Assembly (NCBI GenBank): GCA_017880775.1
Contig: JADGRQ010000023.1
Coordinates: forward strand, 1 to 64,000
Origin: Burkholderiales bacterium
Lineage (GTDB): Bacteria; Pseudomonadota; Gammaproteobacteria; Burkholderiales; SG8-39
Direction of reading: 5' to 3'
Length of the DNA: 64,000 nucleotides
Below the pieces are notes generated by a model that did no database searches, was not told where the DNA came from, and saw only the letters and a program-made list of their open reading frames with translations. The position numbers and the translations under genes were made by a program. This document shows positions 1-64,000 of the stretch, piece after piece. The number at the start of each line of letters is the position of its first letter. Positions within the stretch are counted from its first letter, which is position 1.

Positions 1-2
1 AT

Positions 3-587
3 GCCCTGCCCTCCTACGTCGCCAATAAGCCCATGTATGTCTGGGCATACGATCCAACCCACTTTTATGGTTCCAAATCCATATTCACCTGCCCGACCGC
101 TTATTCCCAGGGTATTGCCTCCGAGGACGCGGTCGCGGCTACAGATAAGCATGACATGATTCCGGGTGTCCGTCCGTTGTTCCAGTATGCGATGAACTCA
201 AAGTCCATCGCCAACGAGAATATCAGCTTGGGTGGACCAAAGACCCTGCGAATCAACATGGTGGCCCATCCCTCATCCTTCGTGCTTTTTTCCGATGTTC
301 GCAATCGTTCCGCCGAGACACCATTTTCTCCCCTGGGCGATGCCAATCAGTTTATCCTCGCCACCCCGCATGGCTACACCTCACGCTTTTCCTCGCGGCA
401 TGGTCAGGGCGGGCTCATGACCTTCAGCGACGGCCATGCGGCTTACTTCAAATACGGCTACGTCGTGTCTGACGGCGCCGCCGTTACCGCATCTGGTCCG
501 ACGTCTGGCCGAGCGGTCGCCGCCGGTCACGACCCCGGCCGCGCCGACATCAACTGGGATTGCGCGGGGAATCCAGTCATTAATTAA
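3..587 (+). CDS. Prepilin-like protein with H-X9-DG motif, 3' part only
   Basis: The reading frame is open from base 3, so the 5' end lies outside the window; the first internal ATG is at 33. The visible part has an FTCPT motif (as in the F-x-C-P-S/T of this family) and, 123 residues after that ATG, a histidine followed by nine residues and Asp-Gly (SRHGQGGLMTFSDGH). This is the prepilin-associated H-X9-DG signature of type II secretion pseudopilin-like proteins that are abundant in Verrucomicrobia, Planctomycetes and Lentisphaerae. The N-terminal prepilin peptidase site would be upstream and is not seen. G+C is visibly lower than in the rest of the window. Nothing nearby belongs to a secretion system, and the family is foreign to betaproteobacteria, so this end is probably derived from another genome. 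Confidence 0.75.
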   Translation, partial: ALPSYVANKPMYVWAYDPTHFYGSKSIFTCPTAYSQGIASEDAVAATDKHDMIPGVRPLFQYAMNSKSIANENISLGGPKTLRINMVAHPSSFVLFSDVRNRSAETPFSPLGDANQFILATPHGYTSRFSSRHGQGGLMTFSDGHAAYFKYGYVVSDGAAVTASGPTSGRAVAAGHDPGRADINWDCAGNPVIN

Positions 588-721
588 TGTTTAGGCGCGA
601 TACCTTTGCAGATCTGGCCAATCAGATTAACCTCCTGCGTTTGCATTTGAACTTGCTTCGGGCTTCGTTTGTTCGGCCGTTCTTGTTCGCGGTCATCACC
701 GGCGCAGTCTTCACCACAACT
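587..721 (+). other. Start of a second foreign gene, cut at the junction
   Basis: An ATG overlaps the stop of the preceding gene as TAATG. The first 45 codons give a basic N-terminus followed by a hydrophobic run ending in VITGAVFTTTVFA, which resembles a signal peptide or membrane anchor. From about base 721 the frame merely reads the opposite strand of the CoA-transferase gene, so the natural gene stops there. The coupling by TAATG suggests it belongs with the H-X9-DG gene. No family can be assigned from so short a piece. Confidence 0.35.
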
Positions 722-961
722 GTATTCGCCAAGGGTGACGCTGCACGTGTCCACGACGCCGACGGCGCCTGCGCCGACCAGGAAATCGATATTGATTTCG
801 CCGCCGACCACGCCGATGACGCGCAGACTGTCGGCGCGCTGGCGCACGACCTCACGCAGGAACGCCATCGGCGAGCGCTGCATATTGGCGCTCATCACCA
901 GGCGCGTGCCGCTCTTCACCTGGGTGGCAGCCTCTTCCAGGGTCTTCAGCTTGTCCTGCAT
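722..961 (-). pseudogene. CoA-transferase subunit A, N-terminal fragment
   Basis: Translation from ATG 961 begins MQDKLKTLEEAA and contains IGVVGGEINIDFLVGAGAV and DTCSVTLGEY, as in the N-terminal part of glutaconate-CoA-transferase subunit A-like proteins, which move CoA between an acyl-CoA and a carboxylic acid. The start is supported by GGAGAAG six bases upstream; an upstream in-frame ATG at 991 has no such site. Family similarity stops after about 80 residues at the Glu-Tyr codons (722-727); the remaining codons down to 584 look like non-homologous sequence. A full subunit is about 260-290 residues. The cut coincides with the change in base composition, so an assembly chimera is more likely than a true pseudogene. 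Confidence 0.65.
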
Positions 962-1173
962 AGGCTTCTCCGGAGTCCAGAACTGCAACAATAGCGCGTT
1001 TTAAGCCGGAGTGCGGGATCGGGCAGGATCTGCCGGAATGGACGCACGACGACTGCCCTTGAGATTGGTGCCGCTAGTCTGGATTGAACAGACAATCAGC
1101 CGATTACGAATTTAGGAATTCTACGCCCGCACCTACAGAACACGTAGAGTCGGCGTAGAATCGTAGAAAAGGA

Positions 1174-1208
1174 AAAGGGTTGCAGCGATGCAGCCCTTTA
1201 TTTTATTT
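1174..1208. terminator. Bidirectional rho-independent terminator
   Basis: An 11-bp stem (AAAGGGTTGCA paired with TGCAGCCCTTT, one G-T pair) closes a GCGA loop at 1174-1199. It is followed on the plus strand by a T-rich run and on the minus strand by TTTTCCTTTTCT. It lies directly after tRNA-Arg on the minus strand and probably ends that transcript. Confidence 0.7.
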
Positions 1209-1284
1209 GGCGCGCCCGGCAGGAATCGAACCCACGACCCCCTGGTTCGTAGCCAGGTACTCTATCCAACTGAGCTACGGGCGC
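1208..1284 (-). tRNA. tRNA-Arg (anticodon ACG)
   Basis: A 77-nt cloverleaf reads on the minus strand with a 7-bp acceptor stem GCGCCCG/CGGGCGC, D arm AGCTCAGTTGGATAGAG, anticodon loop CTACGAA (ACG), T arm GGTTCGATTCC and an encoded CCA. It reads CGU-type arginine codons after A34 deamination. It sits 27 nt from tRNA-Ser(GCU) and probably shares its transcript. Confidence 0.95.
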
Positions 1285-1311
1285 GTTTTGAGCCGCGAAT
1301 TATAGCAAAGT

Positions 1312-1403
1312 TGGCGGAGAGGGAGGGATTCGAACCCTCGATACGGCGCAAACCGTATAACGCCTTAGCAGGGCGCCCCCTTCGGCCACTCGGGCATCTC
1401 TCC
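1312..1403 (-). tRNA. tRNA-Ser (anticodon GCT)
   Basis: A 92-nt class II tRNA with the long variable arm typical of serine tRNAs. The acceptor starts GGAGAGA, the anticodon loop is CTGCTAA (GCT), the T arm contains GGTTCGAATCC, and CCA is encoded. The last acceptor pair (7-66) is A-C. It reads AGC/AGU codons and lies between lysC and tRNA-Arg. Confidence 0.95.
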
Positions 1404-1424
1404 GAACGGCGAATTATAGGCCCC

Positions 1425-2681
1425 TCACACCCGGTCGAGGTCGAAGACCTTGTGCAGCACGCGCACCGCGAGCTCGGTGTATTTCTCCTCGATCACCACC
1501 GAGATCTTGATCTCTGAGGTCGAGATCATCTGGATATTGATCCCCTCCTCGGCCAAAGTCCGGAACATCTGCGCGGCAATCCCCGCGTGCGAGCGCATGC
1601 CCATGCCGACGATCGACACCTTGGCGATGCCCTCGTTGCCGGTCACGTCCCTGCACTTGATGTGCGGCTGGACCTGTTCCTTCAGGATCTTCATGGCCTT
1701 GGGCATGTCGCCGCGCCCGAGCGTGAACGAAAGGTCGGTGCTGCCATCGTGGCTGACGTTTTGCACGATCACGTCGACGTTGATGCCCGCATCGGCGATC
1801 GGGCCGAGGATGGCATAGGCGATGCCGGGCTTGTCGGGCACCGAGTGCACCGTGATCTTGGCCTCGTCGCGTTGCGCGGCGACGCCGGAGATGATTGCTT
1901 TTTCCATCGCCATGTGCGGATCTTCCTCGAAAGTGATGAGTGTGCCGGACCGGGACTCTTCCTCTACGGGCAGCATCGGGTCGGTGAGGCTCGAAAGCAC
2001 GCGTGTCGGCACACGGAACTTGCCGGCGAACTCAACCGAGCGGATCTGCAGCACCTTGGAGCCGAGGCTCGCCATCTCGAGCATCTCTTCGAAAGTGACG
2101 TTGCGCAGGCGGCGCGCGTCTGGCTCGATGCGCGGATCGGCGGTGTAGACGCCTTCCACATCGGTGTAGATCTGGCATTCGTCGGCCTTCAGCGCCGCGG
2201 CGAGGGCCACCGCCGACGTGTCCGAGCCGCCCCGGCCGAGCGTGGTTATGTTGTCCTCGCCGTCGATGCCCTGGAAGCCCGCGACCACCGGCACGCGCCC
2301 CGCAGCAAGATCGCCGCGCAGGCGCACTTCATCAATCGAGTCGATGCGCGCGCGTGTGTGGGCCGAGTCGGTCAGCACCTTCACCTGCCAGCCGGTGTAG
2401 CTGCGCGCCTTCACCCCGAGCTCGAGCAGCGCCATCGCCAGCAGGCCGATTGTGACCTGCTCGCCGGTCGAGGCGATCACGTCGAGTTCGCGCGGATCGG
2501 GCTGCGCCTGAATCTCCTTTGCGAGCGCGATCAGGCGGTTGGTCTCGCCCGACATCGCGGAAGGGACCACCACCACGTCATGGCCTGCCGAACGCCACTT
2601 GGCGACGCGGCGCGCGACGTTCCTGATGCGCTCGACCGAGCCGACCGAAGTACCGCCGTATTTCTGGACGATGAGGGACAT
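1425..2681 (-). CDS. lysC: Aspartate kinase
   Basis: LysC phosphorylates aspartate, the first step to lysine, diaminopimelate, threonine and methionine. The 418-residue product starts [14 protein letters not shown] with the kinase lysine motif; an upstream in-frame ATG at 2723 would add 14 residues of unconserved sequence and was rejected. The N-terminal amino-acid kinase domain includes [19 protein letters not shown] and [11 protein letters not shown]. Two ACT domains follow (about residues 265-335 and 345-415; [20 protein letters not shown] and [20 protein letters not shown]), which in this family bind lysine/threonine for feedback inhibition. It is flanked by serine tRNA genes on the same strand. 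Confidence 0.96.
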
Positions 2682-2756
2682 GCCGCGGTGCCAAAAAAAG
2701 ATGACGAGTTTACCGGAAAACAACGCTGAATTCGAGGGTTAGAGAGCTTTTTGCGG

Positions 2757-2844
2757 TGGCGGAAGGGGTGGGATTCGAACCCACGAGGGCTTGCGCCCTG
2801 CCGGTTTTCAAGACCGGTGCATTAGACCACTCTGCCACCCTTCC
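2757..2844 (-). tRNA. tRNA-Ser (anticodon TGA)
   Basis: An 88-nt class II tRNA with acceptor GGAAGGG, D arm GGCAGAGTGGT, anticodon loop CTTGAAA (TGA), a long variable arm with an AGGGC/GCCCT stem, T arm GGTTCGAATCC and encoded CCA. It lies upstream of lysC on the same strand, 75 nt from the lysC start. Confidence 0.95.
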
Positions 2845-2976
2845 CCGCGCTTGACTTTCCGACCGGCGGCCCCATTTTACCGGTAGGGTATCCCTTTGCG
2901 GTTGAAGGACTTTCGCGGTTGCAACCCGCCGGCGATTTGGTAGTCTAATGGGACGTTACGAACCAAGGAGAGGCAT

Positions 2977-3726
2977 ATGAAACCCGAGTTGCAACCGATC
3001 CGTTCCACCCAGAACGCCTACGGCGAGAACATTCCGCCGGTCGCCTACGATCCGCAGAACACAGCCGCGGAAACACGCGTTTCCGACGGGCATCGCGTCC
3101 TGCGCAATACCTACTGGCTGCTCGCCGTCAGCCTCGTGCCGACGGTGATCGGCGCGGCCATCGGCACCAACATCGACCTCACGTTCCTGCGCGCGAGCCC
3201 GATGATCTCGTTCTTCGCGATCCTCGGCATCTTCTATGGCTGGATCTTTGCGATCGAGAAGAACCGCGACAGCGCAATCGGCGTCGGCCTCCTGCTCGGC
3301 TTCACGCTGTTCATGGGCCTGCTGCTCGGGCCGCTGCTGCAGAGGGTGCTGGGTTTCAGCAACGGCATCCAGCTGGTGATGATGGCCGCAGGAGGCACGG
3401 CGGCGGTGTTCTTCGCCATGGCGTCAATTGCCACCACCACCAAGCGCGATCTTTCCGGCATGGGCAATTTCCTCGCCATCGGCGCGATCGTGATCATGCT
3501 GGCGGTGGTCGCAAACGTGTTCTTCGCCAGCCCGGTGCTGTACCTCGTCCTGGTAGGCGCGTTCGTGATTTTCAGCTCGCTGCTGATCCTTTGGCAGGTG
3601 AACGCGGTGGTACGCGGCGGGGAGACCAACTACATCTCGGTGACTCTGTCGCTGTATGTCGCGATCTACAACCTGTTCACCAGCCTGCTGCAGTTGCTGG
3701 GAATATTCGGCGGCAATAGCGACTGA
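2977..3726 (+). CDS. Bax inhibitor-1/YccA family membrane protein
   Basis: A 249-residue inner-membrane protein with a 45-residue polar N-terminus and about seven hydrophobic segments (TYWLLAVSLVPTVIGAAIG, ISFFAILGIFYGWIF, VGLLLGFTLFMGLLLGPLL and others), matching the BI-1/YccA family. In E. coli YccA binds and modulates the FtsH protease; the role here is inferred from that. The start ATG has a strong ribosome binding site, AAGGAGAGG, seven bases upstream. A terminator hairpin follows 20 bases after the stop, so the gene is probably monocistronic. It points away from the tRNA-Ser/lysC group. Confidence 0.9.
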   Translation: MKPELQPIRSTQNAYGENIPPVAYDPQNTAAETRVSDGHRVLRNTYWLLAVSLVPTVIGAAIGTNIDLTFLRASPMISFFAILGIFYGWIFAIEKNRDSAIGVGLLLGFTLFMGLLLGPLLQRVLGFSNGIQLVMMAAGGTAAVFFAMASIATTTKRDLSGMGNFLAIGAIVIMLAVVANVFFASPVLYLVLVGAFVIFSSLLILWQVNAVVRGGETNYISVTLSLYVAIYNLFTSLLQLLGIFGGNSD

Positions 3727-3730
3727 CGCC

Positions 3731-4432
3731 TTGCCGCGCGAGACCAAGGCCGCCTGCGGGCGGCCTTTCTTTTTTCTCTGGTGGTTTGCCGCCCTCGCAT
3801 TGGCGGCGCTGCCCGGCTGCAAGGCGATCCAGAGTCCGGAGCGCAATTTCGCGCCGCCCGCCGCGCACGAACCCACGCCCGAGTTGACGGGAGTGCCCGA
3901 GATCGCGAAGGCGCTGCGCACCGGCGGCTACGTGGTCTACATGCGCCACGGGCGCACCAACCGCGACGAGATCGAGCTGGAAGCAAAGAGCCGCGAGACC
4001 GGCCGCTTCTCCATCGATGACTGCTCGACCCAGCGCAACCTCAGCGCCGAGGGACTCGCCGGGGTCCGCGCCGCCGGCGCGGGCTTCAAACGCTTCGGCC
4101 CGCCGGTCGCGCGCTTCGTTTCGAGCCGCTACTGCCGCGTGGCGCAGACCGCGCGCATGTTCGCCGACCAGATCGAGTGGTCCGAGTTCCTGACCTCGGA
4201 AGGGCCGGTCGTGAAATCCCCGGAACGCATCGCAGGCGTGCGCGCGCTGCTCGCCACTCGCCCGCCCGCGGGAATGAACCACATGCTGTTCACGCACCAA
4301 GGCATTTTCTTCGAGGCAACCGGGCTGACGGTGCAGGAGGGGTGGGCGGTCGTGCTCATTCCGGGGAATTACCGGCGCGTGATCGCGCGCATCGCACCGG
4401 AGGACTGGGCGAGGCTTGCGGCAGTTCGCTGA
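3731..4432 (+). CDS. Histidine phosphatase family lipoprotein
   Basis: The product has an RHG motif (VVYMRHGRTNRDE) and a second catalytic histidine in MLFTHQG, the two hallmarks of the histidine phosphatase superfamily, so a phosphomonoesterase is likely; the substrate is unknown. A hydrophobic segment ending LAALPGC at codons 22-28 is a lipoprotein signal, so it is probably anchored in the envelope. The chosen start is TTG 3731, which gives a short basic n-region; an in-frame ATG at 3656 lies inside the YccA gene and would add 25 unlikely residues. Oddly, the terminator of the upstream gene falls within the first 16 codons, so a start further downstream or a separate promoter is possible. 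Confidence 0.75.
   Translation: MPRETKAACGRPFFFLWWFAALALAALPGCKAIQSPERNFAPPAAHEPTPELTGVPEIAKALRTGGYVVYMRHGRTNRDEIELEAKSRETGRFSIDDCSTQRNLSAEGLAGVRAAGAGFKRFGPPVARFVSSRYCRVAQTARMFADQIEWSEFLTSEGPVVKSPERIAGVRALLATRPPAGMNHMLFTHQGIFFEATGLTVQEGWAVVLIPGNYRRVIARIAPEDWARLAAVR
3746..3776 (+). terminator. Rho-independent terminator of the YccA gene
   Basis: A 9-bp perfect GC-rich stem AAGGCCGCC/GGCGGCCTT with a TGCG loop is followed by TCTTTTTT. It lies 20 bases after the stop of the YccA family gene and overlaps the apparent start of the histidine phosphatase gene. Confidence 0.8.
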
Positions 4433-4437
4433 TCGCG

Positions 4438-5751
4438 TCAGTCCGCCGGGCGATCGCGATCGAACACTGCGATGCTCTCAACGTGCGCTGTGTGCGGAAA
4501 CATGTTCACCACCCCGGCCGCTGAGAGCGTGAAACCGCTGGCGTTGACCAGCACCCCCGCGTCTCGCGCGAGAGTCGCCGCGTCGCAGGAAACGTAGACG
4601 ATACGGCGCGGCCATTCCTGGGTGAGCGCCTTGACCATGCCCATCGCACCCTCTCGCGGCGGGTCGATCAGCAGTTTGTCGAATGGGCCGTGCTTGCCCA
4701 GCGCAGCCGCGCCGGCAACGAACAGGTCCGCGACCTCGAAGCTTGCGCCGGCGGCGAGGCCGTTCAGCACCGCGTTGCTGCGCGCGCGTTCGATCAATCC
4801 GGCGCTGCCCTCCAGTCCGATCACGCGCGCCCCGCTCCGCGCGATCGGCAGCGTGAAGTTGCCCAGGCCGCAGAACAGGTCGGCGATGTGCTCGCCAGGC
4901 CGCGGGTCGAGCAGCCGCAGCGCGCGGCGCACCAGCATCCGGTTGACGCCGTGGTTCACCTGCGTGAAGTCGGTGGGCGCGAACTCGATGCGCACGCCGA
5001 ATTCCGGCAGTTCGTAATACAGGCCCGGCGCCTGCGCCGGATGAAACGGAGCTGCGCTGGCGGGCCCGGCCGGCTGCAGCCAGACCCAGGCGCCGCTTGC
5101 TTCAGCGAATCCGCGCAGCCGCTCGGCGTCAGACGCGGATAGAGGATCGAGGTGGCGGAACACCAGCACGTCGACCGCATCGCCGACCGCGACCTCGATC
5201 TGCGGCATGCGGGCGCGCGACTCGAACGCGCTGATCAGCGCGCGCAGTTGCGGAATCAGGCGCGAAACGCGCGGCGGCAGCACCTCGCAACTCGCCATGT
5301 CGGCCACGTAGGTCGATTTGCGCTCGCGGAAGCCCACCAGTGCGCCGCCCTTTTTTGCCACGTAGCGCACTGAGAGCCGCGCGCGGTGGCGGTAGCCCCA
5401 TTCCTCGCCGTACACCGCGGGGAGCAGCATCCCGGCGCTCACCTTCCCGATGCGCGCGAGGTTGTCCTCCAGTTCGCGCTGCTTGGCTGCGACCTGCGCG
5501 CGGGCGCCCGCATGCTGTAGCGCGCAGCCGCCGCAGGTGCCAAAATACTCGCAGCGCGGCGTGCGGCGGTCGGGGCTTGCGCGCAGCATTTCTGCCGTGC
5601 GGGCAAGATCGTAGGAAGGCTTTTCCCCGGTCAGATCGGCACGCACCCGTTCGCCGGTCAGCGCGCCCTCGACGAACACCACCTTTCCGTCGCGGCGCGC
5701 GACGCCGCGCCCCTGCGTGTCGAGGGACTCGATCTCCAGCTCGAAACTCAC
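4438..5751 (-). CDS. rlmD: 23S rRNA (uracil-1939-C5)-methyltransferase RlmD
   Basis: RlmD methylates U1939 of 23S rRNA with S-adenosylmethionine. The 437-residue product has an N-terminal TRAM domain (about 1-55), four cysteines for a 4Fe-4S cluster (C67, C73, C76 and C155, the first three in CEYFGTCGGC), the SAM site DLFCGLGNFT at 291-300, DPPREG at 363-368 and the catalytic cysteine C389 in VYVSCDAATLARD. Its ATG overlaps the stop of the exonuclease gene by four bases (ATGA), so it is the last gene of the long minus-strand operon. Confidence 0.95.
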   Translation of the reverse strand: MSFELEIESLDTQGRGVARRDGKVVFVEGALTGERVRADLTGEKPSYDLARTAEMLRASPDRRTPRCEYFGTCGGCALQHAGARAQVAAKQRELEDNLARIGKVSAGMLLPAVYGEEWGYRHRARLSVRYVAKKGGALVGFRERKSTYVADMASCEVLPPRVSRLIPQLRALISAFESRARMPQIEVAVGDAVDVLVFRHLDPLSASDAERLRGFAEASGAWVWLQPAGPASAAPFHPAQAPGLYYELPEFGVRIEFAPTDFTQVNHGVNRMLVRRALRLLDPRPGEHIADLFCGLGNFTLPIARSGARVIGLEGSAGLIERARSNAVLNGLAAGASFEVADLFVAGAAALGKHGPFDKLLIDPPREGAMGMVKALTQEWPRRIVYVSCDAATLARDAGVLVNASGFTLSAAGVVNMFPHTAHVESIAVFDRDRPAD

Positions 5752-6551
5752 GGGGAAACAGGCTTTTCCGGCCAGCGCTCAAGGAACTCGCGCCAGTGCG
5801 GCGCCGACGCTTCCGTTGCAATGCGCTCGAGCGTGGTTCGCACCAGATGTGCCTCGCGCGCGCAGTGTTCCGCCGTGTACCGGCCACGCTGGCGCTGAAA
5901 ACGCAGGTACAGCAGGTAAGTGTTGAGCGCGTCAGCTTCGCAATAATTGCGGATTTCAGCCATCTTGCCGGCCTGGTAGGCGGGCCACACCGCTGCGCCC
6001 CCGATGCCGATCTTGCCCGCCAGCCCGGCGAGCCGCGCCACGTCATCGAGCGGCGCATTGTTGCGCGGCTGGTACATCGCGAGCACGTCCATCAGGTCGA
6101 GGTGCCGGGCGTGGTACCTGCTTACGTAATTGTTGAAGCGGAAATCGCGGTCTTCGTCGCCCTGCTCCCAGAAACGCGGCGCATCGACTCCCGCGATCAG
6201 CCCCCTGTAATTCAGCACCGGCAGGTCGAATCCGCCGCCATTCCAGGACACCAGCTGCGGCGTGTACTTCTCGATGCCGTCGTAGAACTTCTGGATCGCC
6301 GCGCGCTCGTCGCGCTCGGGCTCGCCGATGGAGAAGATCTTCAGCCCGTCGGCGTCGCGCAGCACGCACGAGATGACGACCACGCGGTGCAGGTGCGGGG
6401 CGAGGAAATCGCTGCCGCTCTGCGCACGCCGCTTCTGAAACGCAACCTCCGCGACCTCGTGGTCGGGCAGCGCACCGGGCAACTCGTACAGGCGCCGGAT
6501 GCCCGCGACATCCGGGACCGTCTCGATGTCGAACGCGAGGACTGGAGTCAA
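5748..6551 (-). CDS. Predicted 3'-5' exonuclease, PolB-like
   Basis: This 267-residue protein matches the stand-alone PolB-like exonuclease family. LAFDIETVPD supplies the first acidic pair (ExoI), LVSWNGGGFDLPVL is the ExoII-like segment, and the C-terminal YCEADALNTYLLYLRF gives the last catalytic aspartate (ExoIII). It probably degrades single-stranded DNA or RNA ends; the substrate is not known. The start is TTG 6551, chosen because it overlaps the cysM stop as TTGA and because conserved sequence begins three residues later; reading further upstream only gives the other frame of cysM. The stop overlaps rlmD by four bases. Confidence 0.8.
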   Translation of the reverse strand: MTPVLAFDIETVPDVAGIRRLYELPGALPDHEVAEVAFQKRRAQSGSDFLAPHLHRVVVISCVLRDADGLKIFSIGEPERDERAAIQKFYDGIEKYTPQLVSWNGGGFDLPVLNYRGLIAGVDAPRFWEQGDEDRDFRFNNYVSRYHARHLDLMDVLAMYQPRNNAPLDDVARLAGLAGKIGIGGAAVWPAYQAGKMAEIRNYCEADALNTYLLYLRFQRQRGRYTAEHCAREAHLVRTTLERIATEASAPHWREFLERWPEKPVSP

Positions 6552-7453
6552 TCCGGAAACACTCCGGTCGAGAGATAGCGGTCGCCGCGGTCCGGGATGA
6601 CCGTGACGATGGTCGCATTTCTCGTTTCCGCGTTCACCTGCAGCGCCGCCCACACTGCTCCGCCCGCCGAGATGCCGGCAAAAATGCCTTCTTCGCGTGC
6701 CAGGCGCCGCGTCGTGTCTTCCGCATCCGCCTGGCTGACGAAGATCATGCGGTCGACCCGCGGCTTCTCGAAAATCTTCGGCATGTAGGCTTCGGGCCAT
6801 TTCCGGATCCCGGGGATCTGCGAGCCTTCCGTCGGCTGGCAGCCGACGATCTGGATCTTGGCGCTCTTTTCCTTCAGGAACTTCGACACGCCCATGATCG
6901 TGCCGGTCGTACCCATGCTGGAGACGAAATGCGTGATCCCGCCGTGGGTGTCGCGCCAGATTTCCGGCCCGGTGCCTTCGTAATGCGCCGCCGTATTGTC
7001 CGGATTGGCGAACTGGTCGAGCATCACGCCCTTGCCGTCGGCGACCATGCGATCGGCGAGGTCGCGTGCGGACTCCATGCCGCCCGTCTTCGGCGTGAGC
7101 ACGATCTCGGCGCCGAAGGCACGCATCGTCTGGCGCCGCTCGACCGACAGGTGCTCGGGCATGACCAGCACCATGCGGTAGCCGCGCAATGCCGCCGCCA
7201 TCGCGAGACCGATGCCGGTATTACCGCTGGTCGCCTCGATCAGCGTGTCGCCCGGCTTGATGGCGCCGCGCTTTTCCGCCCGCACGATCATCGAAAGCGC
7301 CGGCCGGTCCTTCACCGAGCCGGCCGGATTGTTGCCCTCCAGTTTGGCAAGCACGACGTTGCCGCGCCGCTCGTCATCAGCACCGGGCAGGCGCAGCAGA
7401 CGCACCAGCGGTGTCTCGCCGATGAAGTCCTCGATGGTGCGGTACTTTGCCAT
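6548..7453 (-). CDS. cysM: Cysteine synthase B (O-acetylserine sulfhydrylase)
   Basis: CysM makes cysteine from O-acetylserine and sulfide, or S-sulfocysteine from thiosulfate. The 301-residue length is right for CysM. The pyridoxal phosphate lysine is K48 in NNPAGSVKDRPA, TSGNTG at 75-80 binds the substrate carboxylate, and the PLP phosphate loop is SMGTTGTIMG. The basic EGSQIPGIRKWPEAYMPK stretch is typical of CysM rather than CysK. The start ATG overlaps the hldD stop by one base (TGATG), and the stop overlaps the exonuclease start. Confidence 0.94.
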   Translation of the reverse strand: MAKYRTIEDFIGETPLVRLLRLPGADDERRGNVVLAKLEGNNPAGSVKDRPALSMIVRAEKRGAIKPGDTLIEATSGNTGIGLAMAAALRGYRMVLVMPEHLSVERRQTMRAFGAEIVLTPKTGGMESARDLADRMVADGKGVMLDQFANPDNTAAHYEGTGPEIWRDTHGGITHFVSSMGTTGTIMGVSKFLKEKSAKIQIVGCQPTEGSQIPGIRKWPEAYMPKIFEKPRVDRMIFVSQADAEDTTRRLAREEGIFAGISAGGAVWAALQVNAETRNATIVTVIPDRGDRYLSTGVFPD

Positions 7454-8454
7454 CAGGCGCTGCGCTTCTCGAAAAGCGCCCTCGCGTATTGCTCCACACC
7501 TTGCCCGACGCCGCGGAACGCACCGGAGTAGCCCGCCGCACGCAGCAGGCCGAGGTCGGCCTGCGTGTAGCTCTGGTACTTGCCGCGCAACGCGTCGGGA
7601 AAGGTGATGTATTCGATCACGCCCTGCGCCACCAGTTCGCCGAGCGCGAGCGGCGGTTCGCCGCGCGCGGCGCGCACGCCGTTCACAGCTGCGCGCGCCA
7701 CGTCGTTGAAGGTCTGCGTACGCCCCGTGCCGCAGTTGTAGATGCCCGAGAGTTCGCGCCGCTCGAGAAAATGCAGGTTCACGCTGACCACGTCGTCGAC
7801 ATGGACGAAATCGCGCAACTGCTCGCCGGCCGCATAGCCGCCGCTGCCTTCGAACAGCTTCACCTTGCCGGTGTCGAGGAACTGGCGCGTGGCATGGTAA
7901 GCGATCGAAGCCATGCGTCCCTTATGGGCTTCGTTGGGACCGTAGACGTTGAAGTAGCGAAAACCCGCGACCTGCGCGGAAAGGTCGGGGAGCCGCCGCC
8001 GCACCAGCTGGTCGAACAGGAACTTGGAGTAGCCGTAGATGTTGAGCGGCGATTCGCAGCTCCGCTCCTCGCGAAACAGGGTGCCCGCGCCATACACGGC
8101 CGCGGAAGAGGCATACAGCAACGGGATCTCCTCGGCCTGGCACCAATCGAGCAGCGCACGGGAGTACTCGTAGTTGTTCGCCATCATGTAGCGCCCGTCG
8201 GTCTGCATGGTGTCGGAGCACGCGCCCTGGTGGAGCACGGCGTCGATCCCGCCCTCGAACTCGTGGGCGCGCAGGCGCGCGAGGAAATCGCGTTTGTCCA
8301 GATAGTCCTCGAACTCGCAGTCGACGAGGTTGCGGAACTTGTCGGCGTTTTCGAGGTTGTCGACCGCGAGGATCTCGCTGACGCCCGCGCGGTTCAGGCC
8401 CGCGATCAGCCGCGATCCGATGAATCCGGCGGCGCCGGTGACGACGTAGGACAT
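7453..8454 (-). CDS. hldD: ADP-glyceromanno-heptose 6-epimerase
   Basis: HldD (RfaD) converts ADP-D-glycero-D-manno-heptose to the L-glycero form used for the LPS inner core. The 333-residue protein starts with the NAD(P)-binding motif [13 protein letters not shown], has [10 protein letters not shown] typical of this epimerase, and the YxxxK pair Y140/K144 in [11 protein letters not shown]. It lies three bases after rfaE1 and overlaps cysM by one base, so the two LPS heptose genes are translated together. Confidence 0.95.
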
Positions 8455-8457
8455 AGC

Positions 8458-9381
8458 TTATCCGAACAGTTCTTTCTTGGTGACGACTGCTGTGCCGAGC
8501 TTGCCGACCACGATGCCGGCGGCACGATTGGCGATGCGCACCGCCCGCTCGAGCTTCACGCCCGCGGCGAGCATCGTGCCGAGCGCGGCAATCACCGTGT
8601 CACCCGCGCCGCTCACATCGTACACTTCGCGCGCATCGGCCGGGACGTGCATCACCTTCCCCTGCGTGTACAGGGTCATGCCGTCGCCACCGAGCGTGAG
8701 CAGCAACGCTTCGAGCCTGAGATTCCTGCGCAGCCGCTGTGCGCGGCGCTCCAAATCGGCTTGCGTCTTCCAGCTTCCAATCACGTCGCGCAGTTCCTTG
8801 ACGTTAGGCGTGACGATGTGGGCGCCGGTGTAGCGAGACCAGTCGTCACCCTTCGGGTCGACCAGCACCTTCTTCCCGGCCTCGCGCGCCAGGCGGATCA
8901 TCCGCGCGATGTGCGCAAGCCCTCCCTTGCCGTAGTCCGAGAGGATCACGAGATTGCACGATGGCATCGCGGCCGTGAAATCGGCGAGCTTCGAGGCGAG
9001 CACCTCGCGCGACGGTGCGGTCTCGAAGTCGATGCGAAGAAGCTGCTGCCGTCGCCCGAGGACGCGCAGCTTCTGCGTCGTCTTGATCGACCTGTCGGTA
9101 TGGAAATTGACGCGTACGCCGGCCTCTTCGGAGATCCGCCCGAGCAGGCGACCTTCATCGTCGTCGCCCACGACCGACAGCAGCTGGGTTCTGGCGCCCA
9201 GCGTCGCACAGTTGCGCGCCACGTTCGCGGCGCCGCCCGGCCGCGCCTCCTCGCGCTTGATCAGTACGACCGGCACCGGCGCCTCGGGCGAAATGCGCTC
9301 GACCTCACCGAACCAGTAGCGGTCGAGCATCACGTCGCCGACCACCAGCACGCGCGCCTTGTTCGTATCCGGACTCTTCAC
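8458..9381 (-). CDS. rfaE1: D-glycero-beta-D-manno-heptose-7-phosphate 1-kinase
   Basis: A 307-residue PfkB-family sugar kinase matching the N-terminal half of HldE (RfaE). It has GDVMLDRYWFGEVERISPEA, ARPGGAANVARNCATLG and the catalytic DVSGAGDTVIAALG near the C-terminus. The adenylyltransferase half (RfaE2) is absent, as in other betaproteobacteria where it is a separate gene. The start is GTG 9381, preceded by GGAGAAA with five bases spacing; an ATG at 9474 would run far into lapB and was rejected. It acts on heptose-7-phosphate before GmhB. Confidence 0.92.
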   Translation of the reverse strand: MKSPDTNKARVLVVGDVMLDRYWFGEVERISPEAPVPVVLIKREEARPGGAANVARNCATLGARTQLLSVVGDDDEGRLLGRISEEAGVRVNFHTDRSIKTTQKLRVLGRRQQLLRIDFETAPSREVLASKLADFTAAMPSCNLVILSDYGKGGLAHIARMIRLAREAGKKVLVDPKGDDWSRYTGAHIVTPNVKELRDVIGSWKTQADLERRAQRLRRNLRLEALLLTLGGDGMTLYTQGKVMHVPADAREVYDVSGAGDTVIAALGTMLAAGVKLERAVRIANRAAGIVVGKLGTAVVTKKELFG

Positions 9382-9398
9382 GTCGCTTTCTCCATCGA

Positions 9399-10577
9399 TC
9401 ACGGCGCGAGGTCGAATTCTTCGGTGCGGCGCGGTGGATAGCTCTCCCACCCGCCGCACCCCGGACAGTGCCAATGGAACTGGCGCGCCTTGAAACCGCA
9501 GTTCTCGCAGCGGTAGCGCGCCAGGCGCCGCGTGTGGCCGTGCACCAGGTTTCTCACCATCTCGAGGTCGCGCCTGCGTTCAGGCGATGTTGCCGTGACG
9601 ATCTGCGCCTCGAGCAGCCGATCGAGGCCGAGCAGCGTGGGATTGCGGCGCAGCTCGTCGCGCACCAGCTTGTAAGCGGCTTCCGCCCCTTTCGTGTCGA
9701 GCGTGTACTGGAACACCGTATCGAGAAGATCGAGCGACGGATAGCGCTCCAGGTAGCCTGCGATAAGCGTCAGCCCTTCGTCGAGCCGGCCCTGGTCGCG
9801 GTGAGCCTCGAGCAGCCGCTGCGCGGCCAGCGCGAGATAGGCGGGACTCTGCGACTCGATGCGCTTCCAGGCCTCGATCGCGGCATCGATGTTGCCGGCG
9901 GCGCGCTCCAGGTCTCCAAGTTGCAGGCTCGCGCGCACCGATTTGCGGTTCGCAGCCAGCGCGGCCTCCAGGTTGGCGCGAGCGCTATCGGGCCGCGAAT
10001 GCGTCACGTCGCCGCTTGCCAGTTCGCAGCGGAAATGCGCGATCTCCCGCCCGCGCGATTCACCCGTCTCGGCGGCGATACGCTCGGCCATCGCGATCGC
10101 GCGCGGCCAGTCCTTTTCCTGCTGGTAGATCTCGAGCAGGTGGGCGCGCGCCTCGCCCCCCTGCGGGCCGTCCTGCAGGCTCGAAAACGATGCCTCGGCC
10201 CGATCGAGGATGCCCGCTTTCAGGTAGTCCTCGCCGACCGCGAACAGCGCCGCCCGGCGCTGCTCCGGGCGAAGGTTGGCCCGCTCGAGCAGGTTCTGGT
10301 GCATGCGGATGGCGCGGTCATACTCGCCGCGACGCCGGAACAGGCCCCCCAGCGCGAAATGCAAATCGAGCGTCTCCGGATCGACCTTGACCACCTCGAT
10401 GAAGGCTTCGATCGCCTTGTCGGGCTGCTCGTTGAGCAGGAAGTTGAGTCCCTTGAAATACGACCGCGGCAGCGCGCGCGAATCCCTCAGCAGGTGCTGG
10501 ATGTCCACGCGCGCGGCCAGCCACCCAAGCCCGAAGAAGATCGGGAACCCGAGCAACCACCAGTATTCGAACTCCAT
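9399..10577 (-). CDS. lapB: LPS assembly regulator LapB (YciM)
   Basis: LapB is an inner-membrane-anchored cytoplasmic protein that presents LpxC to FtsH and so limits LPS synthesis. The 392-residue product has an N-terminal membrane anchor (WWLLGFPIFFGLGWLAA), a series of TPR repeats (about 65-340), and a C-terminal rubredoxin-like zinc ribbon with CENCG and CPGCGG cysteine pairs. It follows lapA by six bases and precedes rfaE1 by 17, so LPS control and heptose synthesis are in one operon. Confidence 0.94.
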   Translation of the reverse strand: MEFEYWWLLGFPIFFGLGWLAARVDIQHLLRDSRALPRSYFKGLNFLLNEQPDKAIEAFIEVVKVDPETLDLHFALGGLFRRRGEYDRAIRMHQNLLERANLRPEQRRAALFAVGEDYLKAGILDRAEASFSSLQDGPQGGEARAHLLEIYQQEKDWPRAIAMAERIAAETGESRGREIAHFRCELASGDVTHSRPDSARANLEAALAANRKSVRASLQLGDLERAAGNIDAAIEAWKRIESQSPAYLALAAQRLLEAHRDQGRLDEGLTLIAGYLERYPSLDLLDTVFQYTLDTKGAEAAYKLVRDELRRNPTLLGLDRLLEAQIVTATSPERRRDLEMVRNLVHGHTRRLARYRCENCGFKARQFHWHCPGCGGWESYPPRRTEEFDLAP

Positions 10578-10583
10578 CGCTCT

Positions 10584-10871
10584 TCAGGCGTCCACCGCCG
10601 GGGGCGAGGCCGCCGGAACGGCTTGCGCAGGCGCGCCCGATTCGCGCCTCAACTGCTGGATCTCGCGGCGCTGCCGCAGCCAGCCGCCGAGCATCGCGGC
10701 GGCGCCTAAAGCGGTACCGGCGACAAAAAACGCCAGCAGCAGCGCCACCAGCGGCGCCTGCCAGGCGAGGTCGAAGAAAAAGCGCAGCGTCACCGGCTCG
10801 GTGTTCTTCACAGCGAATGCGAGCAGGAACAGAAAGATGAGGAAACGTACCGTCCAGGTGATCGCGCGCAT
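10584..10871 (-). CDS. lapA: LapA domain protein (DUF1049)
   Basis: A 95-residue protein with two hydrophobic segments (FLIFLFLLAFAVKNTEPVTL and PLVALLLAFFVAGTALGAAA) separated by the VTLRFFFDLAW motif of LapA. A short basic tail (LRQRREIQQLRRE) follows. In E. coli LapA is encoded beside LapB and joins it in LPS assembly control. The gene lies between ihfB and lapB, the order usual in betaproteobacteria. Confidence 0.88.
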   Translation of the reverse strand: MRAITWTVRFLIFLFLLAFAVKNTEPVTLRFFFDLAWQAPLVALLLAFFVAGTALGAAAMLGGWLRQRREIQQLRRESGAPAQAVPAASPPAVDA

Positions 10872-10935
10872 GTTGGGTTCCTGCCCGCAAGCTTCGATGA
10901 CGCGCCGGCGGCAAGGCGCGCGCCGCTAGAGGCCG

Positions 10936-11244
10936 TTAGGACGATGGCTTGCCGTCGCCGTCTTCCATGCCGTCGACCCGCTCGCGCAGTTCCTTCCCGG
11001 CCTTGAAGTGCGGCACGTATTTCTCCGGCACGTGCACCTTCTCGCCGGATTTCGGATTGCGCCCGACGCGCGGCGGCCGGTAGTTCAGGCCGAAGCTGCC
11101 GAATCCGCGGATCTCGATGCGATGTCCGCTCAGCAGACTGTGCGTCATCGCATCGAGAATCATTTTCACCGCGTACTCGGCGTCTTTCGCCACCAGCTGC
11201 GGGTAGCGCTGCGCGAGCCGCGCGATCAGTTCGGACTTGGTCAT
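10936..11244 (-). CDS. ihfB: Integration host factor subunit beta
   Basis: A 102-residue HU/IHF family DNA-bending protein. It starts [17 protein letters not shown] and has IEIRGFGSF and the beta-arm motif [15 protein letters not shown] with the DNA-intercalating proline in RNPKSG. The sequence is closer to IHF-beta than to HU or IHF-alpha, and its place directly after rpsA is the conserved proteobacterial arrangement. The acidic tail after residue 88 is short. Confidence 0.94.
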
Positions 11245-11290
11245 GCCCGGCCTTCTCCCTGAAGCGTCATTCTGGCGGAGCTGAAATCCG

Positions 11291-13039
11291 CTATTGGTTC
11301 GGGGTGTCGTCGTGGCCGTCGAGCTTCGCCCGCAGCAGCGCGCCCAGATTGGTCGAGCCCGAGGCGCTGGCCGCGTTCTCGGTGCGCAACTGCTTCATCG
11401 CGTCGGTCTCCTCGGCCATGTCCTTGGCCTTCACCGACAGGTTGATCGAGCGGTTCTTGCGATCCACGTTGATCACCATCGTCTGCACGGTGTCGCCTTC
11501 CTTGAGATGGTTGCGCAGGTCCTCGACCCGGTCGCGCGAGTATTCGGAGGCACGCAGATAGCCTTCGACGTCGCCGCCGAGCGCGATGACCGCGCCCTTC
11601 GCGTCGACCGACTTGACCGTGCCGCTCACCATGCTGTTCTTCTCGTGGCTGGCGATGAAGTTGGTAAACGGGTCGCCTTCGAGCTGTTTGATGCCGAGCG
11701 AAATGCGCTCGCGCTCGACGTCGATCGACAGCACCACCGCCTCGATCTCGTCGCCTTTCTTGAAATTGCGCACCGCCTCTTCGCCGCTCGCCGACCAGGA
11801 CAGGTCCGACAGGTGCACCAGGCCGTCGATCGCACCCGGCAGGCCGATGAACACGCCGAAGTCGGTGATCGACTTGATCTGGCCCTTGACGCGGTCGCCC
11901 TTCTTGAACTCGCGCGCGAAGTCATCCCACGGGTTCGGCATGCATTGCTTCATGCCGAGCGATATGCGGCGGCGCTCCTCGTCGATCTCGAGGATCATCA
12001 CCTCGACCTCGTCGCCGACCTGCACCACCTTGGACGGATGCACGTTCTTGTTGGTCCAGTCCATCTCCGAGACATGCACCAGGCCTTCGATGCCGGCCTC
12101 GACTTCGACGAATGCGCCGTAGTCGGTGAGATTGGTGACCTTGCCGAACAGGCGCGTGCCCTGCGGGTAGCGGCGCGAGATGCCGACCCAGGGATCCTCG
12201 CCGAGCTGCTTCAGTCCGAGCGAAACGCGATTCTTCTCGGTGTCGAACTTGAGGACCTTGGCGGTGACTTCGTCGCCGACGTTCACCACTTCGGAAGGGT
12301 GCTTGACGCGGCGCCAAGCGAGGTCGGTGATGTGGAGCAGGCCGTCGATTCCGCCCAGGTCGACGAACGCGCCGTAATCGGTAATGTTCTTGACGATACC
12401 CTTCACCACTGCACCCTCGGCGAGCGTCGAGAGCAGCGCGTCGCGCTCGGCTCCCGCCGTTGCCTCGAGTACCGCGCGCCGCGACACCACCACGTTGTTC
12501 CTCTTGCGGTCGAGCTTGATGACCTTGAATTCCATCTCCTTGCCTTCGAACGGCGTGGTGTCCTTCACCGGCCGCAGGTCTACCAGCGAACCCGGCAGGA
12601 ACGCGCGGATGCCGTTGACCATCACCGTGAGGCCGCCCTTGACCTTGCCGGTGATCATCCCCTGGACCTTTTCGCCCTGCTCGAGCGCTTTTTCCAGGTC
12701 GAGCCAGGCCGCGAGCCGCTTGGCCTTTTCGCGCGACAGGCGCGTCTCGCCGAAACCGTCTTCGAGCGCCTCGATCGAGACGCTGACGAAATCGCCGGGT
12801 TTGACTTCGACCTGGCCCTGCTCATTGCGGAATTCCTCGACCGCGATGAAGCTCTCGGACTTGAGGCCGGCGTTGACCACGACGACGTTCTGGTCGACGC
12901 GTACGACTTCGGCGGTGATCACCTCGCCGATGCGCATCTCCTTGAGGGTGAGGCTTTCCTCGAACAGCGCGGCGAAGGATTCCTTGGTGGGAGGGTTTAC
13001 AACTGCGGGGTTGGAAACTGCGGGGGAGAGACTGGTCAT
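11291..13039 (-). CDS. rpsA: 30S ribosomal protein S1
   Basis: A 582-residue S1 protein with six successive S1 RNA-binding domains; repeats of [37 protein letters not shown] and [19 protein letters not shown] can be read. S1 binds mRNA leaders and promotes translation initiation. The N-terminus ([14 protein letters not shown]) carries a short extension before [11 protein letters not shown], which is the usual start of the family. The 144-nt leader between cmk and rpsA holds no gene and could carry the autoregulatory site known for rpsA in E. coli. Confidence 0.96.
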
Positions 13040-13183
13040 GTTGTGGTTGAAGGACCTGGTTCAGCCGCCGGCCGGATGAACGGCGTGTGCGGGTTGGGTT
13101 GCAAACACGGGCGCCACCGCGGGGATTGCGGCGCACCCACCTGTTACAGCGCGAGATTTCCTGTTTTTTCGTTCCAAATCAGA

Positions 13184-13858
13184 CTACTTGCTCGTTGCCT
13201 TGCGTTCCAGCCACCACGCTAAGATGCGCGCGGCCACTTCCTCGATCGACAGATCGGTCGAGCCCAATTCAACCGCGTCGCTTGCGGGTTTGAGCGGCGC
13301 TACGGCGCGATTAGCGTCTTGGGCGTCGCGCGCCTCTAGGTCGCGGGAAAGGGCGGCAAGATTAGCATCGAAACCTTTTTCTTTCAACTGCTTATACCGG
13401 CGCTGGGCGCGTGCGGCAACGCTTGCCGTCAGGAACACCTTGAGGACGGCGTCAGGGAACACCACAGTGCCCATGTCGCGCCCGTCGGCCACCAGACCCG
13501 GCGGCACCCGGAAATCGCGCTGGCGCTCGAGCAGCGCGGTGCGCACGGTCGGCGAGCGGGCGATGGTCGAGGCGCGTCGGGCGCAGTCTTCGGTGTAGAG
13601 ATCTGGAGTAACTTCCTGATTTTCAAGATAGATGTGATCTCCCTGAAAACGTATATTGAGCTTGGCGGCCAGTTCGGCCAAGCGTGGCTCGTTGTCCTCG
13701 GCCACGGCCTGGCGCTGGGATGAAAGCGCCACCAACCGGTACAGGGCTCCACTTTCCAGATAGTGAAAGCCCAGCTGCGCAGCGACCCGGCGCGCCACAG
13801 TGCCCTTGCCGGAGGCAGACGGGCCATCGATTGCGATGACGGGGATCGTCAAATTCAC
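13184..13858 (-). CDS. cmk: Cytidylate kinase
   Basis: Cmk phosphorylates CMP and dCMP. The 224-residue product has the P-loop GPSASGKGT at residues 11-19, ESGALYR for CMP binding, DGRDMGTVVFPDA, and the arginine-rich lid SVAARAQRRYKQL. The start is GTG 13858, which overlaps the stop of the DUF433 gene as GTGA; no good ribosome binding site precedes it, so translation is probably coupled to DUF433. In most relatives cmk directly follows aroA; here a toxin-antitoxin block intervenes. Confidence 0.95.
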   Translation of the reverse strand: MNLTIPVIAIDGPSASGKGTVARRVAAQLGFHYLESGALYRLVALSSQRQAVAEDNEPRLAELAAKLNIRFQGDHIYLENQEVTPDLYTEDCARRASTIARSPTVRTALLERQRDFRVPPGLVADGRDMGTVVFPDAVLKVFLTASVAARAQRRYKQLKEKGFDANLAALSRDLEARDAQDANRAVAPLKPASDAVELGSTDLSIEEVAARILAWWLERKATSK

Positions 13859-14082
13859 CTGGCCGTCGAGCCCGCGAGCTTGCGCTCACGGACGGCGGCG
13901 AACTCCAGCGCCGCATTGACGTCATCGCTTGCAAGCGACGCGAAATCGCGCGGGATCTGATCTGCCGTCATCCCCCCCGCGAGGTATTCCAGAATGTCGT
14001 AGACGGTGATCCACGTGCCCTTGATGCAGGGCTTGCCGCTGCGGATCGCGGGATCAATGGAGATGCGGTCTTGATAGGCCAT
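13855..14082 (-). CDS. DUF433 domain protein (antitoxin-like)
   Basis: A 75-residue protein whose sequence (ISIDPAIRSGKPCIKGTWI, ILEYLAGGMTADQI) matches the DUF433 family, a small helix-turn-helix domain often acting as antitoxin to a PIN-like DUF5615 toxin. No DUF5615 gene is seen beside it. Instead the stop overlaps the cmk start by four bases, and vapC ends 62 bases upstream on the same strand. It may be an orphan antitoxin now fixed in the cmk operon. Its own regulation is not visible. Confidence 0.8.
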   Translation of the reverse strand: MAYQDRISIDPAIRSGKPCIKGTWITVYDILEYLAGGMTADQIPRDFASLASDDVNAALEFAAVRERKLAGSTAR

Positions 14083-14144
14083 GGCGCTCAGTGCCGCTGA
14101 AGCTTAGCACCGCTGCGGTGGGCGGGATTGATCGCCGATCGCTC

Positions 14145-14537
14145 CTAGGCAGCCACCTTCAAGCCAAGGTGCGCCGCCATGAAGTCGAAATCGCGGTCGT
14201 TGTGCAACAGTTCGTGGCCTTCCTCTATGCAGAACGTCGCGATCAGAACGTCGGTTGCGCTGCGCGGTGTCACGCCGAGGCGACGCATGCGCCGATAGTT
14301 TTGCGCGGCGGCGAGGGCCAGTGTGTGGCCACCAAGGTTGAAGCACGGCAATGCAAGCAAGCGGGTGCTCAGTGTCCGGAACTCCCGGTCATTGCGCACG
14401 CCCTGAAGCACTTCCTGCAGCACGCGATCGCAAAGCGCAATTGTCTGGTCATCCAGGAGCAGCGCCATCCGGTCGCAATACGGAGCTTGAGCGCCCCGCA
14501 GGAAGTCAACCCACACACTCGTGTCGGCGATCACCAT
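14145..14537 (-). CDS. vapC: VapC-type PIN domain ribonuclease toxin
   Basis: A 130-residue PIN domain protein. The start MVIADTSVWVDFLRG is characteristic of VapC, and the four expected acidic residues are present: D5, E42, D96 (SATDVLIATFC) and D114 (HNDRDFD). VapC toxins cut tRNA or rRNA when freed from the antitoxin. It follows vapB by eight bases. The catalytic residues look intact, so the toxin may be functional. Confidence 0.88.
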   Translation of the reverse strand: MVIADTSVWVDFLRGAQAPYCDRMALLLDDQTIALCDRVLQEVLQGVRNDREFRTLSTRLLALPCFNLGGHTLALAAAQNYRRMRRLGVTPRSATDVLIATFCIEEGHELLHNDRDFDFMAAHLGLKVAA

Positions 14538-14545
14538 TCCCGGGA

Positions 14546-14746
14546 TTACCTGCGCTTCAGACTCCGCAGCGTGCCAGGATCACCCTCCCAATGGATCTTT
14601 CCGCGCAGCGCCAGAATGCCGCGGTAGGCCTTTTTGCGGGCGAGCAGTCGCAAGCCCTCTTCGACGGTTGCGCGTTTGGTCTTGCAGCCGCTCGCGCGCA
14701 TCGCTTCGGAGAGAAGCTTGTCGTCAATGTCGATGTTCGTGCGCAT
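14546..14746 (-). CDS. vapB: VapB-type antitoxin
   Basis: A 66-residue protein starting MRTNIDIDDKLLSEAM, with KRATVEEGLRLLARKK in the middle. This is the VapB antitoxin form with an N-terminal DNA-binding ribbon-helix-helix and a C-terminal tail (GKIHWEGDP) that wraps the PIN toxin. It is upstream of vapC, the usual order, and has its own promoter with an inverted repeat, as expected for autoregulation. Confidence 0.85.
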   Translation of the reverse strand: MRTNIDIDDKLLSEAMRASGCKTKRATVEEGLRLLARKKAYRGILALRGKIHWEGDPGTLRSLKRR

Positions 14747-14759
14747 GATCTTGTCTTCA

Positions 14760-14789
14760 ATGTGTAAGAGTTTTTAATTATATACACAT
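14760..14789 (-). promoter_or_regulatory. vapBC promoter and candidate VapB operator
   Basis: On the minus strand a perfect TATAAT -10 box lies at 14782-14777, about 30 bases before the vapB start; no clear -35 box is seen. It is framed by an inverted repeat, ATGTGTA (14760-14766) and TACACAT (14783-14789), centred on the -10 box. This is the placement expected for an operator bound by the VapBC complex. The AT-rich stretch stands out sharply in this GC-rich region. Confidence 0.6.
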
Positions 14790-14975
14790 CATGCGCCAGC
14801 CAGCCTGCCGCTCGATTGCGACCTCTTTTCCGAAATCGACCGGGACCGCAAGGCGTAACTCTTCCCCGTACACCCTATGGCTGCGCCTGAACCGCTTCGT
14901 CAATGCGAAGGCAAGTGACAACCGCGCTAGCGTCTTCGATTGTCCATTCGCACGTTCAAAACACCCATTTCGTGC

Positions 14976-16271
14976 TCACCGAGCCGCATCGCAGATCGAA
15001 GCAAACGCGTCGAAGAACTCGGGGAAAGTCTTGCGGACGCAATCCGGGTCGTTGATGCGGACCGCCACGCCCGCGAGCGATACGAGCGAAAAACACATCG
15101 CCATGCGGTGGTCGTCGTAGGTGTCGATCGCAACCGTGGATGTTAGCTTGGCGGGCGGCACGACGCGCAGGAAATCCGCGCCCTCCTCGACGACCGCCCC
15201 CAGTTTGCGCAGTTCCTTCGCCATCGCCGCGATGCGGTCGGTTTCCTTGACGCGCCAGCTCGCGATGTTGCGCAGCGTGCACGGTCCATCCGCGAACAGC
15301 GCCATCACCGCCACGGTCATCGCCGCATCCGGAATGTGATTGAGGTCGAGATCCACCGCCTTCAGCCCGCCGCATCCGCGCGCCTCGATCCAGGATTCGC
15401 CGAACTCCACCTTCGCGCCCATGCTCTCCAACACTTCGGCGAAGCGCACGTCGCCCTGGATGCTCGCGCGCCCGACGCCCTCGACGCGCACCGGCCCGCC
15501 GCCGATCGCACCCGCGGCAAGAAAGTAGGAAGCCGCGGACGCGTCGCCTTCGACGTATATTTCTCCGGGGCTCGCGTAATGCCCCCGCGGCACGCGGAAT
15601 GCGCGCCAGCCGTCGCGCTCGACCGTGACCCCGAAGCGCCGCATCAGGTTGAGCGTGATCTCGACATAGGGCTTCGAGATCAGCTCGCCCTGCACTTCGA
15701 TGGCCGACGCGTGGCCAAGGAGCGGCAACGCGAGCAGCAGGGCAGTCAGGAACTGCGAGGACACGTCGCCGCGCACGCGCACCGGTGCGTCGAAGCGAAT
15801 GGCGCCCGGATGTAGCGCGAGCGGCGGAAATCCCTGCGCGCCGGCGTAGTCGATGCCGGCTCCGACGCGGCGCAAGGCGTCGACCAGATCGCCGATCGGC
15901 CGCTCGAGCATGCGCGGCACACCCGACAGGCGGTACTCGCCGCCAGAAAATGCCAGCACCGCCGTGAGCGGACGGAACGCGGTGCCGGCATTGCCGAGGA
16001 ACAGTTCGGCGTTCTTCGCCGGCGGCGGTCCGCCGGCCCCGCGGATTACGATCGCGCCGTCGCCCGCGCGGCGCCAGTCGATCCCGAGAGCGCGAAGCGC
16101 ATCGAGCATCACGCGCGTGTCGTCCGCGTCGAGCGCATCGCGCACGCGCGTCTCGCCGTGCGCGAGCCCCGCGAGCAGCAGAACGCGGTTGGAAATGCTC
16201 TTCGAACCCGGCAGCCTGACGGTGCCGGCCGCGCGGCGCACCGCAGCGAGGTCTAGGAACGCGCGTCTCAC
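14976..16271 (-). CDS. aroA: 3-phosphoshikimate 1-carboxyvinyltransferase (EPSP synthase)
   Basis: AroA joins phosphoenolpyruvate to shikimate-3-phosphate in the shikimate pathway. The 431-residue product carries [17 protein letters not shown] near the N-terminus and [15 protein letters not shown], both substrate-binding motifs, and [14 protein letters not shown] near the C-terminus. [13 protein letters not shown] is the class I-type loop usually linked with glyphosate sensitivity. Its ATG overlaps the tyrA stop by four bases; it is the last amino-acid gene before the inserted vapBC block. Confidence 0.96.
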
Positions 16272-17152
16272 GGGCTGAATTCGCCTGCCAGCCAGCGGTT
16301 TCGCGCCGCTCGCGCATCGGCAAACACGCGCTCGAGCCCCGCCGCGTCACCGCGCTCGACCAGCGTGCGCATGGCGGCGAGCTTCGATACGTAGCGGTCC
16401 ATTTCCGCCAGCAGCGCAACGCGGTTCGCGGCGCAGATGTCGCGCCACATCTCCGGGTGGCTGGACGCAATGCGCGTGAAGTCGCGAAACCCCCCCGCTG
16501 CGTAGCCGAACAGCCGCGCCGCGTCGCCGCGCTCGCTCAGCTCGTGCACCAGCGCGTAGGCGAGCAGGTGCGGCAGGTGGCTCACCGCCGCGAACACCGC
16601 GTCGTGCTCTGCCGCGCTCATGCGAAACACGCGCGCGCCGCACGCGACCCAAGCCTCCTCGGCCCGCCGCACCAGCGCGTCCGGGTTTTCCGCGAGCGGC
16701 GCGAGCACCACACGCTTGCCGTCGAACAGATCCGCGCGCGCGGCGGCCGCGCCGCTGTGCTCGGCGCCGGCGATCGGGTGCGCCGGCACGAACTGCTTGA
16801 GGCATCCACCGAGGTGCGCCCGTGCGGCGGCAACGACGTCCTGCTTGGTGCTGCCTGCGTCCATCACCAGCGCCTGCGGCGCGAGCGAAGCGGCAATGCT
16901 GGAGAAGGTCTTACCGAACTGCGCCACCGGTGTGGAGACCAGCACAAGATCCGCGTTCTTCACGGCCGCTGCCGCGTCGGGCTCGCTCGAGTCGATCGCT
17001 CCGCGCTCCAGCGCGATGCGAAGGTTGGCCGGATCGCGACCCACGCCAACCACCTCGCCGCAGGCGCCCGCGCGTTTGAGCGCAAGCGCGAACGATCCGC
17101 CGATCAGGCCGACGCCGATGATGGCGATGCGGCCGTAGCGCGGCGCAGCCAT
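16268..17152 (-). CDS. tyrA: Prephenate dehydrogenase
   Basis: TyrA oxidises prephenate (or arogenate) to the tyrosine precursor. The 294-residue protein starts with the dinucleotide-binding motif [19 protein letters not shown] and has [11 protein letters not shown], with the conserved histidines of the family. There is no chorismate mutase or ACT domain, so this is the short monofunctional form. It begins one base after the hisC stop and overlaps aroA by four. Confidence 0.92.
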
Positions 17153-17153
17153 C

Positions 17154-18260
17154 TCAGTCCTTGACGCTGGCGGTGAGCGCGGTGAGGAAGCGCTGGTTTT
17201 CCTCGGGCGTGCCGACGGTGACGCGCAAGTGCTCGGGCAGGCCGTAGCCCGAGACCGGGCGCACGATCACTCCGCGCTTGAGCAGGCGCTTGTAGATTTC
17301 GCCCGCCTTGCCCACCCGGATGGTGATGAAATTCCCGAACGAGGGAATGTAATCCAGTCCGAGCGCGCGGGCGCCCTGCTCGAGGTAGCGCAGACCGGCG
17401 AGATTCTCGGCGAAACTCCTGGCGACGAACTCCATGTCCCCGAGCGCGGCGCTCGCCGCCGCGAGCGCAACCGAATTGACGTTGAACGGCTGGCGCACGC
17501 GGTTCATCACGTCAGCCACCTTCGCATGCGCGAGCGCGTAGCCCACGCGCAACCCCGCCAGCCCGTAGGCCTTCGAGAAGGTGCGCGTGATCACCAGGTT
17601 CGGATGGCGCTTGAGCCAGCGCACGCTGTCGTAACGCCGCTCGGAAGGGAGATATTCGTTGTACGCCTCGTCGAGCACGATGATCACGTGCGCGGGCACG
17701 CGCTTGAAGAAGGCCTCGAGCGCGTCGGGCGGGCAGAAGGTTCCGGTCGGATTGTTCGGGTTCGCCAGCCACACCACCGCGGTGTCGCTCGCGACGGCGC
17801 GCGCCATCGCTTCGAGGTCGTGGCCGTAGTCCACCGCGGGCACCTCGATCGAGCCGGCGCCGCGGGCCTGGGTGGCGAGCGGATACACCGCGAATGCATG
17901 CTGCGCGAACACCGCCGAGCGCGAAGTATTGAGAAAAGCCGCGGCAACCAGCTCGAGCACGTCGTTGGAGCCGTTGCCGAGCACGATCGAGTCCATGCCG
18001 ATGCCGTAGCGCCGCGCCAGCGCCTGCTTGAGCTCGAAACCATTGGCATCGGGGTAGCGCGCGAGATCGCCGAGCGCCGATTCGATCGCCGCGCGCGTGC
18101 GCGGCCCGATGCCGCGCGGGTTCTCGTTCGAGGCCAGCTTGACGATGTCCTTCGCGTCGAGCCCCATCTCGCGCGCCAGTTCCCCGATCGGCTTGCCGGG
18201 CTGGTAGGGCGCGATCGCGCGCACGTAGGACGGAGACTGCTCGTGGACGTCGGTATTCAT
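17154..18260 (-). CDS. hisC: Histidinol-phosphate aminotransferase
   Basis: A 368-residue class I/II aminotransferase. KLASNENPRGIGPR and the PLP lysine K230 in TRTFSKAYGLAGLRVGY mark the HisC family. In this gene position, next to pheA and tyrA, the enzyme may act on both histidinol phosphate and aromatic oxo-acids. The start ATG 18260 overlaps the pheA stop (ATGA); reading further upstream only gives an overlapping frame of pheA. Confidence 0.92.
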   Translation of the reverse strand: MNTDVHEQSPSYVRAIAPYQPGKPIGELAREMGLDAKDIVKLASNENPRGIGPRTRAAIESALGDLARYPDANGFELKQALARRYGIGMDSIVLGNGSNDVLELVAAAFLNTSRSAVFAQHAFAVYPLATQARGAGSIEVPAVDYGHDLEAMARAVASDTAVVWLANPNNPTGTFCPPDALEAFFKRVPAHVIIVLDEAYNEYLPSERRYDSVRWLKRHPNLVITRTFSKAYGLAGLRVGYALAHAKVADVMNRVRQPFNVNSVALAAASAALGDMEFVARSFAENLAGLRYLEQGARALGLDYIPSFGNFITIRVGKAGEIYKRLLKRGVIVRPVSGYGLPEHLRVTVGTPEENQRFLTALTASVKD

Positions 18261-19324
18261 GGCGTTGACACCGGATATGAGCCGAGAATTTTCAGCAGCG
18301 GCGCGAGTTCTGCCAGCTCGGTGAGCGCCTGTGCCATCGGGGGATCGCTGCGATGGCCGATCAGGTCGACGTAGAAGTAGTACTCCCACTGGCCGATCCG
18401 GGTCGGCCGCGACTCGAGGCGCGACATGCTCACGCCGTGTTTCGCGATCGGGTTCAGAAGATCCCGCACCGCGCCCGGGCGATTGGGCGCGGACATCACG
18501 ATCGACGTGGCGTCGCGGCCGCTCGGGCCCGGTTCGAGGTCGCCCAGAACCAGGAAGCGCGTGCGGTTGTTGGCGACATCTTCGATGTTGGAGGCGACGA
18601 TCTTCATCCCGTAACGCATGGCCGCAATGTCCGGCCCGATCGCGCAGGCGCCGGCCTCCTTGGCGGCGCGGCGCGCCGCTTCTGCGTTGCTCGCGACGGG
18701 CACGCGCTCCGCGTGCGGCAGATGCCGGGACAGCCAGCCGTTGCACTGCGCGATCGACTGCGCGTGCGAGTACACGCGCTTCACCGACTTGAGGCTCGCC
18801 TTCGCGCACATGACGTTCTGGTGAACCCGCAGCACGATCTCGGCGCAGATCTTCAGCGGCGTCGCGAGCAGCAGGTCGAGGCTGCGCGCGATGGCGCCCT
18901 CGGTGGAATTCTCCACCGGCACGACCGCGAACTGGCACCCGCCGGTCTCGACCGCACGGAACACCTCGTCGATCGAGGCGCAGGGCACGCCCTCCACCGC
19001 ATGGCCGAACCGGCGCAGCACCGCCATTTCGCTGAAGGTGCCTTCCGGCCCGAGGTAGGCAACGCGCGCATTCTGCTCCAGGCTGCGGCAGGCCGAAATG
19101 ACTTCGCGGAAGATCGCCGCCGCGCCTTCGGTTGACAGCGGGCCCCGATTGGTCTGCGTCACACGGCGCAGGATCGTGGCTTCGCGCTCCGGACGGTAGG
19201 CCGGCGCACCGTTCTTCAACGCGCCGATCTCGCGCGCGAGCCGCGCGCGCCGGTTGACGAGCGAGAGCAACTCGTCGTCGAGCCGGTCGATCTGCCCGCG
19301 CAGCTTTTGGATCCTGTCGCTCAT
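18257..19324 (-). CDS. pheA: Chorismate mutase/prephenate dehydratase (P-protein)
   Basis: A 355-residue bifunctional enzyme leading to phenylpyruvate. The N-terminal chorismate mutase domain (IQKLRGQIDRLDDELLSLVN, about 1-85) is followed by the prephenate dehydratase domain (YLGPEGTFSEMAVLRRFG and NRTRFLVLG) and a C-terminal ACT domain (NRPGAVRDLLNPIAKHGVSM then ESRPTR), the phenylalanine sensor. Its ATG overlaps the serA stop and its stop overlaps hisC, both by four bases. Confidence 0.95.
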   Translation of the reverse strand: MSDRIQKLRGQIDRLDDELLSLVNRRARLAREIGALKNGAPAYRPEREATILRRVTQTNRGPLSTEGAAAIFREVISACRSLEQNARVAYLGPEGTFSEMAVLRRFGHAVEGVPCASIDEVFRAVETGGCQFAVVPVENSTEGAIARSLDLLLATPLKICAEIVLRVHQNVMCAKASLKSVKRVYSHAQSIAQCNGWLSRHLPHAERVPVASNAEAARRAAKEAGACAIGPDIAAMRYGMKIVASNIEDVANNRTRFLVLGDLEPGPSGRDATSIVMSAPNRPGAVRDLLNPIAKHGVSMSRLESRPTRIGQWEYYFYVDLIGHRSDPPMAQALTELAELAPLLKILGSYPVSTP

Positions 19325-20520
19325 CCCTCGGCGGGAAGATACCGCACCGCGAGCACGCCGTCGATGGCGCCCAGCCGCTCGACCACCGGAGCGGGAACCG
19401 CGCTGTCGACATCGACCAGCGTGTAGGCCATTTCGCCCCTCGACTTGTTGAGCATGTTGTGGATGTTGAGACCCGCGCCACCCATCGACTCGGAAATCCG
19501 CGCCAGCATGTTCGGCACGTTGGAGTTGGCGATCGCGACGCGGAACGGCGACTCGCGCGCCATTACCGTGTCGGGAAAGTTGACCGCGTTGCGCACATTG
19601 CCGTTCTCGATGTATTCGCGCACCTGGTCGACCACCATGATGGCGCAGTTGTCTTCGGCTTCCTGGGTCGAGGCGCCCAGGTGCGGCAGCGCGATCACGC
19701 CGGGTTCGCGCAGCAGCGCCGCAGAGGGGAAATCGGTCACGTAGGCGCGCAGCCGGTGGCTTCGCAGGGCCTTCAGCACCGCCTGGTCATCGACGATGCC
19801 CTCTCGCGAGAAATTGAGCAGCACCGCACCCGCCCGAAAGTGCTCGACGTTCTTCGCGTTGATCAGGTGGCGCGTCGCATCCACCAGCGGAACGTGCAGC
19901 GTTACGAAATGGCTCGCCTTGATCAGGTCGTCGACGGAGATTGCGCGCCGCACCTGCGACGGCAGGCTCCAGGCCGCGTCGACCGTGATGTCCGGATCGT
20001 AACCCTGCACATGCATGCCGAGGCGAATCGCGGTGTCGGCGATCAGGCTGCCGATCTTGCCCAGGCCGATCACCCCCAGCGTGTGCCCGGGCAGTTCGAT
20101 GCCGGCGTAGGCCTTCTTGCCGTCCTCGACGCGCTTGCCCAGATCGGCGGCCGACGGGTCCAAGCCGCGCACGAACTCGAGCGCGCCCGGAAGGTTGCGC
20201 GCAGCGAGCAGCATCCCGGCGAGCACCAGTTCCTTCACGGCGTTGGCATTGGCGCCGGGGGCGTTGAACACGGGCACGCCGAGTTTCGACAGTTGTGCCA
20301 CCGGGATGTTGTTGGTGCCGGCGCCGGCACGGGCCACCGCCTTGATCCCCGCACCGAAGTCGAACGCGTGCAGGTCCTGCGAGCGCACCATCACCACGTC
20401 CGGGTGCTTCGCATCCTTCACGACGCTGTAACGCGCGATCGGGAAACGCTTCAGCCCGGCCGGGGCAATCACGTTGACGACGAGAACCTCGATTTTTCTC
20501 ACGGGAGCCGGCCTATCCAT
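19321..20520 (-). CDS. serA: D-3-phosphoglycerate dehydrogenase
   Basis: A 399-residue D-isomer 2-hydroxyacid dehydrogenase with a C-terminal ACT domain (about 325-395, MLARISESMGGAGLNIHNML). It has the NAD site LGVIGLGKIGSLIAD and the catalytic regions NFSREGIVDD and PHLGASTQEAEDN. With serC it makes phosphoserine from 3-phosphoglycerate. ATG 20520 lies within the end of serC (8-base overlap); GTG 20499 is an alternative start. The ACT domain suggests feedback by serine, as in E. coli. Confidence 0.92.
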   Translation of the reverse strand: MDRPAPVRKIEVLVVNVIAPAGLKRFPIARYSVVKDAKHPDVVMVRSQDLHAFDFGAGIKAVARAGAGTNNIPVAQLSKLGVPVFNAPGANANAVKELVLAGMLLAARNLPGALEFVRGLDPSAADLGKRVEDGKKAYAGIELPGHTLGVIGLGKIGSLIADTAIRLGMHVQGYDPDITVDAAWSLPSQVRRAISVDDLIKASHFVTLHVPLVDATRHLINAKNVEHFRAGAVLLNFSREGIVDDQAVLKALRSHRLRAYVTDFPSAALLREPGVIALPHLGASTQEAEDNCAIMVVDQVREYIENGNVRNAVNFPDTVMARESPFRVAIANSNVPNMLARISESMGGAGLNIHNMLNKSRGEMAYTLVDVDSAVPAPVVERLGAIDGVLAVRYLPAEG

Positions 20521-21601
20521 GGCGATTCTCGAATTCCCGCATGAATTCGGCCAGACGGCGCACGCCCTCCACCGGCATCGCGTTGTAGATCGAGGCGCGC
20601 ATGCCGCCCACCGAGCGGTGGCCCTTCAGCTGGATCATGCCGCGCTCCTTCGCACCCTTGAGGAAGGCCTCGTCGAGTCTTTCGTCCGGCAGCGTGAACG
20701 GAACGTTCATGCGAGAGCGGTCGCGCTTGTCGACCGGGTTGTGGTAGAACCGGCTCGCGTCGATCACGTCGTAGAGCAGCTTCGCCTTTTCAATGTTCTG
20801 CTGCTCGATCGCGCTCAATCCGCCCAGCCGCTTCAACCACTTGAACACCAGGCCGGCGACATACACCGCGAAGGTCGGCGGAGTATTCGACATCGAGTCG
20901 GCGTCGGCGTGCACCTTGTAATCTAGCATCGAAGGCGTGCCTGGGCGTGCGCGGCCGAGCAGGTCGTCGCGCACGATCACGATGGCCAGGCCTGCCGGGC
21001 CGATGTTCTTCTGCGCACCGGCATAGATCAGGCCGAACTTCGACACCTCGAGCGGGCGCGACAGGATGTGCGAGGACGCGTCCGCCACCAGCGGCACATC
21101 CCCGGTGCTCGGGACCCAGTGGAACTCCACCCCGCGGATGGTCTCGTTCGAGCAGTAATGCACGTAGGCAGCGTCCTTGCGCAGCCGCCACTCGCCCTGC
21201 GCAGGCGCGCAGGTGAACTTGCGGTCCTCGGAGCTCGCCACGATATGCAGGTCGCACAGGGGCGCCGCTTCCTTCACCGCCTTTTTCGACCACTCGCCGG
21301 TCACCACGTAGTCGACCTTGCCGCCGGGCGGGCACAGGTTGATCGGCAGCATGCCGAACTGCAGCGACGCGCCGCCCTGCAGGAACAGCACCTTGTAGCG
21401 CGACGGAATCGCGAGCAGTTCGCGCAGATCGCGCTCGGCCTGCGCGTGGATCTCCATGTATTCCTTCCCGCGATGGCTCATCTCCATCACGCACATGCCC
21501 GAGCCACGCCAGTCGAGCATCTCGTCACCGGCCTGCGCCAGCACCTCCTCCGGAAGCACCGCCGGACCGGCGCTGAAATTGAGCACCCGCGACACGATCA
21601 T
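20513..21601 (-). CDS. serC: Phosphoserine aminotransferase
   Basis: SerC transaminates 3-phosphohydroxypyruvate and also serves pyridoxine synthesis. The 362-residue product starts [20 protein letters not shown], has [10 protein letters not shown] and [17 protein letters not shown], and the PLP lysine is K198 in [13 protein letters not shown]. The ATG overlaps the gyrA stop by four bases (ATGA), the usual gyrA-serC link of betaproteobacteria. Confidence 0.96.
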
Positions 21602-24243
21602 TCCTCCTTCGGCCCGCCGTCGCCGCCCTCGGGCGCGGCCGCACCGTTGCTGGCGCCAGTGCCGTGACCGCCGCCGTTGCCATTTGCGTTGTCATCTTCG
21701 TCGCGCTCGGCGACCGGTTCGATGCCGGCGAGCTTCTCGCCCTCGCCGAGTGAGATGAGCGTCACGCCCTGCGTCGAACGGCCCTGCTCGCGTATCTGCG
21801 CCACCTTGGTGCGAATCAGCACGCCGCCGGTTGAGATCAGCATCAACTCGTCGGCATCGTCCACCAGCACCGCGCCCACCAGCGCGCCATTGCGCTCGGA
21901 GGCCTGGATCGCGATCAGTCCCTGGCCACCGCGGCCGTGGCGCGTGTACTCCGCGATCGGCGTGCGCTTGCCGAAGCCGTTCTCGGTGGCGGTGAGCACC
22001 GTCTGCTGCTCGTTGTTCGCCACCAGCATGCACACCACCTTCTGGCCCTCGCCCAGGCGCATGCCGCGCACGCCGGTGGCCTGCCGCCCCATCGGGCGCA
22101 CCTCGTCTTCGTGAAAACGCACCGCCTTGCCCTCGGAGGAGAACAACATCACGTCGTAGCTGCCGTCGGTGAGCGCCGCGCCGACGAGGTAATCGCCCGG
22201 GTCGAGGTTGACCGCGATGATGCCCGAAGGACGCGGGCGCGAAAAATCGTCCAGCGCGGTTTTTTTCACCGTGCCCTGCGCGGTCGCCATGAACACGTAA
22301 TGTTTGGGGTCGAACCCCTTCACCGGAACCACCGCGGTGATCTTTTCCCCTTCGCCGAGCGGAAACATGTTGACGATGGGTTTGCCGCGGCTCGAGCGGC
22401 CGCCCTGTGGCACTTCATAAACCTTGAGCCAGTACAGACGCCCGCGGTCGGAGAAGCACAGCAAGTAATCGTGCGAATGCGCGACGAACAGGCGCTCGAT
22501 GAAATCGTCTTCCTTGGTCGAGGCAGCCTGCTTGCCGCGACCGCCGCGGCGTTGCGCGCGGTACTCGTCGAGCGGCTGCGCCTTCGCGTAGCCGCCGTGC
22601 GAGAAGGTCACCACCATGTCCTGCGGCGCGATCAGATCCTCGAGCGCGATGTCCTCGGCGTGGGTGACGATTTCGCTGCGCCGCGCGTCGCCGTACTGCT
22701 CCCTGATCGCCTTCAGTTCGTCGCCGATGATGGCCACCACGCGCGCCGGCTTGTCGAGAATATCGAGCAGGTCGCCGATGGTCGCCATCACCTGCCCGTA
22801 TTCGTCGCGGATCTTGTCCTGTTCGAGCCCGGTGAGCCGCTGCAGCCTCAGTTCGAGGATCGCCTGTGCCTGCTCATCGGACAGCCGGTAGCCGTCGTCC
22901 TTCAGTCCAAATTCCGCCGCGAGGCCCTCGGGGCGGAACTGCGCGGCTGCACCTCCGGTGGCCACGCGCTCGAGCATCTCACGCACCAGCTGCGACGGCC
23001 ACGCGCGCGCCATCAGGCCGCGCTTGGCATCCGCCGGCGTCGGCGCCTGCTTGATCAGTTCGATCACCCGGTCGACGTTCGAGAGCGCCACCGCGAGGCC
23101 TTCGAGCACGTGGCCGCGCTCGCGCGCCTTCTTCAGCTCGAACACGGTGCGCCGCGTCACCACTTCGCGCCGGTGCCCGATGAACGCCTCGAGCAGTTGC
23201 TTGAGATTCAACAGCCGCGGCTGATTGTCCACCAGCGCGACCATGTTCATGCCGAACGTATCCTGCAGCTGCGTCTGCTTGTACAGATTGTTGAGCACCA
23301 CCTCGGGAATCTCGGCGCGCTTCAGCTCCATCACCACGCGCATGCCGGACTTGTCGGATTCGTCGCGGATATCGGAGATGCCTTCGATGCGCTTGTCGCG
23401 CACCAGCTCGGCGATCTTCTCCAGCAGCGTCTTCTTGTTCACCTGGTAGGGCAGTTCGTCGACGATGATCGCCGTGCGGTTGCCCTTGTCGAATTCCTCG
23501 AAGTGGGCGCGCGCGCGCATCACCACCCGGCCGCGGCCGGTGAGGTAGCCCTCGTGCGCGCCCGACACGCCGTAAATGATTCCCGCAGTGGGGAAATCCG
23601 GCGCCGGCACGATCTTGATCAGCTCGCCGATGCTCAAGCGCGGATTTTCGAGGATCGCCAGACACGCATTGACCACCTCGGTGAGGTTGTGCGGCGGAAT
23701 GTTGGTGGCCATGCCCACCGCGATGCCCGAGGAACCGTTGATCAGCAGGTTCGGGATGCGCGACGGGAGAATCAGCGGTTCGTTCTCCGAGCCGTCGTAG
23801 TTCGGCCCGAAGTCCACCGTCTCCTTTTCGATGTCGGCCAGCAGCTCGTGGCCGATCCGCGCCATGCGGATCTCGGTATAGCGCATCGCCGCGGCATTGT
23901 CGCCGTCCACCGAGCCGAAGTTGCCCTGCCCGTCGACCAGCATGTAGCGCAACGAGAAATTCTGCGCCATGCGCACGATGGTGTCGTACACCGCCGAATC
24001 GCCGTGCGGGTGGTACTTGCCGATCACGTCGCCGACGATGCGCGCCGATTTCTTGTAAGGCCGATTCCAGTCGTTCGACAACTCATGCATCGCGAACAAC
24101 ACCCTGCGATGCACCGGCTTCAGGCCGTCGCGTACGTCGGGGAGCGCCCGGCCGACGATGACGCTCATCGCGTAATCGAGATAGGAGCGCCGCATCTCCT
24201 CTTCGAGACTGATCGGGAGCGTTTCCTTGGCGAATTGATCCAT
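21598..24243 (-). CDS. gyrA: DNA gyrase subunit A
   Basis: An 881-residue gyrase subunit that cuts and rejoins DNA. The start [20 protein letters not shown] is at 24243; an upstream in-frame ATG at 24411 adds unconserved residues. The catalytic tyrosine is Y122 in [10 protein letters not shown]. The quinolone region reads GDSAVYD with Ser83 and Asp87, the sensitive form. The C-terminal beta-pinwheel begins with a GyrA box, QRRGGRGKQ. The tail is glycine- and acid-rich ([13 protein letters not shown]). It is the first gene of the long minus-strand operon. Confidence 0.97.
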
Positions 24244-24415
24244 TTCCGGGCGTTCTGGGAAGGCCTTCTGTCCGGGCCGCAAGCCTGCGCGAATTCGCCG
24301 GCCGAAATCGGACGCACGTAAAACGGAAAATTTTAACACGTCGCGCTGCCTCAAATGCCCTTGCGGCGTCAAACGAACCCGTTGCGCCGCGGCTTGATTT
24401 CCCCCGCACATCCGC

Positions 24416-24445
24416 TTGTCGAAACAAGGGCGCTGCGCTTACAAT
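24416..24445 (+). promoter_or_regulatory. Candidate promoter of the first ompA-like gene
   Basis: TTGTCG (24416-24421) and TACAAT (24440-24445) are separated by 18 bases and match sigma-70 boxes in 4/6 and 5/6 positions. They lie about 60 bases before the GTG start in the 263-base divergent region shared with gyrA. No gene is seen in that region. Confidence 0.45.
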
Positions 24446-24506
24446 CCGCATCAGCACATGCCCGCACCGAGCGGGGCGCCGGATAAGAGAATCCACGGAG
24501 GTTGCG

Positions 24507-25178
24507 GTGAAAACATTCAAACTGCTGTTGGCTGCTTCGGCCGCGACGTCGCTGATGTCGGCTGCGGGCTTGGCAGCCGCTCAGGACAAGGCCGGCTACT
24601 GGACCAACCCTGCATCGGGCAACACCGTGTGGAAGAACTCGACCGGCCTGTGCTGGCGCGCCGGGTACTGGACGCCCGCGATGGCGATCGCCGAATGCGA
24701 TCCCGATCTCGTTCCGAAGGCGCCGGCGCCAACGCCTGCGGCGCCACCCCCACCCCCACCGGCGCCCAAGCCGGCACCCGCGCCCGCGCCCGCGGCGGCC
24801 AAGACGCTGGTCATCACGTCGACCGAGTTGTTCGTCTTCAACAAATCAACGCTCACGCCCGCCGCAAAAGCATTGGTCGACAAGGAAGTCGTCGCGCGCT
24901 TGAACGAGTTCGCGACCGTCCAGTTCATCAATGTCAACGGCCATACGGACCGGCTGGGTTCGTCGCAATACAACCAGAAGCTCTCGGAACGCCGCGCGGA
25001 AACCATCAAGGCCTATCTGGTCAGCAAGGGTACGGATGCCTCTAAGATCGAAACCTACGGCTTCGGCAAGACCATGCCCGTCAAGAGCTGCCCCGATCAG
25101 AAGGACCGCAAGGCACTGATCGCCTGCCTCCAGCCGAACCGGCGGGTGGAGGTCGAGATCAAGGGCCTGCCGAAGTAA
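24507..25178 (+). CDS. OmpA family outer-membrane protein (first paralogue)
   Basis: A 223-residue protein with a signal peptide (cleaved about AGLAAAQ), a short W-rich domain (GYWTNPASGNTVWKNSTGLC, about 30-72), a Pro/Ala linker and a C-terminal OmpA/peptidoglycan-binding domain. GHTDRLGSSQYNQKLSERRA carries the Asp and Arg that bind diaminopimelate. A Cys pair lies in SCPDQKDRKALIACL. There is no eight-stranded OmpA barrel; the family in Bordetella and Burkholderia has this shorter form. It probably links the outer membrane to the wall. The GTG start is preceded by ACGGAGGTT. A terminator follows. Confidence 0.88.
   Translation: MKTFKLLLAASAATSLMSAAGLAAAQDKAGYWTNPASGNTVWKNSTGLCWRAGYWTPAMAIAECDPDLVPKAPAPTPAAPPPPPPAPKPAPAPAPAAAKTLVITSTELFVFNKSTLTPAAKALVDKEVVARLNEFATVQFINVNGHTDRLGSSQYNQKLSERRAETIKAYLVSKGTDASKIETYGFGKTMPVKSCPDQKDRKALIACLQPNRRVEVEIKGLPK
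24627..24694 (+). repeat. 68-nt direct repeat, copy 1 (in ompA-like gene)
   Basis: These 68 bases are identical to 26749-26816 in the second OmpA paralogue and encode most of the W-rich domain. Similarity continues for about 15 bases beyond a single difference, then falls away in the linker. Confidence 0.9.
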
Positions 25179-25200
25179 TCGGCCCGCGCGGAACACAGGA

Positions 25201-25229
25201 AGCCCCGCTACAGCGGGGCTTTTTGTTTG
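25201..25229 (+). terminator. Rho-independent terminator after first ompA-like gene
   Basis: An 8-bp stem AGCCCCGC/GCGGGGCT with a TACA loop is followed by TTTTGTTTG, 22 bases after the stop of the first OmpA family gene. Confidence 0.85.
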
Positions 25230-25263
25230 CACGAGCGAGATTGATGCAGGATCACATGCCGTC

Positions 25264-26586
25264 GTGAATGATCACACCCTGATCCGCCCGCGCTGGACGA
25301 TTCCGGTGGAGCCCACCGGCGTGGTGCTCGAGCATCATGCCGTGGCGGTGCGTGGCGGGCGTATCGAGGCGCTGCTGCCGGCGCAGCACGCAGAGGAGCG
25401 TTTCCCCGGTGCTGTCGTCGTCGACCTTCCGGAGCACGTGCTGATCCCGGGCCTCGTCAACGCGCACACACACGCCGCGATGACACTGATGCGCGGCCTT
25501 GCCGATGACCTGCCGCTGATGCGCTGGTTGCAGGAGCACATCTGGCCCGCCGAGATGCGCCACGTTTCCCCGGACTTCGTGCGTGACGGGACGTTGCTTG
25601 CCTGCGCGGAGATGCTGCGCGGCGGCGTAACCTGTTTCAACGACATGTACTTCTTCCCCGAGGCCGCGCTCGAGGCGGCGCGCGCGTGCGGGATGCGCGC
25701 ATCGCTCGGCATCATCGTCATCGATTTGCCGAGCGCCTATGCAGCCGATCCGGACGATTACCTCGTCAAGGGACTCGATCTCCGCGACCGCCACCGGGAA
25801 AATCCGCTGCTCAGCTTCTGCCTCGCGCCGCACGCACCCTATACGGTATCGGATGCGACCTTTCGCAGGATCGCGACGATCGCCGGAGAACTGGACGTTC
25901 CGGTCCACATTCACCTGCACGAGACGACGGACGAGCTCGAGCGCTCCGTGGCCGAGCACGGCGTGCGGCCGCTGGAGCGGTTGCGCCGGCTCGGCCTGCT
26001 CGGCCCGAATCTCGTCGCGGTGCATTCTGTGCACGTCTCGCGCGAGGAGATCGAATTGCTCGCGACACATGGCGCATCGGTCGTGCACTGCCCGTCTTCC
26101 AATCTCAAGCTCGCCAGCGGCTTTGCGCCGATCGCCGCACTTGCGAAGGCCGGGGTCAACATCGCGCTCGGCACCGACGGCGCTGCGAGCAACAACCGCC
26201 TCGATCTGTTCCAGGAAATGCGCCAGGCGGCGCTGCTTGCGAAGGCGGTTGCGGGCGACGCCGAGGCCATGCCCGCCCACGCGGCGCTGCGCGCCGCGAC
26301 GCTCGGCGGCGCGCAGGCATTGGGGCTTGCCGAGCGGATCGGTTCGATCACACCGGGCAAGCGCGCCGACCTGACGGCGGTGCGCATCGCAGGCCCCGAG
26401 TTGCTTCCCTGCTACGACCCGGCTTCGCACCTGGTGTATTGTGCCGGACGGGAGCACGTCAGCCACGTCTGGGTGGATGGCACAGCGCGAGTTGTTGCCG
26501 AAGCGCTGCAAAACACTGATTTGACGGATTTGGACACCCGTGCCAAGTTATGGCAAAATAGTCTTAAGGCCCATGCAGAGTCTTGA
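25264..26586 (+). CDS. mtaD: 5-methylthioadenosine/S-adenosylhomocysteine deaminase-type amidohydrolase
   Basis: A 440-residue TRZ/ATZ-family amidohydrolase. Metal ligands are visible: H68 and H70 in NAHTHAAM, histidines in VHIHLHETTDE (215-219), HSVHVSREE and D305 in GTDGAASNN. Members deaminate the adenine ring of methylthioadenosine or S-adenosylhomocysteine; the exact substrate cannot be told from sequence alone. The start is GTG 25264. The position upstream of ubiG-gph is common in betaproteobacteria and fits recycling of the homocysteine product left by methyltransferases, though here an OmpA gene lies between. Confidence 0.82.
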   Translation: MNDHTLIRPRWTIPVEPTGVVLEHHAVAVRGGRIEALLPAQHAEERFPGAVVVDLPEHVLIPGLVNAHTHAAMTLMRGLADDLPLMRWLQEHIWPAEMRHVSPDFVRDGTLLACAEMLRGGVTCFNDMYFFPEAALEAARACGMRASLGIIVIDLPSAYAADPDDYLVKGLDLRDRHRENPLLSFCLAPHAPYTVSDATFRRIATIAGELDVPVHIHLHETTDELERSVAEHGVRPLERLRRLGLLGPNLVAVHSVHVSREEIELLATHGASVVHCPSSNLKLASGFAPIAALAKAGVNIALGTDGAASNNRLDLFQEMRQAALLAKAVAGDAEAMPAHAALRAATLGGAQALGLAERIGSITPGKRADLTAVRIAGPELLPCYDPASHLVYCAGREHVSHVWVDGTARVVAEALQNTDLTDLDTRAKLWQNSLKAHAES

Positions 26587-26628
26587 ATCGAATAACTTTT
26601 ACAGATCGCTCGGAGAGGGGTTCGCAAA

Positions 26629-27276
26629 ATGAAAAAGATTTGGATGCCGCTGATGGTTGCAGCTGGCGTAGCGCTTTCGGCCGCTTCGTTGAATGCCGCC
26701 GCGCAGGACAAGCAGGGCTACTGGACGAACCCCGCTTCGGGCAATACGGTGTGGAAGAACTCGACCGGCCTGTGCTGGCGCGCCGGGTACTGGACGCCCG
26801 CGATGGCGATCGCCGAGTGCGATCCCGATCTGATGCCGAAGGCTCCCCCGGCTCCGTCGCCGGCCGCGCCGCCGCCGCCCCCGCCGCCGAAGCCCGCGCC
26901 GCCGCCGCCGCCGAAACCGGCCGCGCAGAAGGTGACAATGGCCGCTGACGTGCTGTTCGACTTCGACAAGTCGGTCCTGAAGAAGGAAGGCAAGGGCAAG
27001 CTCGACGATCTCGCCGGCAAGATCAAGGGCATGAACCTGGAGGTGGTGATCGCGATCGGCCACACGGACTCGATCGGCAGCGACACCTACAACCAGAAGC
27101 TGTCGGTACGCCGCGCGGAAGCCGTCAAGGCCTACCTCGTGAGCAAGGGTGTCGAACCGAACCGCATTTACACCGAAGGCAAAGGCGAGAAACAGCCGGT
27201 GGCGAGCAACAAGTCGAAGGACGGCCGTGCGAAGAACCGCCGGGTCGAGATCGAGGTCATCGGGACGCGCCAGTAA
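26629..27276 (+). CDS. OmpA family outer-membrane protein (second paralogue)
   Basis: A 215-residue paralogue of the gene at 24507, with a signal peptide ending NAAAQD, the same W-rich domain, a proline-rich linker (PPPPPPPKPAPPPPPKPA) and a standard OmpA C-terminal domain (VLFDFDKSVLKKEGKGKLDD; GHTDSIGSDTYNQKLSVRRA; NRRVEIEV). The peptidoglycan-binding Asp and Arg are present; the Cys pair of the first paralogue is missing. ATG 26629 has GGAGAGG upstream. TTGGAC and CAAAAT boxes, 18 bases apart inside the end of mtaD, are a weak candidate promoter. A strong terminator follows. Confidence 0.9.
   Translation: MKKIWMPLMVAAGVALSAASLNAAAQDKQGYWTNPASGNTVWKNSTGLCWRAGYWTPAMAIAECDPDLMPKAPPAPSPAAPPPPPPPKPAPPPPPKPAAQKVTMAADVLFDFDKSVLKKEGKGKLDDLAGKIKGMNLEVVIAIGHTDSIGSDTYNQKLSVRRAEAVKAYLVSKGVEPNRIYTEGKGEKQPVASNKSKDGRAKNRRVEIEVIGTRQ
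26749..26816 (+). repeat. 68-nt direct repeat, copy 2 (in second ompA-like gene)
   Basis: Identical to 24627-24694. The two genes differ much more in signal peptide, linker and OmpA domain, so this block is either under strong constraint or was recently copied between them. Confidence 0.9.
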
Positions 27277-27297
27277 TAAGCGCGTGACCCTGTGAGA

Positions 27298-27326
27298 AAG
27301 CCCTGCTCCGGCAGGGCTTTTTTTTT
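27298..27326 (+). terminator. Rho-independent terminator after second ompA-like gene
   Basis: A 9-bp stem AAGCCCTGC/GCAGGGCTT with a TCCG loop runs into a T tract of nine, 22 bases after the stop. Confidence 0.88.
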
Positions 27327-27353
27327 GCGGCTCCTGGGGATTAACATCCGTTC

Positions 27354-28052
27354 ATGGTGAATGTAGACCCGGCTGAAATCGCCAAATTCAGCGAGCTTGC
27401 GCACCGCTGGTGGGACCCGCAAAGCGAGTTCCGCCCGCTGCACGAGATCAACCCGCTGCGCCTGGCGTGGATCGACGCTCACGCGAAGCTCGCGGGCAAG
27501 CGCGTGCTCGACGTCGGTTGCGGCGGAGGCATCCTCGCCGAAGCCATGGCGCGGCTCGGTGCCTCGGTCACCGGTCTCGACATGGCAGAAAAGCCGCTCA
27601 AGGTGGCGCAATTGCACCTGATGGAAAGCCGCCTGCCGGTGGATTACCTGCTCACCTCCGCCGAAGCGCACGCCGCCGGGGGTGCGCAGGCCTACGACGT
27701 GCTCACATGCATGGAATTGCTCGAGCATGTGCCTGACCCGTCGAGCACGGTCGCAGCGTGCGCGCGGCTGGTGAAGCCCGGCGGGCAGGTGTTCTTTTCC
27801 ACCATCAACCGCAATCTCAAGTCCTACCTGTTCGCCATCATCGGCGCGGAGTACGTGCTGAAGCTCCTGCCCAAGGGCACCCACGACTACGCACGCTTCA
27901 TCAAACCCTCTGAACTCGCGTCGTGGTGCCGGGCGAGCGGCCTGCGCGTCGCGGAACTGGTCGGCATGATCTACGACCCGTTCACCAGGACCTACCGCCT
28001 CGGGAACGATTGCGACGTGAACTACCTCGCGCGCTGCGAGCGCGAAGGATGA
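27354..28052 (+). CDS. ubiG: Ubiquinone biosynthesis O-methyltransferase UbiG
   Basis: UbiG performs both O-methylations of ubiquinone synthesis. The 232-residue protein begins with [20 protein letters not shown], characteristic of UbiG, has the SAM motif [11 protein letters not shown] (50-60), and [20 protein letters not shown] near the C-terminus. It lies between a terminator and gph, whose start overlaps its stop (ATGA). Ubiquinone as respiratory quinone fits a betaproteobacterium. Confidence 0.95.
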
Positions 28053-28714
28053 ACGCGAACGGGTCGCTGCGCGCGCTGCTGTTCGATTTCGACGGCACGC
28101 TCGCCGACACGGCGCCCGACCTCGGCGGCGCGCTCAACCGGCTGCGCGAGCAGCACGCGCTCGCGCCTCTGCCGATCGAGACGGTTCGCCCCTGGGCTTC
28201 GAGCGGCGCGCGCGGCCTGCTGCGCATCGGCTTCGACCTCAAGCCCGGCGATGCGACCTATGAGGAAATGAAGCTGTCATTTCTCGCGCACTACGACGCG
28301 GCGATCTGCGTCGAGACGCGCCTATTCCCGGGCATCGCGGAACTTCTCGCGCAGCTCGAAGCCAGGAACATCGCCTGGGGAATCGTCACCAACAAGGCGA
28401 CGCACTTCACCGAGCGGCTGGTCAGGCTGCTCGGGCTCGCCGAGCGCGTCGGCTGCGTGGTATGCGGCGACACCACGCCGCACATCAAACCGCACCCTGC
28501 GCCGCTGCTTGCGGCGGCCGAGCGCCTCGCGCTGGCGCCCGGACAATGCGGCTACGTCGGCGACGACCTGCGCGACGTGCAGGCGGCGCAAGCCGCCGGG
28601 ATGGTGTCGATCGCGGTCGAGTACGGCTACACCGGCACCGAAAACGGCGGCCCGCGCTCGTGGAACGCCGATGCCGTGATCGCGCGGCCGGGCGACTTGA
28701 TCGGCTACCTATAG
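28049..28714 (+). CDS. gph: Phosphoglycolate phosphatase (HAD family)
   Basis: A 221-residue HAD phosphatase. [20 protein letters not shown] has the nucleophile D13 and D15, [12 protein letters not shown] the second motif, and [12 protein letters not shown] the metal-binding aspartates. Gph removes phosphate from 2-phosphoglycolate formed in DNA repair; in this ubiG-linked position some homologues act on other phosphates. The start is the ATG overlapping the ubiG stop; reading further upstream is only the other frame of ubiG. Confidence 0.88.
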
Positions 28715-28751
28715 CCCCTATATGGGATAATGTGGTTGTTTTCTCGAATAC

Positions 28752-29116
28752 GGGGGCGACTTGGTTTCGACGTGGGTCGCGTAGCAGCGCAGGGCATGCC
28801 GAGGACCAGTTCCCTCGTAAATCCAGCTGGAAGCAACTAAACGCCAACGACGAGCGTTTCGCTCTCGCCGCCTAATACCGGCGAGACGCTGCACTAGCCT
28901 GCTGATGGGTTAGGCCCCGAGAGGGGTGCAGCGCCATTCACATCAGCCTCTCTGCACGGCCTGGCCGCTTGGCTGTGTGGATCCGTCGAAGCGGCTGGCC
29001 AAGCGTCAGCCCGCCGGCCGGCGGGCGCGAGGCGAGATCCAAATGGCCAGGCTAAGCATGTAGTCCTGACTGTGTAGGGCTTGCGGACGCGGGTTCGATT
29101 CCCGCCGCCTCCACCA
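28752..29116 (+). ncRNA. ssrA: Transfer-messenger RNA (tmRNA)
   Basis: A one-piece tmRNA of 365 bases. The 5' end GGGGGCGACTTGGTTTCGACG and the 3' end GGGTTCGATTCCCGCCGCCTCCACCA form the alanyl tRNA-like domain with encoded CCA. The tag frame at 28843-28875 reads ANDERFALAA followed by TAA, the tag usual in betaproteobacteria. It frees stalled ribosomes and marks their products for proteolysis. GATAAT at 28726-28731 is a possible -10 box; no clear -35 is seen. Confidence 0.97.
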
Positions 29117-29142
29117 GTTTAGTGTTTGAATGAGTCTTGGTC

Positions 29143-30963
29143 ATGGAGCAGAAACGATTCGGTCGCTACGTCGTGCTCGGCGAACTCGGTCGCGGTGCGA
29201 TGGGTATGGTGTATCGCGCGGTGGACCCGATCATCGAGCGCGAAGTCGCGGTCAAGACGCTCCTGCCGAATCTGCGGGACGAAGTCATGGCCGAATCCCG
29301 CGAGCGCTTCCTGCGCGAGGCGCGCTCCGCGGGACGCCTCAACCACCCCAACATCGTGACCATCCACGACGTCGGCGAGGAGGATGGCACCGCTTACATC
29401 GCGATGGAACTGCTCGATGGCCGTACGCTGCAGGACATGCTTCTCGACGCCAAGCGGATGCCGTTCGCGACAATTGCCGATATCGCGGCGCAGGTTGCCG
29501 ACGCGCTCGACCACGCAAAACGCTTCGGCATCGTGCACCGCGACGTGAAACCCGCGAATATCGTCGTGTCAGCGTCCGGATGCGCGAAGCTGGCCGATTT
29601 TGGCGTCGCTCACGTGCCCTCGTCGTCGATGACGCTTTCAGGCGCGTCGCTCGGCTCGCCCAGGTACATGTCGCCCGAGCAGGTGCTCGGCCAGCCGGTC
29701 GATCCGCGCTCCGACATCTTCTCGCTCGGCGTGGTGCTGTACGAAATGCTGGTCGGCAGTACGCCGTTCGAACGTCCCGGAGACACGACGGTGTTTGCGC
29801 TGATGAACCGCGTCGCGGGCGAAACGCACCGGCCGGTGCACGAGGTGGACCCTGGCATCCCCGCCGCCTTCGATCGCATCCTTGCGCACGCGCTCGCGAA
29901 ATCCCCGGCCGAGCGCTACGAACGTGCCGGCGACATGGCGAACGACCTGCGCAACCTCGACGGGCTGGCCGCGGGCGGCGCCAGCGCGCCCCCGGTGGGG
30001 GGCACGTCCGTGCTTCGCCGCGCCGCGCGGACGTATGACACCGATGCCGAGAAGACCGTCCTTCGGCCGCCCGCGGTGGGCCGTCCGGCGGTGACGCCCG
30101 AGTCGGCAAAGGCCGGCGCGGAGTTGATCGCGGACCTGGATGCGTTTTCCGGGGCCTTCGAGGCCGAGGAGCAGGCCCGCCTGCGCGAGGAGCAGGAGGC
30201 GCGGGCTCGCAAGCAGGAGGAACTGCGCCGCTGGGGCGAAGAGGAGGAAAAGCGCCGTACCGAATTCGAGCGCCAGCGCGATTCGACTACGCAGGGCGCG
30301 CAGGGTATCGGCCGCCGTGCCAGCGGGCTCGAGTTGCTCCGCCAGCGGGCCAGTGGCCAGACGGCGGAACAGGACAAGGCGAAGAAGGCCGCGGTCACGG
30401 CAAGCATCGACAACTGGTTGCGCGAGGCGTTCAGGTCTTTATCCGAATTCACCGTCGAGCTGAATGCCGCGCGCCCGGTATCGGAGCGCCCGTACGCGGT
30501 GCTGTATTTCGGCGAGGTCACGGGCGCGATCCTGTCGGATGGATTTACCGATTCCCGCGCGCGCAGCCTCGGCGACAAGGACGTCATCGATTACGTGACC
30601 TTCAAGTACAGGGTGCGCAGCCCCCGGCCGATGAAAATCGACCTCACCGGGCAGGAGCTGCCGCGCGTCCGCGAACGGCTGGACAGGCGCAATGTCCAGT
30701 ACCAATGCGTCGAAGCGAAAAACGAGTTCGGCCAGGTGGTGCGCGCGACGCTCACCACGTCCGGTCCGTTTCCGTGCCAGGCGGTGCTGCGCGGCGATTA
30801 TGACGGCACCGGTATTCTGATCGAGCTCGACCACGTGCGGCGTGCTGGCGCGAGCCAGATCCGGCTGGGAGCGGACGAGTTGACCGCCGACGTGCTTGAC
30901 GAGTTAAGCACCTACCTGCTAGGCGTCGACGACGCGTTCGAGCGGTTCCTGAAACGCCGCTGA
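29143..30963 (+). CDS. Serine/threonine protein kinase with unassigned C-terminal region
   Basis: A 606-residue Hanks-type kinase. The domain (about 8-265) has the G-loop GELGRGAMGMVYRA, K38, the catalytic HRDVKPANI (D134), DFG at 152-154 and MSPEQ. A charged, Glu/Arg-rich coiled coil follows (about 340-385, REEQEARARKQEELRR). The last 190 residues have no transmembrane helix and match no family I recognise; they contain EFTVELNAARPVSERPYAV and YDGTGILIELDHVRRAG. ATG 29143 is chosen; TTG 29137 is possible. It sits upstream of a cyclase with an FHA domain, which could bind its phosphothreonine products. Confidence 0.85.
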   Translation: MEQKRFGRYVVLGELGRGAMGMVYRAVDPIIEREVAVKTLLPNLRDEVMAESRERFLREARSAGRLNHPNIVTIHDVGEEDGTAYIAMELLDGRTLQDMLLDAKRMPFATIADIAAQVADALDHAKRFGIVHRDVKPANIVVSASGCAKLADFGVAHVPSSSMTLSGASLGSPRYMSPEQVLGQPVDPRSDIFSLGVVLYEMLVGSTPFERPGDTTVFALMNRVAGETHRPVHEVDPGIPAAFDRILAHALAKSPAERYERAGDMANDLRNLDGLAAGGASAPPVGGTSVLRRAARTYDTDAEKTVLRPPAVGRPAVTPESAKAGAELIADLDAFSGAFEAEEQARLREEQEARARKQEELRRWGEEEEKRRTEFERQRDSTTQGAQGIGRRASGLELLRQRASGQTAEQDKAKKAAVTASIDNWLREAFRSLSEFTVELNAARPVSERPYAVLYFGEVTGAILSDGFTDSRARSLGDKDVIDYVTFKYRVRSPRPMKIDLTGQELPRVRERLDRRNVQYQCVEAKNEFGQVVRATLTTSGPFPCQAVLRGDYDGTGILIELDHVRRAGASQIRLGADELTADVLDELSTYLLGVDDAFERFLKRR

Positions 30964-31068
30964 GCTCCGCGTCGATCCCCATGGCAACCGAATCCACGGT
31001 TGCAAAACAAACCAAAAACACGCACTCTTATCCGCAAATTCCCGGGAAGCCGGGGCAGCGGGGAGGCT

Positions 31069-31953
31069 ATGGAGCAGGCAAGGCAGACCACGGTGCTGTT
31101 TGCCGACGTGAGCGGCAGCACGAAACTGTACGAATCCGAAGGCGACACGGCTGCCATGGAGGCGATCGCGCGCTGCGTCGAACTGCTGCGCAAAACCGTA
31201 GAGGCCTCGGGCGGGCGCGTGGTGAAGACGATCGGCGACGAAGTCATGACCGTGTTTCCGACGCCCGACGCGGCGGCCAATGCCGCGGCCAGCATGCAAT
31301 ACGCAATCGACACGCTTCCGATGGTCGGCAATACCAAGCTCGGCGTGCGGATCGGCTTTCACAGCGGCCCCGTGATCCAGAGCGACAACGACATCTTCGG
31401 CGACACCGTGAACGTTGCCGCGAGGCTCGCAGAACAGGCCGGCAGGAGCCAGATCATTACCTCGCGCGAAACCGTCGACCGGCTTGGCCCGGTGTTCCGC
31501 AACTTCACGCGGGAGCTCTATGCAATCCATGTCAAGGGCAAGGCCGAGGAAGTCGATCTGTGCGAGCTCATCTGGCGCCAGGCCGGCGACATGACCGTGT
31601 CCCATCCCCGCCGCGTGAAGTCCGAGCCCGAGCCGGGCGTGTTGCGCCTGAAGCACCGCGGCCTGGAAATCTCCCGCCGACGCGACAACGACTTGCTCAC
31701 CATCGGGCGTGACCAGGATTGCGGCCTCGTGATCGCCGACAACATGGCCTCACGGCAGCACTGCACCATCGAGCGGCGGCATGACAAGTTCGTCCTCGCC
31801 GACCAGAGTACCAACGGGACTTTCGTCACCACCGAGGGGGGAACCGAAATCTTGCTGCAGCGCGAAGAGTTCACGCTGGACAAGCACGGGTGGATCGCCT
31901 TCGGCCAACCTCGCGCGGGGGCGGAGGAAGTCGTGGAGTACTTCTGCGATTAG
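31069..31953 (+). CDS. Class III adenylate/guanylate cyclase with FHA domain
   Basis: The N-terminal class III nucleotide cyclase domain (about 1-185) has the metal aspartates D13 (VLFADVSGSTKLYE) and D57 (KTIGDEVMTVF) and DTVNVAARL with the transition-state residues. A C-terminal FHA domain (about 215-290) is recognised from LLTIGRDQDCGLVI, SRQHC and DQSTNGTFV. FHA domains bind phosphothreonine, so the kinase 105 bases upstream is a likely partner. ATG 31069 is chosen because the family starts there; GGGGAGG is close upstream. A TTG at 31000 would add 23 residues. The protein is soluble. Confidence 0.87.
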   Translation: MEQARQTTVLFADVSGSTKLYESEGDTAAMEAIARCVELLRKTVEASGGRVVKTIGDEVMTVFPTPDAAANAAASMQYAIDTLPMVGNTKLGVRIGFHSGPVIQSDNDIFGDTVNVAARLAEQAGRSQIITSRETVDRLGPVFRNFTRELYAIHVKGKAEEVDLCELIWRQAGDMTVSHPRRVKSEPEPGVLRLKHRGLEISRRRDNDLLTIGRDQDCGLVIADNMASRQHCTIERRHDKFVLADQSTNGTFVTTEGGTEILLQREEFTLDKHGWIAFGQPRAGAEEVVEYFCD

Positions 31954-31959
31954 CCTATT

Positions 31960-32196
31960 TCAGCACTGCTGGCGGAGGTAGACCCGGGGGAGAAAGTCCG
32001 CGTTATCCGACTGTTCTTCGGTTGCGGGTCCGGCAGGTTCGGTGTGGACCGGGATTTCGGACGGCGGCGGCACCCAGCCGGCCAGCTGCGCCTCGGCATA
32101 GGCCGCTGGCGAGGCCGGGCCCGGGCGGACGGCCGAACGGCCGGCCCGCTTGCCGATCTGCCAGAATCCGAACAGCCTGAACACGTTCGCCACCAT
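31960..32196 (-). CDS. Small hypothetical protein
   Basis: A 78-codon frame starting MVANVFRLFGFWQIGKRAGR with a Pro/Ala-rich, acidic second half (WVPPPSEIPVHTEPAGPATE). I do not recognise it. No ribosome binding site is evident. It occupies the otherwise empty 340 bases between the cyclase and the broken receptor gene, and converges with the cyclase. It may be a small secreted or membrane-associated protein, or chance coding in GC-rich DNA. Confidence 0.3.
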   Translation of the reverse strand: MVANVFRLFGFWQIGKRAGRSAVRPGPASPAAYAEAQLAGWVPPPSEIPVHTEPAGPATEEQSDNADFLPRVYLRQQC

Positions 32197-32293
32197 CGCA
32201 GTTGAACATTTCTTTGTTACATAACGACGCTCCCTGAAAAAGGTTGAGGCCCCGACGCAAATTCCGTTGTCGGGCGGTCGAGTCCGGGGTCCG

Positions 32294-32728
32294 CTACTGC
32301 TCGATCTTGATGTTCGCGCCGCGGATGATCGAGCCGTAGCGCTCATGCTCGCGGCGCATGTACGAGGCCATCCCGTCCCGCGTGCTGCAGGCGGGGTCCA
32401 TGCCGAGCGCGAGGTAGCGCTCGTGGAGATCGCGCGCCTACAGCGCGTTCTGGATCTCCGCCGACGGGCGCAAGAGAATCTCTCGCCGCGGTCTCCGAGC
32501 CGATCGAGCCGCCGGCGCCCGGCTTGTTCTCGACCACCAAACTCTGGCCGAGCGCGTCCCGCAGTTTCAGCGCGACGATGCGCGCCGCGAGATCGGCGCC
32601 TGCCCCGGGGCCCGGGGCACGACGACCTTGACCGGCCGGTTCGGATAGTACTGCGCAAAAACAGCGCCGGACATCGCAAATGCCAGCATGGCGAGCCAGT
32701 GCGTCGTTTTCACGGTTTTTCCGAGCAT
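32294..32728 (-). pseudogene. Broken Bug-family tricarboxylate receptor gene
   Basis: The start codes for a normal Bug/TctC signal peptide and mature start (AMSGAVFAQYYPNRPVKVVV), then shifts frame near APG; a second frame gives SLVVENKPGAGGSIGSETAA, the ligand loop of the family. About 200 residues are then missing, an in-frame TAG occurs, and the end (LALGMDP, GSIIRGANIKIEQ) resembles the family C-terminus. The total is 435 bases against about 970 for an intact gene. The ATG overlaps the stop of the aldehyde dehydrogenase gene (TGATG), so it was once the next gene of that operon. Confidence 0.8.
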
Positions 32729-34200
32729 CATCGCAGCAATAATCTGATCAACCCTTCAAAGCGCTTGCCAAACGGCGGCCAGAACAGTTTCAGGCCATTC
32801 AGACGGCTCTGATAAAACACCGCCTTCTGCTTGGACAGCGTTTCGAAACCGAAGCGTCCGTGATAGTGACCCATGCCGCTCGGGCCCACGCCGCCGAAAG
32901 GCAGGTTCTCCTGCGAGATATGCAGCAGCGTTTCATTGACGGTCACGCCGCCGGCCGTGGTTTCGTTCAGCACGCGCTCGACGGACGGCCCTGCATTGCT
33001 GAAGTAATAGAGCGCCAGCGGGCGGGGATGGTTGTTGACATAGCCGATGGCCTCGTCGAGCGATTCATAACTGAGCAGCGGTAGCAGAGGACCGAAGATT
33101 TCATCCTGCATGATGCGCATGCCGTCATTCACACGCGTGACCAGTGCCGGAGCGATCTTGCGGCAAGCCGACAGATCTTCGCCTGCCGGGTTGATTTCGA
33201 TGACGACGGCGCCTTTGGCGCGAGCGTCTTGCAGATAACCTGCGAGCCTCTGCGCATGCCGGTCATCGATGATGTTCGTGTAGTCCGGGTTGTCCCTGAG
33301 CAGCGGGTAGAACCTGCCCACCGCGGCCCGCGCGGCGGTGATGAACTGCGTTTCGCTGCCCTTGGGCAGAAGCACGTAGTCGGGTGCAATGCAGGTTTGC
33401 CCGGCGTTCAGGCATTTGCCGAAAATGATTCGCTCGGCCGCGACCGAAATCGGGAAATCCGTGCCCACGATTGCCGGTGATTTCCCGCCCAACTCGAGCG
33501 TCACCGGAGTGAGGTTTTCGGCCGCCGCACGCATCACATGGCGCCCGACGGCGGTGGAACCGGTAAACAACAGGTGATCAAACGGCAGCGAAGCAAACGC
33601 CTTGCCGGTCGCGGGCCCGCCGTTGACCACGGCGAGCTGACCTGAGGAAAAATAACGGCCGACCAGCGCGGCAAGCAACTCGCCCGCATGCGGTGTGAGT
33701 TCCGACATTTTAATCATGGCGCGATTGCCTGCCGCGAGCGCCGCCACCAGTGGCCCGATGGCCAGCAGGACGGGGTAATTCCAGGGAACGATGATCCCGA
33801 CCAGCCCAAGCGGCTGGAAACGAAGCTGCGTGCGCGCCGGCAGGAACCACATCGATGCCCAGCCGCGCCGCGGCTTCATCCACGAGCGCAGATGTTTCTG
33901 CGCGCCCCTCACCGCCTGCAGCGCAGGAAAAACTTCCAGGAGCTGCGTTTCGTGAATCGAACGATTGCCGAAATCGCGGCTGACCGCCTCCGACAACGCC
34001 GCCGCGTTTTCGAGCAGCAGGTGCTCGAGCGCCTTCAGGCGGGCCTGGCGCGCCGCATGGTCGGGTACTGCAGGCTCCCCGGTGGCGGACTTGAGCGTGC
34101 GGAAAATGCGTTCCAGCTGTGCCATGTCGACTTCGCTGGGAATCGCGGGACCTGCCTCGACGGCCGGCCGCTGGCCGTTGACCTTCAGATCGAGCGCCAT
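32728..34200 (-). CDS. Coniferyl-aldehyde-type aldehyde dehydrogenase
   Basis: A 490-residue NAD(P)-dependent aldehyde dehydrogenase. LGLVGIIVPWNYPVLLAIGP, LFTGSTAVGRHVM, the general base Glu in VTLELGGKSPAIVG and the catalytic Cys in CLNAGQTCIAPDYVL are all present. The C-terminal hydrophobic stretch with FGGVGPSGMGHYHGRFGFET is typical of the coniferyl aldehyde (CalB) and fatty aldehyde branch. The true substrate is uncertain. The gene stands between two decayed genes, so its pathway may be partly lost. Confidence 0.82.
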   Translation of the reverse strand: MALDLKVNGQRPAVEAGPAIPSEVDMAQLERIFRTLKSATGEPAVPDHAARQARLKALEHLLLENAAALSEAVSRDFGNRSIHETQLLEVFPALQAVRGAQKHLRSWMKPRRGWASMWFLPARTQLRFQPLGLVGIIVPWNYPVLLAIGPLVAALAAGNRAMIKMSELTPHAGELLAALVGRYFSSGQLAVVNGGPATGKAFASLPFDHLLFTGSTAVGRHVMRAAAENLTPVTLELGGKSPAIVGTDFPISVAAERIIFGKCLNAGQTCIAPDYVLLPKGSETQFITAARAAVGRFYPLLRDNPDYTNIIDDRHAQRLAGYLQDARAKGAVVIEINPAGEDLSACRKIAPALVTRVNDGMRIMQDEIFGPLLPLLSYESLDEAIGYVNNHPRPLALYYFSNAGPSVERVLNETTAGGVTVNETLLHISQENLPFGGVGPSGMGHYHGRFGFETLSKQKAVFYQSRLNGLKLFWPPFGKRFEGLIRLLLR

Positions 34201-34415
34201 GGAGCCATTCTAGCCGCTCGAGCCCGCGCAGCGCATGACCCGGGCATGAGCACCTTGTCGGCAAACCGTTCATCGAGCGCGTGTGCGCCCCAGCCGGTGA
34301 GTTCTTCAAGCGAGCTCGCACCGAGGATGCGGCCGTCCTTCACGGCGACGTGCGTCGCCTCCGGGCGGCTCGGGTTCATGGTGAGGATGCGCCGGGTGCG
34401 GTAGATGGTAATCAT
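34185..34415 (-). pseudogene. N-terminal remnant of an amidohydrolase
   Basis: Codons from ATG 34415 read MITIYRTRRILTMNPSRPEA and VAVKDGRILGASSLEEL, ending FADKVLMPG, the N-terminal beta-sandwich of YtcJ-like metal-dependent amidohydrolases. Just where the metal-binding His-x-His should follow, similarity stops (about 34239) and the frame runs into the start of the aldehyde dehydrogenase gene. Some 480 residues are missing, so a deletion probably fused this remnant to the next gene. Confidence 0.65.
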
Positions 34416-34482
34416 CTCACCTGCGGCCTGAATTGCGGCGTCTGCGAATTGCCGGTGATGTGACTGGCGCTGCTCCGGCTCG

Positions 34483-35814
34483 TCACGACTGCTTCGACAA
34501 CACCTCGCGGATGATCGAAATCATCTCGTCAATGTGCTTCCTCTCTGCCACATAGGCCGGCGCCATGATGATGGCGTCTCCAGTGGCCTTTAGGTGCAGG
34601 CCCGCATCGAACAGCCGCTTCTGCGCCTCGTGCCCGGCGAGCCCCGGTTTGCCGTCCTTCACCTTGAGGTCGAAAGCCGCCATCAGGCCATAGCCGCGGA
34701 TGTCGCTGATGCACGGCAGGTCCTTCAGTTCGAACACGCGATCGAGGAAGTACTGGCCGAGCTCGCGTGCTTTTTCGAAAGTCTTCTCGCGCTGGTAGAT
34801 CTCCAGCGTCGCGAGGCCCGCCGCGCAGGAAGCCGGGTGCGCCGTATAGGTGTAGCCGTGAAAGAACTCCACCAGGTGCTCCGGGCCGCGCTCGACGATC
34901 GCGTCGTGGATGTGCTGGCGCACCGCCACCGCGCCCATCGGCTGCATGCCGTTGGTGAGCGCCTTGGCCATGGTGAGGATGTCCGGCGTGACGTTGAACG
35001 CCTTCGATGCGAAGTCGTGCCCGGTGCGGCCCAGGCCGTTGATCACCTCGTCGAACACCAGCAGGATGCCATTTGCGTCGCAGATTTCCCGCACGCGCTC
35101 GAGATAGCCGACCGGCGGCGGCAGGCAACCGGTCGAGCCGGCGATCGGCTCGATGAACACCGCAGCGATGTTCTGTGCGCCGTGCAGCGCGACGAGCCGC
35201 GTGAGGTCCTCGGCGAGTTCCGCACCCTTCTGCGGCTGGCCTTTCACGAACTTGTTCTCCGGCAGCATCGTGGAGCGCATGTGCACCACGCCCGCGACGC
35301 CGGGCCCGAAAGTGTCCCGGTTGCGCACCAGCCCGGAGAGCGCCACGCCGCCCATGTTGACGCCGTGATACGCCCGCTCGCGCGACACGAACATGTTGCG
35401 CCCGCCTTCGCCCTTCGCGCGGTGGTAAGCAAGCGCGATCTTCATCGCCGTGTCGACCGCCTCGGAGCCCGAGTTGGTGAAGAACACGCGGTTCATGCCC
35501 GCGGGCGTGAACTCGGTTATTTTCTTCGCCAGTTGAAACGCCTTCGGGTGGCTGCGCATGAACGCGCCGGCAAAATCCAGCTCCAGCAACTGCTTGTGCA
35601 CGGCATCTGCGATCTCGCGCCGGCCATGGCCGAGCGGCACGCAGAACAGCCCGCTGCAGCCGTCCAGGATCCGGTCGCCCTTGTCGCTCCAGTAATACAG
35701 CCCCTCCGCGCGCACGAAGATTTTCGGCTCCTTGCGGAAATCGCGATTCGGCGTGAACGGAACCCACTGGTAGTCCATCACATCGACATCGAGGATCGGA
35801 TCGGCGTGGCCCAT
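34483..35814 (-). CDS. Class III aminotransferase, omega-amino acid or taurine:pyruvate type
   Basis: A 443-residue PLP-dependent class III (omega) aminotransferase. Its PLP lysine is K284 in LTMAKALTNGMQPMGAV; FTNSGSEAVDTAMKIALAY and LLVFDEVINGLGRTG bind the cofactor. Sequence resembles beta-alanine:pyruvate transaminases. Because it shares the strand and cluster with sulfoacetaldehyde dehydrogenase and Xsc, a role as taurine:pyruvate aminotransferase (making sulfoacetaldehyde) is a reasonable inference but not proven. It lies 22 bases after the acyl-CoA ligase gene and is the last gene of the cluster. Confidence 0.85.
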   Translation of the reverse strand: MGHADPILDVDVMDYQWVPFTPNRDFRKEPKIFVRAEGLYYWSDKGDRILDGCSGLFCVPLGHGRREIADAVHKQLLELDFAGAFMRSHPKAFQLAKKITEFTPAGMNRVFFTNSGSEAVDTAMKIALAYHRAKGEGGRNMFVSRERAYHGVNMGGVALSGLVRNRDTFGPGVAGVVHMRSTMLPENKFVKGQPQKGAELAEDLTRLVALHGAQNIAAVFIEPIAGSTGCLPPPVGYLERVREICDANGILLVFDEVINGLGRTGHDFASKAFNVTPDILTMAKALTNGMQPMGAVAVRQHIHDAIVERGPEHLVEFFHGYTYTAHPASCAAGLATLEIYQREKTFEKARELGQYFLDRVFELKDLPCISDIRGYGLMAAFDLKVKDGKPGLAGHEAQKRLFDAGLHLKATGDAIIMAPAYVAERKHIDEMISIIREVLSKQS

Positions 35815-35836
35815 GGCGTTTCCTTTATCGAGAGTC

Positions 35837-37360
35837 TCAGGTCATTGCGTCGAGCAGTTTGAGGCGCTGCACCTTTCCGGACGGGCCTTTCGGCAGTTCC
35901 GGCAGGAAACAGAATACTTTCGGCGTCTTGTACCGGCCAAGCTCTTTTTCACAGAACGTGCGCAACTCGGTTTCGCTCGCCTGCATGCCGGGCTTGAGCA
36001 CCACGCCGGCGAGGATCTCCTGGCCGTAGTGCCGGTCCGGAATGCCGACCGCCGCGGCCTCCAGCACCGCCGGGTGTCTGAACAACGCGTCGTCGATCTC
36101 GCGCGGCGCGATGTTCTCGCCGCCCTTGATGATCAGCTCCTTCAGCCGTCCGGTGACGAAATAGTCGCCCTCTTCGTCCATGTAACCCAGGTCGCCGGTG
36201 TGCAGCCAGCCGTCGGGCTCGAGCGCCTTCGCGGTTTCCTCGGCGCTCTTGTAGTAGCCCTGCATCACGTTGTCGCCCTTGACCATCAGTTCGCCGACCT
36301 GGCCCGGCAGGCATTCCGAGCCGTCGCGCCGCACGGCCTTCGCAACGTTGCCGACCGGCCTGCCGACCGAGCCGTACTTGCGCCCGGCCTTGTCGAGCGG
36401 ATTGGAAAAGCACGGCGCGCAGGTCTCGGTCATGCCGAAGGTCTCGATGATCGAGAAGCCGAATTTCTGCTCGAAAGCCCGGTGCAGTTCCGGTGCCAGC
36501 GGTGCGGACGCGGAACGGCCGAAGCGCACCCGCGAGAGGTCGAGCGCGCATTCGCCGATCCGGTCATCGAGCGTCGTCGATGACGCAAGATACGAGATGA
36601 TGGTCGGCACCACGTTGAACCAGGTGCACTGGTATTCGGCGAGCAGGTCCCAGAACTGCGACACCGACAGGCGGTGCGGGCAGACCACGCTGCCGCCCTG
36701 CACCAGCGGCCCGACGGTGGCCACGATCTGGCCATTGATGTGATACAGCGGCAGCGAGGACAGCACCCGGTCGCGCTCGGTGAGCCGGTGCGCGGCTTTC
36801 ACATACAGGCCGCCGGAGACGATGTTCCGGTGTGTCAGCATGCAGCCCTTGGGTTTGCCCGTGGTGCCCGAGGTGTACATGAGAAGCGCTGGATCCCGCT
36901 CGGCGGGCGCGTGCACGCGCGTCTGCGGCAGGCGTTGCGCGATGAACAGGCTCGCGGCGTCGACATCGATGACGATGATCGAGATCGGCCGCGCGACCGC
37001 CTTTAACCGCTCGCTGAGCTGCGCGGCCTGGTCCTGCGTCGTGAACACGACGTTCGCGTCGCAGTGCTCGAGCACGTACTCGAGCTGCGCGCTCTGCGCG
37101 AGCAGGTTCAACGGCACCGAAACATAGCCGCCATACATCGCGCCCAGGAAGATCGCCGCGGTCTGCAATCCGTTGTGCAGGTAGGTCGCGACCTTGTCCC
37201 CCGGTTCCAGCCCCTCTGCCGCAAGGAAACGGCACAGGTTGACCGACTCGCGCTGCAACTCGCCGAACGTCAGCGCGCGTTTCGGCTCAGGCGCGACAAG
37301 GTAGGGGCGATTCGGCGCGCGGCCGGCCCAGCGATCGATGTGGTGGCGGATGGTGCGCAT
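35837..37360 (-). CDS. AMP-forming acyl-CoA ligase, candidate sulfoacetate-CoA ligase
   Basis: A 507-residue ANL-superfamily ligase. The P-loop-like motif LMYTSGTTGKPKGCMLTHRN, ETFGMTETCAP, the hinge HTGDLGYMDEEGDYFVTGR and the C-terminal lysine in PKGPSGKVQRL are complete. Such enzymes join a carboxylate to CoA through an acyl-adenylate. Placed 19 bases after a SauS-like acylating dehydrogenase, it fits SauT, which activates sulfoacetate in Cupriavidus necator, but ligases cannot be assigned to a substrate by motif alone. Confidence 0.82.
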   Translation of the reverse strand: MRTIRHHIDRWAGRAPNRPYLVAPEPKRALTFGELQRESVNLCRFLAAEGLEPGDKVATYLHNGLQTAAIFLGAMYGGYVSVPLNLLAQSAQLEYVLEHCDANVVFTTQDQAAQLSERLKAVARPISIIVIDVDAASLFIAQRLPQTRVHAPAERDPALLMYTSGTTGKPKGCMLTHRNIVSGGLYVKAAHRLTERDRVLSSLPLYHINGQIVATVGPLVQGGSVVCPHRLSVSQFWDLLAEYQCTWFNVVPTIISYLASSTTLDDRIGECALDLSRVRFGRSASAPLAPELHRAFEQKFGFSIIETFGMTETCAPCFSNPLDKAGRKYGSVGRPVGNVAKAVRRDGSECLPGQVGELMVKGDNVMQGYYKSAEETAKALEPDGWLHTGDLGYMDEEGDYFVTGRLKELIIKGGENIAPREIDDALFRHPAVLEAAAVGIPDRHYGQEILAGVVLKPGMQASETELRTFCEKELGRYKTPKVFCFLPELPKGPSGKVQRLKLLDAMT

Positions 37361-37379
37361 GAACGCGACGCGCGCGGCG

Positions 37380-38798
37380 TCAGGCGCCGAACTTGCGGCG
37401 ATAGGCGCCGAAGATGCCCTCGATGCTGGGCGTGCGCGGCGCGATCGTCCTCACCACGCGCGTGATGTTGAGGTAATGCCTCCAGTGCAGGTTCTCGGAA
37501 ATGCTGTTGCCGCCCCAGGTGCCGCAACCCATCGAGAGCGAGAACGGCAGGCCGTTGTCGAACGCACCACCGTTGGCGATCGCATGCGCCTGGTTGACGA
37601 TCACGCGCGCGGCAGGCATTTCGAGGCCGAGTCGCATCACGTGGGTTTCATCCTTCGTGTGAATGCCCACCGAATGCCCGGCGCCCTGGTACGCGTAGAT
37701 CGAGCGCACTTGTTCGAACGCAGCGTCGAAGTCCTTGACGCGGTAGAGCGTGAGAACCAGCGAGAGCTTCTCGCCGGAAAAAGGATGCTCCCTGCCGGCG
37801 CCGCTGTCCTCGACCATCAGGAATTCCGCGCGCGCAAGGTCGTCCGGCAGTGCGGCGGCCTTGACGATAGCGCTCACTGGTCGGGCCATCACGGCGCCCG
37901 CGAGCTTCCCATCGGACCACATTGCGGCTTGCAGGCTCGTCTTCGCTGGCGCCGAAAGCAGCGCGCCGCCGGCACGCGTCAAGGCCGCGAGCATCGCATC
38001 CCAGACCGCGTCGACGATCACCAGGCTGTTCTCGGAGGAACAGCTGGTGGCGTTGTCGAAGCATTTCGATTCGCAGATCTTCCTCGCCGCGTCATTCACG
38101 TCGGCGCTGGCGTCAACGATCACCGCAACATTGCCCAGCCCCACGCCGAACGCGGGCTTGCCCGAGGCGTACGCGGCGCGCACGTTGGCCTGCGAGCCGG
38201 TGGCGACCACCAGGTCGACCTGGCGCATCAGCGCATGCGTCGCCTCCCTGGTCACCGGTGCCGGCAGGATCTGCACCAGATCCTCAGGCGTGCCGACCTT
38301 GGCCAGTTCGGCGTGCATCAGCTCCAGCAACAGTGCGCCGGTGGAAAATCCCTTCGGCGAAGGCGCGAGGATCACCGCATTGCGGCACTTGAGCGCATTG
38401 ATGATCTTGTTGGCTGGCGTCGCGCCGGGATTGGTCGAGGGTGTCACCGCGGCCACCACGCCCACGGGGCGCGCGATTTCGGTGACGCCGAGCTCCGGAT
38501 GCTCCGCCACCACGCCGACGGTACGCAGGCCCTGCAGGTCGCGCAGCAGGCCCATGGTCTTGCGCTCGTTCTTGGCGATCTTGTCCGGCACGTTGCCCAT
38601 GCCGGTGTCCTTGACCGCCTGCTCGGCAAGGCGCCGGTTGTTTTCCGGCTTGACGATCGCCCAGCCGGCGGCGGCTACCGCCTCGTCCACCCGCTCCTGC
38701 GTCCAGCGCTCGTAATCGGCTTGCGCGATGCGTGCGCGCTCAATCAGCACGCGAACCACGTCCCCGGCCGTGGCGGCGATGGGTTCCGATTTACCCAC
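37380..38798 (-). CDS. sauS: Acylating sulfoacetaldehyde dehydrogenase, SauS-like
   Basis: A 472-residue CoA-acylating aldehyde dehydrogenase. The catalytic cysteine is C253 in CFDNATSCSSENSLVIVD and the NAD region is VGVVAAVTPSTNPGATPANK. The class includes EutE/AdhE-N and SauS, which interconverts sulfoacetyl-CoA and sulfoacetaldehyde. The neighbours (acyl-CoA ligase, receptor, Xsc) favour SauS. The start is GTG 38798, directly before which the receptor gene stops (TGA at 38801-38799), so translation is coupled. Confidence 0.75.
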   Translation of the reverse strand: MGKSEPIAATAGDVVRVLIERARIAQADYERWTQERVDEAVAAAGWAIVKPENNRRLAEQAVKDTGMGNVPDKIAKNERKTMGLLRDLQGLRTVGVVAEHPELGVTEIARPVGVVAAVTPSTNPGATPANKIINALKCRNAVILAPSPKGFSTGALLLELMHAELAKVGTPEDLVQILPAPVTREATHALMRQVDLVVATGSQANVRAAYASGKPAFGVGLGNVAVIVDASADVNDAARKICESKCFDNATSCSSENSLVIVDAVWDAMLAALTRAGGALLSAPAKTSLQAAMWSDGKLAGAVMARPVSAIVKAAALPDDLARAEFLMVEDSGAGREHPFSGEKLSLVLTLYRVKDFDAAFEQVRSIYAYQGAGHSVGIHTKDETHVMRLGLEMPAARVIVNQAHAIANGGAFDNGLPFSLSMGCGTWGGNSISENLHWRHYLNITRVVRTIAPRTPSIEGIFGAYRRKFGA

Positions 38799-39758
38799 TC
38801 AGTTGTCGACCTTGACGCCGGCAGCCTTGGCGACGCGGCCCCAGCGTTCGATCTCGGAGTGCACGAACTTCGCGAACTCTTCGGGCTTCTGGCCGCCGAG
38901 ATCGGCCGCCGCATTCTGCCACGCGGTCTTGATGATGGGATCCTGCAGCGCCTTCACGGTCTCGTGGTACATCTTGTCGAGGATCGGTTGCGGCGTGCCT
39001 CTCACACCCCACATCGCATACCAGGTCGACACTTCCATGCCCGGATAACCCTGTTCGGCCATGGTCGGGATGTCCGGGAACTGCGGATGGCGATGCGCCG
39101 CCATCAGGCCGATGCCGCGGATTCTGCCCGCGCGGATCTGTGCGGCCGAGGCGCCCATGCCATCGAACATCACCTCGAAGTTGCCGGCGAGGAAATCCTG
39201 CATCGCTGGCCCCAGACCGCGGTAGGGGATGTGGACCATGAACGTATTGGTGTTCATCTTGAATAATTCGGCGGCAAGGTGCTGCGAGGTGCCCGATCCG
39301 GGCGTGCCGTAATTGAGCTTTCCGGGATTCGCCTTCGCGTAGGCCTCGAGTTCCTTCACCGTCTTGAAGTTGGTGGCCTGGTTGAGGACCAGCACGTTGG
39401 GCATCACCGCGAGCAGCGTGATCGGCACCAGGTCCTTCTCGATGTCGTAGGAAAGCTTCGCGTAGACGCCCGGCGCGATCGTATGATGCACCGCGCCAAT
39501 CAGGAAGGTGTAGCCGTCCGGTGTCGACCGCGCTGCATTCGCTGCACCGATCGTTCCGCCCGCCCCGCCCTGGTTCTCGACGATGAACTGCTCGCCGAGG
39601 TTCTTCGTGAGCACCGCCGCAAGTGGCCGCGCAAACGTGTCGGTACCGCCGCCCGCGGGGAACGGATTGATGAAGCGCACCGGCTTGGTCGGCCACTGCT
39701 GCGCCTGGGCTGCGGCGGACACGCACAGCGCGAGTACTGCCACGATCAGCTTCCGCAT
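38799..39758 (-). CDS. Bug-family tripartite tricarboxylate transporter receptor
   Basis: A 319-residue periplasmic binding protein with a cleavable signal peptide (VAVLALCVSAAAQAQ). QQWPTKPVRFINPFPAGGGT and VENQGGAGGTIGAANAARS mark the Bug/TctC family, whose members catch carboxylates for TctAB-type carriers or act as sensors. The start ATG has AGGAGG seven bases upstream. No TctA or TctB gene is present in the window. Between xsc and sauS, a role in sulfoacetate (or other sulfonate) uptake is inferred. Confidence 0.85.
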   Translation of the reverse strand: MRKLIVAVLALCVSAAAQAQQWPTKPVRFINPFPAGGGTDTFARPLAAVLTKNLGEQFIVENQGGAGGTIGAANAARSTPDGYTFLIGAVHHTIAPGVYAKLSYDIEKDLVPITLLAVMPNVLVLNQATNFKTVKELEAYAKANPGKLNYGTPGSGTSQHLAAELFKMNTNTFMVHIPYRGLGPAMQDFLAGNFEVMFDGMGASAAQIRAGRIRGIGLMAAHRHPQFPDIPTMAEQGYPGMEVSTWYAMWGVRGTPQPILDKMYHETVKALQDPIIKTAWQNAAADLGGQKPEEFAKFVHSEIERWGRVAKAAGVKVDN

Positions 39759-39795
39759 GTCGACCCTCCTTTCGGGTTGGAATGGCTCCGGGCTC

Positions 39796-41607
39796 TCAGG
39801 CCGAGTAAGCCTTGTACTTCTCCAGCAGGCGTTTCGGCAGCTTGAGCGCATCGCGGCGGAACGGGTCGCCCAGTTCCTTCGTGACCATCATTTCGATCAC
39901 CGTGGTCTTGCCCTGCTGCTGCGCCTGGCAGGCCTTGCGCAGCGCCGGGCCCACGTCCGCGAGCTTGTCCACCGTGACGCCCTCGCAGCCGAACGCCTTG
40001 GCGATGCCCGCCCAGCTCGGGTTCTCGAGATTCACGCCGAGGAACCGGTTGGAATAAAAGTCCACGTGGTTCTTCTTCTCCGCGCCCCATTGCTGGTTGT
40101 TGAACAGCACTACGGTGACACCGACCTTTTCGCGCGCGCAGGTGAGCAGCTCGTTGAAGCTGATGCCCCAGGCGCCGTCGCCCACGTACGCGATCGCCGG
40201 GCGATCGGGCGCGGCGAATTTCGCGCCGATGGCCACCGGAAACGCATACCCGCAGTTGCCGAAGCTCATCGCCGCGAACATCGAGCGCGGCTGCTCGAAG
40301 CGCAGGTAGGAATTCGAAATCGAACAGATGTTGCCGATGTCGGTGGATACCATCGCGCCCGCGGGCATCGCTTTCTCCAGCTCGCGCAGCACCTGGCGCG
40401 GATGCATGTAGCCGGAGGCCTTCGACACCTCGAGCGACCACGCGTCCTTTTCCTGCGTCCACGCGGCGAGCTCCTGCTCCCAGGCGGACTTCTCGGCCCT
40501 GATCTTCGTGTCGCGCTCCGCCTTGTTCGCGGCGCAGGCCAGCGAGCGGCTGGTCAGACGCGTCACCAGCGCCGCGGCGGCGGCCTTCGCATCGCCGCAG
40601 ATGCCGACCGAGATCGGGCGCACCAAGCCGAGCATCTTCGCGTCGGCGTCGATCTGGATGATCTTCGCGCTCTTCGGCCAGTAGTCGAGTTCGTACTGCG
40701 GCAGCGTGCCGAACGGGCCTAGGCGGCTGCCCAGCGCGACCACCACGTCGGCCTGCGCGATCAGTTTCATCGCCGCCTTGGAGCCCTGATAACCGAGCGG
40801 GCCGCACCACAACGGATGCGATGCCGGGAAGGAATCGTTGTGCAAGTAGCTGCTGGCCACCGGCGCGTGCAGCAGTTCGGCGAGCCGGACCGCTTGCGAA
40901 AGTCCGTCGGACATGATCACTCCGCCGCCCGAGAGGATCACCGGGAACTTCGCCTGCGCGAGCAGCGCGGCCGCAGCCTCGAGGGCCTGCTCGCCGCCCG
41001 GGCCGCGCTCGACCCGCACCGGCGCCGGGATCTCGCAGTCGATCTCGCCGTAGAAGTAGTCGCGCGGGATGTTGATCTGCACCGGACCCGTCTCGAGCAG
41101 CGCGCGGTCGAAGGCGCGCGCCGACAGCTCGGCCATGCGGTTCGGATTGTTGATGTGCGCCTGGAATTTCGTGATCTTCGAGAAGATCGGCAGCTGCTCG
41201 GTCTCCTGAAAGCCTCCCAACCCGATGCCCATGCTGCCGGTCTCAGGCGTGATCGCGACCACCGGCGAGTGCGCCCAGTACGCCGCGGCGACCGCCGTGA
41301 CGAAGTTGGTGATGCCGGGGCCGTTCTGCCCGATGCACACCCCGTGTCTCCCCGAGACGCGCGCGAAGCCGTCGGCCATGTGCGCGGCGCCCTGCTCGTG
41401 CGCTACGGGAACGAACCGGATGCCGGCTGCCGGAAAGATGTCGAGTGCGTCCATGTAGGCCGAGCCGACGATGCCGAACACGTGGGTGACGCCCTGCGAA
41501 ACCAGCGTCTCTACGAAGGCCTCGGAGGGCGTCATGCGCTGCTTGCCCTTTACGACCGTGCGATTGGAGGAAACCTGGAACTGGTCGGCTGCCGGAACGT
41601 TGCCCAT
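39796..41607 (-). CDS. xsc: Sulfoacetaldehyde acetyltransferase
   Basis: Xsc splits sulfoacetaldehyde with phosphate into sulfite and acetyl phosphate using thiamine diphosphate. The 603-residue product has the TPP glutamate region VAHEQGAAHMADGFARVSGR and the TPP/Mg motif YVGDGAWGISFNELLTCARE to FNNQQWGAEKKNHVDFYSNR, which is typical of Xsc rather than acetolactate synthase, as is SMGIGLGGFQETEQ. ATG 41607 has AAGGAG six bases upstream; an ATG at 41691 was rejected. It is the first gene of the sulfonate operon, divergent from an IclR regulator. Confidence 0.93.
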   Translation of the reverse strand: MGNVPAADQFQVSSNRTVVKGKQRMTPSEAFVETLVSQGVTHVFGIVGSAYMDALDIFPAAGIRFVPVAHEQGAAHMADGFARVSGRHGVCIGQNGPGITNFVTAVAAAYWAHSPVVAITPETGSMGIGLGGFQETEQLPIFSKITKFQAHINNPNRMAELSARAFDRALLETGPVQINIPRDYFYGEIDCEIPAPVRVERGPGGEQALEAAAALLAQAKFPVILSGGGVIMSDGLSQAVRLAELLHAPVASSYLHNDSFPASHPLWCGPLGYQGSKAAMKLIAQADVVVALGSRLGPFGTLPQYELDYWPKSAKIIQIDADAKMLGLVRPISVGICGDAKAAAAALVTRLTSRSLACAANKAERDTKIRAEKSAWEQELAAWTQEKDAWSLEVSKASGYMHPRQVLRELEKAMPAGAMVSTDIGNICSISNSYLRFEQPRSMFAAMSFGNCGYAFPVAIGAKFAAPDRPAIAYVGDGAWGISFNELLTCAREKVGVTVVLFNNQQWGAEKKNHVDFYSNRFLGVNLENPSWAGIAKAFGCEGVTVDKLADVGPALRKACQAQQQGKTTVIEMMVTKELGDPFRRDALKLPKRLLEKYKAYSA

Positions 41608-41715
41608 GGAGAACTCCTTTTTCGAGAAGCGAAGCTTTCCACAGCACCCCGGGTGCGTCAAGGTTAATGAGCCTAAATTAGACTTTTTCATTCCAGGTTT
41701 TGATATTATTTAAAT
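41608..41715. promoter_or_regulatory. Divergent xsc/IclR control region
   Basis: This 108-base gap is AT-rich on its IclR side. It contains a palindrome CTAA-A-TTAG (41673-41681) and a 10-bp palindrome TATTTAAATA (41707-41716) that touches the IclR start codon. These are candidate operator sites. A TATTAT box at 41704-41709 would place the IclR transcript start at or very near its ATG. No strong -35 boxes are seen. Confidence 0.4.
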
Positions 41716-42480
41716 ATGGCTCGCAAACTCGACCAGAGTCCGCCCGCGCTGCGCGCGTTCTCGCTGCTGGAGGCGGTGGCCCGGGCTGACAAGCCGCTGA
41801 CGCTCGGGCAGATCACCGAAGCCGCGCGGTTGCCGAAGCCGACCGTGCATCGCATGATCGCGCTGCTGGCCGCCAACGGCCTGATCGTGCGCGAGCCCGA
41901 TGGCCGCCGCTACACCGTCGGCCCGCGCCTCTCGGCATTCGGACTGGAGGTGCTGCTCAACTCGAGCTTCCGCGCCGCGCGGCACCTCATCCTGCAGGCA
42001 TTGGTGGAGCAGATCGGCGAGACCTGCAATTTCACGATGCTCGATGGCGCGCAGGTGGTTTACCTCGATCGCGTGGAGACGCCCTCGCCGCTGCGGATGA
42101 ATCTGCAGACCGGCTCGCGCGTGCCGCTGCATTGCACCGCGAGCGGCAAGCTTCTGCTGGCGATGCTGCCCAAGGCCAAGCGCGACCGGCTCACCGCCAG
42201 CCTGCCGCTGCCGCGGCACACCGCCAAGACCATCGTGGACGGGCCCAGGTTCGAACGCGAGTTGAAGCAGATCCGGGCGCAGCGCTACTCCACCGACGAC
42301 GAGGAGTACTTTGCGGGCCTCGTCTGCGTCGCGGTGCCGGTGCGCGACGGCGCGGGGCGAACCTGCGCCGCGCTTGCCGTGCACGCGCCGATGTCGCGCA
42401 TGCCGCTCGCGCGCCAGCTGGAGTACCTACCCGCCCTCAAGCGGGCGTCCGAGCAGATGGCGCGGACGTTGATCGATTGA
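41716..42480 (+). CDS. IclR family transcriptional regulator
   Basis: A 254-residue regulator with an N-terminal winged helix (ALRAFSLLEAVARADKPLTL; ARLPKPTVHRMIALLAANGL) and a C-terminal GAF-like effector domain (SRVPLHCTASGKLLLAMLP and the ERELKQIRAQRYSTDDEEY segment). Divergent transcription from xsc makes the sulfonate operon its likely target. A citrate synthase homologue starts 19 bases downstream and may be co-transcribed. The effector is unknown. Confidence 0.9.
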   Translation: MARKLDQSPPALRAFSLLEAVARADKPLTLGQITEAARLPKPTVHRMIALLAANGLIVREPDGRRYTVGPRLSAFGLEVLLNSSFRAARHLILQALVEQIGETCNFTMLDGAQVVYLDRVETPSPLRMNLQTGSRVPLHCTASGKLLLAMLPKAKRDRLTASLPLPRHTAKTIVDGPRFERELKQIRAQRYSTDDEEYFAGLVCVAVPVRDGAGRTCAALAVHAPMSRMPLARQLEYLPALKRASEQMARTLID

Positions 42481-42499
42481 GCATTCAGGGAGAAGACCC

Positions 42500-43642
42500 T
42501 TGAGCGAAGCAGCGGACAAAATCGACATTCACCGCGGCCTGAAAGGCGTGTACTTCGACCGCTCACGCGTGTGCTACATCGACGGGCGGGCCGGCGAGCT
42601 GCGCTACCGCGGCTACTCGATTCACGACCTCGCCGCGCACTCCACGTTTGAGGAAACCTGCTACCTGCTGCTGAAAGGCGAGTTGCCCACGCGCGCGCTG
42701 CTGGAGGAGTTCACCGCGCAGCTGAAGGACGCGCGCAGGGTGCCTCCCCAGATCTACGACGTGATCCGCACCGTGCAGGGCGCACACCCGATGGACGTGC
42801 TGCGCACGGCGGTCTCCGCGCTCGCGGCCTTTGATCCGGAAACTTCCGACAAGTCTGCCGAAGCGACGCTGCGCAAGGGCATCCGGCTCACCGCGCAGGT
42901 GCCGATGATCGTCGCCGCGCACGAGCACATCAGGAACGGCCGCGACCCGGTGGCGCCGGATGCGCGCCTCGGCCACGCCGCTAATTTCCTGTGGATGCTG
43001 CAGGGCAGGGCGCCAAGCACCGACACGGCAAGACTGATGGACACGGACATGATCCTGCATGCCGAGCACGGCGCCAACGCCTCGTCGTTCACCGCGCGCG
43101 TGGTGGCCGGCACGGAGGCCGACCTGCACGGGGCCGTCACCGCCGCGATTGCGGCGCTCTCCGGCCCCGCGCACGGCGGCGCAGCCGAGAACGTGATGCT
43201 CATGGCGCGGGAAATCGGCGACGCTTCGAAAGCGGCCGACTACGTGAAGAAGAAACGCGGCAACAAGGAGCCGGTGATGGGATTCGGCCATCGCGTCTAC
43301 CGTGCCGAGGATCCGCGCGCGCGGCACATGCGCGCCGGCGTGGAGAAACTCTCGCGCGAAATGGGGCAACCGCAGTGGTACGAGATCCTCGAGGCGGTGG
43401 TCGAGGCGATGAAGCCATACTCGCGCCACGGGGTAAACGTGAACGTCGATTTCTACGCCGGCGCGGTGTATTACCTGAACGGCATTCCGCCGGACCTGTT
43501 CGTGCCGATTTTCGCAGTCGGCCGGGTGCCGGGGTGGGCGGTGTCGGTGCTGGAGCAGATGGAGAACAATATCCTGATCCGCCCGCTCACGCTGTACAAC
43601 GGCCCGGAACCGCGGGCGTACACGCCGCTCGAGCAGCGCTGA
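42500..43642 (+). CDS. Citrate synthase family protein
   Basis: A 380-residue citrate synthase homologue of the short, Gram-positive-like type. Catalytic residues are seen in ILHAEHGANASSFTARV (His), VMGFGHRVYRAEDPRA (His) and NVDFYAGAVYYLNGIPPDLF (Asp). Both citrate and 2-methylcitrate synthases have this form and the sequence does not decide. The start is TTG 42500, with AGGGAGAAG upstream. Its place after the IclR gene beside xsc suggests it could feed acetyl-CoA from sulfonates into the TCA cycle; this is inference. Confidence 0.85.
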   Translation: MSEAADKIDIHRGLKGVYFDRSRVCYIDGRAGELRYRGYSIHDLAAHSTFEETCYLLLKGELPTRALLEEFTAQLKDARRVPPQIYDVIRTVQGAHPMDVLRTAVSALAAFDPETSDKSAEATLRKGIRLTAQVPMIVAAHEHIRNGRDPVAPDARLGHAANFLWMLQGRAPSTDTARLMDTDMILHAEHGANASSFTARVVAGTEADLHGAVTAAIAALSGPAHGGAAENVMLMAREIGDASKAADYVKKKRGNKEPVMGFGHRVYRAEDPRARHMRAGVEKLSREMGQPQWYEILEAVVEAMKPYSRHGVNVNVDFYAGAVYYLNGIPPDLFVPIFAVGRVPGWAVSVLEQMENNILIRPLTLYNGPEPRAYTPLEQR

Positions 43643-43665
43643 GTTCGCTCATCGCGCTGGTTCTA

Positions 43666-46320
43666 CTATTTCTTCTTCTCCTCCTCGCGCGCCGGCTGCT
43701 CATCGCCCTTCTTCGCTGCTGCTTCCTCGCGCTTCTTCTTCGCTGCTGCTTCCTCGCGCTTCTGCTTGTCGCTTTTCCCGTCATCCTGTTTGCCGGCATC
43801 GGGCGTGGGTTTGGGCGGTGACTGAGGCGCGGCGCCGGGCGGAGCCATTGGGGCTTGCTTGGCCGCAGGCGCGGGCTCGGGTTTCGGCGGCGCCGGCACA
43901 GGTGTTGGCACGGGAGCCGGCGCGGGCACCGGCTTCACCGGCGGAGGTGGAGGAGGCGGCGCAGGTTTCACCGGAACAGGAGCAGGCTCCGGTTTCGGCG
44001 TGACCGGTGCGGGTTGAGGTTTCGCTGGTGCAGCCTCCGGCGCTGGTTTCGCGGCTGCAGGTGGCGCAGCTTGAACAGGCGCGGCTTGCGGCGGTATGGC
44101 CGCAGGTTTGGCGGGTGCAGGCGCTGCCGGCGGTGCGGCCGGTTTCGCAGGCTGATCGCCTTTGGTTCCCTGGTCGCCTTTTCCGCCCTGCTCGCGATCG
44201 CGTTGACGCTCGCCTTTTGCACCTTTCTCATCCCGCTGTGGCTGCGCTGCGGCTGCAGGCGGCGCAGCTTGAACAGGCGCGGCTTGCGGCGGTACGGGCG
44301 CAGGTTTGGCTGGTGCAGGGGCTGCCGGCGCAGCTTGTGCTGGCGCCGTTTGCGGCGGAACGGCCACCGGCTTCGGCTGCGCAGCAGGTGCTGGCTGTGC
44401 TGGCGCAGCTGGAGGCGCAGGCGGTGTTGCCGCAGGCTTTGCAGGCTGATCACCCTTGCCTGCCTGATCGCCCTTTACGCCCCGCTCCCGATCGCGTTGA
44501 CGCTCCCCTTTCGCTGCTTTCTCGTCCCGCTGCGGCTGGCCCGCCGGTGAAACCGGCGCAGCTTGCGCTGGTGCAGCTTGCGCAGGTGCGGCTTGCGCCG
44601 GCAAGGGTGCAGGTTTCGCCGCTGCGGGGGCAGCCGGCTGCGCTGGCGTAGCCGGCGGCGGTGCAACCGGCGCTGCCGCCGGTTTCGTGTCTGCCCTGCG
44701 CTCGTCGCGTCTGTCGCGCGCGCTGGGTTTGCCGTCGGGAGCATTCGCAGGCGGCAGCGCGCTCGGCGGCGCCGATTTCGGCGGTGCGGCAACGACGACA
44801 TTCGGCGCTGGCACCGGTGCGGCCGGCTTGAGCGCCGCGCTCGCGGCAGGCGCAAGCGGCGTCCCCGGCTTCGCGGCCAACTCGCGCTCCTGCGCGGCGA
44901 AGCCGGCCCGCGCTGCAGGCGGCGCGCTGCGAACAACCACGCGCCGCTCGCTCGCGCGAGCGGGCGAGCCAGCGGGCGGGCTGGCCACCGGGGGTGCGCC
45001 TCCGCGAACGCTTTGCTGAACGGGCGCCACGGCAGCGACGGCTGAAATCGGCGCGCTGGCGGCCGTTTCTCTCGACAGCCGCACCGCCGCCCTCGACACG
45101 GGCTGCGACTGCACGAATGCCGTCGCCGGCACGGCTACGACGGCGCCTTGTACCTGCCGGTTCGCATAGACGTTGGTCACATTCCGATTGTTGTACACGT
45201 TGGTGATGGTCGTGTTGGTGACGGTCGTGTTGCTGCGGTTGACGTTGTCGAAATAGCCGCGGCTGACCGGATACGACGGCCGGTAAACCTCGCGCGGCCC
45301 GAGCGGGAACCACGCGACCCCTGCGACGTTTCCGCTCGAAATCGAAAGCTGAAAGTTGCTGCCGCCGACGAAAGCGACCAACGCCGGCGCGTAAACGGCC
45401 GGGCTGCGCGCGGGGCCCGGCACCCATGCCCATCTCCCTCCGAAGTTCGCCCAGCGGCCGTAGTGAGACACAGCGAATCCCCAGGGCGCATCGTCTACCC
45501 AGGTCCAGCCCCACGGATGGACCCATGCCCAATGCCCGTCGCGGTACGGCGTCCAGTCGGCAGACACGCGCGTCGGCACCCAAACGTTGCCATAACCGCG
45601 CTCATTGCGCCATGTGCCGTTCGCGTCGAGGTCTTCGTAACCGATCAGGTCGCGCGACACGTAGCGCGCGGAGGCCGAACTTTCGGCGCGACGATCGCGA
45701 TCGCTGGCCCAGCGTTCGAACTCATTCGCGCGCGGCGCCGCAATGTATTCATAGCTGCGCAACCCGGTACCCGCGAAGCGGTAGGCTTGGCGCGAGTCGA
45801 CCGCATAGGCCGCGCGCTCCCCGTAGACCTCGCCCTGGCCGCTACGCACGACGATGGCCGTCGCATCGTCCATCGGGTCGACCTCGATCCGATAGCTGCC
45901 CGCGCGGCGCGTGGTAAACGCGAGATTCGGCGTCGCCACCTCCACCGATTGCCGCGATCCCAATTGCCGCACGCGCACGTTCAGCGTGCCCTGATCGAGC
46001 TGTACCTGTGCGACGTTGTCATCGAGATTGAGCAGCGTGAGGCTGGTGCTTTCACCCATGCGGATCACGGCGCCTCCCACCTGGAGTTCAACGCTTGATG
46101 CGCGATCCGCCCACAGCCGGTCGCCGGTGGTCAGCGGGCGGTTGAGCCTCGCCTGTACCCAGTCGTTCTCACCGGCCGGCGAAAAACTCACATTTCCGGC
46201 GAGGTAGCCCACGCGCGCGACACGCGTCGGAGGGTCAGCGAGCGCGCAGCCGGATGCCGCGAAAGCTGCGACGCCCAGCAGCAGCGCGATGATCCGATTT
46301 CCAGAATGTTGTGCGCGCAT
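43666..46320 (-). CDS. FecR/DUF6600 domain lipoprotein with long Pro/Ala repeat tail
   Basis: An 884-residue envelope protein. The signal segment LLGVAAFAASGC ends in a lipobox-like motif. A FecR-type domain follows (about 35-180, GDRLWADRASSVELQVGGAV), then the W-rich DUF6600 region (about 225-340, WAWVHPWGWTWVDDAPWGF). From about residue 430 to the end it is low-complexity Pro/Ala/Lys with two copies of a charged block (QRDEKxAKGERQRDRExG) and ends with Lys/Glu/Ala-rich KKREEAAAKK. No kinase or sigma partner is seen. Function is unknown; a surface or wall-spanning role is plausible. Confidence 0.75.
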   Translation of the reverse strand: MRAQHSGNRIIALLLGVAAFAASGCALADPPTRVARVGYLAGNVSFSPAGENDWVQARLNRPLTTGDRLWADRASSVELQVGGAVIRMGESTSLTLLNLDDNVAQVQLDQGTLNVRVRQLGSRQSVEVATPNLAFTTRRAGSYRIEVDPMDDATAIVVRSGQGEVYGERAAYAVDSRQAYRFAGTGLRSYEYIAAPRANEFERWASDRDRRAESSASARYVSRDLIGYEDLDANGTWRNERGYGNVWVPTRVSADWTPYRDGHWAWVHPWGWTWVDDAPWGFAVSHYGRWANFGGRWAWVPGPARSPAVYAPALVAFVGGSNFQLSISSGNVAGVAWFPLGPREVYRPSYPVSRGYFDNVNRSNTTVTNTTITNVYNNRNVTNVYANRQVQGAVVAVPATAFVQSQPVSRAAVRLSRETAASAPISAVAAVAPVQQSVRGGAPPVASPPAGSPARASERRVVVRSAPPAARAGFAAQERELAAKPGTPLAPAASAALKPAAPVPAPNVVVAAPPKSAPPSALPPANAPDGKPSARDRRDERRADTKPAAAPVAPPPATPAQPAAPAAAKPAPLPAQAAPAQAAPAQAAPVSPAGQPQRDEKAAKGERQRDRERGVKGDQAGKGDQPAKPAATPPAPPAAPAQPAPAAQPKPVAVPPQTAPAQAAPAAPAPAKPAPVPPQAAPVQAAPPAAAAQPQRDEKGAKGERQRDREQGGKGDQGTKGDQPAKPAAPPAAPAPAKPAAIPPQAAPVQAAPPAAAKPAPEAAPAKPQPAPVTPKPEPAPVPVKPAPPPPPPPVKPVPAPAPVPTPVPAPPKPEPAPAAKQAPMAPPGAAPQSPPKPTPDAGKQDDGKSDKQKREEAAAKKKREEAAAKKGDEQPAREEEKKK
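44143..44243 (-). repeat. Charged-block repeat, second copy
   Basis: About 101 bases coding for the block QPQRDEKGAKGERQRDREQG and the following KGDQ/QPAKPA residues. It is closely similar to 44438-44538. The flanking Ala/Pro segment (PPQAAPVQAAPPAA) is also repeated nearby, so the tail grew by tandem duplication. Confidence 0.75.
44438..44538 (-). repeat. Charged-block repeat, first copy
   Basis: About 101 bases coding for QPQRDEKAAKGERQRDRERG and the following KGDQ/QPAKPA residues, closely similar to 44143-44243, about 295 bases apart. In-frame duplication inside the FecR/DUF6600 gene. Confidence 0.75.
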
Positions 46321-46421
46321 GATGCGTCCTGAGTTGAAAACGCCTGCATCATCTCTTGTAATCTGACTAAATTGTCAACATTTTGCAACAAATGGTAACC
46401 GCGCGGAGCTGCGCTGTGCCT

Positions 46422-46656
46422 TCAGACGATGCGGGCGTCGCGCAGATGCGCGATCTCCTCCACCGAATAGCCGATTTCGCCGAGGATTTCCGCGGCGTGC
46501 TCGCCCAGCGTCGGCGCGCGGCTTCGGATCGCGCCGGGCGTCTCGGACAGCCGGATCGGCGTATCGACGACCGGCGCGGGGCGCACCGCAGAACGGCCCG
46601 GCGATGAATCGCCCGACGTCCAGGATCCGGATGCCGGCCAGTACGCCTTCGGTCAT
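46422..46656 (-). pseudogene. Collapsed CaiB/BaiF CoA-transferase gene
   Basis: The start from ATG 46656 reads MTEGVLAGIRILDVGRFIAG, the N-terminus of class III CoA-transferases. After about 23 codons a different frame gives VDTPIRLSETPGAIRSRAPT and EEIAHLRDARIV, the C-terminus of the same family, ending in TGA. About 300 residues between them are missing and the junction is out of frame. It is a deletion remnant beside the GlcD-type oxidase gene. Confidence 0.75.
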
Positions 46657-46689
46657 CGTTCCTCCGATCGCCCTGCCTTCAGCGCCCAA

Positions 46690-48069
46690 TCAGAAAATCT
46701 TCCCGGGATTGAGGATGTTGCGCGGATCGAGACTGCGCTTGATGGTTCGCATCAGTTCGATCTCCTCGGCGTTGCGGCTGATCCCGAGATAAGGCTTCTT
46801 TTCCAGTCCGACGCCGTGCTCGGCCGAGACCGAGCCGCCGATCCTGGCAAGCGGGCCGTAGACGAGGTGCTCAACGCCGCTTCGCGTTTCAGGGTCGGGC
46901 GCGCCCGCGCGGATCACCAGGTGCAGGTTGCCATCGCCCAGGTGGCCGAAAACCCAGCAACGATGGTCCGGCCAGCGCGCGGCGAGCGCCGCCCGCACCT
47001 CCTCGACATATCCCTCCATCGCAAAGATCGGCAGCGAAACATCGAAGATGAAGGGCATGCCGTCGCGCGCCACCTGCATCACGTCGTCGCGAATGGCCCA
47101 CAGCGCCGCGCGCTCACGATCAGAACCTGCCACCACGGCATCGGCGACCAGGCCGGCGTCGTAGGCTGTCTCCAGCGCCGCGCCGAAACGCGCCGAGTCC
47201 CGGGCCGCGTCTGCCCCCATGCTTTCCACCAGCACGTAGTACGGATGCCCGTGCGGCACCGCGGGCCGGGAGAGCGCCGGCGGCGTCGTCACCAGCTCGT
47301 AGAACTCGCGCCACATCGCCTCGAACGCAGTGAGCCCGCCGCCGAGCGCGCGATCCATGTGCTTGAGCAGCGCGGCAAGCCGGTCAAAGCCGGCAACAGC
47401 GACCAGCGCGACGTCCTGGCTGCGCGGTTTCTCGCGCAAGCGCAGCACCAGCCGCGTCACCACGCCGAGCGTGCCTTCGGAGCCTATGAACAACTGCTTG
47501 AGATCGTAGCCCGCGTTGTTCTTGATCATTCGGTTCAGCGACGACACCATCCTGCCGTCGGCAAGAACCGCTTCGATGCCAAGCACCATTTCGCGCATCA
47601 TGCCGTACCGGATCACGCGGTTGCCGCCGGCGTTGGTCGAGGCGTTTCCGCCCAGCGTGGCCGAACCGCGCGCGCCGAGGTCGAGAGGGAAGCACAGATC
47701 GTGTTCGTCCGCCGCCTCCTGCAGCGCCTGAAGCGTGACGCCCGCCTGCGCCACCGCGATCCGCTGCAGCGGGTCGATTTCCTCGATCGCGTTCATGCGC
47801 TCGAGCGAAAGCACCAGGTCGACGGGCGTCGCGTCGGCGCCGTGCACCAGGCCGGTGAGGCCGCCGTGGGTGACCACCGGCTGGCCGGCTGCGTGGCAAA
47901 GCCGGAGTACCGCGGCAACATGTTGCGTGGTCCTTGGCCGCACCAGCACCCGCGCCTTAAGCTTGTCCGTCTGCATGAAGCCAGCGGCACGGCTCGTGAC
48001 TTCGTCGTCGACAAGCACCGCGCCCGCGTCGAGGGCGGCGCGCAGATCAGCGAGCAATGCAGCGTTCAT
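46690..48069 (-). CDS. FAD-binding oxidase, GlcD/D-lactate dehydrogenase type
   Basis: A 459-residue flavoenzyme of the FAD-binding type 4 family. VTHGGLTGLVHGADATPVDL and NASTNAGGNRVIRYGMMREM bind FAD, GSEGTLGVVTRLVLRLREKP follows, and the C-terminal oxidase domain ends SAEHGVGLEKKPYL and DPRNILNPGKIF. Members oxidise D-2-hydroxyacids (glycolate, D-lactate, D-2-hydroxyglutarate). The substrate is not decided by sequence, and no GlcE/GlcF partner is present. It faces away from the rhodanese gene. Confidence 0.87.
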   Translation of the reverse strand: MNAALLADLRAALDAGAVLVDDEVTSRAAGFMQTDKLKARVLVRPRTTQHVAAVLRLCHAAGQPVVTHGGLTGLVHGADATPVDLVLSLERMNAIEEIDPLQRIAVAQAGVTLQALQEAADEHDLCFPLDLGARGSATLGGNASTNAGGNRVIRYGMMREMVLGIEAVLADGRMVSSLNRMIKNNAGYDLKQLFIGSEGTLGVVTRLVLRLREKPRSQDVALVAVAGFDRLAALLKHMDRALGGGLTAFEAMWREFYELVTTPPALSRPAVPHGHPYYVLVESMGADAARDSARFGAALETAYDAGLVADAVVAGSDRERAALWAIRDDVMQVARDGMPFIFDVSLPIFAMEGYVEEVRAALAARWPDHRCWVFGHLGDGNLHLVIRAGAPDPETRSGVEHLVYGPLARIGGSVSAEHGVGLEKKPYLGISRNAEEIELMRTIKRSLDPRNILNPGKIF

Positions 48070-48283
48070 CGGCGTCTCACTTTGGGCGCCACGCTCGATT
48101 CATTTGATCATTTACTTGGTCGCCTGCTCCATCGGCAGGTCGCCTGGCCGAAAGCCCCGTCAACCCCGGACGGCACTCAATCTACACCCGGTGCGGCAGG
48201 AATAGGTGTGTCATGCACCGCATTGACGCAGTAAAATGAAAATATCGGCCCGGGGGGTCGAACGATACCGTGAGGGTTCGCCC

Positions 48284-49276
48284 ATGAAACGTCTCCTCCT
48301 GATGTTGCCGTTCCTGTTCTGCATCGGCGCTGCGGCTGCTTCGGACGTGATCGTCGACGCCCCCTATGTCGCCGAGGCGCTGAAGCGCAGCGTCATCGTC
48401 TGGGATGTGCGCCCTGCCGATGCGTATGCCAAGGGCCACATCCATGGCGCCGTCAGCATTGGCGACGCACCAAAAGTGCTGCGCGACGACAACACCGAAG
48501 ACTTCATCGAAACCGCCCGCATCGAGAAGATCCTCGGTGATGGCGGGATCGATCCGAGTCGGGAAATCATCGTCTACGGCAATCGCGGGACCTGGAACCC
48601 GTATTTCGGCCTGTTTGCGATCCAGTATTTCGGCGGCAGCGCCGTGCGCGTCTACCACGGGGGCATCGAGGAGTGGATGTCCGCCGGCCATCCGGTGAGC
48701 CGCGAGGCGCACCGGCTCCCGGCGGTCGCGCTCAGGCTGACGGCAAATCCCGCCGTGGCGGTCAGCACCCGTGAAGTCGTGGCGCGGCTCGACGACCCGA
48801 ACGTGCAGATCCTCGACGTGCGCACGCCCAAGGAATTCAGCGGCGAGGATATCCGCTCCATCCGGGGCGGTCACATCATGGGCGCGATCAACGTTCCCTA
48901 CGAACACAACTGGGTGGACCCCGACACGCCTCTCAAGCTTTCGCGCAAGCAGGTGGCGGACAGCTCGGGCATGTCGCTCAAGCCCGTGGCCGAACTGAAG
49001 CAGCTCTATGCCCGACTCGATCCTGAAAAGGAAACCATCGTCTACTGCCAGAGCGGAGCACGCGCTTCCGAGAGCGCCGGGGTGCTGAAACAACTGGGCT
49101 TCAAGAACGTGAAGGTTTACGACTCTTCCTGGCTGGGCTACGGCAACACGCTCGACGCGCCGGCGGAGAACGAGACCTTCTTCAACGTCGGTCTGCTCAA
49201 TTCGCGCGTGGCCGCGCTGCAGTCGCGCATCGAGCAACTGGAGAAGGAGCTGGCTGCCTCCAAGGCCGGAAAGTAG
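48284..49276 (+). CDS. Secreted tandem rhodanese (sulfurtransferase)
   Basis: A 330-residue protein with a signal peptide (LLLMLPFLFCIGAAAA), two rhodanese domains (about 22-140 and 155-295) and a C-terminal coiled coil (AALQSRIEQLEKELAA). The second domain has the active cysteine C255 in YCQSGARASES; the first has Gly at the matching site (YGNRG), so only the second can carry sulfur. It probably acts in the periplasm. ATG 48284, preceded by GAGGG, is chosen because the signal peptide starts there. It lies downstream of the xsc region, but a link to sulfite handling is only a guess. Confidence 0.87.
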   Translation: MKRLLLMLPFLFCIGAAAASDVIVDAPYVAEALKRSVIVWDVRPADAYAKGHIHGAVSIGDAPKVLRDDNTEDFIETARIEKILGDGGIDPSREIIVYGNRGTWNPYFGLFAIQYFGGSAVRVYHGGIEEWMSAGHPVSREAHRLPAVALRLTANPAVAVSTREVVARLDDPNVQILDVRTPKEFSGEDIRSIRGGHIMGAINVPYEHNWVDPDTPLKLSRKQVADSSGMSLKPVAELKQLYARLDPEKETIVYCQSGARASESAGVLKQLGFKNVKVYDSSWLGYGNTLDAPAENETFFNVGLLNSRVAALQSRIEQLEKELAASKAGK

Positions 49277-49280
49277 CCGG

Positions 49281-49601
49281 CTACGCGATCCTGTCGATCA
49301 ACAGCCGCTCGACGACCTTGCCGTCGACGACATGGCTTTGCAGGACCTCCTGCGCATCCTCCACGGTCGGCACGTGGTACCAGACCGCTTCGGGATAGAT
49401 CACCACCGTAGGGCCATGTTCGCAATGATCGAGGCACCCGGCGCGGTTGATCCGCACCTCTGCCTTCAAGCCGGCCTTTTTTGCGCCGTCTTTCAACACC
49501 TCGAAGATTTCCTCTGAGCCTCGTTGTTTGCAGCAGCCGCGCGGATCCGAGGGATCGCGCTCGTTGAGGCAGACAAAAACGTGACGCTTGAAGCCGGCCA
49601 T
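49281..49601 (-). CDS. Thioredoxin-like [2Fe-2S] ferredoxin
   Basis: A 106-residue protein of the (2Fe-2S) ferredoxin family with thioredoxin fold. Cysteines at C11 (HVFVCLNERD), C23/C24 (RGCCKQRG), C56 and C60 (NRAGCLDHCEHGP) supply the cluster ligands. ATG 49601 has AAGGAAATC upstream and starts at the conserved MAGFKRHVFVC; an upstream ATG was rejected. It converges with the rhodanese gene and lies 52 bases after pta on the same strand. Redox partner unknown. Confidence 0.88.
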   Translation of the reverse strand: MAGFKRHVFVCLNERDPSDPRGCCKQRGSEEIFEVLKDGAKKAGLKAEVRINRAGCLDHCEHGPTVVIYPEAVWYHVPTVEDAQEVLQSHVVDGKVVERLLIDRIA

Positions 49602-49653
49602 CTGGATTTCCTTGCAGAAGGCAAAGGTACGCGAGCCATTATCGCGCCTCGCG

Positions 49654-50592
49654 CTATGCCTGCGCGAGAACAATCGCGGCAGTTGCGACGATGTCCTCCA
49701 CGCTCGCGCTGCGCGACAAATCGCTGATCGGGCGCGCGAAGCCCTGCAGCACCGGGCCGATCGCGCGCGCGCCGGCGAGGTGCTGGGTGAGTTTGTAGGC
49801 GATGTTGCCCGCGTCGAGATCCGGGAAAATCAGCACGTTTGCGCGGCCCGCGACGGAACTCTCGCCCTTCACTTTCTTCGCCGCCACGGCCGGAACGAGC
49901 GCGGCGTCGGCCTGCAGTTCGCCATCGATCGCCAGCTGCGGCGCGCGTTCCCTGGCGATCTCGAGCGCGCGCACCACCTTGTCAACATGCGCATGCCTGG
50001 CGCTGCCCTTGGTGGAGAACGAGAGCAGCGCCACGCGCGGCTCGTCATTCAGCAGCCTGCGATAGCTCCCGGCCGACGCGAGCGCGATGTCTGCGAGCAT
50101 CTCCGGGTCCGGATCGACGTTCACGGCGCAGTCGGCGTATAGCAGGACCTTGTCAGGCAATACCATCAGGAAAAAACTCGAAGGCGCGCGTATGCCTTGT
50201 GCGAGCCCTACCGTCATCAACCCCGCCTCGATCACGCGCGCGGTCGGGTGCGCCACGCCGGCAAGCATCGCATCGGCGTCGCCCGCCTTCACCATCATTC
50301 CGGCGTGGAACAGTGGCTTGCGCACCAGCCGCTGCGCGATCGCGGGTTTCGTGTCCGGGCGCCCTTGTCTGTAGAGCTCCGCATAGCCAGCGTTTCTGTC
50401 GCTTGTTTCGGGATCGATCGCAGCAATGCCGTCCAGCGAAACACCCGCGCTGCGCAGAAGTATCGGGCGCGCGATGCCCTCATCCTGCAGCCTGCGCGCA
50501 GCGCGAAGTATGCGCTCGTCGCTTCCCTCCGGAAGCACCAGCCGCTTTCCAGCACCGCGCAGTTGCGCGCGGAACTGCTCGATCGGGTCCAT
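49654..50592 (-). CDS. pta: Phosphate acetyltransferase
   Basis: A 312-residue PTA-domain enzyme interconverting acetyl phosphate and acetyl-CoA. It starts [20 protein letters not shown], and has [36 protein letters not shown] and [20 protein letters not shown], all family motifs. It is the short form without the N-terminal DRTGG/BioD-like domains. No ackA lies beside it. Its product pathway fits acetyl phosphate made by Xsc 8 kb away. The start lies four bases from the end of the GMC oxidoreductase gene. Confidence 0.93.
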
Positions 50593-50596
50593 GGCC

Positions 50597-52198
50597 TCAC
50601 GCCTCCGCGCGCGCGTCCTCGAGAATCATGTCCGCAGCCTTCTCCGCAATCATCACCGCCGGCCAGTGGGTATTGCCCGACACCAGCGTCGGCATGATGG
50701 AGCAATCCACCACTCGCAGCCCGGCCACTCCGTGCACGCGCAGGCGCGCATCCACCACCGCCAGCGGGTCGCTGCCCATCTTGCAGGTGCCCGAAGGGTG
50801 GAAGATGGTCGCCCCGCACTCGCGCGCGAAGCCGAGCAAATCATCGTCGCTCTGCGCGGCTTCGCCCGGGCGAATCTCGGCGGCTATATAGGGCCGCATC
50901 GCCTCGCTCCGCGCGATGCGCCGCGCGCAGCGGACCGCTTCGCGTGCGCAGCGCCGGTCGAGTTCAGTCGAGAGGTAGTGCGGTTGCATCGCCGGCGGCT
51001 CGAACGCGTCGCGCGACTTGATGCGCACGTGGCCACGCGAACTGGGCCGCAATTGGCACACGGACATGGTGAACCCGGACCACGGATGCGGCTTTGCGCC
51101 GGCGAGATCCGCCGAGAGCGTGGCGAAATGGAACTGGATGTCCGGCGTCTTCGATTCCGGCAGCACGCGCGTGAACAGGCCACCCTGGTTGATGCCGACA
51201 GCGAGCGGCCCCGAGCGCGCGAGCAGCCACTGCAGAGCGATCTTCATCCGACCCGATAGGCTGTTGAGTTCGTCGTTGGTGGTGATTGGCTTGGCGCAGC
51301 GGAAGATCAGGCGCTGCTGCAGATGGTCCTGCAGGTTCTCGCCGACGCCAGGCAGATCGCGCAGCACCGGGATGCCGTGCTCGTGCAGCAGCGCCTCCGG
51401 ACCGACGCCGGAGAGTTGCAGCAGTTGCGGGCTTTGCAGCGCGCCCGCCGCGACAATCACCTCGCGAGCGCCACGCGCGGTGAGCAGGCGCCCGCCCCGC
51501 CGGAACTCGACGCCGATAGCGCGGCCCGCGCCGAACAGAACGCGCGTCACGTGCGAATCTGTCGCAATCGACAGGTTCTCCCGCCGGCGCGCCGGTTTCA
51601 GATACGCGACGGCGGCGCTGCAACGCAGGCCGTTGCGCGTGGTGAGCTGATAGTAACCGGCGCCTTCCTGCGCTGCACCATTGAAATCGTCGTTTCTCGG
51701 GATGCCCTGTTCGGCGGCACCGCGGATGAACGCCTCGACCAGTTCATGCTTCGAGCCGATATCGGACGCAGCCTGCGGGCCGTCCGCGCCGTGGTACTCG
51801 CTCGCGCCGCGCTGGTTCGCCTCGGAGCGGATGAAATACGGCAACACTTCGCTCCAGCCCCAGCCACGGTTGCCGAGCGCCGCCCAGTGCTCGTAGTCTT
51901 CGCGCTGCCCGCGAATGAAGATCAGCCCGTTGATCGAGCTCGAGCCGCCCAGCGCGCGCCCGCGCGGCCAGTAGATGCGCCTGCCGTTCATGCCGGGTTC
52001 CGGCTCGGTGTGGAAACCCCAGTTGTAGACCGGGTGGAACATGGTCTTGCCGTAGCCGATCGGCAGATGGATCCAGACAGATCTATCCGGCGGCCCGGCC
52101 TCGAGCAGCAGCACGCGATGGCGGCCGTCCGCGCTGACCCGATTGGCCAGCACGCAGCCTGCGCTGCCCGCGCCGACGATGATGTAGTCGAAGTTCAT
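50597..52198 (-). CDS. GMC family FAD oxidoreductase
   Basis: A 533-residue glucose-methanol-choline oxidoreductase. The FAD site is [19 protein letters not shown], the GMC signature is [20 protein letters not shown], and the catalytic region at the C-terminus is [10 protein letters not shown] with [20 protein letters not shown]. It resembles choline dehydrogenase-like alcohol dehydrogenases; the substrate is unknown. ATG 52198 is chosen; reading further upstream enters the ABC transporter gene. It lies just downstream of the peptide-type transporter on the same strand and may act on its cargo. Confidence 0.88.
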
Positions 52199-52221
52199 TC
52201 CTGACGGCGCTGTTTTCCTGA

Positions 52222-53196
52222 TCAGGTCGAGGCGTCGCGCAAATGGCACGCGACAAAATGTGCGGGGCGGACTTCCTTCATCAACGGCTCTTCGGTTCTG
52301 CAGCGCCCGAACGCATACGGGCAGCGGGTGTGAAAACGGCAGCCCGGCGGCGGATTGACCGGGCTCGGCACGTCGCCCGAAAGGATGATGCGCTTCCTCT
52401 TCGCCCGGGGATCGGGGACCGGCACCGCCGAGAGCAGCGCTTCGGTATACGGATGCTGAGGATCGGCGAACAGCGAGCGCTTGTCGGTCAGTTCGACGAT
52501 CCTGCCCAGATACATCACCGCCACGCGATGGCTGATGTGCTCGACCACGCCGAGGTCGTGCGCCACGAACAGATACGAAAGCCCCAGTTCGTCCTGCAGG
52601 TTCATCAGCAGATTGATCACCTGCGCCTGCACCGACACGTCCAGCGCCGAGACCGGCTCGTCGCACACGATCAGCCGCGGATTGGGTGCAAGCGCACGCG
52701 CGATACCCAGGCGCTGGCGCTGCCCGCCCGAGAACTCGTAGGGATACTTCACCATCTGGTCGGTGCGCAGGCCGACTTTCTCGAACAGCGCCGCAACGCG
52801 CTCGCGGATCTCCCTCTCACCGGCCGAATCGAAGTTGCGGATCGGCTCGGCGACGATGTCCGCCGCGCGCATGCGGGGATTGAGCGATGAATACGGGTCC
52901 TGGAACACCGCCTGCAATTCGCGCCGGTAGGGGCGCATCTCGGCGGCACTCAACGCATCAATGCGGCGGCCGCGCCATTCGATCGTCCCGGAAGTCGCAT
53001 CGACCAATCTGAGGATCGTTTTGCCCGTGGTCGACTTGCCGCAGCCGCTTTCGCCCACCAGGCCGAGCGTCTCGCCCTCGGCGATCTGGAAGCTCACGTT
53101 GTCGACGGCATGCACCGGGCCGCTCACCCGGGAAAACACGCCTTTCCTTACCGGGAAGTGCTTGGTGAGGTTCTTCACTTCGAGCAGGATGCTCAC
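52222..53196 (-). CDS. Dipeptide/oligopeptide ABC transporter ATP-binding protein, DppF-like
   Basis: A 324-residue ATPase. Walker A is GESGCGKST, the signature [15 protein letters not shown], Walker [15 protein letters not shown], and the C-terminal oligopeptide extension with [14 protein letters not shown] carries the cysteines that bind a 4Fe-4S cluster in this family. GTG 53196 overlaps the stop of the DppD-like gene (GTGA) and starts at the conserved [13 protein letters not shown]. It powers import together with its DppD-like partner. Confidence 0.92.
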
Positions 53197-54212
53197 GCGC
53201 CCGCCTCGATCCCTGCCACAATCCGGTCCGACTCCCAGCAGGCGACCGAATGCCCCGCGCCCTTGTGCTCGAGCAGCGGATACTCGCGGCGGCAGCGTTC
53301 GGTGGCGTGCGGGCAGCGCGGCGCGAAAATGCAACCCGCGATCTCCTCGCGCAACGACGGCACCATCCCCGGGATCTCGGCAAGCCGCCTGCGGCCGGCG
53401 CTTTCGGCATCGCCCAGCCGGGGAATCGACTTGAGCAAACCGCGCGTGTACGGGTGGCGCGGATGGGCGAACAGCGCGTCGACCGGAGCCTCCTCGACCT
53501 TGCGACCCGCATACATTACTACCACCCGCTGCGCCATTTCAGCGACCACGCCCAGGTCATGGGTGATCAATACGATGGCAGCGCCGGTCTTGTCCTTCAG
53601 CGCGCGCATCAGGTCGAGGATCTGCGCCTGGATCGTCACGTCCAGCGCAGTGGTGGGCTCATCGGCAATCAGCAGCCGCGGGTTGCAGGCCAGCGCCATC
53701 GCGATCATTACGCGCTGGCGCATGCCGCCCGAGAGTTGATGGGGATATTCGCCGACGCGCCGCTCGGGCTCGGAAATATCGACCAGCCGCAGCATCTCGA
53801 TCGCGCGCGCCAGCGCGTCGCTGCGCGACATGCCGCGATGGAGCGTCAGCGCTTCCGCAATCTGCCGGCCGATCGTGAGCACCGGATTGAGCGAAGTCAT
53901 CGGCTCCTGGAAGATCATCGCGATCTCGTTGCCGCGCACCTTCCGCATTTCGTGTTCCGGCAGCCCCAGCAAATCCCGCCCCTCGAACATCAAGCGTCCG
54001 GCGACGACCCGGCCTGGCGGGGACGCGATCAGACGCAGGATCGACAGCGAAGTCACGCTCTTGCCGCAGCCCGACTCGCCGACCACCGCCAGCGTCTCCC
54101 CCGGGTACACCGAGAACGAAACGCCATCGACCGCGCGCACCACGCCATCGCGCGTGAAGAAGTACGTCTTCAGGCCGTCGACCTCGAGCAGCGGTGCGGC
54201 TGGAGCGTTCAT
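53193..54212 (-). CDS. Dipeptide/oligopeptide ABC transporter ATP-binding protein, DppD-like
   Basis: A 339-residue ATPase with Walker [30 protein letters not shown] (Q-loop region), signature [15 protein letters not shown] and Walker [15 protein letters not shown]. The C-terminal [14 protein letters not shown] extension is as in DppD/OppD. ATG 54212 is chosen because the family starts about 10 residues later. It is four bases downstream of the DppC-like gene and overlaps the DppF-like gene. Confidence 0.92.
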
Positions 54213-54216
54213 CGCG

Positions 54217-55098
54217 TCACATGCGCCGGGCGAGGCGCGGATCGAGCGCGTCGCGCATGCCATCGCCGAGCAGGTTCACCGCCAGCACGGTGAGCGAAAG
54301 GCAGATGCCCGGAAACAGGATCAGGTAGCCGGCGATCTGGAACAGGCTCCTCGCCTCGGCCATGATGTTGCCCCAGCTCGGGATGTTGGGGGGCGTGCCG
54401 GCGCCGATGAACGACAGGATCGCCTCGGTGATCATCGCCGACGCGCAGACGTAGGTGGCCTGCACCAGCAGCGGCGCAACGGTGTTCGGCAGGATGTGGC
54501 GCAGCAGGATGCGCGGCAGGCTGGTGCCGGCGGCGATTGCCGCAGTGACATAGGGCTCCTCGCGCAACGTGAGCACCAGACTGCGCACCAGACGCACCAC
54601 GCGAGGCATTTCGGCAAGCGTGATCGCAACGATGACGTTTTCGATGCTCGCCCTGGTGAGCGCCATCAGCGCGATGGCCAGCAGCACAGGGGGGATCGAC
54701 ATCAATCCGTCCATGATGCGCATCACGATTGCATCGAGCCAGCGGATGAAACCCGTCACCAGCCCGATCAAGAGCCCCACCAGCGTGCTGAACAACGCGA
54801 CCGCGATACCGATGGTGAGCGACACGCGCGCGCCGTAGATGACGCGGCTGTAGACGTCGCGCCCCATCATGTCGGAGCCGAACCAGAAATCGGCCGACGG
54901 CTGCTTCAGGCGCCTGACCGGCGCCACCGCCTGCGGGTCGACGGTGCCGAGCCACGGCGCGAACACCGCGATCAGGATCATCGCGAGGAGCACGGCGCCG
55001 CCCACGATCGCGGTCGGATGGCGCCGGAACGCGTCCCTGAACCGCCGCCAGGTCGGCGATACGGATTTCTGCGCGCCATCGATCGCGATTGCGGTCAT
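54217..55098 (-). CDS. Dipeptide-type ABC transporter permease, DppC-like
   Basis: A 293-residue membrane protein with six predicted helices. It has a DppC-type N-terminal segment ([20 protein letters not shown]), [20 protein letters not shown], and the EAA loop [20 protein letters not shown] that contacts the ATPases. It forms the channel with the DppB-like permease, whose stop is one base upstream. Confidence 0.93.
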
Positions 55099-55099
55099 G

Positions 55100-56041
55100 T
55101 CAGTAACGGATGCGCGGATCGAGGAACATGTAGCTCAGGTCGACCGCCAGGTTGATCAGCACGTAGGCACCCGAAAAAATAAGGATCACGCCCTGGATGA
55201 TCGGATAGTCGCGCCGCAGGATCGCGTCGACCGTCAGCCGCCCGATGCCCGGTATCGCAAACACCGTTTCCGTCACGATCGCACCGCCGATCAACAACGC
55301 GATGCCGATGCCGATCACGGTGACGATCGGCACCGCGGCATTCTTCAACGCATGCCCGACCAGCACCGCGCCGGGCGCCAGACCTTTCGCCTGCGCGGTG
55401 CGCACATAGTCCTGCGCGAGCACGTCGAGCATGCTGGCGCGCGTGATGCGCGCGATCAGCGCGATATAGACAGTGCCCAGCGCGGCGCTGGGCAGGATCA
55501 GGTGACGCGCCCACTCCCACAAGCCCTCCCGGATCGGGCGGTACCCCTGCACCGGGAGCCAGTCGAGCCCGATCGAAAACACCAGGATCAGGATGTAGGC
55601 CAGCACGAATACCGGCACCGAGAATCCGCCCACCGAAAACGCCATCACCAGACGGTCGATCCAGGTGCCGGCGCGCGCCGCGGCAATCACGCCGAGCGGC
55701 ACGGCGACCAGTACCGCAACCAGCAGGGTGCACAGCGTAAGCGACAAGGTCGGCTCGATGCGCTGTCCGATCAGGTGCGTAACCGGCAGATTGGTGAAGA
55801 TGGAGATGCCGAGGTCGCCGTGCAGCAAACCCCATACCCAGCCGCCGAAACGAACCAGGAACGGCTCATCCAGCCCCAGTTGCTCGCGGATGCGCCGGAT
55901 GTCGTCGCCGGTGGCGGCGTCGCCCGCAAGGATCGCGGCCGGATCGCCCGGCGTGAGATAAAGCAGCAGGAACACGACGAACGCGACCACCGCCATGACG
56001 ACGACGGTCGCGAACAGCCGCCGGACTACATAAGCGAACAC
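55100..56041 (-). CDS. Dipeptide-type ABC transporter permease, DppB-like
   Basis: A 313-residue permease beginning FAYVVRRLFATVVVMAVVAF, with LGLDEPFLVRFGGWV and the EAA loop APGAVLVGHALKNAAVPIVT, both typical of DppB/OppB. Six helices are predicted. The gene lies 25 bases after the binding-protein gene and directly before the DppC-like gene. Confidence 0.93.
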   Translation of the reverse strand: MFAYVVRRLFATVVVMAVVAFVVFLLLYLTPGDPAAILAGDAATGDDIRRIREQLGLDEPFLVRFGGWVWGLLHGDLGISIFTNLPVTHLIGQRIEPTLSLTLCTLLVAVLVAVPLGVIAAARAGTWIDRLVMAFSVGGFSVPVFVLAYILILVFSIGLDWLPVQGYRPIREGLWEWARHLILPSAALGTVYIALIARITRASMLDVLAQDYVRTAQAKGLAPGAVLVGHALKNAAVPIVTVIGIGIALLIGGAIVTETVFAIPGIGRLTVDAILRRDYPIIQGVILIFSGAYVLINLAVDLSYMFLDPRIRY

Positions 56042-56066
56042 CTATACAAGTGCCGTAAGCCGCGGG

Positions 56067-57653
56067 TTACTTTTTCTCGACGTTCCACAGCAGGTTGATC
56101 GGCGCGATGATCAGGCCAGTGATGTTGGAGCGATAGGCAGTCGGCAGAATGAACTGCCCGGTAGGAATGAAGGGCACGAATTCGAACGCGCGCTGCTGCA
56201 CTGCGGTCGCCGCCTTCTTCGAGGCCGCGGCGTCGGTAGCGTTGAACCAGGTTTCGCGAAGCTCTTCGAGTTTGCTGTCGGTCGGCCAGCCGAACCACGC
56301 CTTCTCGCCGGTACCGCGAATCGGAAAGTTCACCGCCGGGTTGACCATGTCCGGACCCACCAGCCAGGTGTGGAAAATCGACCAGCCGCCTTTGTCGACC
56401 GGCTCCTTGACCGCGCGGCGCGTGATCAGCGTGCCCCAGTCGCCCGCCTGGATCTCCGCGTTCAACCCGATCTTCTTCAGTATGTCCAGCGTGAGCAGCG
56501 ATTGCGAATGCACGATGGGCTGATCGGTCGCGTCGATGATGACGATCTTCTCGCCCTTGTAGCCTGACTCCTTGACCAGCTGCTTGGCCTTGTCCAGGTT
56601 GCGCGGGCCTTTGAGCGGATCCGCTGCCGTCTCGGAGGCGAGCGGCGTGCCGCAGGTGAAATACGAGTAGCACGGATGCCCGTTCTTGGGGTCGCCCGCA
56701 ATGCCGATCACATAGTCCTGCTGGTTGACCATGTAGAGCAGCGCCTGGCGCATCTTTTCATTGTTGAACGGCGGATACAGGAAATTGAAGCGGATCATCC
56801 CCATCGAGCCGAGCGGGTCGATGTTCTTGACCGTGATGTCCTTGTTCTTCGACAGCAGCGGGATCAGGTCGGGCGGCAACTGCTCCCATATGTCAGCTTC
56901 GCCCGCGTTGAGCGCAGCGGCGGCGGTCGCCGAATCAGGTATGTAGATCCACTCGACGCGGTCCACCTTCACCACCTTGCCGCCGGAGGCCCACGACGGA
57001 GCCTCTTTGCGCGGAACGTAGTCGGTGTTCTTGACGTACACCACCTTGTTGCCGGGCACCCATTCCGCCTTCACGAACTTGAACGGGCCGGAACCGGTCG
57101 CATCCTCGATGTTCTTGAACGCATCGGTCTTGGCGATGCGCTCGGGCATGATGAACGGCACGTTCGACGAGGGCTTCGCAAGCGCTTCCAGCGCGAGCGG
57201 AAACGGCTTTTTCAGCTTGAGCCTGAAGGTCTTGTCATTCACCGCGGTCCACGAATCCGTTGCCTCGGCGAGCTTCTGCCCGAGCGCGTCGCGCTTTGCC
57301 CAACGCTCGACCGAGGCGATGCAGTCGGCCGAGCGCACGGGCTGGCCGTCGTGGAACTTCAGGCCGTCGCGCAACGTGAACGTGTAGGTGAGCTGATCCT
57401 TGCTGATCTCATGCTTGCCGACCATCTGCTCCTTGACCTGGAACTTTTCGTCCATGGCGAACAGCGTGTCGTACACCATGTAGCCGTGGTTGCGGGTGAT
57501 GTAGGCCGTGGTCGCGATCGGATCGAGGATGCGCAGGTCGGCCTGCGGGATGAATTTCAGCACCTTCTGCTGCGCGACCGCGTCCAGCGCGGGCAACGCG
57601 GCAACGACCACTGCGGCTGCGATCCCTGCGGCACTGCGAAATAGACGGTTCAT
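56067..57653 (-). CDS. Dipeptide-type ABC transporter periplasmic binding protein
   Basis: A 528-residue family 5 solute-binding protein with a signal peptide (AAVVVAALPALDAVAQQ). LKFIPQADLRILDPIATTAY, the YTFTLRDGLKFHDGQPV segment and the ALLYMVNQQDYV region are family signatures. Family 5 proteins bind peptides, but also nickel, opines or heme; the ligand is not known. Its ATG overlaps the stop of the molybdenum hydroxylase gene (ATGA), so enzyme and transporter are co-translated. Confidence 0.92.
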   Translation of the reverse strand: MNRLFRSAAGIAAAVVVAALPALDAVAQQKVLKFIPQADLRILDPIATTAYITRNHGYMVYDTLFAMDEKFQVKEQMVGKHEISKDQLTYTFTLRDGLKFHDGQPVRSADCIASVERWAKRDALGQKLAEATDSWTAVNDKTFRLKLKKPFPLALEALAKPSSNVPFIMPERIAKTDAFKNIEDATGSGPFKFVKAEWVPGNKVVYVKNTDYVPRKEAPSWASGGKVVKVDRVEWIYIPDSATAAAALNAGEADIWEQLPPDLIPLLSKNKDITVKNIDPLGSMGMIRFNFLYPPFNNEKMRQALLYMVNQQDYVIGIAGDPKNGHPCYSYFTCGTPLASETAADPLKGPRNLDKAKQLVKESGYKGEKIVIIDATDQPIVHSQSLLTLDILKKIGLNAEIQAGDWGTLITRRAVKEPVDKGGWSIFHTWLVGPDMVNPAVNFPIRGTGEKAWFGWPTDSKLEELRETWFNATDAAASKKAATAVQQRAFEFVPFIPTGQFILPTAYRSNITGLIIAPINLLWNVEKK

Positions 57654-59941
57654 GCCCTGCCCTCCAAGAAGGTAAACGCCGTCTGCATTGTATGCCAGGC
57701 CGCCGGGCCCGGTGATCCGGCTGCTAGCAGCACCGCGTTCATCAGGCAGGGCATCGAACCGGTGACGCCCGCCTCGCCCACGCCTTTTGCGCCGAGCGGA
57801 TTGGTCTGCGTCGGCACCGGGTGCTCGAGCACCCTCAGGCCGTCGACCATGATCGCGCGCGGCATCGGGTAGTCCATGAAGCTGCCGGTGAGCAACTGCC
57901 CCGCCTCGCGGTCGTAGATCGCCTGCTCGCCGAAGATGTGGCCGGCGCCCTGCGTGATGCCGCCCTGCATCTGGCCTTCGACGATCTGGTGGTTGATGAC
58001 GTTGCCGGCGTCGTCACACGCCGTGTAACGCACGATCTCCGCCTCGCCAGTCTCCGGATCGATCTCGACTTCGCTGATATGGCAGCCGTTGGGAAAGGTC
58101 GCGCCGACCTTCATGTCGCGCTTGTCCATATCGAGCGGGTTGGCAGCATTGCCGGCATGCATCTTCACCAGCGTCGTCAGTGCGACCTCGCGGTCGGTGC
58201 CTTTGACCCGGTAACGCCCATCGGTGAACTCGATGTCCGCTTCGGCCGTCTCCAGCTTCTCCGCGGCAAGCGCGAGACCCTTTTTCACCACCTCATGCGC
58301 CGCCACCTGGAATACGCTGCCGAAGGCGAGCAGCGAGCGTGAACCACCGGTGGGGTTGCCGGTCATGTTCATCTCCGGATCGGCAGTGCGCAGGCGGATC
58401 GTTTCCATGGGCACGCCGAGCACCTCGGCGACGATCTGCGCATACGCCGTCTCGTGTCCCTGGCCGTGCGAGTGGGAGGTGGCGCGCAGCGTGATGTTCG
58501 CGTCGCGGTCCCACTCGATCTGCGCCTGGTCGTAGGGCGCGAAACCGCCCGCGCCGCTCGCCTCGATGTAGGTCGAGATGCCGCGCCCGAGCAGCCTGCC
58601 GCGCTTGGCCGCTTCCACTCGGCGCGATTCGCTGCCATTCCAGTCTGCGGCGGCGAGCGCCGTGTCGAGCACGCCAGCGAAGTCGCCGCAGTCGTACTCG
58701 AAACCGGTGACGATCTTGTACGGAAACTTCTCCCTGAGCACCAGATTGCGGCGGCGGAATTCCGCCGGGTCCATGTTGATCGCGCGCGCGGCTTCGTCGA
58801 TCAGGCGCTCGATTGCAAACGAACTCACCGGCCGGCCCGCGCCGCGGTACGCGGCCGTCGGCACGGTATTGGTGAAAACCAGGCTCGCATGCACGTGCAC
58901 CGCCTGCACGTCGTACACACCGCTTGCGACGTTGACCAGATTCACCGTGTTGACGAACGCGCCGGTGAACGCGAGGTACGCTCCAAGGTTGCAGACGAAT
59001 TCGAAGCGCATGCCGAGGATGCGGCCGTCAGCGTCGAGTGCCAGCTCGCCCTTGTGCAGGACGTCGCGCGCCTGCTCGTCGGCGAGGAACATTTCCGAAC
59101 GGGTGCCGACCCATTTCACCGGGCGGCCGAGCTTTATTGCCGCGAGCAGCGCCGCGCAGTATTCGGGATAGGTGTTGAACCGCACGCCGAACCCGCCGCC
59201 GACCTCCTCCGCGATGATGCGGATCCGGTCCTGTGGCACACCGAGCACCGCAGCCATCTGCAGGCGGATCACCGGTACGCCTTGCGTGCAGGCGTGGAGC
59301 AGGTACAGGTCGTTTGCGCGGTCGTAATGCGCCACGCAACCGCGCGGCTCCATCGGGTTGCCGACCACGCGCGTGTGGTAGGCGGTGAGCGCAACCACGC
59401 GCGCGGCCTTCGCGAACGCGGCGTCGGTCGCCGCCGCATCGCCGCCGACGAAATCGAGCGCCAGATTGCCGGGCACGCTCGCGTGGACCTGTGGAGCGCC
59501 CGCCTCGAGCGCCTCGAACGCATCGATGACTGCGGGCAGGTCCTCGTAATTCACCTCGACCAACTCGGAGGCGTCCTGCGCGATCGCGGCGCTCTCGGCA
59601 ATCACCATCGCCACGGGCTCGCCGACGTAGCGCACGTGACCCTGTGCGAGCGTCGGACGCGGCGGCTTGAGCAACTCCGCGCCGCCGCGTCCCTTCATCG
59701 GTGCTGCCGCCGGCAACGGCTGGAATCCGGCGGCCTTCTCGTCTTCGCCGGTCAGCACCGCCACCACACCCGGCAGCGCAAGCGCGCGCGCGGCGTCGAT
59801 CGACAGGATTCGCGCATGCGGGCGGTCCGAGCGCAGGAAGTACCCGTAGGCCTGCCCCGTCAGGTTCCAATCAGAAACGTAGCGTCCCTGCCCCTTCAAC
59901 ATCCGGGCGTCTTCGAGACGCCCTTTCCGGCCGAATTTCAT
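57650..59941 (-). CDS. Molybdenum hydroxylase large subunit (xanthine/CO dehydrogenase-like, form II)
   Basis: A 763-residue molybdopterin-binding subunit. The hammerhead domain lies at about 15-120, and motifs include EEVGGGFGVR (246-255), AYRGAGR (364-370) and the catalytic Glu (E723) in KGVGEAG. AYRGAGR instead of the AYRCSFR loop marks it as form II, not a true aerobic CO dehydrogenase. Family enzymes hydroxylate N-heterocycles or aldehydes and need a 2Fe-2S and an FAD subunit; neither is encoded nearby. It starts the operon that continues with the peptide-type transporter and GMC oxidoreductase, so a joint catabolic role is inferred. Confidence 0.88.
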   Translation of the reverse strand: MKFGRKGRLEDARMLKGQGRYVSDWNLTGQAYGYFLRSDRPHARILSIDAARALALPGVVAVLTGEDEKAAGFQPLPAAAPMKGRGGAELLKPPRPTLAQGHVRYVGEPVAMVIAESAAIAQDASELVEVNYEDLPAVIDAFEALEAGAPQVHASVPGNLALDFVGGDAAATDAAFAKAARVVALTAYHTRVVGNPMEPRGCVAHYDRANDLYLLHACTQGVPVIRLQMAAVLGVPQDRIRIIAEEVGGGFGVRFNTYPEYCAALLAAIKLGRPVKWVGTRSEMFLADEQARDVLHKGELALDADGRILGMRFEFVCNLGAYLAFTGAFVNTVNLVNVASGVYDVQAVHVHASLVFTNTVPTAAYRGAGRPVSSFAIERLIDEAARAINMDPAEFRRRNLVLREKFPYKIVTGFEYDCGDFAGVLDTALAAADWNGSESRRVEAAKRGRLLGRGISTYIEASGAGGFAPYDQAQIEWDRDANITLRATSHSHGQGHETAYAQIVAEVLGVPMETIRLRTADPEMNMTGNPTGGSRSLLAFGSVFQVAAHEVVKKGLALAAEKLETAEADIEFTDGRYRVKGTDREVALTTLVKMHAGNAANPLDMDKRDMKVGATFPNGCHISEVEIDPETGEAEIVRYTACDDAGNVINHQIVEGQMQGGITQGAGHIFGEQAIYDREAGQLLTGSFMDYPMPRAIMVDGLRVLEHPVPTQTNPLGAKGVGEAGVTGSMPCLMNAVLLAAGSPGPAAWHTMQTAFTFLEGRA

Positions 59942-60072
59942 GAGTGGGATTTTAAAGACAAATCAAAGAAAGCGCCCCGCCAGACGTTCTGTCCCCTGAC
60001 AGCGTGCTTGTGGATCACAATTGCGTTTGTGGACGGGCGAAGTTGTCCGGACGGCAACGAACAGGACAGACG

Positions 60073-60438
60073 ATGACCGTGATTGCATACGTTCTGACCG
60101 GACTGGTTGCCGTTCTCCATGTCTACTTTCTCGTTCTCGAGATGTTTCTGTGGGACAAACCCTATGGCCGCAAGACCTTCGGCTTGACGGCTGAGTATGC
60201 CGCGGCTTCGAAAACGCTTGCAGCGAATCAGGGTTTGTACAACGGCTTCCTCGCTGCCGGCCTCGCATGGGGACTTCTGCTTGGTGCCGCCGGCGCGTCG
60301 GTGAAGATCTTCTTTCTGGTCTGCGTGATCGTCGCCGGTGTGTACGGAGCGATCACGGTGAGCCGCAGGATTCTGTGGGTTCAGGCGCTTCCCGCGGCGA
60401 TTGCCCTGGTCTTGCTGTTGATTATTGGACGTACTTGA
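60073..60438 (+). CDS. DUF1304 family membrane protein
   Basis: A 121-residue protein with four hydrophobic helices. VIAYVLTGLVAVLHVYFLVL, EMFLWDKPYGRKTFGL and ANQGLYNGFLAAGLAWGLLL match the DUF1304 family of small inner-membrane proteins of unknown function. ATG 60073 is chosen because the first helix starts right after it; an ATG-less extension upstream is not supported. Its last 17 bases overlap the convergent lipoprotein gene. Confidence 0.87.
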   Translation: MTVIAYVLTGLVAVLHVYFLVLEMFLWDKPYGRKTFGLTAEYAAASKTLAANQGLYNGFLAAGLAWGLLLGAAGASVKIFFLVCVIVAGVYGAITVSRRILWVQALPAAIALVLLLIIGRT

Positions 60439-60790
60439 TCACGTTGCCGTTGCAGATCAGGGGACCCGATTCGCGCTGGGTATCCGCGTCGAAGCGATAG
60501 CAGCCGAAATACATGATCGCGTCGCCGGCCAGCGCAGCGGCCTGGTTCTGGAGATCGGTCGCGCCTTCAGCGGCCGATCCGTACTTGGGCACCGTGAACG
60601 CACTTTTCCATGATTCCACCCAGATGCGCTTCACGAGGCGGTATTGACGGGGACCCGGAGGCGAGGTCTCGTAAACGGAAATCTTGTCGGCTTGCGGCGA
60701 ACGTTCGGCAGGCCCGGTAACGCTCGCGCACCCGGCCGCGCACACGCAAAGCAGCCAGACAGTGAAGCCGGTGATGTGGCGTCGGTTCAT
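60422..60790 (-). CDS. Hypothetical lipoprotein
   Basis: A 122-residue protein with a signal ending LLCVCAAGC, a lipobox, so it is probably exported and lipidated at that cysteine. The mature part has two further cysteines (FGCYRF and LICNGN) and the segment YRLVKRIWVESWKSAF. The size and YR-type strands recall small envelope lipoproteins, but I do not recognise the family. ATG 60790 starts the signal peptide; an ATG at 60805 is possible. It converges with and overlaps the DUF1304 gene. Confidence 0.65.
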   Translation of the reverse strand: MNRRHITGFTVWLLCVCAAGCASVTGPAERSPQADKISVYETSPPGPRQYRLVKRIWVESWKSAFTVPKYGSAAEGATDLQNQAAALAGDAIMYFGCYRFDADTQRESGPLICNGNVIKYVQ

Positions 60791-60809
60791 GTGTTTGTAT
60801 TCCAAACGC

Positions 60810-61256
60810 TCAACTCCGGATCCTCGAAAGCGCGATCAGCAGGCTGCAGGGTGCGTAGTCGATCAACGAAACGCCGACCGAGCCCTTCCACCAGCGCGCG
60901 GCAAACGACGTATTCTGGTTGTGCCCGACGACGATCAGATCCACGCCCAGTTCCTTCGCCAGGCGACAGATCTCCTCGACAGGCTCGCCCACCGCGAGGT
61001 GTCCGGAGGCCTTGAAGTTGCGATCAATCAGCGTCTTGATGCCCTCATCGAGTACCTGCTGCGTGCGCTTCTTCTCCTCCTCAAGCAGTTCCTCGGGCAC
61101 GAAACCTTCGGTGAGAAACAGGCTCGGCGGCATGCTGGCCACTGCCAGGAGGTGCGTTTCAGCCCCGTAGAACTGGGCGAGATCCGCGCATTCAAGCAGC
61201 GCGCGCTTGCCTTCCGCGGATCCGTTGTAAGCCAGAAGGATCTTGCTGTACTTCAT
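60810..61256 (-). CDS. Universal stress protein (UspA family)
   Basis: A 148-residue UspA-fold protein starting MKYSKILLAYNGSAEGKRAL and ending LIVVGHNQNTSFAARWWKG then PCSLLIAL. The usual ATP-binding pattern GxxG-x9-G(S/T) is only partly kept: GHNQ replaces the GxxG part, while KGSVG is present. Binding of nucleotide is therefore uncertain. AAGGAGG lies seven bases before ATG 61256, which decides the start over GTG 61262. It lies 19 bases upstream of the lipoprotein gene on the same strand. Confidence 0.9.
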   Translation of the reverse strand: MKYSKILLAYNGSAEGKRALLECADLAQFYGAETHLLAVASMPPSLFLTEGFVPEELLEEEKKRTQQVLDEGIKTLIDRNFKASGHLAVGEPVEEICRLAKELGVDLIVVGHNQNTSFAARWWKGSVGVSLIDYAPCSLLIALSRIRS

Positions 61257-61406
61257 GGCCACGCCTCCTTCGTCCGGTTATTTTGCGAATAATCCGAACC
61301 GTTCGATCAGCACGCGTTCGGCCTTCTATGTCTTGTGCGGCGATTATAGCGCTCGGGTCGAGGTTCGCAGCCGCGCCGATAGGCTGGCGCGCGGACGGGT
61401 AAAATC

Positions 61407-62939
61407 ATGGCTTTCTCGCAATTGCCCCCCATGCTCGACGTTTCGCGCAACGACCTGACCGCCGGTGTCGCCGGCAGCGGCACCATGGGCCGCGGCATCG
61501 TGCAGGTGCTTGCGCAGGCGGGAGTGCAGGTCAGGGTTTATGACGCCAAGCCGGGCGCGGGGCAGGCGGCAAAGGACGCGATCGCCAAAGCGCTCGCGGG
61601 CCAGGTGCAGAAGGGCCGCGTGCAGCAGGCCGACGCCGATGCGTCGCTCGCACGCATCGAAATCGTGGACTCGCTTGCCGCGTTCGCGCCCTGCCACCTG
61701 GTGGTCGAGGCAGTGCTCGAGCAGCTCGAGGTCAAGCGCGCACTCTGGCAAGCGGTCGAGAAGGTGGTTTCCGAATCGTGCATCCTGGCATCGAACACGT
61801 CTTCGCTTTCGGTCACCGCGATGGCCGCCGGCTGCGCGAAGCCGGGTCGCGTGGTCGGCTACCATTTCTTCAATCCCGTGCCGGTGATGAAGGTCGTCGA
61901 GGTGGTCGATGGCGTGCTCACCGAGCCGTGGGTCGGCGACGCGCTGATGCAGCTTGCCAAGCGCTTCGGTCATACACCGGTGCGCTGCAACGATACGCCG
62001 GGCTTCATCGTCAATCATGCGGGGCGCGGCTTCGTGCCGGAGTCTCTGCGCGTGCTCTCCGAGGGCATCGCCGATTTTGCGACCATCGATCGCATCCTGG
62101 TGGATGCGGCGAGCTTCCGGATCGGTCCATTCGGCCTGATGGACCTGGTGGGCCTGGATGTCGGCCATGCGGTGATGAAGTCGATGTACGAGCAGTACTT
62201 CGACGAACCGAAATACAAGCCCTTCCAGATCGCCGAGACGCGCGTTGCCGCCGGCCTGCTCGGGCGCAAGACCGGGCGCGGCTGGTACACCTACAAGGAT
62301 GGCGCGATGCTCGCCGTACCCGAGCCCGCTGCGCCCGCCTCGCGCCCGGACTCGGTCTGGGTCGCCCCGGACGCCGATGCGCTGAAGGAACTTGCATCGA
62401 CGCTCGGCGCGAGGATCGACGCCGGAACGAAGCCGGCGGCGGAATCGCTGTGCCTGGTCGCGCCCATCGGCCACGATGCGACCACGACGGCGCTTGCGCT
62501 CGGCCTCGACCCGGCGCGCACTGTCGCGGTGGACCCGCTGTTCGGGTTTTCGAAGCGGCGCACGCTGATGTGCAACCCCCTCACGTCGGCCGCGATGCGC
62601 GACGCCGCACACGGGCTGCTGGCCTCGGACGGCGTGCCGGTATCGGTGATCAAGGATTCGCCGGGCTTCGTCGCGCAACGAGTAGTGGCGCATATCGTGA
62701 ATGTCGGTTGCGACATCGCGCAGCAGCGCGTCGCCAGCCCCGAGGACCTCGACCGGGCGGTGATGCTCGGCCTGGGCTATCCAAAAGGGCCGCTCGGCAT
62801 GGGCGACGCGATCGGCGCCGCGAAGGTGCTTGCCGTGCTCGAGGCGATGCACGATTTCTACCAGGACCCGCGCTACCGCGCGAGCCCGTGGCTCAGGCGC
62901 CGCGCAATGCTCGGCGTTTCACTACTTACTCCGGAGTAA
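61407..62939 (+). CDS. 3-hydroxyacyl-CoA dehydrogenase (PaaH-like)
   Basis: A 510-residue NAD-dependent dehydrogenase. The NAD site is AGVAGSGTMGRGIVQVLAQA, the catalytic His lies in VVGYHFFNPVPVMKVVEVV, and DTPGFIVNHAGRGFVPESLR starts the C-terminal domain; a second C-terminal domain (DSPGFVAQRVVAHIVNVGCD) gives the long PaaH/PaaC form. Such enzymes act in phenylacetate or general beta-oxidation. A thiolase follows four bases after the stop, but no paa ring-cleavage genes are in view, so the pathway remains open. Confidence 0.9.
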   Translation: MAFSQLPPMLDVSRNDLTAGVAGSGTMGRGIVQVLAQAGVQVRVYDAKPGAGQAAKDAIAKALAGQVQKGRVQQADADASLARIEIVDSLAAFAPCHLVVEAVLEQLEVKRALWQAVEKVVSESCILASNTSSLSVTAMAAGCAKPGRVVGYHFFNPVPVMKVVEVVDGVLTEPWVGDALMQLAKRFGHTPVRCNDTPGFIVNHAGRGFVPESLRVLSEGIADFATIDRILVDAASFRIGPFGLMDLVGLDVGHAVMKSMYEQYFDEPKYKPFQIAETRVAAGLLGRKTGRGWYTYKDGAMLAVPEPAAPASRPDSVWVAPDADALKELASTLGARIDAGTKPAAESLCLVAPIGHDATTTALALGLDPARTVAVDPLFGFSKRRTLMCNPLTSAAMRDAAHGLLASDGVPVSVIKDSPGFVAQRVVAHIVNVGCDIAQQRVASPEDLDRAVMLGLGYPKGPLGMGDAIGAAKVLAVLEAMHDFYQDPRYRASPWLRRRAMLGVSLLTPE

Positions 62940-62943
62940 TCCC

Positions 62944-64000
62944 ATGCTCGACGCCTACATTTACGACGGCCTGCGCTCGCCCATCGGACGCCACGCGGGC
63001 AAGCTCTCGCCGGTGCGCCCCGACGATCTCGCCGCGGAAGTCATCGCGGCGCTGATGAAGAAAGGCCCGTTCAAGCCCGAGCAGGTCGAGGACGTGCTGC
63101 TCGGCTGCGTGGGGCAGTCCGGCGAGGACTGCCGGAACGTGGCGCGATTCGCCGCGCTGCTCTCCGGCCTGCCGCATACCACACCGGGCGCGACGGTGAA
63201 CCGGCTGTGCGCGAGCGGACTGCAGGCCACCGTGGATGCCGCGCGCGCGGTCACCTGCGGCGAAGGCGAGCTGTACATTGCGGGCGGCGTGGAGAGCATG
63301 ACGCGCGCGCCGTATGTGTTGGCAAAGAGCGAATCGCCGTACAGCCGCGATGTGAAGATGTACGACACCACCATCGGTGCGCGCTTCCCCAATCCGAAAT
63401 TTACCAAACAATTCGGCAACCATTCGATGCCGGAGACCGGCGACAACGTGGCGAAGGAATTCGGCGTGTCGCGCGAGCAGGCTGACGAGTTCGCCGCCGC
63501 TTCGCAGCGCAAGTACGCGAGGGCGAAGGTCAACGGCTTCTTCGAGGGCGAGATTCATCCGATCGCGCTGCCCTCGAAGAAGAAGGACGCACCTCCGGTG
63601 ATGGTCACCGAGGACGAGCATCCGCGCCCCGACTCGACGCTGGAGACGCTCGCCAGGCTGAAGCCGCTTTTCGAAGGCGGCGTGGTGACCGCCGGCAATG
63701 CCTCGGGCGTGAACGACGGCGCGGCCGCTCTTTTCGTCGGCAGCAGGAAGGTCGGCGAGAAGGCCGGCGCAAAGCCGATGGCGAAAATCCTGTCGGCTGC
63801 GGCCTCAGCCGTCGAGCCGCGCATCATGGGCGTCGGTCCTGCCTATGCGATCGCGAAGGCGGCCGAGCGCGCCGGGATCACCCTCAAGGACCTCGACATC
63901 ATCGAGATCAACGAGGCCTTCGCCAGCCAGGTGCTCGGCTGCCTCAAGCTGATGAACGTGGATTTCAAGGACGAGCGCGTCAATCCCAACGGCGGCGCGA
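62944..64000 (+). CDS. Acetyl-CoA acyltransferase (thiolase), 3' end beyond window
   Basis: A thiolase running off the right edge after 352 codons. The nucleophilic cysteine is C89 in TVNRLCASGLQATVD; IAGGVESMTRAPYVL and IIEINEAFASQVL follow, and the window ends in VNPNGGA, the start of the NxNGGAIALGHPxG motif. About 45 residues should be missing from a usual length near 400. DAYIYDGLRSPIGRHAGKLS at the start is typical of beta-ketoadipyl-CoA thiolases (PcaF/PaaJ). It is co-transcribed with the hydroxyacyl-CoA dehydrogenase. Confidence 0.93.
   Translation, partial: MLDAYIYDGLRSPIGRHAGKLSPVRPDDLAAEVIAALMKKGPFKPEQVEDVLLGCVGQSGEDCRNVARFAALLSGLPHTTPGATVNRLCASGLQATVDAARAVTCGEGELYIAGGVESMTRAPYVLAKSESPYSRDVKMYDTTIGARFPNPKFTKQFGNHSMPETGDNVAKEFGVSREQADEFAAASQRKYARAKVNGFFEGEIHPIALPSKKKDAPPVMVTEDEHPRPDSTLETLARLKPLFEGGVVTAGNASGVNDGAAALFVGSRKVGEKAGAKPMAKILSAAASAVEPRIMGVGPAYAIAKAAERAGITLKDLDIIEINEAFASQVLGCLKLMNVDFKDERVNPNGGA

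Follow-up and report, generated by a model that had tools for sequence, protein, structure and literature searches.

A vapBC pair and an orphan COG2442 antitoxin gene between aroA and cmk, probably at a recurrent site of toxin-antitoxin insertion and retention

The window analysed here, a stretch of 64,000 nucleotides from a Burkholderiales bacterium, carries a vapBC toxin-antitoxin (TA) pair and a DUF433/COG2442 gene between aroA and cmk. From sequence comparison, and with moderate confidence, the arrangement is probably an ordinary TA pair plus a leftover COG2442 gene, located in a recurrent site of TA insertion and retention, with cmk standing in the place of a toxin gene. The genes run co-directionally in the order aroA - vapB - vapC - DUF433 - cmk - rpsA - ihfB, and the gap between aroA and cmk measured 1117 nt, in agreement with the initial annotation, which had placed about 1.1 kb with vapB, vapC and DUF433 there in the same orientation. 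The features of the region are:

14976-16271, minus strand: aroA (EPSP synthase; Pfam and NCBIfam), the final gene of the upstream aromatic-amino-acid run
14747-14975, minus strand: aroA-vapB spacer, in which the terminator scan found none on the minus strand
14760-14789, minus strand: VapB-type operator, its geometry repeated in genome G083 and recurring before related vapBC pairs
14546-14746, minus strand: vapB, antitoxin, 66 aa (PF09957 VapB_antitoxin, 56.8 bits against a cut-off of 23.4)
14145-14537, minus strand: vapC, PIN-domain toxin, 130 aa (PF01850 PIN, 40.2 bits, over the cut-off)
14101-14109, minus strand: TGCTAAGCT, an extended -10-like box before DUF433, weak (3/6 to TATAAT plus TG)
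13855-14082, minus strand: DUF433/COG2442 antitoxin gene without a DUF5615 toxin partner (PF04255, 71.3 bits, over the cut-off)
13855-13858, minus strand: 4-nt overlap GTGA of the DUF433 stop and the cmk start, at the toxin-start position of DUF433-DUF5615 pairs
13184-13858, minus strand: cmk, (d)CMP kinase (Pfam and NCBIfam), starting at GTG 13858 or TTG 13852
13089-13104, minus strand: rpsA-leader motif TTGCAACCCAACCCGC, conserved in loci with and without an insert
11291-13039, minus strand: rpsA, ribosomal protein S1 (Pfam and NCBIfam)
10936-11244, minus strand: ihfB, IHF beta (Pfam and NCBIfam)

All seven proteins from AroA to IHF beta exceeded their Pfam family cut-offs, and the vapC product also matched NCBIfam TA_toxin_VapC (NF047959; 153.7 against a cut-off of 80). 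The pair has the make-up of a type II VapBC system, with a VapB-family antitoxin encoded first, a PIN-domain VapC, close spacing (8 nt) and an operator at the promoter. The nearest solved structure to VapC was VapC11 (6a7v; E 3.7e-18), with D5, E42, D96 and D114 aligned, which we take to be the catalytic residues. Gene order, aligned acidic residues and the operator repeat at the promoter are thus shared with that system, whereas the position between housekeeping genes, with no terminator found, is unlike that of typical VapBC pairs. COG2442 proteins are shown or proposed antitoxins in the parts of the literature consulted (PMC3834315, PMC2701414); in Synechocystis vapBC10, a PIN-COG2442 pair, VapB10 is described as neutralising VapC10 and activating its own promoter (PMC3834315, in part). 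The window shares the DUF433/COG2442 antitoxin gene with such pairs but has no adjacent PIN-like toxin gene; since the next gene is cmk, DUF433 was classed as an orphan antitoxin and not as a TA pair. AroA and Cmk matched the two halves of the bifunctional family NF008816 (PRK11860), below its cut-off of 943; unlike in that fusion, they are encoded here by two separate genes with the insert between them. No integrase gene was found by Pfam among the three genes of the insert, and none of the PADLOC models matched VapC or DUF433 of the window or any of six proteins of genome G053.

The survey of the junction covered 98 genomes of the family, of which 80 yielded cmk, and gaps were measured in 81 loci of these 80 genomes (two in G044). 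The initial annotation had held that cmk usually lies close behind aroA and had proposed a synteny comparison across relatives, in which this expectation was confirmed: the aroA-cmk gap was below 300 nt in 62 of 75 genomes, the largest of these gaps being 76 nt, and at least 300 nt in the other 13 (13/76 when all loci are counted). These counts exclude loci without aroA in the fetched piece (G001, G053, G015, G048 and G055). In G001 and G053 aroA was located farther upstream (by 4.7 and 15.7 kb, respectively), sharing contig and strand with cmk; in G015 and G048 it was on a contig separate from that of cmk. At eight neighbouring junctions, gaps of at least 300 nt occurred in 1 of 475 cases in total (serA-pheA 0/37, pheA-hisC 0/62, hisC-tyrA 0/68, tyrA-aroA 1/72, of 300 nt, cmk-rpsA 0/74, rpsA-ihfB 0/58, ihfB-lapA 0/53 and lapA-lapB 0/51); lapB-rfaE, measurable in four loci, one of them with 1202 nt (L069), was left out of this total. 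The difference between aroA-cmk and the other junctions gave a Fisher p of 3e-11, or 2e-10 with the window excluded (12/75 loci), in tests that are not independent because the genomes are related. Among named proteobacterial loci with aroA in place (70, after 10 of 80 had been dropped; at least three belong to the family), the gap was below 300 nt in 68 and at least 300 nt in two, a lower frequency than in the family (p = 0.005). An assembly or binning artefact is very improbable: the family genomes are mostly fragmented assemblies, but the window and 12 further genomes each have a single contig on which aroA, insert and cmk follow one another with the usual gene order and orientation. A quick core-protein tree gave at least 13 changes of insert state and at least 11 of TA state, counts that stand for changes of either kind, as gain and loss are not distinguishable. 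Outside the family, two order-level genomes (G031 and G036; L045 and L046) had an aroA-cmk gap with long non-TA genes, named by eye from their translations as helicase-like and argS-like.

Of the 18 loci in the family where an insert is present or aroA is displaced, 12 had TA-family genes by Pfam in the selected ORFs scanned, a count without a matching figure for how often accessory DNA at other places in these genomes carries TA genes. Beside the window, these loci comprised four with a Phd-like and PIN pair antisense to cmk (G016, G008, G045 and G080, with VapB as well in G008 and G045), VapBC in G083, a DUF433-DUF5615 pair together with a PIN and ribbon-helix-helix gene in G002, MazE-PIN in G059, HicB-like and ORF6N genes in G055 and G058, MNT/HepT in G015, and HigBA, DUF5615, MNT and ParE in G053. 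Three of the four Phd-like proteins scored under the Pfam cut-off of 29.8 bits (25.8 to 28.1), the fourth reaching 30.2. The remaining six loci had no recognised TA gene: G001 (a Uma2 fragment, DUF2817, ABC_sub_bind and two ORFs without a match), G020 and G078 (DUF2061), G090 (NMT1-like), G048 (a protein kinase, the insert not being spanned) and G072, which was not scanned. The genome of the window has 33 PIN matches in 4.3 Mb, a density at which a PIN gene at any given junction would rarely occur by chance. In the 15.7-kb insert of G053 (L267, G053:C241:80000-98000), Unstab_antitox/ParE, HigB with an HTH partner, DUF5615, two MNT-type nucleotidyltransferases, DUF4160 and ankyrin repeats were seen, along with an IS110-type transposase, the sole transposase seen. 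Genes or fragments of PF04392 ABC substrate-binding proteins, antisense to cmk, were present in inserts of three genera (L041, L092, L122 and L268 in G008, G083, G002 and G001, respectively).

TA pairs in gaps of core operons are already known. Examples are relA-mazEF-mazG and dinB-yafNO-yafP of E. coli, the parDE pair that Salmonella has at relA-mazG, and ccd at folA-apaH (PMC7167474). These cases resemble the present one in three respects: the TA pair occupies the space between two genes of a core operon, strains that lack it have the operon undisturbed, and one site can serve different elements (PMC7167474, in part). At aroA-cmk, likewise, the gap is tight in most TA-free relatives and other TA modules use the same gap. 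The present case differs in the junction concerned, in the many instances within one family, and in the position of cmk, in a toxin's place behind an orphan antitoxin. A search of the open-licence literature returned no paper linking vapBC with cmk and rpsA, or aroA-cmk with toxin-antitoxin genes, and as far as that search goes aroA-cmk is a new TA junction; the phenomenon seems unusually well replicated here, and an essential gene behind an orphan antitoxin seems to be new. With at least 13 changes of insert state at one junction in one family, and with empty sister sites, the system is open to comparative testing.

The shared modules also bear on whether the junction was invaded repeatedly. 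Among the 98 genomes, the window's VapC had one close relative (87% identity), in G083 at the same junction, the next reaching 50%. The closest DUF433 (84%) was that of G002, again at the same junction, with DUF5615 between it and cmk, while the next two (77%) were located elsewhere. Window and G083 share a sharp-ended vapBC block of 639 nt that runs from about 44 nt upstream of vapB to the end of vapC. Identity at fourfold sites between the two was 71% in vapB (31 sites) and 49% in vapC (61 sites), compared with 55%, 57% and 42% in the core genes aroA, tyrA and cmk, respectively; the insert genes thus look like old residents, and a recent horizontal transfer of the block was rejected. Amino-acid identity in shared inserts was 79-94% for PIN and Phd and 85-88% for VapB and VapC (window against G083), in most cases exceeding the AroA and Cmk values of the pair concerned; VapB in other pairs (56-74%) was an exception. 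The modules shared across genera could be one old, eroded island instead of repeated insertions, that is, an ancestral TA island in the clade of genera g1, g2, g8 and g16, passed on vertically and many times eroded or swapped. This alternative is a serious one, if somewhat short of an even chance: the same-site blocks with their core-like fourfold-site identity, the sharp-ended vapBC block shared with G083 and 3' remnants of vapC before cmk in G008 and G080 all fit it, but the sisters of G083 (G091 and G089) have clean ATGA aroA-cmk junctions, which simple deletion would rarely restore, and the insert content at the same junction is different in g15, g20 and G090. The preferred reading remains that the aroA-cmk junction of this family would be a recurrent site of TA insertion and retention.

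Several traces of an insertion event or a source were considered and discarded. The N half of cmk was more divergent than its C half, yet this was also the case without an insert (mean difference -10.7 in 35 pairs without an insert, -13.5 in 19 pairs with one and -14.2 in 16 with both), and a recombination footprint was therefore rejected. So was site-specific or transposon insertion, the window's repeats being imperfect (among the five largest of ten direct-repeat families); one pair, within cmk (13813-13836) and the aroA-vapB spacer (14798-14821), lies towards the two ends but is too weakly similar (75% over 24 nt) to be interpreted. A plasmid source of VapC was rejected, as 24 of 24 plasmid records had less than 60% identity (best listed 47.2%), and no phage match for the window's VapC was found.

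In loci with an empty junction, the aroA stop and an in-frame cmk start shared a 4-nt overlap in 44 of 62 cases (ATGA 31, GTGA 12 and TTGA 1). In insert loci this overlap is sometimes taken by the last upstream ORF, namely DUF433 in the window (GTGA), vapC in G083 (TTGGGTAA) and a HicB-like gene in G055 and G058 (TTGA). The GTGA overlap points to translation of cmk from an mRNA that includes at least the end of DUF433, and translational coupling of DUF433 and cmk is likely. With the two genes overlapping, a promoter cannot lie between them, and transcription of cmk must start within or ahead of DUF433; candidate starts are the vapBC promoter, the weak box before DUF433 and read-through from aroA. 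In 11 of 26 DUF433 rows (ten distinct places), the DUF433 stop overlapped by 4 nt with the start of a partner ORF; the partners were DUF5615-like by eye, that of G002 alone having been scanned with Pfam. With DUF433-DUF5615-cmk at the same junction in G002, deletion of DUF5615 would be the simplest reading of the cmk GTG at the toxin's overlap site: a DUF433-DUF5615 pair would once have been present at the window's junction, the DUF5615 toxin would then have been deleted, and cmk would have come to stand in its place behind the antitoxin, its translation coupled to DUF433 instead of aroA. The overlap could also be coincidence, since GTGAA is all that it has in common with DUF5615 starts; a matching reading frame would be expected in one case out of three, and TTG 13852 may instead be the start of cmk. 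The genome of the window (G000) has eleven DUF433 matches; among seven other DUF433 loci of this genome, four had a partner ORF overlapping by 4 nt, and the other three yielded no alignment.

The start of cmk was assigned by rule (nearest ATG, else GTG or TTG, else CTG), which gives TTG 13852 in the window. By this rule, 48 of the 62 empty loci have an ATG start, compared with 6 of the 18 insert loci (p = 0.001), a contrast that is not independent evidence because six of the 18 insert loci belong to genus g15 and all have TTG. In G008 and G080 (L041 and L061), there was no in-frame ATG, GTG or TTG between the last stop and the cmk P-loop, and a CTG at the position of the TTG of G083 overlapped the final codons of the vapC remnant.

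It is unlikely, in our estimate, that TA modules were repeatedly domesticated as cmk expression units, with promoter, operator and coupling taken over and the toxin sometimes lost. Cases that might be named for this are DUF433-cmk in the window, the vapC-cmk overlap of G083, the HicB-like genes of G055 and G058 and the Phd-type palindrome of G016; if it were true, (d)CMP kinase output would follow antitoxin turnover. Should cmk truly be expressed as a former toxin partner, this would show concretely how selfish modules can become wired to an essential gene. On the preferred reading, the module would be present mainly for its own maintenance or defence, and any influence on cmk would be a side effect.

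The perfect TATAAT box inside an inverted repeat noted before vapB (14777-14782, between the arms ATGTGTA at 14783-14789 and TACACAT at 14760-14766) is beyond chance. VapC relatives were found in 25 of the 98 family genomes; 30 loci were retained from this search, 29 of which, including the window, yielded a vapB upstream region. GTGTA-N(6-24)-TACAC was present before 13 of the 29 vapB homologues (0.09% of shuffled copies), and at least one operator half before 26. G083, whose vapB is 88% identical, has TATAAT at -36 and 7-nt arms as in the window, and TATAAT at -36 is also kept upstream of vapB in G011. Because the site recurs before related vapB genes, the box is assigned to a VapB-type operator, and by analogy we infer that VapBC represses this promoter; the pair is read as an ordinary type II TA pair, probably active and self-repressed. 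Between 10800 and 17000, scanning both strands by consensus gave no sigma-70 promoter with a -35 box. The reported absence of a terminator after vapC also held, as no minus-strand terminator was found in 10800-17000, the three terminator-like matches all being on the plus strand. A hairpin between vapC and DUF433 was rejected, its fold being no better than those of shuffled sequences.

The region before DUF433 raises the alternative that the TA pair is an insulated passenger, vapBC ending its own transcript and DUF433-cmk having a promoter of its own in 14083-14144, with no regulatory link between them. We regard this as rather doubtful. TGCTAAGCT aligns with TGCTAGACT/TGGTAGCAT in three relatives, so that the extended -10-like box extends across four DUF433 modules, and a perfect TATAAT was seen in 11 of the 21 DUF433 upstreams listed; against this, the window's box is a weak promoter match (score 3.5, p 0.11), no terminator was found after vapC, and blastn gave no similarity of the vapC-DUF433 spacer to other DUF433 upstreams. 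In the reading favoured here, cmk mRNA would arise by read-through from the vapBC promoter, from the weak promoter before DUF433 and perhaps by read-through from aroA.

The initial annotation had further suggested that the TA promoter may also drive cmk, S1 and IHF, tying core functions to antitoxin level. One part of this stood: read-through from the vapBC promoter to cmk is plausible, given the co-directional genes, the GTGA overlap and no terminator found after vapC. For S1 and IHF, control by antitoxin level stays conjectural. In its full form, with the VapBC-repressed promoter as the main promoter of cmk, rpsA and ihfB and antitoxin level setting the output of S1, IHF and (d)CMP kinase, the proposal is quite improbable. 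The operator-promoter and the likely coupling speak for it as they do for read-through, but a candidate promoter lies before DUF433, and relatives have kept cmk with the PIN-Phd pair antisense to it (G016, G008, G045 and G080) or with a decayed promoter, vapB in G008 and G045 having neither an adjoining vapC nor TATAAT before it. The rpsA-leader motif (CAACNAACCCCG) also argues against it, as the motif is conserved regardless of insert: 52 of the 74 family loci match 9 or more of its 11 fixed bases, compared with 1.8% of shuffled copies. For the cmk-rpsA-ihfB operon of E. coli, internal promoters are described in the part of the source consulted (PMC12083536). Given these promoters and the conserved motif, dependence of rpsA and ihfB on vapBC is unlikely to be complete, and both would have further promoters.

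The motif was also present in a Nitrosomonadales (Thiobacillus) locus (L161). Rfam gave no match for the rpsA leader, and an RNA structure there was rejected, RNAalifold finding none and the window's leader folding no better than shuffled copies. A weight-matrix promoter scan before cmk and rpsA at p<=0.05, which was without power, gave matches in 5 of 74 rpsA regions, 2 of 63 empty-site regions and 1 of 17 insert loci. In G016 (L040, contig C20), cmk and the antisense phd gene have their starts back to back, and a palindrome, ATCAGATACTATCTGAT, overlaps the top-scoring promoter match among the 17 insert loci scanned.
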